From the NCBI GenBank assembly GCA_005880795.1, contig VBGP01000025.1, positions 1 to 40,115 on the forward strand: a DNA stretch of 40,115 bases, read 5' to 3'. Below, one piece after another: positions 1-40,115 of this stretch. The DNA comes from Chloroflexota bacterium (lineage in GTDB: Bacteria > Chloroflexota > Dormibacteria > Dormibacterales > Dormibacteraceae). Within the stretch, counting starts at the first letter, position 1. Each line of letters starts with the position of its first letter. The notes under the pieces were generated by a model. It searched no databases, had not been told where the DNA came from, and was given only the letters and a program-made list of their open reading frames with translations. A program made the position numbers and the translations under genes.

Positions 1-3000
1 TCGGTCGGGTTGAAAGGCGCGAGCGTCAACGCATTCAGGTTCAGTTGTGCGTCGTCCGCACCGCCGCCGCCCTTCCAGAACGTGTCCTCGAAGAGCGACT
101 GCACGCGCAGCTTGTCGGCGCCCGTCCCCCCGGCCAGGACAAGTGGAACGATCTCGGGGACGATGGTGCTCACCGTGCCGAGCGATGCATCGAAGTTGAT
201 GTCGAACTGTCCGGCGCTCCCCGTCGCCGAGATGTTGCTACGTGCGCCCACGAGCGTGAACGCATCCTGCAACGCGGTGGCGAGGGTGCCGGCATCGATC
301 GAGAACGGCAGCGCGCTCGTCTCCTGGTAGTGGTATTTGAGGGTGAAGTAGCCGATCCAGTCGGTCCCGTTAGAGGTGATGTTCGGGATGCTGAGGTGCT
401 GCGTTTCACCGTTGGTCGTCGTTGCCTGGACGGACACGAGCTGAGTCGTCATCGACGCGACCAGCAGCGCGGCGTGCCCGAGCGACTTGTCGAAGGCGAT
501 GTCGAACCCGCCTCCCGCGCCCGGCGCGACTGCGACCGCGCTCGAGATGCCCTGCAGCGAGGGCAGGTTCGATAGAGCTGTCTGCAGGTCGGCCGGGGTG
601 AGATTGAACTTCAGCGGGCCGGTCGAATCAGTGCCGAAGCGGAGCGCAAACGTGTCGCTCGTGTCAGTCGCCCCGCCGGTTATGTCGAGGTGCTGGACTT
701 CGCCCGTGGTGTTGGGCACGCCCGCCACGACTTCGCTCACCCGAAGCATTCCGTTGGTGTCATTCAAGGTCTGGCGGCTGACCGCGTTGGTGGAAAGGAC
801 CCTCAGCGTGTCGCCTCCGTTGCCGCCGGAAACCGAGACCATCGCCGTCGGGGTGTGGATGAAGCGCAGAACATGCTCCTGGCGGACGGCCGGCAGCTTG
901 CCCGCGCCAGTCCCGAGGAGACTGTCGCCTCCGATCGAGAAGACGTTGCCGCCCTGTCCGAGCTTCACGTTCACCGCCTGGATGGCTTCGAACTCGATCC
1001 GATCGTCACCTGCCGCGCCTGAGGCCGCGAAGGTCGCTGCGTCCGGATAAAGCCGGCTGCCAAGGCCGCTGACCACGCCGACCTCGACTCCCTTAGGCGC
1101 GGTGGTTCGCGTCTCAAGAAACGCGGTCAGGAACCCCGTGCGGGCGACCGTGTCGCTGCTGTCGTCGACGATCAGGGTGTTGATCCCGGATCCACCCGCA
1201 ACGACCACCGGCCCGACACCAAGAGGCGCATTCAGGCCCGGTTGGGAGATGCCTTCGATGCCGCTGAGCTGTCCCCCACCGACGTTGATGACATCGTTTC
1301 CGGCGCCGCCATCGATCTGAACTGGGACGGCCGGGATGGTGCCGGCAACGGTGATGGCGTCGTTGCCTGCATTGCCGTTGATCTGAAGCTGAACCGCATT
1401 GTCGTCGGGCGCCGGCGTCACGTACGTCACGATCTGCTGCGGCGCGCTGCAGTCAGGCGAGCACACCTGACCTTTCTCACCCTCGATCTGGTATGCGCTC
1501 GTGCCAGGAGGCGTCCCGTTACTCCACCCGCCGGATCCGGTCAACACGGTTCCGGTATTGCCGGTGATGGTCAGGCTGGTGAAGGCGCCATAAATGTTCA
1601 CCGAGGACACGACGCGGCCCACCCACTGACCGGAGGTCCAGGACTGGCTGCTGTCGGTCAGGGTGGTGAGGTCTGCGGCGGTCGCGGTTCCGTTCACCGG
1701 TATACATGTCGATCCGCAAGGCAACGTGTTGGCGACGATGGTGTCGTCCAGCGGGCTGCCATCGACCACGATCTTGTTACCGGTGTCCCACTTCTTCCCG
1801 GTGTCGATCACCTTGGCGGCGATGCTCGAGCCGTGCCCGAAGTTGTGGAAGTCATAGGTATCACGTCCACCCTGGCCGTCCAGCACGGTGGTGAACCCGG
1901 TGCCGGTCTGGTAGATGTTGTAGGTGTCTGCGCCTGACCCACCGAGGACTGTCCCGATGGCGCCCAGGTGAAGGACCTCGATCATGTGCGCGTAGTCGTT
2001 GACCACCGCGTTCGGACCATTCATGAAGGTGTGCGCCGTCGGATCCTGCGGACCCCAACCCGCAAGCAGCTTGTCGTCGGCAGCGGTGAAGGTGATGTTC
2101 TCGGCGCGTCCCGTGAGGTCCAGCACACCCTTGCCGGTCAGGTCGGTGGTCGTGATCACGACAACGCTCGCTGACTTGAGGCCCACATAGTCGTCCGCTC
2201 CGCCGCCACCGTTGATGTGGTCGTTGCCCGGGCCGGGATCGATGGTCTCTCCACCGGGGCCACCATTGATCGTGTCATCACCGGCGCCGCCGCGCAGGAT
2301 GCTGGTGTTCGCGGCGTTGGTTGAACCGGTCAGAAGGTCGTTCCCGTCGCCGCCGTCGAGCATGTCTATCTGGCCGCTCCGGCTGGTCAGGCTGTCGTTG
2401 CCCGCGTCACCGAACACCTGGGCGCACACGGCGGTCTTGCTGTCACACGCGGACTGTGTCGGGCCATCGATGGTGTCGTTGCCACCGCCGCCGTGCACCA
2501 GGACCGAGACAGTGGAGTCACTCAGTCCCTTGAAGTCGATCGTGTCGTTGCCGGCGCCTCCGGTCGCCACGACCGATGTCACGCCGGTGAAGTCCTGGGC
2601 CGCGCTTTCAGGCACGTTGAACTGGTCCGACCACACCTTGACGTCGCCGCTCCCGCTGCCTTTGACGTGAATCGTCTGGTCGATGTCTCCGCTCAGGTTG
2701 CCCTGCAAGCGGTTCTTGGCATTGGGGCCGATGGCTAGAGTCAAGACCCCACCACTCTGCGTCGCCAGGATCGATGGCCGGACGAAAGTGATCGTGAAAT
2801 CGAGCAGCTTGATCCGGGCAAACTCGAATGTCTCGGTGAAAGACGTGAACAGGAGATTGATCGTTACGTAGGCGCGCAGGAAGAAGGTGAGCACGCCTGA
2901 GATGTCGAAGACAGCGATCGGGTTGAAGTGGTTTGCGATCAGGTTGGCCTCGATCTCGCTCAGGCGGATCTTGCCGTCCTTGTTGAGGTCGTCCAGGAAG

Positions 3001-6000
3001 AACTGAATGTCGGCCGCGATACCGCCCTCGACGCCCGCTTCGATCAGGCCGAGGTCAAGCGCGGCGCCGACGGCAATCTCGGCGTGAAGAGTGGCTTGCG
3101 GGACCAGCTTGCCCGTTGCCGGGTCCAGCGCGTCGATGAAGAATCCGTCGAGAAGCTGGATGGCGTTGTGCGACTTCAGGAATTCCATCAAACCCAGTGA
3201 GTCGTAGCCGAAGGCCAGCGTGATGGTGGCTCCGATGCCGCCGGCGAAAGTGCCGACCAGCGGTCCGATGATCGGGAATTCCTGCCGGTAGAAGAAGTTG
3301 AAGGAGAACTGCGGCAGCTGGATGATCACAAAGTCGGCGGGCTGACCCATCACCAGGTGGAGGATCGTCTGGATGTCCAGCAGCTTGAACTGGATCGAGG
3401 TCTTGCCCTTGACCGCCGACGTGAACTCCGAGGTGGCCGATCCGATCGCCCCGTCGAACGTCGGAATCATGTCGGAGACGTTCGACGGCAGCTGAACGTT
3501 GCTGAAGTCCGCCAGCTGTCGAACGTCGCTGACACCGCCGCCAAGCAGGCTGGTGAAGTCGATTTTATGGTCGACCCACGCGATCTTCTTGAGGTCAGGC
3601 GTGCAGGCCGTTGCGGTCGCGTTGGCGCACCGCTGCGCAGAATTCTCGAACAGCACCACGTCGCCGAAGTTGAGACCGACCTTTCCTTCGCTGGCGGCTT
3701 TCTTGATCAGCCCCGACAGGTAGTAGAGCTGATCCACGAAATTGAGGAAGGCGATGACTTTCGGCCCGTCCTCCGGGTCGAACAGGACGATGAGGTCCTT
3801 GCCAGTGATCGTGTGTCCCGCGAGGTCAGATAGAAGCGGGATGCGCATGTTGAGGAAGCCCTTGGGTCCGATCAGCCAGTCGAGTGGCTTCAGGATGTCG
3901 TTGATCTTGTCGAATATCGGCTTGGCAAAGCTGGAGATGAACGAACCCAGATCCAGTGTCAGGTCGCCGAGCACTATCTGCGGAGCCCCGATGTTCAGCG
4001 TGGACCCGGGCTTCCAGGAGAACGGGAAGTCGATCATCACCTTCAGCGAGATCGACGGCAGGATGTTGGCGAAGTTCGCACCGAGGGTGCTGAAGTCGAC
4101 CGTTGCGTTCGCCCGCAGCATCGCGCCGCCCTGCATCGCCGCCTGGAAGACGGTAAGCGGCGAGCTGGAGAGCAGCTCCGGGATCGTCAGCATGCCGTCT
4201 TTGTCGGTGCCCGTGCCCGGGTCGACGATGTCCAGGCTGCCCGAGAAGTAGAGCTTCGTCAGCTCTTCGGTCTGCGGCGTGACGATGAGCTTGGGAGTGC
4301 TACCGGTGCACGAAGCCGTCACCTTGCCGTCGCCGTTCAGGTCCAGGCCGTCCGACAGGTGAAGGGCGAGGAAGAGCAGCTTTCCGTTCACCCTTGCGGG
4401 GCTGACGGTCGTCTTGCAATCGGCCCCGGTAGAGAACGTCGCCATCAGCGAAAGCGAGATGGTGTGGACCGTCGGCGTCGATGTGACGAAGTAGAAGCCT
4501 TTGTCGACGCTGATACCGAACCCGAAGTGCATGTCGAAATCCGCGCTGAACCGTGGCTGCAGGTCGCCTTCGATCCCGAGTGCCGGGATACCGACGTCGA
4601 AATGAATCGGCTGGTCGGGCTGCCAGGTGTACGACTTGTGAAGAATCAGGTCGAATTCCGCAGCCTTTGCGGTGAAGATCGAAGTCGGGTTGCGGTTGGC
4701 GTCGAGGAACCTGAGCGGCACCGCGTTCATGATCTCGGCGGTGAGCTTGGCCGGGTCCGTCAGCGTCTGGACCGCGCCGAGCAAGCTTCCATCAGGAGCT
4801 ACTTGCTGCAGGAGGTGTAGGCCTGCCAGGCCATCGAAGATCGCCTTCTGCAAGAACTGCGTCAGGTGATCGAGGTCCAGGTTGTTGTTCCGGATGGTGG
4901 CGCTCAGCTTCTGGAGGACGTTCACCCGGAAGGATTCGATGTCCTTGGCGACGCCGTTTGCGGAGGACAGGGCGTCCCCGATAAACGGAAGCTTGATGCC
5001 GAAGATCTGCCCCTGGAAGGCCTCCTGGATGGTCTGCAGGACCTTGTCCAGGCCATCGACCAACGAGGCTGGGTCGGACAGTAGGGCGAAGATGCTCGGG
5101 ATCTCGAAGGTGAAGTGGTCCCAGCCGGGCAGGTCGAAGTTGTAGGTGAAGGCGTTGGCGAAGTCGCCGTTGAGGAGCGCCGCCATCTGCACGTTGAGGT
5201 CGGCGCGCAGGTGGTTGTCCCGATCCAGGTCCCCGTCGTGGAACTTGAGCTTTCCGATGGCGACGCGGGAGTCGAACGTGACTGTGTACTTGGTCCCGCT
5301 CTGGGTAACCGTCGTCGCGCACGTCGGCAAGCAGGCCGCGGTTGGGAACAGCTGAGCGATCGTTGTGTTGAGGGCGCCCTTTAGGTTGCCCGAGCCGGTG
5401 CTTGGATCGGCGTTCCACTGAAGGTTCGCCGTCGTCTGGCTGGTGCCGTTGGTGTCGAGCAGTTCGAGCGTGTAGAAGCCGGACTTCGCCCGCACATCAA
5501 TGGTCGCGGTGACAATCGCTCCGCTGGTCGTGTTCGTTGTCGAGATCGACATGCCGCCGGCGCCAGAGTTGCCGTCCTGGAAATCGATTGGAACCTGGCT
5601 GCTCTGGGTGCCGACGAAGATCGGCAGGTCAAGGCAAGCGACCTCAGGCGGGGACACGCAACCAGCGTTGTTGGCGGTTCCCTTGAACGTGATCGCGCCG
5701 GCTACGCCTGTGATCCCGCTCGGCGTCACGAAGCTGAGGCCGCCACCGATCGCGCCCGCGAAGGTGATCAGGTAGGTATTGCCGAACTGCAGCACGGACT
5801 TCACGTCAGAGGTCGGCTTGCCTGCCGTGGTCAGGGCGGCCCGCAACTTCGCCAGCACGGTGTTCGAATTCGTGTTTGCCGGGTCGAAGGCCGGGGCGTT
5901 GAAGTCGATGTCCGCGGTCGTGACCTGGGCGGCACCGTCGGTGAACTGGAGCTTGAATTTGCCGCCTGAGCCAAGCGGGGTGACGGCCTGGACTTCATCC

Positions 6001-9000
6001 TTGGTGCTGTCGCCCGCCTGCCGCTCGAAGACGGCCACCGGCGTGTTGATCGCTAGGAAGTTCAGGATGTTGCCCAGGTCGGACGTGACGCCGCTTCCGT
6101 CGTAGCCGACCAGCACGAGCCTGCCGTCCCCGGTGATGTCGTCGAGGCCGACCCGGATGTCACCGCCGATCGCCGCCGAGCCGCCGTTGACGAACAGACC
6201 GAACGGCCCGAGCTTGGCCGAGAAGTTGATGTTGCTGGCGGACGCGCTGGCACTGGCCAGGATCTGGGTGCCATTCGCGCCGGTCTGCAGGAAGAAGCTT
6301 CGAGAACCGCCGATGAGCTTGCTCGTGTTGGCGCTGAGGTCGTCCACGGGCTGTTTGAGCAATCCACCCTGGAAATCGATCGTGTACAGGGTGTAGAGAC
6401 CGCCATTCACCGTCGTGTGATGGACGTCGACCGTCGGGGTGGTTCCGCTGGTCGTGGTGATCCCCGCGATGGCCGCGTTGAGCTTGGCGATCAGGTCGCT
6501 GTCGCCGATTCCGACGGCCAGGTCTGTGGTCGGGTGGTTGTCCAGGCTCAGCGTGAAGGTGCCGGCCTGTGCCTTGACCAGGACGGTCTGCCTGGCGCTG
6601 GTGCCGGACCCTGGGATCGATGTGTCCTCCGCGACTCCCGGCCGAACCGTGGTGATCAGGACAGGACCCGCAAGGTCGAGGCCGAGCCGGATCTGCAGCG
6701 TCGCGGATGCGCTGGCGGCCAGGTTGCCCGTGGCGCTGATGCTCACGAGACTGTTGACGGCCGAGAAGATCGGCTGTAGAGCCGGCGGCAGCAGGTTCTT
6801 CAGCTGGCTGAGGTCGAGCGCAAACGGCTGAGAAACCTGCGCGTTGAAGGGCAGGTCGAGCTTGAAGTAGAGAATGCCCGTGTTCATGTCCAGTGACAAC
6901 ACGTCATGCGACGTCAGCAGGCTGGTGTCGGCGACGATCGGGGTCACCGCGCCGTTGTTGAAGGTGCTCGGGAACGTGATCGTGTAGGAGCAATTCGGCG
7001 GATTTGCCGTGTCGCAGGTCGGACCCGTGACAGTGACATTGCCCTTGCCGATGTTCTTGAGCGCTTCCAGCGCGGACTGGATGCTCTTCGGCGGCGAACC
7101 GGCATTGTTGGTCGGCGTCTGGTTGCCATCGTCGGTGAAGCTGTTGGTCGCAGCCGCGAACACCACGCGCTCCTTACCATGCCTCGTACCGCGGTACACG
7201 TTGTAGGTGACGCCGGAGCCGCTGACTGCGGTCCAGTTCAGCTGAATCGTGCCGGCAGCGGTGAGGGTTGCACTCACCTCTGTCGACGCGACGGTCTCAC
7301 CCGTGCTCTTGACCGCCGTCACCTCGTAGTAGTACGTGCCAGGTTTCAGGGTGCCGCTGGTCGTGCTTGTGCTCACGCCGAGGCCGGCCGGCTTCGTCGA
7401 GTCATTGCCGGGAGCCCCACAGGACGTGATCGAGCCACCTGTCGATGTGACGCAGTTGAACGCGATCGGCGTCGTGGTCTGTTTATCGAATGTCAGCTGA
7501 TAGGAGCCGCCGATGACATTCCCGATCGTCAGCGTCTGGGTCAGGTTGGTCGCCGGATTGGTCGACGTGATCGAGACGTTGGGCGGCGAAAGCTGCAGCA
7601 CCTTGACGAGGGCGTTGTTGAGCTCCTGAACTGAAGCAGCGGGGTTCTGGATGATCTCGTTGATCTTGTCCGCGGCGCTCTTCGCGAGATCCAGGATCTC
7701 GGAGAAGCTGCGGTTGATGAGCGGCAGCTTGGTGTCGAGGACCTTTGCGATACCGGTCCCGGACGGGCCGTCCACCGACTGCAGGAACGAGATGATCAGC
7801 TGGAGCGCCTGGATGATCGTTCCGAAGTCCAGGTGCTTGAAGCGGTTGGCGATCGCTGAGAAATCGGGTCCCTCGAAGTCGACGTGGATGCAGGGCTCGG
7901 TCGCATCGCTGGAGCAGAGGTGGAACGCCGGCTTGGTGAACCAGTCCGGGCTCGTGGCGTTGACTTTGAGGTAGGCGCTGGCATCGCCCGTGATTCCGAG
8001 CAGGTCGGTCAGCTGCTTCAGGTGGCCGTCCGGCTCCACTGAGCCCTCAAACCCGAGTCCGCCGACCAGCTGCCCGGAGATGATGCCGGTCGCCGGCACG
8101 TCGTCGCTTCCCTTGTTAGGTCCGGCGTCCTGAGCGCGGTAGATGAATTTTCCGTTTCCGAGAGCCGCGCCGAGGATGCCGAGGTAGAGGCGACCGTCAC
8201 TCCCGTCCCCGGCGGTTCGCGCGCTGAGCTGCTCGATGTCGCCGGTGATCGCTGAGTTCCACGTGATCGTGTAGACACAGCTCGTCCCTGCCGACTGAGT
8301 CGCGCAATCTGTGCCCGGGCCCGTTACCGCCTTGGTCACAGACGTGACCTGCGGAGCGGTGGTCGTGTTCGTGAACCCGACCATCAAGGTGTTCAGCGCG
8401 GCCTTGACGTCGGTGCCCGCCGCATCCGCTTTCATCTGGTCGGTCCAGCGTCCACCGTCCGCGGTGGGGTAGGCGAGGGCGAACTCGAAGCCGGCGGGCA
8501 CCGTCACCGTCTGGGTGTGGCCGTGGGTCCCCGTGGTGCTGGTCGGGTCCGTGCTGACCGCGGTCCCGCGCGGGTTCTTGAGCGAGACGTTGAGCGCGAG
8601 GTTGATCAGTCGCGTATCAACGTCGCCGCCGGACTGGTTGGCGCCGCCAGGGAGGGTGCCGTTGCCCTCGACCTTGACCTTGAGGAAGCTGAGGTTTGCG
8701 GTCGCCAGCGCGTCCGGCACGTAGACCTCGACCCGACCCGTCAGGTTGACGTTTTCCAGGAAGAAAGTGCCGGCTTTCTTGCTGTGGGTTTCACTGTGCC
8801 CCGGCTTCCAGCCGAGCTCGGTGATGGCGCCGTTGATGTTTCCTGGGTACGTGCTGGTGCTGTCGATCAGCCACGGCACATCGACCGCGATCGAGTTGAC
8901 GCTGTGGCCCGTCGCCTGGTTGCTGATCAGGTTGATCGTGTTGCCGAGGCCCTTGCAGTACCGCGTGTCCGTCGCGGGGACGTCGGGGTTGATCCGGCAG

Positions 9001-12000
9001 GCGATGACGTCGTCAGCCTTGACCTTGCCTTCGCCGTACTTGGCGATGGCATCGTTGATGGCCTTCTGCAGGGCGTCGATCAGGTTGTGCGTCGGGTCTG
9101 CCGGCGACGGCTGGTCAAGGCGCCCGAACACGCTGCTGGAAGCAACCTCAACGGGAATCTCGTGGCCGTTGATGAAGACTGTGAACACGACCTCGTCAGT
9201 CGTGATCGGCTGCGGCGGGTTGACTGGGTTGGCCCCGTAGTTCTGCGTGTTACTCGGGTCTTTCGTGAAGTCGAACGCCGTCGGGGAGCTGTTCAGGCCA
9301 AGTTCCTGGAACGCGGAATCCTTCCAGCGCAGGTTGATGTCCAGCCGATGGTTGACCTGAACCGCCGGCTGCGAGACGTCGAAGGTGTCTTCCACCGGCG
9401 GCGTGTTGAGGACGAAGCGCGCAGCATCCGCCTCGGGCTGGATGAGCGAGACGAACTTCAGCGTCAGGCTCTGCCCGGTCTGGCCCTGCACCGAGATCTT
9501 GATCCGGCCGCGGTCGGTCGCCGGCGGATCCGAGGGAACATCGCCGTTGGCATCGCATGTCGGCGGCAGCGCGTTCGCGCAGCCGGGCGATGAGCCGATG
9601 TCGGAGGAAACCAGCGACGCTGTGATCGTGAGCGTCTGGCCCGCTGCTTTCAGCGCGGCGTTGGCATTGGCCTGCAGCGCGGCGACAAAGCCACCCGGCT
9701 TCGCGATGCCCTGCGAGATTCGTGTCTCGGAGTTGAGCACGAGGAGCGGGGCGATGAGGTTCGGAAGGCCGTTGAAGGTGACCGTGAATGTGTCGCCGTT
9801 CCGGACGGCCGCCGCGTTCGCTCCGACGATGCCCGAGATGGTGGATAGCCCGTTGAGCGCGTTCTGCAGGGCGCCGCCGAGGGCGCCTGCCGGGACAAGC
9901 GAGGTGTAGGCGTACTCGTTGCTGTCGACGAATCCATCGGCATTGGCGTCGTAGCCGAGCCCGATGAAGAAGGGGGCTGACGACGGGGGCAGCGTGAACA
10001 CCTGCTGGCTGCCGTTCGCCGCGGTGAGCAGAGCCGAGCTCGAGGTCGAGACCGCCTTCTGCGGAGCTATCGTGGTGCGCGGCACCACCCCGCTGACAAC
10101 CAGGTTCACGTGCAGCTGGCCGGAGGTGACAGCGTTTGGCCCGGCCACGGTGAACGTGAACGTCGTGTCGGCCTTCGCCACCGCAATCGTCCAGTTGGTG
10201 AGGTTCGCTGCGATTGCAGGAAGTGCCTTCAGCGCGTCTTCGACATCCTTGCCAGAGGAGGTCAGGTCGAGAGGGGCGGTGATCTCGGAGCCCTCGATCT
10301 GGCCATCCTTGTTGATATCGATCGCGACGGTGAACTGGCCCTGCGGCTCATCCAGCTTGACCGTGCCCTGCGGCGCCTGGGCGACAGGAATGTCGATCTC
10401 GAACGCCTGGTCGGCGGGCGCCGCGCCCCACAGATGGCTGAGGCCGAAGATCGCCTGGCTCGCGTTGTCGAGCTTCCACTCGCCGCGGCCAAGGGTGCCG
10501 ACGACAAGCGTGTCGCGAGTGTGGTGGTTGCTGTACGAGAGGCTGTAGGCGTAGGTGTGCGGGAGCGTCGTCCCGAACGGGGCCCACGTGCCAAGCGTCG
10601 TCGACAGCGTGGCGAAGATGCCAACGTCCGTTCCAGTCAGCAGGGCGTAGTTGCTGCTGTTGGGGTCTGGGACGAAGGCCATCGAAATCAGCGTCTGGTC
10701 GCCAAGCGTCAGGAGGTTGCCTGTGATGTTGGTCCAGTCCTGGCAGCCGGCCACAGGACACGGCACCAGACCGCCGGCGTCGACGGTCTTGAAGACCTGC
10801 TTGCCGTCCATCACGTAGGCGGTCTTCCAGTTCGACGGGTCCAGGATGATCGCAACGGGAGCGCCACCCGTGTACGAGGCGCTGGCAGCGAGGGCGCCGT
10901 AGACGCCACCTCCCGCGATGCGTACCGCGACGCCCGACTCGCTGCCTACGTAGACGACATCACCCTTCGTCGCGCCGCCTTCCATGCCGCCATAGGCCAG
11001 GGCGGTCACCAGGCCCCCGGCACCGGGCAGCATGATCGGTCGCACGTGGTCTCCCTGGTCCGTCGACTCAAAGATCCGGTTGCGCGTGCCGAGCAGCAAT
11101 TGCCCGCCTACGACGGCGTTGGTCGCAAACGCGACATTGAAGATGGCATGCGTCCCGAGCAGGCTCGGGTCGACAGTGCGTATGTCCAGACCATTCCACG
11201 GATCCAGCGCGCCTGCGTCGTCGAGCAACTTGACCCGCGTACCGGCCAATGGGTTGCCGCATCCGCTGTTGCCATAGGCAGCGCATCCCAACGGGTTGGC
11301 CTGTGTGGAGGTCGGTTGGCAGACGTTGGCGTTGTCGCAGCTGATGCGAAGCATGTTGGCCAGCGTTTGGCTGGAGACGTACCGCACTGAGTTGGCGCCT
11401 GTTTCATCGACCCCCGCCAGCGCACCATCGCCCTGGAGCAGCGACAGCCATTGGCTGTCGTTCGGGAACGCCTGCTCGATCGCGCCGGTGTCCTGGTTGG
11501 CACAGACGATGATGTTGGCGACGCTGTCGTAGGCACAGATCGGCGACTCTGTGACCTGGAGACGCGGTGAGCGGTGGCCACCGTTCAAGGAGACCCAGTA
11601 AGGCCCGTTGGTGACTGGCACGAAGCACTGCTGCGCCTGGGCCTGGCACAACTCGTAGATGCCGCCGTCGTCCGTCTCAATCAGGTGGTGGTCGTGGTCG
11701 AAGGTCATGGCGCGCGAGTCGGCGTGTGGAGCGCCGCCGCCGTTGGTCGCGGGGTTCGGTGCGTTGGTTCCGGTCATAGCGGCGCACTGGTTCGTCGTCG
11801 CGTTGCAGCGGAAGATCCGGCCGAAATACGCAGTCGAGCCGGCGGTACTGTTGGGCCAGGCGTCATCGGCGGTTCTCTCGACGCCGTCCGGTCCCGTCAG
11901 GGGCTGCCGATCGCCGCCGACGTATACGCGAGTGCTGTCGTTCGGGTCCGCGGCGATGGTCAGGTTGGTGGCCGCCTGGGTTCCGGGGTTGAGACCGACG

Positions 12001-15000
12001 AACACTCCCGCGCCGGGGCAGAGTCCGGCGGGGTTGGTCGCGCCGGCCACCGTGCCCTCGCAGCTGCCTGGGCGGGCGAGGGTTTGCCACGTGGCGGTTG
12101 CGACGTTGTAGCGGAAGATGGTCGCGAGCTGACAGGAGTTCGGATCCTGGCAACCCGTCAGGTTGTTCGCCACGACCGCGTACAGGATGTTGGCGCCGCC
12201 GGCCGGATGATGAACCGAGAGCTTGATGTTGACGGCGCCGCCGGCGTTATGAGTGGCGTCGACAGGGCCGCCCGTGAGATACGGCTGGAACACGTACCAG
12301 GAGACCTGAGATGTGTTGGCCGGGTAGGCTGCATTCGCGCCTTGTGGGGTCACATTTATGCTGACCGCGCCCTGCGCCGTCAGCCCCGCTGTGACGAAGG
12401 TCTGCAGGGCGGCGCCATTTGCGAGGAATACCTGAATGCCACCTGGTATGGCGTAGGGCACCGGCGCCACCGTGATCGCGTTGACCATGGCCCCCGACGC
12501 AATCGCGGCCGTGGTGGTCGTCGATGCGCCGTCAATCTGCTGCCAGGTCGCGCCCAGGTCCTGGCTCTGGAATGTGCCGCCTACGAGCGCGGCATAGAGA
12601 ACGTTCACATTGCTCGGGTCGCTCACCATGTCGAAGGCGTCCCCCGCGGGCAGTCCGTACAGCCGGGTGTCACCTGAGATGTGAGTGAACGTCTTGCCCG
12701 TGTCGGTGCTGCGCCAGATGCCTCCGCCCGCACCGCCCTTGGCGGCGACCACGATGACGTTGCCGCGCGGCGCAACACCAGACACCGTGAGACCGCTCAG
12801 GTCGTTGAGACCTAGCTGGTCCCAGGTCTGCCCGCCGTCCGTCGAGCGGATGATGCCGTTGAGCGGACCACCCCTTCCGCCAAACGAGCTGATGTCGCCG
12901 ATGCCTGCAACAACGACCGCCTTGTCAAAGCTGCTGCCGGCAAGAGCCACGGTCGGATCCAGCGCCAGCGCGCTGATCGACATGCTCGGCCCGAGGTCGA
13001 GAAGCGGTGTCCACGTGGTGAGGCCGATGCCGCCTGTCCACGCCTTGTCTGCGCGCCAGACTCCGCCGTTCACGGTGCCGATCCACACGACATCCGAGGT
13101 GTTCGGATGCACGACCACGGCTGAAACCGCACCTACTACAGGGTTGTCGCATTCCTTAGTAGTCGAGACCGGCGGCGCCATGCAAGAGAGGTCACCCGTC
13201 TCGCCGTTGTGGATGTGGTTGCCCTGCGGAATGAAGTCCGGTGCTCCAAAGGGAACCGCGCCTGCGGTGAAGCTGCCGCCTACGGAGACCGAGCCGGTGG
13301 ACATGAAGCCGGGGGTGAGCCCTGCGTTGACCAGTGCCACATTGATGTTGTCCTGCAGCTGCTGGACGAGGTCCAGCGGCGAAGAGAAGGCAGCCGGCTT
13401 CGGAGAGGGTGCAGTTCCGCAGGATCCCGTCCATCCGGTCGTCTGGCAGGCCGGCTGGATCACGTTGACCGATCCGAGCGGGTTGGTGTTGCGGAGCTTG
13501 CCGATATCGGTGCTGAGAGGCTCGATGTGCTTGCCGGCAAGGCCGCCGGCGCCGCCACCGATGAACTCGATCGTGTAGGTCGTGCCGGAGAGCGAAATGT
13601 TCAGGTCGTTTGCGCCGCCAGCCAGGCCGAGGCCGGCGAGCACGTTGCCCAGCGCGGTCTTCACCACACTGGCCGCCGATCCATACGGAATGTCGACGGT
13701 CTTCTGCGTCTTGCCGCCGAAGGTTGCGCTCAGGGTGAACGAGCCTTCGGTGGCATTCAGAAGCTGCAGCGTCTGCAGCTCGTTTTGCGCGGTCAAGCTC
13801 TGGTCGGGGCCTGAGATCGTGAGCGAGGCGATGTCCCTACCCGCCAGCCCTCCGATGAACATGACCAGGTAGCTCTCGCCGGACTGCAGCACGGCGACGT
13901 TCCCGGCGCCGATATTGGCCAGCGCCGCCAGAGAGCACTCCACATCAGGAGTCGCTCCGGCGGCCGGGCAGGGCAGAGTCTGCGCGGGTGCGCCGACATT
14001 GATCGTGGTCGACGTGTCCTGTCCCGCGTAGTTGAGGTGAACCTTGAACGTCCCGCTGACGGCGCCGTGGACTGTGATTTTCTGGACCTCGTTGCGCGCC
14101 GACAGTCCGGCGTCGCTGATGGTCAGCAGGTCGACTGGCGCTCCAGCGAGCGTGTTGACGAAAGTGACCGTGTAGAGGGTCCCGTCCGGAGTGACGCTCT
14201 CGTCGACGGCGAAGTTCGAGGTTCCCGTAGTCGATCCGACGGTCGCCATCGCGGCAAGCGCTCGCTGTACATCGGTCGCCGAGGCGTTGTAAGGAATCGC
14301 CTGGGTGGGGTGACCCTGGTAGCTGAGGGTGAAGGTGCCGCCTCCGGCCCGCACCGTCACAACCTGTACTGCGTTCACACCGGGCACACCGGCGACACCG
14401 GCAGTCGTCTGCTCGACGTTGGTGAACTGACCACCCTGGCCGACTGTGCTGACGCTGGCGCTTGCGGCAGCATCCTGCGTCACGAGGACCGCACTGGCCG
14501 GGCTGTTGTAGAGGGTCGCGCCAAAGTGGACGTCGCCAAGCAGCTGGCCGTTCTGCAGCGCGCCCTTCAGGCTGCTGGCATCCGCCACGATCGCGTCTAC
14601 GTTCTTGCCGGTCACCGACGTACCGGAGAACGTCAACGTGAACGTACGCGACAGACCATCCGCTGAAAGTGTCGACGACGAGTGGACCGCGTCTCCGCCG
14701 GCCAGACAGTTGAGCTGGCTGAGATCGCCGTTGTCAAACGGTATGGTCGCTGTACCTGGTGTGTGCGTGGCCGTTGTGCAGGCCGACGCCACTGTGGTGC
14801 CGTCCTTCAACGTGTAGGTTCCGGAATTCGAGTTCCAGACGCTGACCTGCTGCACCTCATCCCTGGCGACCAGGTTGGTGCCGTCAGTCGTCAGCGGGTC
14901 CACATCGTTCAGGCTCGAGTCGAAAGTGATCCAGTAGGCAGTGCCTTCCGGCTGGACCGTGTGCGTGACGGTGACCTTCCCTGCCCCGATCCCACCGAGG

Positions 15001-18000
15001 CCTTCGATCGCTGAGGTCAGAGCGGGGTCGCCATCGGTCACGTTGAGCGTGGCGGCACTGCCCGAATTCGTCTTGAGGGTGTAAGTGCCCGACTTCGCCC
15101 GCACCGTCAACACCTGAACCGTCGAAAGTGTCGGGACGGCCGAACCGTCGCCGTGCTGGACGGTTCGCGCGCTTACAGCCTTGCCGCCCTCTTGCGTCGT
15201 GATCACGTCGACCCGCGGTCCTGCGTTGAAGGAGCCCGGCGTCGTCTGCACGCTTTGCTTCGGGTCGTTCAGATTGATGCCGAAGCTTGCGTGCGCGAAG
15301 AGGCCGAGGAGGGGGACGACGCTACCGCTCGTCTGGATCCCCGCCAGGGTGCCGAGGCTGGCGCCGAATTTCAGATCGAGGCCGCCGGCGGCGACGATCG
15401 AGTCGGGCTTGAGGCCGTCCGCGGTCGGGTTCGTGAGGGTGACGGCGTAGGTCGTCGGGCCACCGGTCGACGAGTGCGCGGCGACCGTCACTTTTCCGCT
15501 GCCGATAGGTGACAGGCCGCTCAGGACCGTTTGCATGTTGGTCGCCCTCGTCGTGTCCGAGGTGCTCGCGTCAGGCTGCAGCTGGTCGCTGAGGTCGAGC
15601 TTGTTCGTGGCGTCGGGGTAGGCAAGCCAGTAAGTGCTTGAGCTGGCCGGGACGATGATCGTTTCGCGCGCGCTGTCCTTGTTGTAAAGGCCCAGGTTCG
15701 CCAGGCCGAGCACGCCAAGGTCGACCCCGATCTCATCCACGTTGGTGCCAGCAAAAGGCGCCTTATCGAAAGTGATCGTGTAGATGCCGGTTGGGCCGTC
15801 GAGAGCGACCGAAACATTCGGCGTCGATCCCGTGCTTCCGATGGTGCTCAGCTTGGCAAGCTCCTTGGCCAGGTCAGCGGCAGTAATCGCACCTCCGGTG
15901 CAGACGGGACCTACGGTGCCGGCGCAAAGCAGACCCGTCGATTGGCCTTTGAAGCTGAGCTTGAAGACGCCGCCAGTCGCGTTGATCGCCAGCTCCTGCA
16001 CCTCGTTCTTGGCGCTGCCACCGTTCACGATCGTCGTCACCACCGCCCTCGGGCCGGTGATGACCTTGACCGACGTGAACAGCCCGAGCCAGGGGTCGAG
16101 CGTGAAGTTGAACTTCAACTCGTTTGTGGTGTCGTTGAATGTTGCGGTCAGCGTGTTGTCAGGCAGCCCAACGGCATTTTCCAGGCGGTTCAGAAGGCTC
16201 TGGATGCCGTTGAAGTTGAGGTCGTGGAGGTCGACCTTGCCGTCGCCGTTTGCGTCCGGCTTGGTCGCGTCACCGCTCTTGAACAGCGGGTCGAGGATCT
16301 GGTGCTTGAAGACGGTGGCGTAGTTGATCGCATCGCCGAGCGTCATGTCGGTGAACGGGATCTTCACCCCGGCCAGGGCGGAGGACTGGGCGATCGACGA
16401 GAAGAGCTGGGCGACCTGGCCGAGCATGCCCAGGATCTCGTTTGGTCCCGCCTTGCTGAAGTTGTCGAAGACGCTGAAGGCGCTCGTCAGCGGCGTTGCG
16501 TCAGCTTTGAAGTCGATGGTTGGCTGCGCGGCGCCGCCAGAGCCCCCGAACAGCTTCGGCACCTTGACCTTGAAGCTCGCGGTCGCGAGCTTCACCCCGG
16601 CCTGGCCGACACTGTGGATCACGCTGATGCCGGCGTTCACGTCGACAGTGAGGTCGACGTTCACGTCCGGCGTTGTCGAGCTCCCCGCGTCGACCACGTC
16701 GACGAGGCTGCTGAGCGTGTTGCTGGTCAGGTCGCTCACGGTGATTCGCTTGGTGCCGAGATCTTTGAGGCTGAGCGTGAGCGTTCCGCCCACGTGGATC
16801 GTGGATCCTGTCCTGAACGTGGCCTCGAGGAGGCTTACGCCGATCGACATGTTGCCGAGATCGGGGGTATCCGCCGAAACCTTCAGAGTGAAAGCCGGCG
16901 ACAAAGGATCGTCCGAGGCCACGAAGACGAGCGGGGTCCCGCTGTTCACAGAGTCCGCGACCACTCCGACGTCGAGGTGGCCCTTGACGGTGGCTGTCAG
17001 GCCGAAGCTGATCCCCGGATCGATCTGGATGCCGAGCTGCTGGCCGAGCTGACCCAGGTTCGGCTTGATGCCGGTTATGTTGGCCAGGGTCGTTTCGTTC
17101 AGCGTCACGTCGATCAGCGCTTCGAGGTCACCACCGGACGCCGCGCTGCGCCGGTAGCTGGTGTCGAACGTCAGCGTGAACGGATTGCCGGCCGAGGCCG
17201 TGAAGTGGTTCTGCAGGGCGTCGAGCGCCGCCGACAGCGTCGAGAGAGCGCCCAGGCTCGCTTTGAGATCGCCGGCGACCGCTTTGACCTTGTCAGCGAA
17301 GCCGACCAGCGCGTTGAGGCCTGCGCCGACCTTGCCGGCGTCGAGCAGCGGCAGGACGTTCGAGAGCTCTCCGATGTTGTCTTTCAGCTGGGTCGCAAAC
17401 GTCGAAATCTGGTCCAGCAGCTGGGCGACTGGCGATGTCAACCCGCTGAACGAGACATCGACACGCTGCGCGATCTTGGCCGTCTGACTGATCGTCCTGG
17501 TATTCGCGCCTGAGACTTCGGTGATCGTTTTCTTGTCCGCGGTGACGGTCAGCTGCGCACTGATCAGCTGGGTCAGGTCCAGCGTGTCGATGCCGGTTCC
17601 CGTGCCGGTCACGGTGTCAGTGCCGTTGCCTTCGCTGAACTTGTACCTGTTGGCCCCCGTACCGCCGAGCAGGGTGTCATTGGCGGGACCCGCGACCAGC
17701 CATGTATCGCCACCGAAGCCTGAGGCGTCAAGCATGTGATCGCCGGTACCGGTGTTGGTCAGCTTGATGAGCTTGATGCCGCTCAGCGCGATGACTGGCA
17801 TCGCGCTGCTGATCGTCAACGAGCCAGCTGCCGTCGAGCCCGCGACCCTCAGGTCAAAGTCGCGGCCGACTTCGACAGTCTCAACGCCAGAGCCGTTGAT
17901 CGTTAGGTTTCCGTTGTAGGTGGTGAGATCCCCGATGGTGAGGTCATGAGCAGTCGCTAGCGTGACCGTCGCCGCGTCGGTGTCCGCCGTGAGCGTCGTT

Positions 18001-21000
18001 GAACAGCCCGGATCGGAAGGACATCCCGGACCGCTCAGGCTCATTACGAGGCTCGAATAGGACAGCGTGTAGTTGCCCGCTTGAGGAGCCGTCGGATCGT
18101 TGAGCGCCACCACGTAGGTGCTGAAGTGCGGCAGCGCGGCGGTCAACGTGTGAGCGACCGGATCGATCGCTGCCGGGATGGCCGTCGCGCCGTTGACTGA
18201 ATCGAGGTAGTACAGGCTCGGCGCCCGCAGCGCCGATGGGTCGTAATGGACGGTAACCGTGGGTTCCGCTGCGAAGGTGTCGACTCGGGCCCCTGTAGAC
18301 GCGTCGACCGCGTTGAGCTCGAACACCGGTGAGACCGCCTGCAGGTTGAGTGGAACGCCCGCCGTCGAGTGCGATACGGACACCGATACAGGGCTGCTGA
18401 CGCTGCCGGGGGCGAAGCTGACGCTCGCGGTGCCGTCGGCGCTGGTGGCGGTCCCGCCGCCTCCGGCGGTGACCATCGCCAGACTCTCCGATTCAGCGGG
18501 AGGAATGGCCGACACAACACCGCTCGCGGCGCCCGCCGGTGTCGAGAGTTGATAGGAGTAGGAGGCTCCGGGAACGAGGCCGAGGTCCTCATATGCAGCG
18601 GAAGCTGTTGAGCCAATGAGGTTGAACGGCCCGGTCAAACCAACTGTCGACCGGCGAACCTGGTAAGTCACGCCAGCGGAGGGCCAGGTCAGCCGCACAC
18701 CGCCGGCGATTGGGGTTGCTGTCAGGGTGATTCCTGGCGGGCCGCGCGGCGCAGCGTCGCCGAAGGTCACGTTGAGGACCTGGGCCGAGGCCACTCCTGC
18801 CGAACTTGTCGCAGTCGCTTTAACAGCGAAAACACCGGTGAGGTTGTTCGTATCCCATCGGGCAGCCCACGTCGCGCCTGGCGGCTGAATCAACGATGGC
18901 CCTGCGCCCGCCGAGCTCGGCAGCGGTAGGGCAAGCGGCAGATTCAACCAAGCCCCGCTGCCGATTGGGGCGTAGGCGAACAGCACCGAGGCTATCCCGC
19001 TCGACGATGCGGCGCTGGCAGCGACGATCGTGTTTGAGCCGGTTCCGAGCAGGGGCAGCAGGCTGACCGATGGAGCCTGAAGGTTCCATACGGCCGGCGT
19101 GCTGACATGCGCCGACGCCGAGAAGGCACTCTCATTGCCGACCGGATCAGTGGCGGTCACAACGTAGCTGACGTTCGCCCCACCCGGCAGGTATGCATCG
19201 GCAAACGTAGTGGACGTAAGACCTGACCCCGCCAGCGCATACCCGGTCGCACCCGTCTCTGAGCGGTAGACCGAGAAGGTTAGTGGGAGGTCGCTCATTG
19301 GTGCTGACCATGACACCGAGACGGTGTCGCCCAGGACCTGGGCTGCAACACTGGCCGGCGCGACAGCTGAGTGGACAACGTGTATCGGTGCAGACGCTGT
19401 GGTCTCCAGTATCGACCCGTTCGGGGCAAGCCCAACCGCCCGGACTGAGTAGTCACCGGCCGGGAGTGCTGAGGTGATGAGCCGCCCAAGAGCGCTCCAC
19501 CCGCTGGCCGTCGCCGATGCCGGTAGCAGGGCGAGCTGCTGCCACCCACCGGTCACACCCTGTACTTCGATCTTCGCCGAGCCGATGATCGCGGTCGACG
19601 ACCCGCTCACAGCCAGCAAGGCGCTGACGCTCACGAGAGACGGGGCCGAAACGGCCGCTGGGCCAGACGTCAGCACCACGTCGTGCTGGAATGCGGGTGG
19701 TGGCCCCGCCGCAACGACAAACGTCGCCGGAGCGGACACCGGCGCAGCCGGCGCGTAAGTTGCGCTGACGGTTGCAGACGGTTCGCTGGATGCGGATCCT
19801 GCCCTGGCCACGACGCGGTAGAAGAACTGTCCACCGACTGTGCCGCCGCGATCGACGTAGCGAGCTGAGGCGGCCGTCCCAACGTCGGCGAACGGACCTG
19901 CCGCCGACAACCCTCTCTCCACCACATATGTGGTCGCCCCGGCAGAAGCTGCCCACGTGAGGGTCACTCCGGCCCGACTGGAGTGAGCGCCCAAGCCGTC
20001 GGGCCGGGCGAGCGTGTGCCCGATGATGCCGGCTGGGGCTTGTGCTAGCTGGGTCGCGGCAGACGTCGGCTGCGAGGGTGCGCCTCCCGAGCCGTCTGCG
20101 TCTTCCGTGTCGATTCGGTAGGTCGACGTGGCGCCCTCAACCACCGCCGTGTCGATGAAATCGTTGTCGCTGGTCCGTCCCAGCAATTGCCACTCGGGTG
20201 ATCCCTGGCGCCAGACGGAGTACACGGTCCGCGACGAAGTCACCGCCGGTTGCCAGTGCAGCGCCACGCCGCCTGGCGCTGTGGCCGCCACGACGCCTGC
20301 CGGTGCAATCGTTGACGGTGGACTTCCGACCGTTACTTCGAACGTCGGGCTGACCGAATCAGCAGTTGCCGCACGCAGCTTGTAGTGGCCCGCCGCGAGC
20401 TGGCCAGCGTTCCAATCGAGCCTACAAACGCCGCTGTCGCAGTCGACGTGACCCGGGACCACTGACCACGTGTTGCCGTTTGAGCTGTAGTCGAATGTCG
20501 TACCGGCGGTGGGCGTTACTGCTGCCTGAAGGAGGAGCCGCCCAGCGACGATCGCGCCTGCTGCAATCGGTTCACCGGAAGGCAGGAGCGCTCCGATGGT
20601 CACAACCCGGCTGACGACCCCACCGGCGGCGGCGGCCCTGGCCGTAACGGGGTTGCTCTGCTGTCCATCCCGTGCCAGCAGAACCAGGGTGTAGCTGTGA
20701 AGTCCCGAGCCGGCGGTGGTGTCGACATACGACCTCGCGTCGGCATTCAGCTCAACAAGTGGCTCAGTTGACTGATCGCGAAAGAGGCGGTACAGCGAAG
20801 CGCCACCGTACGAGGGTTGCTGCCAGGTCAGCGCCACGGCGCCCGAAACGCCTGCCGCGGTGAACGCGGTCGGCGCGGGGGCCGCGGCGTTGTTGACTCG
20901 GTAGGTCTGAGTCAGCCGCGCCGCGTGACCGGCGCCATCAGTGATGGTGGCTGTCAACGTGTACGTTCCATCGGCAACCGTCGTCGTGTCCCACGCCACG

Positions 21001-22706
21001 CTCGACGTCCAGGCCTGCGGATCGCCACCGAGGGCGGTGCCCGTAGCCATGCCAACGTTCGAGCCACCGTCAACGCTCCAGCTGACTGTTCCCCTCCCGT
21101 CGCCGGTTCGCGCGTCGAGCCTGAGAATGACGTTGCCGCCAACCGTCGAGCCACCCGGCATCACCTGCAGGACCGTCGGCTCGCTGCTGGGTGCGACCCA
21201 TGATGCTGCTGCCGTACCTAGTGGCGCCGCGGGAGTGGCGGCCGGATCGTCGCCGACCACCAAGTAGGTGTAGGTGACGCCCGCGTTGCCACCGAAGTCG
21301 AGGAAGGATGTGCCCGACGTCGATCCCACGAGTACGGGTTGTTGGCCCGGCTCGGAACGATAAATCCGGTACGCGCCGACGCCGGCGACGGCAGACCAGG
21401 TCAGCTGGACATGTCCGTCCTGTGCGATCGCCTGGACCTGTGTTGACGGTGCGGGAGGAGGCGGTTGTGCGGTCGTGGTTGTCGTTGTCGTCGTGGTGGC
21501 CGTAGTGGTCGTGGTCGAGTCGGTCTGAGTGGCGGTGGTTCCTGTTGCAGTCGTCGTGGTGGTTGCCGTAGTCGTAGTGGAGGTTGCCGTCGAAGCAGGT
21601 TGAGTGGCGGTGCCTTGAGTTGTCGTCGTGGTGGTTGTCGCCGACGCCGCGGGCACAGCTACCGAGACGGGGTCAGTGATGTAGCGAGCGTCTAGAGCTG
21701 GCTGGCCACTCACGCAGCCGCCCGCAGCAAGCCCGCTGCTTGGGCATGCATGCATTGACATAACGCGGTAGTAGCTGGTCGCCCCGGCCGCTGCCGCGTT
21801 GTCAGCGTAGGTAAGGGTCGTCGTCTGACCGATGTAGGAGTAGGTGCCTGCGACGGTGCTGGACCGATAAATGGCGTACGCAGTCGCATTCACGCCGGCC
21901 AACCACGACAGAGTTACACCAGTTCCCGTTGGCTGCGTCTGCAGGGAGTTCGGCGGGCCGTACGTTGGTGTAGGCGCAACTGCGGCCCGCGCAGAAGTTG
22001 TCGCACTCAGGCTTCGTAGCCGGCCGACGAGCTCATTGAGGCCGACCAGCTCGGCCATCTGAAGCCGTGCATCGCCCGTGTCGGGGTCGTAGCTGACCAC
22101 AACCATCTTGAGGCTCTTCGCCCAATCGCCAACTCGAATCGAATCAAGATGCCGCGGAATTCGCGCCGCAAAAATCCCCAGATATGGATCTACGAGCTGC
22201 AGCTGGATACGCGGAATGGCGACCTCGGCGATGCGGCCGCTGCCGTCCACGTTGCGCGCCCACCGGATAAAGCTAAGTTGGTTGTCGCGCAGGTACTGCA
22301 GCATCTGGTCGTGCGTGATGAGCTTCGGAAAGAAAACCTCGGCGGACTTCTCATCCACGACCGTGACCTGGATTCGCGGGAGCGCCAGCACGTAAGTCCC
22401 GAATGCCGGGAAGGCCGTGACGACGTCAGTACCGAGTTGGCTGCTGATCTCGGACGCACGGCCGTCTGAGAACGGACGGCTCATCTGAAGCGTCAGTTGT
22501 CCAGCTCCAGGACCTTCGCGGTACGCGACGATCGAGGCCGACTGCACGTTAGAGGTCGTTGTCGCAGCGGTAGGACCGCTGCTGACCTGCCCAAACGGAT
22601 TGGAATTCGGGAGAAACTGGCTGGCGGACTGGATCGCGATTGCGGCGGCCGCGAAAGCGGCCACGAACGAGACTTTGGACCCAATGACCCAGAGGACGGG
22701 CTTCAC
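1..22706 (-). CDS. Giant multidomain repeat protein (FnIII / RTX / Asp-box propeller), 3' end outside window
   Basis: This is one open frame of about 7,568 codons. The phase set by the GTG at 22706 still reads sensibly at base 3, and I read no stop between. The start is preceded by GGAGGA with a 6-nt gap. Approximate residues: hydrophobic leader 7-27; unrecognised domain 30-235; fibronectin III/Ig-like array 240-1400, broken by a Thr-rich stalk at 357-412; RTX-like block about 1655-1713; helical segment about 1740-1840; tandem NEVQ repeats about 2225-3060; Asp-box propeller-like domain about 3170-4090; further repeats and EF-hand-like loops (DxNxDGxI) near 2156, 4136, 4260, 6125 and 6580; RTX nonapeptides 6715-6842 and again toward the window edge. 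The domains point to an extracellular, calcium-stabilised surface or adhesion protein. No catalytic domain is recognised. The C-terminus, and so the anchoring or secretion signal, is not visible. Certain as a gene; function inferred. Confidence 0.93.
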   Translation of the reverse strand, partial: MKPVLWVIGSKVSFVAAFAAAAIAIQSASQFLPNSNPFGQVSSGPTAATTTSNVQSASIVAYREGPGAGQLTLQMSRPFSDGRASEISSQLGTDVVTAFPAFGTYVLALPRIQVTVVDEKSAEVFFPKLITHDQMLQYLRDNQLSFIRWARNVDGSGRIAEVAIPRIQLQLVDPYLGIFAARIPRHLDSIRVGDWAKSLKMVVVSYDPDTGDARLQMAELVGLNELVGRLRSLSATTSARAAVAPTPTYGPPNSLQTQPTGTGVTLSWLAGVNATAYAIYRSSTVAGTYSYIGQTTTLTYADNAAAAGATSYYRVMSMHACPSSGLAAGGCVSGQPALDARYITDPVSVAVPAASATTTTTTTQGTATQPASTATSTTTTATTTTTATGTTATQTDSTTTTTATTTTTTTTTAQPPPPAPSTQVQAIAQDGHVQLTWSAVAGVGAYRIYRSEPGQQPVLVGSTSGTSFLDFGGNAGVTYTYLVVGDDPAATPAAPLGTAAASWVAPSSEPTVLQVMPGGSTVGGNVILRLDARTGDGRGTVSWSVDGGSNVGMATGTALGGDPQAWTSSVAWDTTTVADGTYTLTATITDGAGHAARLTQTYRVNNAAAPAPTAFTAAGVSGAVALTWQQPSYGGASLYRLFRDQSTEPLVELNADARSYVDTTAGSGLHSYTLVLLARDGQQSNPVTARAAAAGGVVSRVVTIGALLPSGEPIAAGAIVAGRLLLQAAVTPTAGTTFDYSSNGNTWSVVPGHVDCDSGVCRLDWNAGQLAAGHYKLRAATADSVSPTFEVTVGSPPSTIAPAGVVAATAPGGVALHWQPAVTSSRTVYSVWRQGSPEWQLLGRTSDNDFIDTAVVEGATSTYRIDTEDADGSGGAPSQPTSAATQLAQAPAGIIGHTLARPDGLGAHSSRAGVTLTWAASAGATTYVVERGLSAAGPFADVGTAASARYVDRGGTVGGQFFYRVVARAGSASSEPSATVSATYAPAAPVSAPATFVVAAGPPPAFQHDVVLTSGPAAVSAPSLVSVSALLAVSGSSTAIIGSAKIEVQGVTGGWQQLALLPASATASGWSALGRLITSALPAGDYSVRAVGLAPNGSILETTASAPIHVVHSAVAPASVAAQVLGDTVSVSWSAPMSDLPLTFSVYRSETGATGYALAGSGLTSTTFADAYLPGGANVSYVVTATDPVGNESAFSASAHVSTPAVWNLQAPSVSLLPLLGTGSNTIVAASAASSSGIASVLFAYAPIGSGAWLNLPLALPLPSSAGAGPSLIQPPGATWAARWDTNNLTGVFAVKATATSSAGVASAQVLNVTFGDAAPRGPPGITLTATPIAGGVRLTWPSAGVTYQVRRSTVGLTGPFNLIGSTASAAYEDLGLVPGASYSYQLSTPAGAASGVVSAIPPAESESLAMVTAGGGGTATSADGTASVSFAPGSVSSPVSVSVSHSTAGVPLNLQAVSPVFELNAVDASTGARVDTFAAEPTVTVHYDPSALRAPSLYYLDSVNGATAIPAAIDPVAHTLTAALPHFSTYVVALNDPTAPQAGNYTLSYSSLVMSLSGPGCPSDPGCSTTLTADTDAATVTLATAHDLTIGDLTTYNGNLTINGSGVETVEVGRDFDLRVAGSTAAGSLTISSAMPVIALSGIKLIKLTNTGTGDHMLDASGFGGDTWLVAGPANDTLLGGTGANRYKFSEGNGTDTVTGTGTGIDTLDLTQLISAQLTVTADKKTITEVSGANTRTISQTAKIAQRVDVSFSGLTSPVAQLLDQISTFATQLKDNIGELSNVLPLLDAGKVGAGLNALVGFADKVKAVAGDLKASLGALSTLSAALDALQNHFTASAGNPFTLTFDTSYRRSAASGGDLEALIDVTLNETTLANITGIKPNLGQLGQQLGIQIDPGISFGLTATVKGHLDVGVVADSVNSGTPLVFVASDDPLSPAFTLKVSADTPDLGNMSIGVSLLEATFRTGSTIHVGGTLTLSLKDLGTKRITVSDLTSNTLSSLVDVVDAGSSTTPDVNVDLTVDVNAGISVIHSVGQAGVKLATASFKVKVPKLFGGSGGAAQPTIDFKADATPLTSAFSVFDNFSKAGPNEILGMLGQVAQLFSSIAQSSALAGVKIPFTDMTLGDAINYATVFKHQILDPLFKSGDATKPDANGDGKVDLHDLNFNGIQSLLNRLENAVGLPDNTLTATFNDTTNELKFNFTLDPWLGLFTSVKVITGPRAVVTTIVNGGSAKNEVQELAINATGGVFKLSFKGQSTGLLCAGTVGPVCTGGAITAADLAKELAKLSTIGSTGSTPNVSVALDGPTGIYTITFDKAPFAGTNVDEIGVDLGVLGLANLGLYNKDSARETIIVPASSSTYWLAYPDATNKLDLSDQLQPDASTSDTTRATNMQTVLSGLSPIGSGKVTVAAHSSTGGPTTYAVTLTNPTADGLKPDSIVAAGGLDLKFGASLGTLAGIQTSGSVVPLLGLFAHASFGINLNDPKQSVQTTPGSFNAGPRVDVITTQEGGKAVSARTVQHGDGSAVPTLSTVQVLTVRAKSGTYTLKTNSGSAATLNVTDGDPALTSAIEGLGGIGAGKVTVTHTVQPEGTAYWITFDSSLNDVDPLTTDGTNLVARDEVQQVSVWNSNSGTYTLKDGTTVASACTTATHTPGTATIPFDNGDLSQLNCLAGGDAVHSSSTLSADGLSRTFTLTFSGTSVTGKNVDAIVADASSLKGALQNGQLLGDVHFGATLYNSPASAVLVTQDAAASASVSTVGQGGQFTNVEQTTAGVAGVPGVNAVQVVTVRAGGGTFTLSYQGHPTQAIPYNASATDVQRALAAMATVGSTTGTSNFAVDESVTPDGTLYTVTFVNTLAGAPVDLLTISDAGLSARNEVQKITVHGAVSGTFKVHLNYAGQDTSTTINVGAPAQTLPCPAAGATPDVECSLAALANIGAGNVAVLQSGESYLVMFIGGLAGRDIASLTISGPDQSLTAQNELQTLQLLNATEGSFTLSATFGGKTQKTVDIPYGSAASVVKTALGNVLAGLGLAGGANDLNISLSGTTYTIEFIGGGAGGLAGKHIEPLSTDIGKLRNTNPLGSVNVIQPACQTTGWTGSCGTAPSPKPAAFSSPLDLVQQLQDNINVALVNAGLTPGFMSTGSVSVGGSFTAGAVPFGAPDFIPQGNHIHNGETGDLSCMAPPVSTTKECDNPVVGAVSAVVVHPNTSDVVWIGTVNGGVWRADKAWTGGIGLTTWTPLLDLGPSMSISALALDPTVALAGSSFDKAVVVAGIGDISSFGGRGGPLNGIIRSTDGGQTWDQLGLNDLSGLTVSGVAPRGNVIVVAAKGGAGGGIWRSTDTGKTFTHISGDTRLYGLPAGDAFDMVSDPSNVNVLYAALVGGTFQSQDLGATWQQIDGASTTTTAAIASGAMVNAITVAPVPYAIPGGIQVFLANGAALQTFVTAGLTAQGAVSINVTPQGANAAYPANTSQVSWYVFQPYLTGGPVDATHNAGGAVNIKLSVHHPAGGANILYAVVANNLTGCQDPNSCQLATIFRYNVATATWQTLARPGSCEGTVAGATNPAGLCPGAGVFVGLNPGTQAATNLTIAADPNDSTRVYVGGDRQPLTGPDGVERTADDAWPNSTAGSTAYFGRIFRCNATTNQCAAMTGTNAPNPATNGGGAPHADSRAMTFDHDHHLIETDDGGIYELCQAQAQQCFVPVTNGPYWVSLNGGHRSPRLQVTESPICAYDSVANIIVCANQDTGAIEQAFPNDSQWLSLLQGDGALAGVDETGANSVRYVSSQTLANMLRISCDNANVCQPTSTQANPLGCAAYGNSGCGNPLAGTRVKLLDDAGALDPWNGLDIRTVDPSLLGTHAIFNVAFATNAVVGGQLLLGTRNRIFESTDQGDHVRPIMLPGAGGLVTALAYGGMEGGATKGDVVYVGSESGVAVRIAGGGVYGALAASASYTGGAPVAIILDPSNWKTAYVMDGKQVFKTVDAGGLVPCPVAGCQDWTNITGNLLTLGDQTLISMAFVPDPNSSNYALLTGTDVGIFATLSTTLGTWAPFGTTLPHTYAYSLSYSNHHTRDTLVVGTLGRGEWKLDNASQAIFGLSHLWGAAPADQAFEIDIPVAQAPQGTVKLDEPQGQFTVAIDINKDGQIEGSEITAPLDLTSSGKDVEDALKALPAIAANLTNWTIAVAKADTTFTFTVAGPNAVTSGQLHVNLVVSGVVPRTTIAPQKAVSTSSSALLTAANGSQQVFTLPPSSAPFFIGLGYDANADGFVDSNEYAYTSLVPAGALGGALQNALNGLSTISGIVGANAAAVRNGDTFTVTFNGLPNLIAPLLVLNSETRISQGIAKPGGFVAALQANANAALKAAGQTLTITASLVSSDIGSSPGCANALPPTCDANGDVPSDPPATDRGRIKISVQGQTGQSLTLKFVSLIQPEADAARFVLNTPPVEDTFDVSQPAVQVNHRLDINLRWKDSAFQELGLNSSPTAFDFTKDPSNTQNYGANPVNPPQPITTDEVVFTVFINGHEIPVEVASSSVFGRLDQPSPADPTHNLIDALQKAINDAIAKYGEGKVKADDVIACRINPDVPATDTRYCKGLGNTINLISNQATGHSVNSIAVDVPWLIDSTSTYPGNINGAITELGWKPGHSETHSKKAGTFFLENVNLTGRVEVYVPDALATANLSFLKVKVEGNGTLPGGANQSGGDVDTRLINLALNVSLKNPRGTAVSTDPTSTTGTHGHTQTVTVPAGFEFALAYPTADGGRWTDQMKADAAGTDVKAALNTLMVGFTNTTTAPQVTSVTKAVTGPGTDCATQSAGTSCVYTITWNSAITGDIEQLSARTAGDGSDGRLYLGILGAALGNGKFIYRAQDAGPNKGSDDVPATGIISGQLVGGLGFEGSVEPDGHLKQLTDLLGITGDASAYLKVNATSPDWFTKPAFHLCSSDATEPCIHVDFEGPDFSAIANRFKHLDFGTIIQALQLIISFLQSVDGPSGTGIAKVLDTKLPLINRSFSEILDLAKSAADKINEIIQNPAASVQELNNALVKVLQLSPPNVSITSTNPATNLTQTLTIGNVIGGSYQLTFDKQTTTPIAFNCVTSTGGSITSCGAPGNDSTKPAGLGVSTSTTSGTLKPGTYYYEVTAVKSTGETVASTEVSATLTAAGTIQLNWTAVSGSGVTYNVYRGTRHGKERVVFAAATNSFTDDGNQTPTNNAGSPPKSIQSALEALKNIGKGNVTVTGPTCDTANPPNCSYTITFPSTFNNGAVTPIVADTSLLTSHDVLSLDMNTGILYFKLDLPFNAQVSQPFALDLSQLKNLLPPALQPIFSAVNSLVSISATGNLAASASATLQIRLGLDLAGPVLITTVRPGVAEDTSIPGSGTSARQTVLVKAQAGTFTLSLDNHPTTDLAVGIGDSDLIAKLNAAIAGITTTSGTTPTVDVHHTTVNGGLYTLYTIDFQGGLLKQPVDDLSANTSKLIGGSRSFFLQTGANGTQILASASASASNINFSAKLGPFGLFVNGGSAAIGGDIRVGLDDITGDGRLVLVGYDGSGVTSDLGNILNFLAINTPVAVFERQAGDSTKDEVQAVTPLGSGGKFKLQFTDGAAQVTTADIDFNAPAFDPANTNSNTVLAKLRAALTTAGKPTSDVKSVLQFGNTYLITFAGAIGGGLSFVTPSGITGVAGAITFKGTANNAGCVSPPEVACLDLPIFVGTQSSQVPIDFQDGNSGAGGMSISTTNTTSGAIVTATIDVRAKSGFYTLELLDTNGTSQTTANLQWNADPSTGSGNLKGALNTTIAQLFPTAACLPTCATTVTQSGTKYTVTFDSRVAIGKLKFHDGDLDRDNHLRADLNVQMAALLNGDFANAFTYNFDLPGWDHFTFEIPSIFALLSDPASLVDGLDKVLQTIQEAFQGQIFGIKLPFIGDALSSANGVAKDIESFRVNVLQKLSATIRNNNLDLDHLTQFLQKAIFDGLAGLHLLQQVAPDGSLLGAVQTLTDPAKLTAEIMNAVPLRFLDANRNPTSIFTAKAAEFDLILHKSYTWQPDQPIHFDVGIPALGIEGDLQPRFSADFDMHFGFGISVDKGFYFVTSTPTVHTISLSLMATFSTGADCKTTVSPARVNGKLLFLALHLSDGLDLNGDGKVTASCTGSTPKLIVTPQTEELTKLYFSGSLDIVDPGTGTDKDGMLTIPELLSSSPLTVFQAAMQGGAMLRANATVDFSTLGANFANILPSISLKVMIDFPFSWKPGSTLNIGAPQIVLGDLTLDLGSFISSFAKPIFDKINDILKPLDWLIGPKGFLNMRIPLLSDLAGHTITGKDLIVLFDPEDGPKVIAFLNFVDQLYYLSGLIKKAASEGKVGLNFGDVVLFENSAQRCANATATACTPDLKKIAWVDHKIDFTSLLGGGVSDVRQLADFSNVQLPSNVSDMIPTFDGAIGSATSEFTSAVKGKTSIQFKLLDIQTILHLVMGQPADFVIIQLPQFSFNFFYRQEFPIIGPLVGTFAGGIGATITLAFGYDSLGLMEFLKSHNAIQLLDGFFIDALDPATGKLVPQATLHAEIAVGAALDLGLIEAGVEGGIAADIQFFLDDLNKDGKIRLSEIEANLIANHFNPIAVFDISGVLTFFLRAYVTINLLFTSFTETFEFARIKLLDFTITFVRPSILATQSGGVLTLAIGPNAKNRLQGNLSGDIDQTIHVKGSGSGDVKVWSDQFNVPESAAQDFTGVTSVVATGGAGNDTIDFKGLSDSTVSVLVHGGGGNDTIDGPTQSACDSKTAVCAQVFGDAGNDSLTSRSGQIDMLDGGDGNDLLTGSTNAANTSILRGGAGDDTINGGPGGETIDPGPGNDHINGGGGADDYVGLKSASVVVITTTDLTGKGVLDLTGRAENITFTAADDKLLAGWGPQDPTAHTFMNGPNAVVNDYAHMIEVLHLGAIGTVLGGSGADTYNIYQTGTGFTTVLDGQGGRDTYDFHNFGHGSSIAAKVIDTGKKWDTGNKIVVDGSPLDDTIVANTLPCGSTCIPVNGTATAADLTTLTDSSQSWTSGQWVGRVVSSVNIYGAFTSLTITGNTGTVLTGSGGWSNGTPPGTSAYQIEGEKGQVCSPDCSAPQQIVTYVTPAPDDNAVQLQINGNAGNDAITVAGTIPAVPVQIDGGAGNDVINVGGGQLSGIEGISQPGLNAPLGVGPVVVAGGSGINTLIVDDSSDTVARTGFLTAFLETRTTAPKGVEVGVVSGLGSRLYPDAATFAASGAAGDDRIEFEAIQAVNVKLGQGGNVFSIGGDSLLGTGAGKLPAVRQEHVLRFIHTPTAMVSVSGGNGGDTLRVLSTNAVSRQTLNDTNGMLRVSEVVAGVPNTTGEVQHLDITGGATDTSDTFALRFGTDSTGPLKFNLTPADLQTALSNLPSLQGISSAVAVAPGAGGGFDIAFDKSLGHAALLVASMTTQLVSVQATTTNGETQHLSIPNITSNGTDWIGYFTLKYHYQETSALPFSIDAGTLATALQDAFTLVGARSNISATGSAGQFDINFDASLGTVSTIVPEIVPLVLAGGTGADKLRVQSLFEDTFWKGGGGADDAQLNLNALTLAPFNPT
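2182..2562 (-). other. C-terminal-side RTX nonapeptide block of the giant protein
   Basis: Eight GGxGxDxUx-like nonapeptides occur in order: GGAGNDTID, GGGGNDTID, GDAGNDSLT, GGDGNDLLT, GGAGDDTIN, GGPGGETID, PGPGNDHIN, GGGGADDYV. In RTX proteins these bind calcium and fold into a beta roll outside the cell. Further single motifs follow toward the C-terminus (GNAGNDAIT and GGAGNDVIN at about 1390-1260, GGTGADKLR and GGGGADDAQ in the last 170 bases), so the RTX region is dispersed rather than one compact block. Confidence 0.88.
10440..13200 (-). other. Asp-box (BNR) beta-propeller-like domain in the giant protein
   Basis: Residues about 3170-4090 contain Asp-box motifs S/T-x-D-x-G-x-T-W/F: RSTDGGQTW near 12830, RSTDTGKTF near 12700, QSQDLGATW near 12560, and a weaker ESTDQGDH near 11060. 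Between them are recurring hydrophobic 'A-L-x-x-D-P-x-N-x-N-x-x-Y' blades such as VVHPNTSDVVWIG and VSDPSNVNVLYA. This is the sequence signature of sialidase/VPS10/YCF48-like propellers. The sialidase catalytic Arg triad is not evident, so a binding rather than catalytic role is more likely. Confidence 0.7.
13520..16030 (-). repeat. Tandem ~95-residue NEVQ beta repeats in the giant protein
   Basis: Five or six successive units begin N/D-E-V-Q-x-V/L-x-V and continue with G-x-F-x-L-x-F-x-G, an A-x-x-V-x-x-A-L helix, I-G-x-G-N-V, then Y-x-V-x-F and L-A-G-x-x-V. Unit starts are near 16022, 15130, 14865, 14385, 14098 and 13785. The units are diverged at the protein level, so the array is old. More scattered copies occur near 6030, 690 and 420. 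I cannot name the family with certainty. Confidence 0.75.
17569..17745 (-). other. N-proximal RTX/haemolysin-type calcium-binding block
   Basis: A run of degenerate RTX motifs (GFGGDTW, GPANDTLLGG, GGTGANRYKF, EGNGTDTV) ends in GIDTLDLTQ. This resembles the haemolysin-type repeat unit that closes with a hydrophobic D-x-L-D-L strand. In the family these Gly/Asp turns bind calcium in a parallel beta roll. Its place near the first quarter of the protein, far from the C-terminal RTX region, is unusual. Confidence 0.75.
18500..22000 (-). other. Fibronectin type III / Ig-like domain array of the giant protein
   Basis: About seven 80-100-residue modules repeat the FnIII pattern: G-V-x-L-T/S-W on strand B, Y-x-I/V-Y/W-R-S on strand C, then F-x-D and a Y-x-Y/V-x-V strand near the end. 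Clear copies lie near 21985-21680, 21455-21215, 20885-20640, 20330-20060, 20000-19760, 19350-19110 and 18750-18530. Ig-like modules sit between them, for example 21190-20900. Such arrays serve as extended extracellular spacers in bacterial surface proteins and secreted hydrolases. A lone additional FnIII-like module is seen at about 7330-7120. Confidence 0.8.
21471..21638 (-). repeat. Threonine-rich stalk (about 39 Thr in 56 residues)
   Basis: Residues 357-412 are nearly all Thr with scattered Ala, Gln and Ser, and are followed by a short Pro run. All four ACN codons are used, so this is a selected protein-level composition rather than a recent microsatellite expansion. It separates the first FnIII module from the rest of the array. 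Such linkers are flexible and often O-glycosylated in exported bacterial proteins; glycosylation here is inference. Confidence 0.85.
22626..22688 (-). other. N-terminal signal peptide or signal anchor of the giant protein
   Basis: Residues about 7-27 form a hydrophobic Ala/Val/Phe/Ile-rich stretch after a short basic N-terminus (M-K-P near the start, K11), followed by a polar Ser/Asn/Gln region. This is typical of Sec export. No clear lipobox is seen. Whether it is cleaved or stays as an anchor cannot be decided from sequence. Confidence 0.65.
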
Positions 22707-22712
22707 TGTGCG

Positions 22713-22718
22713 TCCTCC
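22713..22718 (-). promoter_or_regulatory. Shine-Dalgarno GGAGGA deciding the GTG start of the giant gene
   Basis: On the minus strand GGAGGA is followed by six bases and then GTG at 22706. No comparably supported start codon was seen nearby, and the hydrophobic leader begins directly after this GTG. Confidence 0.8.
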
Positions 22719-22863
22719 GGCGCGGGTTGGGTCGATCTGGCGGGGATCACTTTTACGAGCTCACGCCGGCGCTCGGCGTCCGCGACAAGACAAATGTCCT
22801 TCCTTCGTCTAGAAGCCAGTGACTTGACCACGCCGTACTCCCATCCGACGGGTCGAGGAGGGA

Positions 22864-22892
22864 ATTCTCATCGCGCCTTAAGGCACTGTCAA
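22864..22892 (-). promoter_or_regulatory. Candidate promoter of the giant gene
   Basis: A perfect TTGACA -35 box (22887-22892 on the minus strand) is followed by a 17-bp spacer and GAGAAT (22864-22869; four of six matches to TATAAT). The predicted start near 22857 gives a leader of about 150 nt before the GTG. Boxes are seen directly; activity is inferred. Confidence 0.5.
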
Positions 22893-23157
22893 GTGGAAAG
22901 TTTTCGATTGCGCTTTGTGTGCAGTTATGAAGTCGGCGGATTCACTCGATCATCGCAACAACTTGCCTCTTGAGAGGTCGCCGGGAGTAGTGGTTCGAGA
23001 GCTTCGGCGGCGCGCACCAGCGTCGCTCGCTTGAGCCATGAAGTCTGCATGGCGCCGGGCCAAACTCGGTCGATAGATCCAAGGCCGAGTCGCCGCATCC
23101 CGAGACGGACGTGATCGGACTCGCGACCGACCCCGCTCGAGCTGGGGAACATCTCCA

Positions 23158-23188
23158 TTGACCGCGCTGGGCCATCGCTGTCTACTTA
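23158..23188 (+). promoter_or_regulatory. Candidate promoter for a leaderless repressor mRNA
   Basis: TTGACC at 23158-23163 and TACTTA at 23183-23188 are separated by 19 bp. Transcription would begin at about 23195-23198, at or just before the ATG, and there is no Shine-Dalgarno sequence. This fits leaderless translation, which is common in some high-GC phyla. The -10 match and spacing are weak. Confidence 0.35.
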
Positions 23189-23197
23189 TGCACGCCG

Positions 23198-24226
23198 ATG
23201 GAAGCGGTTTCACGAACTCAGCCGACGCTCGATCAGGTGGCGAGAGCAGCCGGCGTGTCGCGAGCGACCGCGTCCCGGGTCTTCGGCGGCAACCCCGCCG
23301 TAAGCGAAGCAGCGCGTCGGGCGGTAGAACTGGCCGCGGCCGAGCTGGGCTACGTTCCCAACAGTGCGGCCCGAAGTCTGGCTGGAGGGCGCAGCGACTC
23401 CGTCGGCGTCGTTGTGCCCGAGCCGGGGTCGCGGCTGTTCCTCGACCCGCTGCTCCCGCGGCTCCTGCGCGGCGTCGGCGAGGAGCTCTCGGCCAGCGGC
23501 TTGCAGATGGTCTTGTTTTCTCCGCAGTCACCGACCGACCTCCAGCGGCTCGAGCAGTACCTGGCCGGCGGCCACGTCGACGCCGTCCTGCTATTGACGC
23601 TTCACGAGTCGGATGTCTTACCCGCGCGGCTCAAGGCCCGCGGCATCCCCACCGTTTTCGGCGGCCGGCCGCGCGGCTCGATCGAGGTGAGCTTTGTGGA
23701 CGTTGACAATCACGCCGGCGGGCGGACCGCCACCGAGCACCTGATCGAGCAGGGCCGTCGCGTAATCGCTCACATCAGTGGACCGCGAGGTTTGCACGCA
23801 ACTGACGATCGACTGCACGGATTCCGCGAAGCGATGTGGAAGGCCGCCCTGCGGTCCGACCTGGTGGAGCATGCGGACTTGGGGCGCGATAGCGGCGAGG
23901 TCGCCATGGAGCGATTGCTCGCCTCCACGCATCGCATCGATGCCGTGTTCGCCGCATCCGACGAGATGGCTGCCGGCGCGATGTGGGCGCTGCAGGTGCT
24001 TGGGCGTCGGGTGCCCGACGACGTAGCGGTGATCGGCTTCGACGATTCCCCGGTGGCGGCCGCGACGCAGCCGCCGATGTCCAGCGTCAGGCAACCGATC
24101 GAGGAGATGGGCCGCGAGATGGCGCGGCTCGTGCTCAGTCTGGCGTCGAAAAGAGGCGAAGGTCCACAACATATGATCCTGGGGCCCGAGCTCGCTTTAC
24201 GCGCGTCGACGGTGGGGACTGGCTAG
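23198..24226 (+). CDS. LacI-family transcriptional regulator
   Basis: A 342-residue protein of normal LacI length. Residues about 10-60 form the LacI DNA-binding head: helix-turn-helix TLDQVARAAGVSRATASRVF, then the hinge helix region ending N-S-A-A-R-S-L-A. From about 66 on it has the periplasmic-binding-protein-like effector core, with D-x-D-N near the first-lobe end, the F-A-A-S-D-E-M-A motif, and V-x-V-I-G-F-D-D typical of sugar-responsive members. It is expected to repress target genes until a small ligand, often a sugar, binds. There is no sugar operon in the window. It is divergent from the giant gene, with an operator-like site on its own start, so autoregulation and control of the giant gene are the natural hypotheses. 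Its stop shares CTAG with the converging transglycosylase gene. Confidence 0.93.
   Translation: MEAVSRTQPTLDQVARAAGVSRATASRVFGGNPAVSEAARRAVELAAAELGYVPNSAARSLAGGRSDSVGVVVPEPGSRLFLDPLLPRLLRGVGEELSASGLQMVLFSPQSPTDLQRLEQYLAGGHVDAVLLLTLHESDVLPARLKARGIPTVFGGRPRGSIEVSFVDVDNHAGGRTATEHLIEQGRRVIAHISGPRGLHATDDRLHGFREAMWKAALRSDLVEHADLGRDSGEVAMERLLASTHRIDAVFAASDEMAAGAMWALQVLGRRVPDDVAVIGFDDSPVAAATQPPMSSVRQPIEEMGREMARLVLSLASKRGEGPQHMILGPELALRASTVGTG
23199..23212. promoter_or_regulatory. LacI-family operator overlapping the repressor start codon
   Basis: TGGAAGCGGTTTCA is a pseudo-palindrome with a central CG (10 of 14 positions symmetric; half-sites TGnAAnC/GnTTnCA). It fits the general LacI/CcpA operator pattern TGnAAnCGnTTnCA. 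It lies across the ATG and first codons of the repressor gene, as expected for autorepression. The bases also encode protein, so chance is possible. Confidence 0.5.
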
Positions 24227-24834
24227 ACCGGGCCCTTGCCTTCCTTGAACAACATCGCCGCGTTGTAGACGGCCCAGACATAGCGGCGGCAGTCGGCTCT
24301 CATGTTCGCCCACTCGGTGACGGCTCCCCCGCCGGCGTAATAGGCGCAGAGCGCCTTGGCCAGGTCGTTGTTGTAGCGGTTGAGGTTGCTCTTGATGATG
24401 GCCGTTCCCATGTCGATGTTGTCTCCCGGATCGTAGAGATTGACGTTGCGATTGAGCAGCGCCGGCCCATCAGCGGCAGCCGTGGAGGGCATGACCTGCA
24501 TGATCCCGACCGCACCCGCCGAGGAGACGACTGAGGGCTGCCATCCGCTCTCATGCCAGGCCAGACCCATGACGAGATATGGATTGACACCGTGCTTCAA
24601 GCCGGCTGCGTACAGCATCGACCTGGTGATCATCATGTCAAGCGACGGTCCGTTGGGGTCCGAGTTCGGATCGGTCTGCGGCCAGGTCGACGTGTCATCG
24701 ACCGCTATCGCGGGCTGGAGGCCGGTTGGAGGCGCGGCATCGGGCCCTTGCGAGCTCGCATCTTGAGCACAACCCTGCGCTGCGATGACTGCACAGCATG
24801 CAAGCACGAGTAGCGGCAGTCCCGCGACTCTCAT
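24223..24834 (-). CDS. Lytic transglycosylase (SLT domain), probable lipoprotein
   Basis: About 203 residues from this ATG. The start is chosen because it gives a compact signal peptide, M-R-V-A-G then a Leu/Val/Ala core ending A-A-Q-G-C, with Cys22 as possible lipidation site (the -2 Gln makes the lipobox imperfect). An upstream in-frame TTG at 24870 would add 12 residues and cannot be excluded; neither start has a strong ribosome binding site. The mature part has the SLT fold: catalytic Glu in A-W-H-E-S-G-W, then S-S-A-G-A-V-G-I-M-Q-V-M-P, then the N-Y-D/L-Y-D-P-x-D-N-I-D-M-G-type loop and A-L-C-A-Y-Y-A-G-G-G. Such enzymes cleave peptidoglycan to 1,6-anhydromuropeptides outside the membrane. 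The gene lies directly downstream of tRNA-Ala. Confidence 0.88.
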   Translation of the reverse strand: MRVAGLPLLVLACCAVIAAQGCAQDASSQGPDAAPPTGLQPAIAVDDTSTWPQTDPNSDPNGPSLDMMITRSMLYAAGLKHGVNPYLVMGLAWHESGWQPSVVSSAGAVGIMQVMPSTAAADGPALLNRNVNLYDPGDNIDMGTAIIKSNLNRYNNDLAKALCAYYAGGGAVTEWANMRADCRRYVWAVYNAAMLFKEGKGPV

Positions 24835-24879
24835 AAAAGCGAGAACGCTTGGAGACACGGGTTTGTGCAACTCGCGAAT

Positions 24880-24955
24880 TGGTGGACCCGAGGGGATTCG
24901 AACCCCTGACCTTCTGACTGCCAGTCAGACGCGCTCCCAACTGCGCCACGGGCCC
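24880..24955 (-). tRNA. tRNA-Ala (anticodon GGC)
   Basis: A full cloverleaf is read on the minus strand. The acceptor stem GGGCCCG pairs with CGGGTCC and includes the G3:U70 wobble that identifies alanine tRNAs. The anticodon stem TCTGA/TCAGA has loop CTGGCAG (anticodon at 24920-24922), and the T-arm is GGGGTTCGAATCCCC. The discriminator base is A (24883), and CCA is encoded at 24882-24880. Confidence 0.97.
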
Positions 24956-25045
24956 ACGCCTTGCGAGTGGTTCGACTAAAGGATACCGTCCGCCCTCACC
25001 GCCTTTTCGCGCACCGCTACCATCTCCGTTGGCCCCAATCACAAG

Positions 25046-25726
25046 ATGCAAACACGCGATATTGCGACGAGCGTTCTGAAGGGCGGCGGATATCTTGCGC
25101 TGCCAGATGGCGATGGCCCACATCCTGGCGTCGTCGTGATCCACGAGGCTTACGGCCTGAACGACCACATCAGGGACATCGCCGGTCGCTTTGCCGGCGC
25201 GGGTTACGCGGCCCTCGCCGTTGATCTGTTCAGCGGGCGCAATCGCGCCGTGTGTATGTCGCGGTACATGGCCGGCATGCTGATCGGCTCCGTCAACCGA
25301 TATGGGATCGACGACCTGAAGAGCGGCCTGACGTTCCTCGCCAAGCTGGACGAGGTCGACGCGCAGCGAATGGGTGCCATCGGCTTCTGCATGGGCGGCG
25401 GTTTTGCGATTGCCTGGGCATGCACCGACTCGCGGTTGAAAGCGATCGCGCCGTTCTACGCCTCGAACCCGCGACCGCTCGACGTCGTGAGCCGCCTATG
25501 TCCTGTCGTCGGCTCTTACCCCGAGCAAGATTTCACCGCGCGCGCCGGCCGCGCGCTGGACGCGACACTCACGCGCGATGGCATCTCGCACGACATCAAG
25601 GTCTATCCGGGCGCGCATCATTCATTTTTCAATGACACCGGACGTTCATATAACAAGGAAGCAGCCGATGACTCCTGGAACCGCGTGCTGCACTTCTTCG
25701 GAGAGAAACTGGGCAACAAGGATTAG
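25046..25726 (+). CDS. Dienelactone hydrolase family protein
   Basis: 226 residues, the usual length of the family, with an alpha/beta-hydrolase fold. The catalytic triad is visible: Cys115 in G-F-C-M-G-G, Asp162 in S-Y-P-E-Q-D, and His192 (or His191) in G-A-H-H-S-F-F. Glu36 in H-E-A-Y-G-L matches the family's conserved Glu that orients the cysteine. The family hydrolyses cyclic esters such as dienelactone in chloroaromatic breakdown, but many members act on unknown carboxyl esters, so the substrate is open. Only 9 bases separate it from the next gene, so it likely begins a three-gene operon. The ATG has no strong ribosome binding site. Confidence 0.9.
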   Translation: MQTRDIATSVLKGGGYLALPDGDGPHPGVVVIHEAYGLNDHIRDIAGRFAGAGYAALAVDLFSGRNRAVCMSRYMAGMLIGSVNRYGIDDLKSGLTFLAKLDEVDAQRMGAIGFCMGGGFAIAWACTDSRLKAIAPFYASNPRPLDVVSRLCPVVGSYPEQDFTARAGRALDATLTRDGISHDIKVYPGAHHSFFNDTGRSYNKEAADDSWNRVLHFFGEKLGNKD

Positions 25727-25735
25727 ATCCCGGCG

Positions 25736-26506
25736 ATGAATGTTCTGGTCACCGGCGGAACCGGAACGCTTGGTCGCCACGTCGTGATGCTGCTTCGTCA
25801 GTCGGGCCATCGCGCCCGCATCTTGAGCCGTGAGCCTCGCGGCCACGTCGACGCGGTGCAGGGCGATCTCAAGACCGGCACGGGGCTGGGCAAGGCGGTG
25901 ATGGGAATGGAAGCCATCGTCCATGCCGCGACCGGAGCGCGGGAGTCAATGGCGAGCCGGGCAGCCGACGTCGGTGGAACACGCCGACTCCTGAACGCTG
26001 CCCGCGACGCGCGCATCAAGCACATCGTCTACGTGTCAATAGTCGGCATCGATAAGTCGACCTACCCGTATCACCGAACCAAGCTCCGCGCGGAGGCGAT
26101 CGTTCGAGAAGACGTCGTCCCGTGGTCGATCCTGCGCGCCACGCAATTTCACGACTTGATCGAGATCGTTCTCGGCGGTTTCACGCGGCTCCCCGGCGTG
26201 GCGGCGATTCCCTTCAGGTGGCAGTTTCAGCCGGTGGACACCAGAGAAGTCGCACAGCGCGTCGTCGATGTCGTTCTGCAAGAGCCTGCAGGCATGCTGC
26301 CCGACTTCGGCGGTCCCGAGGTCCGGGACTTCGAGAGCATCGCCGAGTCCTGGCTCAAGGCGCGCAAGCGAAATCGCCGCCTCATCAACCTCAAGCTACC
26401 GTTCAGGTTCAGCCGGCAATTCGCCGAAGGAATGCTTACCTGCCCTGAACACAAAGATGGCAAGATCACCTTCGATCAATACCTGCAGGAGAAATATGCA
26501 CCGTGA
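25736..26506 (+). CDS. NAD(P)-binding NmrA/SDR-like protein
   Basis: 256 residues. The N-terminal Rossmann motif V-T-G-G-T-G-T-L-G binds a dinucleotide. It is followed by a basic residue pair (S-R-E-P-R) suggesting NADP preference, the V-H-A-A-T strand, and an atypical-SDR layout with Y-P-Y-H-R-T-K replacing the classical YxxxK. This matches the NmrA/NDUFA9-like branch of atypical short-chain dehydrogenases, which includes sensors as well as reductases. The reaction cannot be assigned. It is probably cotranscribed with its neighbours: the upstream stop is 9 bases away, and its TGA overlaps the ATG of the next gene. Confidence 0.88.
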   Translation: MNVLVTGGTGTLGRHVVMLLRQSGHRARILSREPRGHVDAVQGDLKTGTGLGKAVMGMEAIVHAATGARESMASRAADVGGTRRLLNAARDARIKHIVYVSIVGIDKSTYPYHRTKLRAEAIVREDVVPWSILRATQFHDLIEIVLGGFTRLPGVAAIPFRWQFQPVDTREVAQRVVDVVLQEPAGMLPDFGGPEVRDFESIAESWLKARKRNRRLINLKLPFRFSRQFAEGMLTCPEHKDGKITFDQYLQEKYAP

Positions 26507-26991
26507 TGAAGGGACTCGTTGATCGCTTCGGCCGGACTGGGTTTGCCGCGCTGACCAGCCTCATCTGGGCGCTGCCCATGGCCGCGTGGGCGGGCTCAGC
26601 CGACCTCTCACCTATCGACAAGACCGCGTACCCGTGGATCGCGCTGGCGATCGGACTGGTGATGCTGGTCGTGTGGATTGTGCTGCTGACCCGGTTGGGC
26701 ACCGTGCCTGTGAGGCCACGCCAGCGGCGCTTCGACATGCATCAGATGTCGAACGGCGAAAAGCGCTGGACACTGGCATTGCTCGCGTTCGGGACGGGTT
26801 TGATCGCCTGGCTCAATGGAGCAGCAACAGTCGACTGGGGGCCCCTCACCTCAGCGATCGCCGCGGGCAAGATCGGACCCTCTGTCCTCGCTCTCGCGCT
26901 TGCGGTCTTCCTGCTCGCGATGGTCGCCGGAATCGGGGTGAGCTGGCGCAGGTCTTCAGCAGCGTTTCAGGAACGGCTCAGCCACACCTAA
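26506..26991 (+). CDS. Small membrane protein of unknown function
   Basis: 161 residues from the ATG that overlaps the upstream TGA by one base (TGATG, translational coupling). A GTG one codon earlier is possible but less likely. Hydrophobic segments lie near residues 13-30, 45-63, 91-106 and 125-145, so three or four membrane helices are expected, with basic loops such as R-P-R-Q-R-R on the likely cytoplasmic side. I do not recognise the family. Its place at the end of the hydrolase/reductase operon is the only functional clue. Confidence 0.75.
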   Translation: MKGLVDRFGRTGFAALTSLIWALPMAAWAGSADLSPIDKTAYPWIALAIGLVMLVVWIVLLTRLGTVPVRPRQRRFDMHQMSNGEKRWTLALLAFGTGLIAWLNGAATVDWGPLTSAIAAGKIGPSVLALALAVFLLAMVAGIGVSWRRSSAAFQERLSHT

Positions 26992-27029
26992 GGTCGCGTC
27001 CTTATATATCTATGTAGGCCGGATCGGGT

Positions 27030-27452
27030 CTAGGTCGACTCGGCCTTCCGGGCAAGGTTGCTCAGCAGCGTGCCGAACTCCTTAGAAACCTGCGGGCCGA
27101 GCATGCCTCCCATCACCGGCCCCAGCGGCCCGCCGACCTCGACCATCTGGCTGATCTTGGTCTTCGCGCCTGCGGGCTCGATGCGGCAGTTGAACCGAAA
27201 CTGCGTGCCGGGAACGACCTTCGTCAGGAGCGCAAAGCCGCGGCCCGGCTGAACATCGACAAGCTGCATGTTGTGGTGCTGGCCGGCTTTGGTGTTCATG
27301 ACGCCGGCGGATCCGGAGACGAATCCGCCCTGCCATTCCATGGTCGAGACGTTGGGATTCCAATCGCCCCACGTTGTCATGTCAGACCAGACCCGCCAGA
27401 CCTTGTCCGGCGATGCGGTCGTTTCTACCGAGGTGCCGTATTCACGGGCCAT
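27030..27452 (-). CDS. SRPBCC (START/polyketide-cyclase-like) protein
   Basis: 140 residues with the SRPBCC helix-grip layout: an N-terminal strand E-Y-G-T-S-V-E-T-x-A-S-P-D-K-V-W-x-V-W-S-D, then W-x-x-W-N-P-N-V-S, a hydrophobic strand series, and a C-terminal helix. The family binds hydrophobic ligands in a deep cavity; the ligand here is unknown. GAGGAG lies 8 bases before the ATG. The gene starts 12 bases after the transporter stop, so the two are very likely one transcript. Confidence 0.88.
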   Translation of the reverse strand: MAREYGTSVETTASPDKVWRVWSDMTTWGDWNPNVSTMEWQGGFVSGSAGVMNTKAGQHHNMQLVDVQPGRGFALLTKVVPGTQFRFNCRIEPAGAKTKISQMVEVGGPLGPVMGGMLGPQVSKEFGTLLSNLARKAEST

Positions 27453-27464
27453 CGATCTATCTCC

Positions 27465-28502
27465 TCAGGCTGATCGCGCGGGGTCGGGCACCTGCCGGTG
27501 TCCAGAGCCGGCCAGGCGTTCACGCGGCACGTCGACGATGTGCCGTGTCTTGAGGAAGTTGAGAGTAACCACGCCCACCACCAGGAGCGCAGCTCCAACG
27601 AGCTCAACAGGTCGGAGCGGCGCACCCTGTCCGACCGGCGGCGGCAGCGAGAAGATCAGGAATAGCGCGAGCGGATAACCGAGCTCGGCGACGGTCGCCA
27701 GCGACGCGGGCGTGTTGGACAGAGCCAGGTAGTAGAGCAACATCGCGAGCAGTCCGGGCACCAGAACAATGCCGAGGAAGCTCGGCAGCTGGGTCACCGA
27801 GTAACCGCTGAACGCAGCCCCGCCCTTGTCCAGAAGCACGATCACCACCAGCACCGGCAGAGCCAGCACGAATCGCATGCTTGTGGTGACCGGAAAGCTC
27901 ACATCCTCGAGCGCGTAGCGGCCGAGAACCGTCCCACCCGCCCACATGATCACAGCCACCAGCACAAGCAGCCCGGCCATTAGCTCGGGGTGGCGGATCT
28001 GCCACGGCGCCGCCGGATTGTCCGCAAAGACGATCAGATAAACGCCCACCAGGGCGATGGCGGCCAGCGGCCAGAAACTGCGCTTGCGCCGCTCCCCAAG
28101 GAAGATGCGCGCGAAAGCGATCCCAAATACCGGCTGCAGGAGGTAAAGCAGGTAGACCTCGTGCAGGACGTCGAAGTTGGGCGCTGCCGGGTTGCTGAAG
28201 GAGTACCCGATGGCCTTGGTGAAGAGCACAGTGGCCACCGCCTGCGGCCCGATCGCTATTGCGGCCAGGGCCAGCCACCGGCGCCCGCTGAGGCGGCGAA
28301 GTGAGGCGGCGTTGACCACCAGCACCGGCACCAGACACAGGCTGATGAGTAGGTCCTCGACGAGCACGATCTGGCCCGAGCTGAGCTGCTTGGTGAGCCC
28401 GGGGCGGAAGTAGGCGTCGAATGCCCATAGGGCAGCCGCCAGGCTGACCAACGCCACTGAACCCGCTTCCAGGAAGCGCGAACGAGGTCTCGAGATACTC
28501 AC
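27465..28502 (-). CDS. EamA/DMT-family transporter
   Basis: 345 residues with about ten hydrophobic helices in two similar halves, as in EamA transporters. Typical marks are the L-G-E-R-R loop after the fourth or fifth helix, W-P-L-A-A-I-A-L-V-G-V-Y-L-I, and the second-half W-A-G-G-T-V-L-G-R-Y. These export metabolites or amino acids; the substrate is not predictable. The GTG start is uncertain because the only ribosome-binding-like bases (TGAGG) abut it. The gene follows the cyclase gene by 54 bases and precedes the SRPBCC gene. Confidence 0.87.
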   Translation of the reverse strand: MSISRPRSRFLEAGSVALVSLAAALWAFDAYFRPGLTKQLSSGQIVLVEDLLISLCLVPVLVVNAASLRRLSGRRWLALAAIAIGPQAVATVLFTKAIGYSFSNPAAPNFDVLHEVYLLYLLQPVFGIAFARIFLGERRKRSFWPLAAIALVGVYLIVFADNPAAPWQIRHPELMAGLLVLVAVIMWAGGTVLGRYALEDVSFPVTTSMRFVLALPVLVVIVLLDKGGAAFSGYSVTQLPSFLGIVLVPGLLAMLLYYLALSNTPASLATVAELGYPLALFLIFSLPPPVGQGAPLRPVELVGAALLVVGVVTLNFLKTRHIVDVPRERLAGSGHRQVPDPARSA

Positions 28503-28556
28503 CTCATGAGGGTATCCGGTTCCGGGAGGCGCCTATTCCATGGACGCGGGTGGGAC

Positions 28557-30188
28557 TTAGGCCAGGACCTCGGCCTGCGGCACCTCAGCTTCGAGGCGGA
28601 CCTCCGCATGCTGCATCACGTACACCTCTTCGGGCCGATCATGGCCCTCGAGCCGGCGCTTCCCCACCGACACCAGGCGGATGTCATCGCGGAGGATGTC
28701 CGCCACGATCGAGTAGGTCGTCTCCGAGACCAGGACCTGGTTGCCCACCGCGAGTCGCCTCAACTTTGCGCACCGATTCACCGCGGGCGAGCGGTAGTCG
28801 CGGTCTGCGGCGTCCGCCTCCCCCGTCAGCACAGCCATGCGCACGGAGAGCGACAACCGGTCCGGCCACGGCTCGGACTGGACCGCCTGCTGCGCATCCA
28901 CGGCCGCAACCACCGCGTCGGTGGCACGGGGGAAGACCGCGAAGAACGAATCGCCTTCGCCGCGCTCCTTCAAGACGATGCCTCCGTTGGCTTCGATCGC
29001 GGACGTGAGCAGCTGGTCGTGGCGCCGCATCGCCTGGTACATCGAGGCCCGGCTCTGGATCCACATCGGCGTCGACTCCACCACGTCGGTCATCAGGAAC
29101 GTGACGATTCCGTCCGGCAGCGACGCCCCCTCCTCAACCTTGAACGCCGTGCCCGGCGACGTCGTGGTCGTGCCCTCGACGGCCGCCCGCGGCACAAGGG
29201 TGGCTTCGACAACCAGGAAATCGTCCACGGCATGGACACGGCGAAAGAAGTGCACGTTGTACGAAGGCAGGAAAGCCCACGAGTCGTAGTCCGGCTCGAA
29301 CTCTCCCTCGCGACAAACGTCCGGCGACTCGGTCAGCAGGCGGCCGAGCTTGGTCACGGCGAGTGAGTCGAGGCCGAGCGAGTCCGCGATCTCCGTGCTG
29401 GTGACCGGTCGGTCCTCCTGGTCGGCGGCGACCGCGACCTGGACCACGCGCAGGAAGTTGTCCAGGTCGGCCTGTGTCTCGAGGAATCGCTGCAGCTGCT
29501 CGATCGACAACCGCATCTCCTCGCTGTCAGCCGCCGAGCCATTGGAACCGTTGGAACCATTCGAGCCACCCGGAGACTCGACTCCTGGCTTCGGCCCAAA
29601 TGAGGAGAGCACGCTCTCGAAGCTGTCGGCGACCGCGAATTCCCGGGTGGCCCGCCGGTATACCTCTCCGACCGAAGCCCACTTCCCCGTCGTCACGAAG
29701 TAGTTCGCCGCGACGTGCTCGTACAGCCACGCCGACCCGCCCAGCAAGAGGTCAAGGTTCAGCGCAACCTGCAGGAAGTCCACGGCCGCGCGATAGAGCT
29801 CGGTGACAAAAACAAGCGGCTCGACGTCCGCGACGCGGATCTCGCGGTCCAGTCCTGCCTCGTGATTGGGCTGCGAGGTGCCATTGATGTACGAGAACAG
29901 CTCGACCACCACCAGCTCGCCGTGATTGCGCAGCCGGATTCGCGACTGCGACACGCGTGGTCCGGGCCCGCCGAGCTCGGGCGAGTCGACGACATGCACG
30001 TGCCCGCCCGGGCCCCACGCCCGCTGGATCTGCGGCCGCAAACCGGAGATCAGGCCATAGAACCGCTGGATGAAGAAGAGCGCCTCGCGACCTCGCCCCA
30101 CGTCGAAGCTGTCCTGGCGCACGGCGCGCAGGTCTTCCTCCCATGCGGCGGCGATCGCCCCCCTCAGGCCGACAATGCCTGGCTGCAT
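28557..30188 (-). CDS. Class III adenylate/guanylate cyclase with N-terminal regulatory region
   Basis: 543 residues. The ATG at 30188 is chosen because GGAAGGA precedes it; the open frame extends upstream but would run into the acetyl-CoA synthetase start. The catalytic domain spans about 358-530. Metal-binding Asp368 lies in F-L-M-T-D-V-V-E-S-T and Asp413 in G-E-G-D-S-F-F. Lys408 and Asp464 fit the adenine-recognising positions, so cAMP synthesis is likely. Asn471 is present, but the residue four places on, usually the transition-state Arg, is Lys475. Residues about 260-290 (T-S-T-E-I-A-D-S-L-G-L-D-S-L-A-V-T-K-L) look like a helix-turn-helix followed by a wing. A linker of three Ser-Asn-Gly repeats lies at about 209-217. 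Residues 1-200 are unrecognised. No membrane segment is seen. Confidence 0.9.
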   Translation of the reverse strand: MQPGIVGLRGAIAAAWEEDLRAVRQDSFDVGRGREALFFIQRFYGLISGLRPQIQRAWGPGGHVHVVDSPELGGPGPRVSQSRIRLRNHGELVVVELFSYINGTSQPNHEAGLDREIRVADVEPLVFVTELYRAAVDFLQVALNLDLLLGGSAWLYEHVAANYFVTTGKWASVGEVYRRATREFAVADSFESVLSSFGPKPGVESPGGSNGSNGSNGSAADSEEMRLSIEQLQRFLETQADLDNFLRVVQVAVAADQEDRPVTSTEIADSLGLDSLAVTKLGRLLTESPDVCREGEFEPDYDSWAFLPSYNVHFFRRVHAVDDFLVVEATLVPRAAVEGTTTTSPGTAFKVEEGASLPDGIVTFLMTDVVESTPMWIQSRASMYQAMRRHDQLLTSAIEANGGIVLKERGEGDSFFAVFPRATDAVVAAVDAQQAVQSEPWPDRLSLSVRMAVLTGEADAADRDYRSPAVNRCAKLRRLAVGNQVLVSETTYSIVADILRDDIRLVSVGKRRLEGHDRPEEVYVMQHAEVRLEAEVPQAEVLA

Positions 30189-30332
30189 CCGTTTCCTTCC
30201 CTTCAGGCAGGGGCGAATCGATCCCCCGACGTCCCCGCCCGGGCTCAAGGGTAGCCTGTCCACGCGGCCCTGAAGCCGCCTTGCCGGATTTGAAGACGGA
30301 AAATCAATCGGAATACGATTCGTAGGAGCCGC

Positions 30333-32306
30333 ATGGGAGTTGAGAGGTCGACTGAGCACGCGATCGAGACCCTCCAGGTCGAAAAGCGCCGCTATAAGCC
30401 GGACCCCGAGTTCAGCCGGCAGGCCAATGCCAGACCGGACATCTACGGCAGGGCTTTCGACGAGTTCTGGACCGAGGAAGCCAAGCGCATCGCGTTTTTC
30501 GAGCCCTGGAGTGAGCTCTACGAATGGAAGCCGCCGTATGCCAAGTGGTATCTCGGCGGCAAGCTCAACGTCTGCTACAACTGCGTCGACCGGCACGTCG
30601 ATTCAGGCCTGAGGGACAAGGTCGCCTATTTCTGGGAAGGCGAGCCCGAGAACGACCGTCGTGAGATCACCTTCGGCCGGCTGCAGCGCGACGTGGTTCG
30701 CTTCGCCAACGGCCTGAAGAAGCTCGGCGTGAAGAAAGGCACGCATGTCGGCATCTACATGGGCATGGTTCCCGAGCTTCCGATCGCGATGCTGGCGTGC
30801 ACCCGCCTGGGTGCGCCCTTCACCGTCGTGTTCGGCGGTTTCAGCGGCGAGGCTTTGTCCGACCGCATGAACGACATGCAGTGCGAGCTCATGATCACGC
30901 AGGACGAAGGCTGGCGCCGCGGCAACAGGGTCCCGCTGAAGGTGAACGCCGACGCCGCGCTGGCCGATTCGCCCACGGTCAAGCAGTGCCTGGTCGTGAG
31001 GCGCACCGGCGGCGACGTGGCCATGCAGCCGGGCCGCGACCTATGGGCGCACGACGTGTTGAAGGACATGTCCGACGACCCGGCCTCGTGCCCTTGCGAG
31101 CCGATGGATTCAGAGGACCTGCTGTACCTGCTCTACACCAGCGGCACTACGGCCAAGCCCAAGGGCATCATCCACACGACGGCCGGCTACCTGGTCGGCG
31201 TCGCGACCACGCATCACTACATCTTCGACGTCAAGCCGGACTCCGTTTACTGGTGCGCGGCGGACATCGGATGGGTCACCGGGCACAGCTACATCGTGTT
31301 CGGCCCGCTCGCCAACGGGACCACCGGGATCATCTACGAAGGCACGCCGGACTTTCCGGACAAAGATCGCTGGTGGAAGATCATCGAGCGCTACAAGCCC
31401 GACATCCTCTACACGGCGCCGACGACCATCCGCACCCACATGAAGTGGGGACCGGAGTACGCCCAGAACCACGACCTGAGCTCGCTGCGCGTGCTGGGGA
31501 CGGTGGGCGAGCCGATCAACCCGGAGGCGTGGGTCTGGTATCGCGAGCACGTCGGCGGCAACCGGACGCCGGTGGTCGATACGTGGTGGCAGACGGAGAC
31601 CGGGATGATCCTGATCAGTCCGCTGCCGGGCATAACTACGCTCAAGCCCGGGTCGGCGACGCAGCCCTTCCCGACGATCGACGCCGCGGTATTCAACAAC
31701 CAGGGCGAGACCGTGCCGCCGGGGGGCGGCGGCTACCTCGTCATCCGCAAACCGTGGCCTGCGATGCTGCGCGGTATCTACGGCGATCCAGAGCGCTACC
31801 AGGAAACCTATTGGAGCCGTTGGAAGGACATCTACTTCGTCGGCGACGGCGCCCGAGTCGACGAGGACGGCGACTTCTGGCTGCTCGGCCGCGTCGACGA
31901 TGTGATGAACGTCTCCGGACACCGCATCTCGACGATCGAGATCGAGAGCGCGCTGGTCAGCCATCCGGCGGTCGCGGAGGCAGCGGTGGCCGGCCGCAAC
32001 GATCCCCAGACGGGGCAGGCGATCGTCGCCTTCGTCACGCTCAAGGGCGGCAAAGAGGGGTCGCCGGCGATGCTCAAGGAGCTGCGGGAGCACGTCGGAA
32101 AGGTGATCGGCAAGTTCGCCGCCCCGGCCAACATCGTCTTCACGCCGGAGCTGCCCAAGACCCGTTCGGGCAAGATCATGCGGCGCCTGCTCCGCGACGT
32201 GTCCGAGAACCGGCCGCTCGGCGACACCACGACCCTCGCCGACCCGACGGTGGTCGCCGAGCTCGCCCGCCGCGGCAAGGAAGAAGCTTCCAAAGAGGAG
32301 GCATAG
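30333..32306 (+). CDS. acsA: Acetyl-CoA synthetase (AMP-forming)
   Basis: 657 residues, close to the usual 650. It activates acetate to acetyl-AMP and then acetyl-CoA. Visible motifs are the P-loop Y-T-S-G-T-T-A-K-P-K-G (the standard Ser-Thr-Gly is Thr-Thr-Ala here), the T-W-W-Q-T-E-T-G substrate motif, G-D-G-A hinge region, and the C-terminal P-K-T-R-S-G-K with catalytic Lys614, the residue silenced by acetylation in the family. TAGGAG lies 4 bases before the ATG. It is divergent from the cyclase gene across 144 bases and followed 16 bases later by the acylase gene. Confidence 0.97.
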   Translation: MGVERSTEHAIETLQVEKRRYKPDPEFSRQANARPDIYGRAFDEFWTEEAKRIAFFEPWSELYEWKPPYAKWYLGGKLNVCYNCVDRHVDSGLRDKVAYFWEGEPENDRREITFGRLQRDVVRFANGLKKLGVKKGTHVGIYMGMVPELPIAMLACTRLGAPFTVVFGGFSGEALSDRMNDMQCELMITQDEGWRRGNRVPLKVNADAALADSPTVKQCLVVRRTGGDVAMQPGRDLWAHDVLKDMSDDPASCPCEPMDSEDLLYLLYTSGTTAKPKGIIHTTAGYLVGVATTHHYIFDVKPDSVYWCAADIGWVTGHSYIVFGPLANGTTGIIYEGTPDFPDKDRWWKIIERYKPDILYTAPTTIRTHMKWGPEYAQNHDLSSLRVLGTVGEPINPEAWVWYREHVGGNRTPVVDTWWQTETGMILISPLPGITTLKPGSATQPFPTIDAAVFNNQGETVPPGGGGYLVIRKPWPAMLRGIYGDPERYQETYWSRWKDIYFVGDGARVDEDGDFWLLGRVDDVMNVSGHRISTIEIESALVSHPAVAEAAVAGRNDPQTGQAIVAFVTLKGGKEGSPAMLKELREHVGKVIGKFAAPANIVFTPELPKTRSGKIMRRLLRDVSENRPLGDTTTLADPTVVAELARRGKEEASKEEA

Positions 32307-32322
32307 GCTCAGACTTCCGTCC

Positions 32323-34845
32323 GTGACGATCGCGCCGCCTCTTGCGGAACAGCAACCGGCTGTCCGCATGGCGAGCGCCCCGAAACGGCGGCCACCGATT
32401 CGCTCTTTCATCAACGTCGCCGCGGCGATCCTCGTAACCGCGGCGGTTCTGTACGTCGCCTTTTTCCCCGCCGGCCCGCTGCCGGCGCTCGGTCCCACCT
32501 TCAACCCGACCACCGGAGCATGGACGATGGCCGCCGACGCGCAGGTCGGCAATCAGGCATTGCGGCTTCACGGACTGCAGCAACCGGTCAGCGTGCTGTT
32601 CGAGGCAAACGGGACCGCGCACATCACCGCGCAAACCGACCATGACCTGTTCCTTGCGACGGGCTACGTGCACGCCCGCTTCCGCCTCTTCCAGATGGAC
32701 CTGATGCGACGCCAGGGCGAGGGCCGGCTCTCGGAGATCGTCGGCAAGGCAGCGCTCGACACGGACCGCTTCGAGCTGCAGCTTGGGCTGCTCCGTACCG
32801 CCCAGGCTGAATGGAGCCAGCTTTCCGCAAGCGACCCGTCGCGCGACGCCCTCATCGCCTACGCGCAGGGCGTGAACGACCGCATCAACGAAGCCGAAGC
32901 GGCGCACCAGCTGGATGCGATGTTCACGCTTCTCGGCTACCAGCCAAAGCCCTGGTCACCCATCGATTCGCTCTTGATCAAGGGCGATATGACGCAGACG
33001 CTGAACTTCACCGACACGCCCCTGGTGATGGCGCTCCTCAACAAGTCGCTTGGAGCCGACCTGACGTCGGAGTGGTTCCCGGTCCTGCCGCCGAACCAGC
33101 AGGCGCCGTATGACCCGGGTCCATACCCGAAGGCGTCGACGGCACCCATTGAGACGATGGGCCAGGTCACGGACGCCGCGGCGCAGTCGGCGGACGCGCT
33201 CTACCAGCGGCTGGCGGCTCTGCCTGCGGGCCTCATCTCGCAGGGTGGCGCGAGCAACAACTGGGCTGTCGCGGGCGCGAAGAGCGTGAGCGGCGGAGCA
33301 CTGCTCGCCGGCGACCCCCACCTCCACCTCACTCTGCCCGCGATCTGGTTCCAGCTGACGATGGACTCGCCGAGCTATCACGTCGCGGGGGTGAGCCTCC
33401 CCGGCACTCCCGTCGTGCTGATCGGCCACAACCAGCACATCGCGTGGAGCCTGACCGACGCCCAGAACCAGCAGACGTTCTTCTATTCGGAGAAGGAAGA
33501 CAAGGCGCATCCCGGAATGTACTTCTGGAACGGCGCCTGGCAGAAGTACAGGACGGTCAGCTATGAAATCCCGGTCCTCGCCGGACAGGCCACTCACCTG
33601 GATGTGAAGCTGAGCATCCATGGCCCGGTGATCTCTGAGCGCGGGCAGACGACTTCAGTGTGGTGGGCCGGCAACCTTCCGTCGCAGGACCTCGGCGTCC
33701 TTTTCCGCGTCGGACAGGCCGCGAACTACCAGCAGTTCCGCGACGCCCTGCGTGACTGGCACTCGCCGACGCACAACTTCGTCTACGCCGACGACGTGGG
33801 CAATATCGGTCTCATCTCAGCTGGCTACTACCCGCTGGTCGCGCATGGTCAGCCATGGCTGCCGATGCCCGGAACCGGAGAGGACGACGTCACCGGGACC
33901 ATCCCCTACGACCAGATCCCGCAGGTGTACAACCCACCCGACCACATCATCTGGTCGGCAAACCAGCGCCAGGTAACCGCGTCGTACCCGTACTACATCG
34001 GCACCGCGTCGAACTTCTTCGACCCTGGCTATCGCGCGAACGAGATCCACCGCGTTCTGAGTCAGCCGGGCAAGCTGAGCGCCACAGACATGCAGGCGCT
34101 GCAAACGGACACCCGTGACTTCCTCGCCGCCGAAATGGTGCCCGCGCTGCTCGCCTCACTGTCCGGCGAAAAGCTGACCTCGACCGAGGCCACGGCCGTC
34201 GACTTCCTGCATTCGTGGGACTACCGCATGGAGACCAGCTCAGTGGCCGCCACGATCTGGTGGCATTACTGGGGTTGGTACCTCACCGAAACCTTCCAAC
34301 CGTGGTGGAAGTCGCGCGGGATCGGGGTCGACATGGGAGAGGTCTGGGACGGATTGACCCAGGACCTCGAGACGTGGACGCTCCGCGACCCGAACAACCG
34401 CGTCTTCAGCGCGCCCGGCATCGGTTCTCGATCGGCGGGCGACGCGGAGCGCAAGTCGTTTCACAAGCTGATCGGCGACCTCGTGAAGATGTACGGTCCA
34501 GATCCGCGAACCTGGACCTACGGGCGTGCCCACCAACGCGTGCTCGAGAACGTAGCCCATGTAACAGGCCTCAACTATGGGCCCCGCCCAGATCGCGGGG
34601 ACGGCAACACACCGCTAGCCGCGGGCGGTTATCCGTCCACCCATGGGCCGAGCTGGCGGATGGTGGTCGACTGGGGCACCCATTCGTTCCAGGGCGTGTA
34701 CCCGGGGGGACAGAGCGAGAACCCCGCCTCAGCCTGGTACACCAACCGGGTCGATACCTGGTGGAGCGGACTGCTCGACCCGATGCTGAGCGCCGATATG
34801 GCCGCACCAGCAGCGGGCACAAAGACCTGGAGCTTGCGGCCGTGA
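32323..34845 (+). CDS. Penicillin acylase family (Ntn-hydrolase) protein
   Basis: 840 residues, normal for a precursor that self-cleaves into alpha and beta chains. A membrane segment or signal lies at about 29-49. The N-terminal nucleophile is probably Ser311 in G-G-A-S-N-N-W-A-V-A-G, which would begin the beta chain after autocleavage. H-L-H-L-T-L-P-A-I-W and I-G-H-N-x-x-I-A-W-S, conserved beta-chain motifs, follow. The family hydrolyses amides such as penicillins, acyl-homoserine lactones and other N-acyl compounds; the substrate is not deducible. The GTG start is 16 bases after acsA; ATG at 32368 is an alternative. The stop overlaps the next gene. Confidence 0.93.
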   Translation: MTIAPPLAEQQPAVRMASAPKRRPPIRSFINVAAAILVTAAVLYVAFFPAGPLPALGPTFNPTTGAWTMAADAQVGNQALRLHGLQQPVSVLFEANGTAHITAQTDHDLFLATGYVHARFRLFQMDLMRRQGEGRLSEIVGKAALDTDRFELQLGLLRTAQAEWSQLSASDPSRDALIAYAQGVNDRINEAEAAHQLDAMFTLLGYQPKPWSPIDSLLIKGDMTQTLNFTDTPLVMALLNKSLGADLTSEWFPVLPPNQQAPYDPGPYPKASTAPIETMGQVTDAAAQSADALYQRLAALPAGLISQGGASNNWAVAGAKSVSGGALLAGDPHLHLTLPAIWFQLTMDSPSYHVAGVSLPGTPVVLIGHNQHIAWSLTDAQNQQTFFYSEKEDKAHPGMYFWNGAWQKYRTVSYEIPVLAGQATHLDVKLSIHGPVISERGQTTSVWWAGNLPSQDLGVLFRVGQAANYQQFRDALRDWHSPTHNFVYADDVGNIGLISAGYYPLVAHGQPWLPMPGTGEDDVTGTIPYDQIPQVYNPPDHIIWSANQRQVTASYPYYIGTASNFFDPGYRANEIHRVLSQPGKLSATDMQALQTDTRDFLAAEMVPALLASLSGEKLTSTEATAVDFLHSWDYRMETSSVAATIWWHYWGWYLTETFQPWWKSRGIGVDMGEVWDGLTQDLETWTLRDPNNRVFSAPGIGSRSAGDAERKSFHKLIGDLVKMYGPDPRTWTYGRAHQRVLENVAHVTGLNYGPRPDRGDGNTPLAAGGYPSTHGPSWRMVVDWGTHSFQGVYPGGQSENPASAWYTNRVDTWWSGLLDPMLSADMAAPAAGTKTWSLRP

Positions 34846-35201
34846 GGATCACGGTCCTCGTGCTCTCCGGCGTGATCGTCGCCTTGCTCGGCGTCCTGCT
34901 CGGCGCGTGGTGGACGCCCTTCTTCGTCGGCGCCGCGTTCGGCCTGCTCATCCACCGTCCCGCAGTCGCCATCCCCCTTGGCACGGTGAGCGGCTTGCTC
35001 GCATGGCTGCTACCTCTCGCCGCCGCCCAGCTCCGCTACGGCCTCGGCCCGACCTCGGTCAGCCTGGCTGAGATCATGGGTTTTGACCACCAGGGGGCGC
35101 TCCCGGTGGTCCTCACCCTTTTCGTCGGCACGCTGCTCGGGCTGACCGGCGCCTGGCTCGCCTGTGCTTTCTGGATGCTCGTCCGGCCGCAGCCTCGTTG
35201 A
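34842..35201 (+). CDS. Small membrane protein coupled to the acylase
   Basis: 119 residues from a GTG whose last two bases overlap the acylase TGA (GTGA), which implies translational coupling. Three or four hydrophobic helices cover almost the whole length (about 4-23, 24-40, 43-60, 82-108). It ends R-P-Q-P-R. No family is recognised. Coupling suggests it is made with the acylase, but a functional link is inference. Confidence 0.78.
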   Translation: MRITVLVLSGVIVALLGVLLGAWWTPFFVGAAFGLLIHRPAVAIPLGTVSGLLAWLLPLAAAQLRYGLGPTSVSLAEIMGFDHQGALPVVLTLFVGTLLGLTGAWLACAFWMLVRPQPR

Positions 35202-35226
35202 CGGTTGACCGAGCGAGTGATAGCTT
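35198..35226 (+). promoter_or_regulatory. Candidate promoter of the permease gene
   Basis: TTGACG (35198-35203), a 17-bp spacer and TAGCTT (35221-35226) precede the permease TTG by about 40 bases. The -35 box overlaps the stop codon of the small membrane protein. The -10 match is only three of six. Confidence 0.35.
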
Positions 35227-35267
35227 CGCGCCTGAACAACCCGTTTCAGATTTAGGGGAGGGAAGCG

Positions 35268-36806
35268 TTGGAGGAACAAACACAACAGGCTGACGTCCAG
35301 GACCTGGCGAAGTTCGGATACAAGCAGGAGCTCCGCCGGGCCCTGGGCGTCTATTCGAGCTTTGCGGTCGCTTTTTCCTACATCTCGCCGTCCACCGGCA
35401 TCTTCACCCTGTTCATCCTTGGCATCGCCCTGGCCGGCCCGTTCTTCTTCTGGAGCTGGCCCATCGTCGTCATCGGCCAGCTGATCATCGCGCTCAACTT
35501 CGCAGAGGTCAGCTCGCACTTCCCGGTCGCGGGCTCGGTGTATCAATGGACGAAGTACCTGTCCAACCGGACGTACTCGTGGTTCACGGGCTGGATCTAT
35601 CTGTTCGCGGGCATCCTCACGGTCGCGGCCGTGGTCTGGACGATCCCGCAGGTGCTGATCCCACTGTTGAACAACCTCGGCATCAACATCCCCAACACCC
35701 CTGACGCGGAGCGCAACACGGCGTTTCTGATTCTGTTGAGCACGACGCTCCTAAGCATCTTCGGTGTCCGGCTGGTCGCCCTCGTCAACAACACCGGCGT
35801 CGTGTTCGAGATCCTCGGCATGGTGGTGTTCGCCCTTGTGCTGATCCTCTTCTATCACCGCCAGTCGCTATCGACGTTCACCGATACCAGCTACCTCGGC
35901 TCCGGCTTCGGTACCCAGGCGGGCACGTTCCTGGCAGCGATGTTCATGTCGCTGTTCGTGATCTACGGCTTCGACACGGCGAGCACGCTGGCGGAAGAGA
36001 CAAAGAATCCAAGGCGTGAAGCGCCGCGAGCGGTCGTCGCTGCTGTCATCGGCGCCGCGATCATCGGCACGATCTTCCTGTTCGCCGTGATCATCGCTAT
36101 CCCCGGAGACATGGGCAAGTTCGTCACAGACACTGGGGCTGGCAAATATCCCTTCCCGCTGATCACCATCATCGAGTCCAACTTCCCGGGATGGGCGGCC
36201 AACCTTTATCTGTTCGTCGTCTTTGCGGCCATCTACGTCTGCTGCCTTGCCATCCAGACGTCGACCATCCGCCTCGCTTTCGGCATGTCGCGCGATCGCA
36301 AGCTCCCTCTTTCGCGCGTGCTGAGCACAGTCCACCCGACCCTTCACACGCCGATCGGCGCGTGCATCACGATCGGCGTCCTTGCGGCACTGCCGATGCT
36401 CTACTACGCCGGCGCCGCAACCATCGCGATTGGCGCGACCGGCATGATCTACCTTTCCTACATCCTCGGCAACGTCGCGATCCTGATCGCCCGGCTCAGA
36501 GGCTGGCCGAAGGAAAGCGCACCATTCAAGCTCGGCAGCTGGGGTGTGATCCTCAACATCCTGGGCCTGGTGTGGGGCGTTGCGATGGAGATCAACTTCC
36601 TGTGGCCGCGCAACGCTGCGGTCGGTGGTCAGAACCCTCCGCTGAGCGCTCTTCCCAACGTCACCATCGGGGGACTGCTGGGCAGCATCCCTATCTTCGA
36701 GTTCACCCTCGGCATCATCCTGCTCGTCGGCGTCGTGTACTGGGCGTTCGCCCAGCGCAAGGCGCCCGACACCTCGACCATGGCCCCCGCAGAAGCACGC
36801 GCGTAA
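35268..36806 (+). CDS. APC-superfamily amino-acid permease
   Basis: 512 residues with about twelve membrane helices. The first helix has the unwound family pattern (F-S-Y-I-S-P-S-T-G-I-F), and G-F-D-T-A-S-T-L-A-E-E-T-K-N-P-R-R-E-A-P is the conserved loop motif of APC permeases. The TTG start follows GGGGAGGGA, a strong ribosome binding site. It is closest in pattern to bacterial amino-acid/GABA-type permeases. The next gene acts on methylated glycines, so uptake of an amino acid or methylated amine is plausible but not shown. Confidence 0.92.
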   Translation: MEEQTQQADVQDLAKFGYKQELRRALGVYSSFAVAFSYISPSTGIFTLFILGIALAGPFFFWSWPIVVIGQLIIALNFAEVSSHFPVAGSVYQWTKYLSNRTYSWFTGWIYLFAGILTVAAVVWTIPQVLIPLLNNLGINIPNTPDAERNTAFLILLSTTLLSIFGVRLVALVNNTGVVFEILGMVVFALVLILFYHRQSLSTFTDTSYLGSGFGTQAGTFLAAMFMSLFVIYGFDTASTLAEETKNPRREAPRAVVAAVIGAAIIGTIFLFAVIIAIPGDMGKFVTDTGAGKYPFPLITIIESNFPGWAANLYLFVVFAAIYVCCLAIQTSTIRLAFGMSRDRKLPLSRVLSTVHPTLHTPIGACITIGVLAALPMLYYAGAATIAIGATGMIYLSYILGNVAILIARLRGWPKESAPFKLGSWGVILNILGLVWGVAMEINFLWPRNAAVGGQNPPLSALPNVTIGGLLGSIPIFEFTLGIILLVGVVYWAFAQRKAPDTSTMAPAEARA

Positions 36807-36820
36807 TAGCTTGCGCTCTC

Positions 36821-36857
36821 CCCTCTCCCCGCTCGGGGAGAGGGTCAGGGTGAGGGG
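36821..36857 (+). repeat. Intergenic hairpin repeat, copy 1 (supplies a ribosome binding site)
   Basis: A perfect 10-bp stem CCCTCTCCCC / GGGGAGAGGG with loop GCTC is followed by TCAGGGTGAGGGG. The 17-nt tail AGGGTCAGGGTGAGGGG is identical to copy 2 at 39301-39317. GAGGGG at the end of the tail sits 3 bases before the GTG of the oxidoreductase gene, so the repeat probably acts as its Shine-Dalgarno. The stem may also slow or end transcription from the permease gene. Confidence 0.8.
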
Positions 36858-36860
36858 CGT

Positions 36861-39278
36861 GTGAAGCAGCACGCCCGGGCCGTCGTCATCGGCGGAGGTG
36901 TCGGCGGCGCGGCGATCCTCTACTGGCTTGCGCGCCTCGGCTGGACCGACGTGGTCCTGGTCGAGCGCGCGCGGGTGACCAGCGGTTCGACCTTTCACTC
37001 GGCCGGTCTCGTCGGTCAGCTGCGCGGCTCGCTCAGCCTGACCCAGATGATGATGAACTCGGTCGACCTCTATCGAAACCTGGGCGACGAGGTCGGTCTC
37101 GAAACAGGCTGGCACGAGGTGGGCTCGCTGCGGCTCGCCTCGAGCCAGGAGCGGATGGAGGAGCTGACGCGCCAGGCCGCCTGGGCGAAGACCTTCGGCC
37201 TGCCGCTGGAGCTGATCTCACCCGACGAGGCCCAGCGCATGTTCCCGCCCATGACCACCGAGGCGGTGGTTGGCGCCGGCTACCTCTCGACCGACGGCTA
37301 CATCGACCCGAGCCAGCTGACGCTTGCGCTGGTCGAGGGCGCTCGACGGCGCGGCGCGGAGATCTGCGAAGAGACCCGGGTCACCGGCGTCGAGGTGACC
37401 GATGGGCAGGTGCGCCGCGTGCTCACCGATCGCGGCGAGATCAGCACCGAGCTTGTTGTCAATGCCGCGGGAATGTTCGCCCCCGAGATCGGCCGCATGG
37501 CTGGCGTCAACGTTCCCCTGATCCCCTTCGCGCACGAGTACCTCATCACGCGGCCCTCGGGCCTCCCTCTCGACATGCCCACCATGCGCGACCCTTCGCT
37601 GCTCGTGTACTACCGCCCGGAATCGGGCGGCCTGATCATGGGCGGCTACGAGCGCGAGCCCGCGCCGTGGGGTCTCGACGGGATACCCGCGGACTTCAAC
37701 GGCCGGCTGCTCGAGCCGGATTGGGAACGCTTCGAGCCGTTGATGACCAACGCGGTCGTCCGGACGCCCTCATTAAAGGACGCGGAGGTGGTGCGGCTGG
37801 TCAACGGGCCAGAGGCCTTCACGCCCGACGGCGAATTCATCCTGGGACCAAGCGAGGTGCGCGGCTTCTGGGTCGCGGCGGGTTTTTGCGCCCACGGCCT
37901 CGCCGGCGCGGGCGGCATGGGCCGGCTCGTCGCGGAGTGGATCGTGGACGGGACGCCCGGCCTCGATACGTGGGAGATGGACTCCCGCCGCTTCGGCCGT
38001 CACTACACGAGCCGCGACTACACGCTCGCCCGGACCAAAGAGGTCTACTCGACCTACTACGACGTCAAGTACCCCGGCCACGAGCGCAGCGCCGGCCGGC
38101 CGCTGCGGCTCTCGCCGATCTACTCACGCCTGACGGAGCTCGGCGCCGCGTTCGGCGAGAAGTCGGGATGGGAGCGCGCCAACTGGTTCGAGCCCAACGG
38201 CACCCTCGGCGACACGTCGCTGCGCCCGCACGGGTGGGCCGGCCGCCTCTGGTCACCCGCAATCGGCGTCGAGCATGCGGCTTGTCGAGAGGCCGCCGCG
38301 ATCTTCGATTTCACGTCGTTCGCAAAGATCGAGGTACGGGGCCGCGGCGCGGCGGAGTTTCTCGAGGGTCTGGCCGACAACCGCGTCGCGCGCGCCGTCG
38401 GCGCGCTGACTTACACGCAGATGCTGAACGAACGCGGCGGCATCGAGTGCGACTTCACCATCACCCGGCTCGGTGAGAGGCGCTTCAGGGTGATCACCGG
38501 CACCGCATTCGGCATGCACGACCTGTCATGGATCCGCGACCACGCACCGAGCGATGGCTCTGTCGAGGTCGAAGACGTGACGTCCGCCTACGCGTGCGTC
38601 GGTCTGTGGGGGCCGGCGGCCCGTTCCATCCTCCAGACGCTCACCCCTACCGACATCACCAACGACGCCTTCCCGTTCATGACCGCGCGCGAGCTTGCAA
38701 TCGGACCTGTGCCCTGCTTGGCGCTGCGCGTGACCTATGTCGGCGAGCTCGGTTGGGAGCTCTACTGCCCCGCCGAGTTCGGGTTGCGATTGTGGGACAC
38801 GATCCGCGAAGCGGGTCACGACAAGGGATTGACGCCAGGCGGATACAAGGCAGTCGACTCGCTCCGGCTCGAAAAGGGATACCGCGTGTGGGGCGCCGAC
38901 ATAACTCCGGACGTCGATCCTTACCAGGCCGGTCTCGGTTTCTGCGTCAAGCTGGACAAGGGCGAGTTCACCGGCCGCTCCGCGCTGCTGGCGAAACGCG
39001 ACTCACCTGCATCGACGCGCCTGGCATGCCTGGTGCTGGACGATCCTCGGTCGGTCGTCCTCGGTTCGGAGCCGGTGCGCATCGAAGGCAGCATCGTGGG
39101 TCGAGTGACCAGCGGCGGTTATGGCTACACGGTCCGCCGGTCGATCGCGTACGCATACGTCCCGGCCGGCTGCGCGGCCGGCACGGCGGTCGAGGTGGAC
39201 ATCTTCGGCAAGTGGGTTGGAGGCCGGGTCACGAAAGAGCCTCTCTACGACCCCGCCGGCGCGCGCATCCGAAGCTAG
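36861..39278 (+). CDS. FAD-dependent oxidoreductase-GcvT fusion (dimethylglycine/sarcosine dehydrogenase type)
   Basis: 805 residues, matching the length of dimethylglycine and sarcosine dehydrogenases. Residues about 7-375 are the FAD-binding DAO fold with V-I-G-G-G-V-G-G. His46 in S-G-S-T-F-H-S-A-G-L matches the histidine that binds FAD covalently in that family. An FAO_M-like bridge follows at about 378-432, then GcvT at about 435-700 (G-G-I-E-C-D-F-T; Asp531 is the likely active-site Asp) and the GcvT C-terminal barrel at about 715-800. The family oxidatively removes an N-methyl group and passes formaldehyde to tetrahydrofolate. The exact substrate among dimethylglycine, sarcosine or betaine-derived compounds is unresolved. 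The GTG start follows a repeat-derived GAGGGG. Confidence 0.93.
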   Translation: MKQHARAVVIGGGVGGAAILYWLARLGWTDVVLVERARVTSGSTFHSAGLVGQLRGSLSLTQMMMNSVDLYRNLGDEVGLETGWHEVGSLRLASSQERMEELTRQAAWAKTFGLPLELISPDEAQRMFPPMTTEAVVGAGYLSTDGYIDPSQLTLALVEGARRRGAEICEETRVTGVEVTDGQVRRVLTDRGEISTELVVNAAGMFAPEIGRMAGVNVPLIPFAHEYLITRPSGLPLDMPTMRDPSLLVYYRPESGGLIMGGYEREPAPWGLDGIPADFNGRLLEPDWERFEPLMTNAVVRTPSLKDAEVVRLVNGPEAFTPDGEFILGPSEVRGFWVAAGFCAHGLAGAGGMGRLVAEWIVDGTPGLDTWEMDSRRFGRHYTSRDYTLARTKEVYSTYYDVKYPGHERSAGRPLRLSPIYSRLTELGAAFGEKSGWERANWFEPNGTLGDTSLRPHGWAGRLWSPAIGVEHAACREAAAIFDFTSFAKIEVRGRGAAEFLEGLADNRVARAVGALTYTQMLNERGGIECDFTITRLGERRFRVITGTAFGMHDLSWIRDHAPSDGSVEVEDVTSAYACVGLWGPAARSILQTLTPTDITNDAFPFMTARELAIGPVPCLALRVTYVGELGWELYCPAEFGLRLWDTIREAGHDKGLTPGGYKAVDSLRLEKGYRVWGADITPDVDPYQAGLGFCVKLDKGEFTGRSALLAKRDSPASTRLACLVLDDPRSVVLGSEPVRIEGSIVGRVTSGGYGYTVRRSIAYAYVPAGCAAGTAVEVDIFGKWVGGRVTKEPLYDPAGARIRS

Positions 39279-39281
39279 CTT

Positions 39282-39317
39282 CCCTGCGGGCTTGTCCCGC
39301 AGGGTCAGGGTGAGGGG
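39282..39317 (+). repeat. Intergenic hairpin repeat, copy 2 (overlaps the phosphotransferase stop)
   Basis: A 9-bp stem CCCTGCGGG / CCCGCAGGG with loop CTTGT is followed by TCAGGGTGAGGGG, sharing the 17-nt tail of copy 1 exactly 2,460 bp away in the same orientation. On the minus strand the tail provides the TGA (39305-39307) and final Ser/Pro codons of the phosphotransferase gene. Stem sequences differ but are compensated, as in REP-like repeat families. Confidence 0.8.
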
Positions 39318-40115
39318 GACTCGGAGAAGTTCAAGTAGCCAATGAACTCCGGAGTCGACGCGGTGGCCTCCAGACGGGCGAAGTGCTTGGCCGCGTATTC
39401 CAGGAAGGCGAAGTCCAGCTCCGAGATGCCGCTCTGCAGCACGCCCCACATCGCCTCGCGGAAATCGGACATGAACCGCATCAACCGCAGCGCCGCGAGA
39501 TCTGGTTCACGCGCCTCGCCGAAGTACGCGGCGAGCAGCCTCCGGTCGTCATCGACGTCGAATTCATGGTTCACGGAGAAGTTGGCCAGGTCGAAGAACC
39601 GGTCCCCCATCCCCGAGTACTCCCAGTCCACGATCCTGATCTCGCCGTCGTCGATGAAGTTGGCATTCAGCAGGTCGTTGTGGCATGGAACCGGCATTTG
39701 CGGGCCGCGCGCACGTCGAATCCGCTCCGACACCTCGTGCGCTTCTTCGAACTCGGATGGAATCGCGACGCCGTGCTCGGCGGCCTTGTCCCGGTAGTCC
39801 TCGACCACGGCGTGCGCGTCGAAGCGGCCGGGTATGGCGGGCGAGTCGTGAAACCGGCGCAGAGCCGTGGCGATCCGCGCCAGCGTGCCGGGCGTGCGCA
39901 TCTCCTCGGGCGAGATGGGCCTTCCGTCGATGAAGCGGGCGACCAACCACCCTTCGGAGCGCACAAACTCGACGACCTCTGGACCGACGCCGACTTCGTA
40001 GGCGCGACTCCCGGCCGCGTATTCCGCGGCCCGGTCGATGCCGAGCAGCTCTGTCCTCGCGCCGCCCATGCGAAGCACGAAAACGCCGCCCTCCACCTCG
40101 ACTTTGAAGTTCTTG
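39305..40115 (-). CDS. Choline-kinase-like (APH/LicA) phosphotransferase, 5' end outside window
   Basis: About 269 codons are visible. The frame is open to the right edge with K-N-F-K-V-E-V-E-G-G, which matches the glycine-rich nucleotide loop that follows 'T-N' in choline kinase/LicA-type proteins, so the true start lies outside. The Brenner motif C-H-N-D-L-L-N-A-N carries the catalytic Asp and metal Asn, and I-V-D-W-E-Y-S-G provides the second metal Asp. The family transfers phosphate from ATP to choline, ethanolamine or thiamine-like alcohols. The protein ends in Ser-Pro residues encoded by repeat copy 2. It converges with the methylglycine oxidoreductase gene, which is consistent with choline-related metabolism. 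Confidence 0.87.
   Translation of the reverse strand, partial: KNFKVEVEGGVFVLRMGGARTELLGIDRAAEYAAGSRAYEVGVGPEVVEFVRSEGWLVARFIDGRPISPEEMRTPGTLARIATALRRFHDSPAIPGRFDAHAVVEDYRDKAAEHGVAIPSEFEEAHEVSERIRRARGPQMPVPCHNDLLNANFIDDGEIRIVDWEYSGMGDRFFDLANFSVNHEFDVDDDRRLLAAYFGEAREPDLAALRLMRFMSDFREAMWGVLQSGISELDFAFLEYAAKHFARLEATASTPEFIGYLNFSESPSP

Follow-up and report, generated by a model that had tools for sequence, protein, structure and literature searches.

A triplex motif (TM/PIT) has been described in more than 260 bacterial genomes (Holder et al. 2015, PMC4666352). Its representative in Escherichia coli, TM_ECO (e.g. CCCTCTCCCTGTGGGAGAGGGCCGGGGTGAGGGC), consists of a hairpin, one arm of which is pyrimidine and the other purine, and of an adjoining purine stretch that mirrors the purine arm. 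The TM_ECO copies are located 10-310 nt from ORFs at no particular distance and offered no indication of any general function in expression (PMC4666352). Among the REP elements, copies that supply stop codons have already been published (PMC3733652).

Here we compare with these systems two repeats from a 40,115-nt stretch of DNA of a Chloroflexota bacterium of the Dormibacteria, referred to as the window. The genome to which it belongs (G000) comprises 3.22 Mb and is 95.5% complete, and the nearest orthologues of the genes at the locus were found in soil genomes labelled 'Chloroflexi' or Ca. Dormibacterota. Our comparisons make it probable that repeats of the TM/PIT class were inserted at gene ends and that their purine-rich mirror tail doubles as a predicted Shine-Dalgarno (SD) sequence.

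Results and discussion

The oxidoreductase gene of the window (36861-39278, plus strand) encodes a dimethylglycine/sarcosine dehydrogenase-like protein of 805 aa with the Pfam domains DAO, FAO_M, and GCV_T, and is read from a GTG start codon at 36861 to a TAG stop. It is preceded by an amino acid permease gene (35268-36806, plus strand; Pfam AA_permease_2, 1.5e-40) and faced by a phosphotransferase gene (39305-40096, minus strand; Pfam Choline_kinase/APH), the 5'-end of which lies close to the contig edge. Two repeat copies bracket the oxidoreductase gene exactly. The TAA stop of the permease gene is located 13 nt 5' of copy 1 (36821-36859, plus strand), which ends right 5' of the GTG, and copy 2 (39282-39319, plus strand) begins 3 nt past the TAG. 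Folding predictions gave a hairpin for both. The stem of copy 1 is formed by CCCTCTCCCC (36821-36830) and GGGGAGAGGG (36835-36844), that of copy 2 by CCCTGCGGG (39282-39290) and CCCGCAGGG (39296-39304), and each hairpin is followed by TCA and a 10-nt tail (36848-36857 and 39308-39317, respectively). The differing, self-complementary stems run into an identical 17-nt sequence, AGGGTCAGGGTGAGGGG, at 36841-36857 and 39301-39317, in both cases on the plus strand and spaced by 2,460 bp. An earlier note on this DNA had described this arrangement, and all of its coordinates proved correct.

No further match to AGGGTCAGGGTGAGGGG was found in the window, even when 3 mismatches were allowed (mean in shuffled sequences 0.14). 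Within G000 the exact 17-nt tail occurs in 5 copies, and about 50 tail-bearing copies were recognized by a covariance model in the G000 loci fetched. Hence, the tail is not unique to the two sites, as it should have been according to one of two objections that the note had raised against its own reading. The model was trained on the class bearing the CCCTCTCCCC stem; when applied to G000, it yielded 109 matches (E<=0.1), both strands of each hairpin being counted. Matches were present in 33 of the 41 genomes of the bacterial class, and the repeat was also found in 206 plasmid records, chiefly from Azospirillum, Sinorhizobium, and Rhizobium, as well as in 104 viral-contig stretches. Together with the more than 260 genomes reported previously (PMC4666352), this agrees with the assumption that repeats of this kind are widespread in bacteria. 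Imperfect tandem repeats of the GTCGTGGT type occur at 21451-21654 of the window, and its region from 1 to 21 kb is rich in direct repeats.

A literature search with GGGTGAGGG pointed to the study of Holder et al. 2015 (PMC4666352). Both repeats are REP-like palindromes of the class of G/C-rich intrastrand triplex motifs (TM/PIT), already known from that study. Copy 1, CCCTCTCCCC-GCTC-GGGGAGAGGG-TCA-GGGTGAGGGG, shows the full TM/PIT layout (purine-motif class II), consisting of a C-arm, a loop (36831-36834), a purine arm, the TCA spacer, and the tail GGGTGAGGGG, which mirrors the purine arm and is followed by CG. Its sequence, the mirror relation, and a match to the covariance model R1 (55.5 bits, E 1.4e-15) identify it as a complete member of what is termed class A in this study. 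The same layout was found in class A generally and in three further families with mirror tails. Judging from its sequence, a single strand of class A can form a hairpin that accommodates the tail as third strand in its groove. Rfam contained no curated family matching 36700-39420 up to E=1, and the peptide string PLTLTLSP, which had been associated with such repeats, had no match in the open-access literature searched.

As the earlier note had pointed out, the tail of copy 1 offers a GAGGGG (36852-36857, plus strand) ahead of the oxidoreductase GTG at 36861. This candidate SD sequence is predicted to form a duplex of -10.2 kcal/mol with the anti-SD at the 16S 3'-end, which reads GGATCACCTCCT in three genomes of the class. 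Repeat-free orthologues (L038, L040, L048, L106, and L108) share the start residue of the gene, with a TTG located 6-9 nt past the permease stop, and their SD is weaker or absent. Thus, the second objection, an alternative start of the oxidoreductase in relatives, was not borne out either. Predicted anti-SD pairing in the oxidoreductase (DAO) orthologues amounted to -5.0 to -13.2 kcal/mol in those bearing a repeat versus -0.1 to -6.7 kcal/mol in those without (p=0.001, an optimistic value given that the orthologues are phylogenetically related). This comparison, in which the window stands at about -10 kcal/mol, and the cases of adk, gatB, tsaD, and thiE described below support the view that copy 1 provides a ribosome binding site and that the repeat tail serves as SD of the oxidoreductase. 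In the predicted fold of the window mRNA, part of the tail GGGG pairs with the beginning of the coding region, which may weaken this SD.

Class A sits exactly in the permease-oxidoreductase gap in the window and in L036, the latter lacking copy 2. It is also located upstream of the oxidoreductase in L043 and L084, and members of the GGGGAGG family were found in the gap in L037, L039, and L041. Copy 1 is missing from this junction in the five repeat-free loci named above. The DAO tree groups L106, without the repeat, with L036 (95/77), and permease identity pairs the window with L036; the window and L036 likely share one insertion. A target duplication was looked for at copy 1 of the window and could not be shown, and a possible one was seen at DAO in L037/L041. 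Six further loci (L044, L045, L046, L081, L090, and L097) have a different hairpin (such as GGGGGCTGGAT...CCGGCCCCC), which is terminator-like, in the permease-oxidoreductase gap.

In several genes of the Dormibacterota the repeat appears to provide the start codon as well. Its own 3'-end, GGGAGAGGGGCGTG, gives the predicted SD and the GTG start of adk, gatB, tsaD, and thiE. The repeat-derived GTG was the called start of adk (L328), gatB (L335/L496 and L500), and tsaD (L348/L471). The same was true in G000 itself for tsaD (L476 = C76:14968) and thiE (C76:11894). The next in-frame start is found at codon 18 of adk (L328), codon 36 of tsaD (L348), codon 5 of gatB (L335), and codon 9 of thiE. The Pfam domain begins at residue 5 in adk and gatB and at residue 8 in thiE; the TsaD Pfam model begins at residue 27, but the N-terminus is included when the protein is aligned with relatives. 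One further gene call with a repeat-derived GTG (L442) looks spurious and was discarded. In a region of G000 (L209, C76:4001-24000), five class-A/B repeats are clustered over 14 kb, and two of them directly give the thiE and tsaD starts.

The gene upstream of adk is presumably secY and that upstream of gatB presumably gatA, judged by their sequences and by the order customary for these genes. The secY and adk genes of repeat-free relatives overlap (RTGA), and in repeat-bearing relatives the secY stop lies left and the adk start right of the repeat. Identical four bases flank the adk repeat on both sides in L449 and L456. In L452, about 21 nt, corresponding to approximately the first seven adk codons, are duplicated left of a GGGGAAG-family repeat, which suggests a long target duplication. 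SD energies at adk ranged from -8.0 to -11.5 kcal/mol in 10 out of 10 repeat-bearing cases, which include several tail types, versus -1.7 to -5.9 kcal/mol in 5 repeat-free cases (p=0.001, again optimistic as the rows are related).

These observations point to the following course of events. A triplex constraint would keep the class-A tail purine-rich, and a tail reading GAGGGG or GGAGGGG inherently resembles a Shine-Dalgarno sequence. Insertions are located mainly just past stop codons, and where the tail lies right before a downstream start it is the predicted SD of that gene, as the sequence comparisons show. In several cases the 3'-end CGTG gives the called start codon as well. A junction once read by tight stop/start coupling would thereby acquire its own initiation site and presumably be decoupled. 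In the window, a class-A copy would have entered between the permease stop and the oxidoreductase start, and a truncated class-B copy past the oxidoreductase overlaps the end of the opposing gene and gives its last codons and TGA. Most of such recruitment is probably a side effect of insertion that is tolerated, rather than what the repeats exist for.

A more far-reaching explanation would be recruitment of the repeats by positive selection, as portable modules for initiating translation at operon junctions. In an automatic test, a repeat-like hairpin was found at 13 out of 15 tsaD, 8 out of 14 adk, 6 out of 14 gatB, and 5 out of 12 thiE junctions. The four genes had been picked for a class-A copy present at this place in one species, and the counts mix shared descent with turnover of families in place. 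In comparison, repeats were present at 3 out of 159 co-directional junctions of a G000 sample not picked for repeats, in which perfect stems of this one genome were considered. The filling of the same junctions by several families across species would be in line with selection, tsaD and adk standing out from the background. However, shared descent and in-place turnover of families may underlie this pattern, the background covers perfect stems of one genome, and tolerance of insertions at these junctions could yield hotspots without any benefit. We regard positive selection as conceivable but rather unlikely. Only tentatively, and as a proposal that falls a little short of an even chance, we suggest for the Dormibacterota that several triplex-type repeat families are portable initiation modules that repeatedly entered coupled essential-gene junctions (secY-adk, gatA-gatB, tsaD), partly with target duplication, replaced termination-reinitiation by their own SD and sometimes start, and spread without a resident RAYT. 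In the open-access literature searched, no description was found of repeats that serve as SD or start signals for essential genes at operon junctions.

From 172 clean class-A copies, 112 independent insertions were retained by flank similarity. Gene starts were called by an in-house program from coding score and start-codon type, leaving out the SD to avoid circularity. A tabulation of distances to start and stop codons, as suggested in the earlier note, revealed that insertions are located mainly just past stops and that starts are more often close to the tail than to the arm. Within co-directional gaps, the upstream stop lay at a median distance of 12 nt and the downstream start at 44 nt (p=0.001). 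On the tail side, a start was found within 30 nt in 24 out of 40 cases versus 5 out of 27 on the arm side (p=0.001, for one of five thresholds), and the same comparison at the 9-nt threshold gave p=0.06. An orientation bias of 18 versus 7 in the first 52 own-genome matches fell to 31 versus 18 in co-directional gaps among the 112 insertions (p=0.09), and no such bias is therefore claimed. The class-A 3'-end is CGTG in 90 of the 172 copies, and there is no conserved 5' tag. In three genomes (G007, G009, and G019) many copies were found near contig ends. These assemblies probably break at repeats, and the copy numbers may be underestimates.

The strong preference for sites just past stops, often between convergent genes, could also result from hairpins that are kept as transcription terminators or stabilizers of mRNA 3'-ends, with the translation signals being coincidental. 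However, many copies are located between co-directional genes directly 5' of the next start, and the hairpin is followed by GGGTCAGGGTGAGGGG, a G-rich tail without the T-run of an intrinsic terminator. Since a mirrored tail is not needed by terminators either, we consider this explanation unlikely.

Seven other copies in G000 share the core of copy 2 and are longer (class B). They open like class A with CCCTCTCCCC, a loop, and GGGGAG, continue with about 45 nt that include palindromes of their own (CRATCANNNGGCGCGGGTAGCGCGTCCYTAACGGGCTTGTCCCGC), and close with AGGG-TNA-GGG-NGAGGGG. Class B is, according to this alignment, class A with a second palindrome interrupting the purine arm. From its hairpin fold and the alignment to these seven full copies of the same genome, copy 2 reads as a 3' remnant of class B that kept the last hairpin and the tail alone. 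The two copies would thus differ in their stems and share an identical tail because copy 2 derives from class B and copy 1 from class A. The copy 2 stem, CCCTGCGGG/CCCGCAGGG, contains no purine arm, and without a matching one a triplex is therefore not possible there. Both the nature of the tail as a mirror (third) strand and that of copy 2 as a truncated derivative had been missed in the first reading. Class-A and class-B copies lie almost end to end at L184:7406-7531.

The TCA spacer of copy 2 corresponds to the TGA stop codon of the phosphotransferase gene (39305-39307, minus strand). The conserved part of this protein ends near EF..YL, and beyond it orthologues vary. The C-terminus in the window, ...SPSP-TGA, is unlike those of the orthologues and is read from copy 2, in keeping with the claim that this repeat supplies the final codons and the stop. 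Further candidates were found in related genomes, and the L108 orthologue takes its last residues, GPSAGFAGTSP*, and its TAG stop from a different repeat, a member of the GGGGAGG family. Gene calling around the 112 independent insertions placed the stop inside the repeat in 11 of 106 repeat-facing gene ends. These sequence comparisons support a repeat origin of the phosphotransferase stop codon.

A mirror scan of 1.49 Mb of Dormibacterota DNA assigned nearly all purine-arm hairpins to five stem families. In four of these the tail mirrors the stem of its own family, an A of the stem being faced by either A or T. The pairs are GGGGAGAGGG and GGG[AT]GAGGGG, GGGGAGG and GG[AT]GGGG, GGGGAAG and GATGGGG, and GGGGAGGG and GGGTGGGG. 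Matches to the tail of the own family made up 40-46% of the scanned hairpins, the maximum being 50% because every hairpin was scanned from both sides. Tails of other families matched 0-12%, except for the small GGGGAGGG family, which also holds the shorter GG[AT]GGGG (40%) besides the longer mirror (20% of copies). The fifth stem, GGGGGGAGGG, retains the class-A tail. Therefore, the mirror rule is not absolute, which argues against strict triplex covariation. The stem-tail match in four families agrees with a triplex constraint, which we infer from this pattern. It was not found in the open-access literature searched and would add evolutionary evidence for the triplex to the biophysics and footprinting available for the E. 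coli motif.

Conservation of tail and purine arm as a G-quadruplex (GGGG-N3-GGG-N3-GGG-N3-GGGG), and not of the tail as a triplex third strand, would account for the fact that class A fits the four-run pattern and that the G-runs are its least variable positions. However, the tails of other families track the A positions of their own stems, e.g. GGGGAAG with GATGGGG, which is not required by a quadruplex, and RNA folding that takes quadruplexes into account retained the hairpin. The quadruplex is thus an improbable reading and ranks below the triplex.

If the triplex reading of the sequences is right, a constraint on DNA structure, the mirrored purine strand, pre-adapts the repeat as a ribosome-binding site, and insertion can therefore rewire translation in essential-gene operons without breaking them. 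Paired species that differ in the presence of repeats at adk, gatB, and tsaD provide a natural experiment on operons losing translational coupling. The question arises what moves the repeats, if there is no RAYT. It is very unlikely that they are classical REP elements mobilized by a RAYT (Y1/HUH) transposase. Like REPs (PMC3733652), they are small multicopy palindromes near gene 3'-ends that sometimes give stop codons. However, the repeat copies have no GTAG or CGTC terminal tetranucleotide, and no Y1_Tnp (RAYT-type) match over the family cut-off was detected in the 41 genomes, of which 22 are at least 90% complete. The target sequence is duplicated at some insertions, and IS200-like transposition should not leave such a duplication.

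Comparison with known repeats

Copy 1 and TM_ECO (PMC4666352) have in common a pyrimidine arm, a short loop, a purine arm, a 3-nt spacer, and a mirrored third strand, and TM_ECO is like the repeats described here near-identical in sequence, multicopy, and intergenic. In contrast to TM_ECO, the copies in our study abut stops and starts, where they are predicted to give an SD, start, or stop, and they comprise several arm/tail families as well as the nested class B. REP elements (PMC3733652) are likewise short multicopy palindromes near gene 3'-ends and sometimes a source of stop codons. The repeats of this study differ from them in the absence of a GTAG/CGTC tag and of a detectable RAYT in the clade, in the mirrored tail, and in the predicted supply of SD and start. 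ERIC/RU, RPE, and NEMIS (PMC2229807) resemble our repeats as insertions that add coding sequence or affect neighbouring genes. They are unrelated in sequence, whereas the repeats found here would contribute a signal for initiation or termination of translation.
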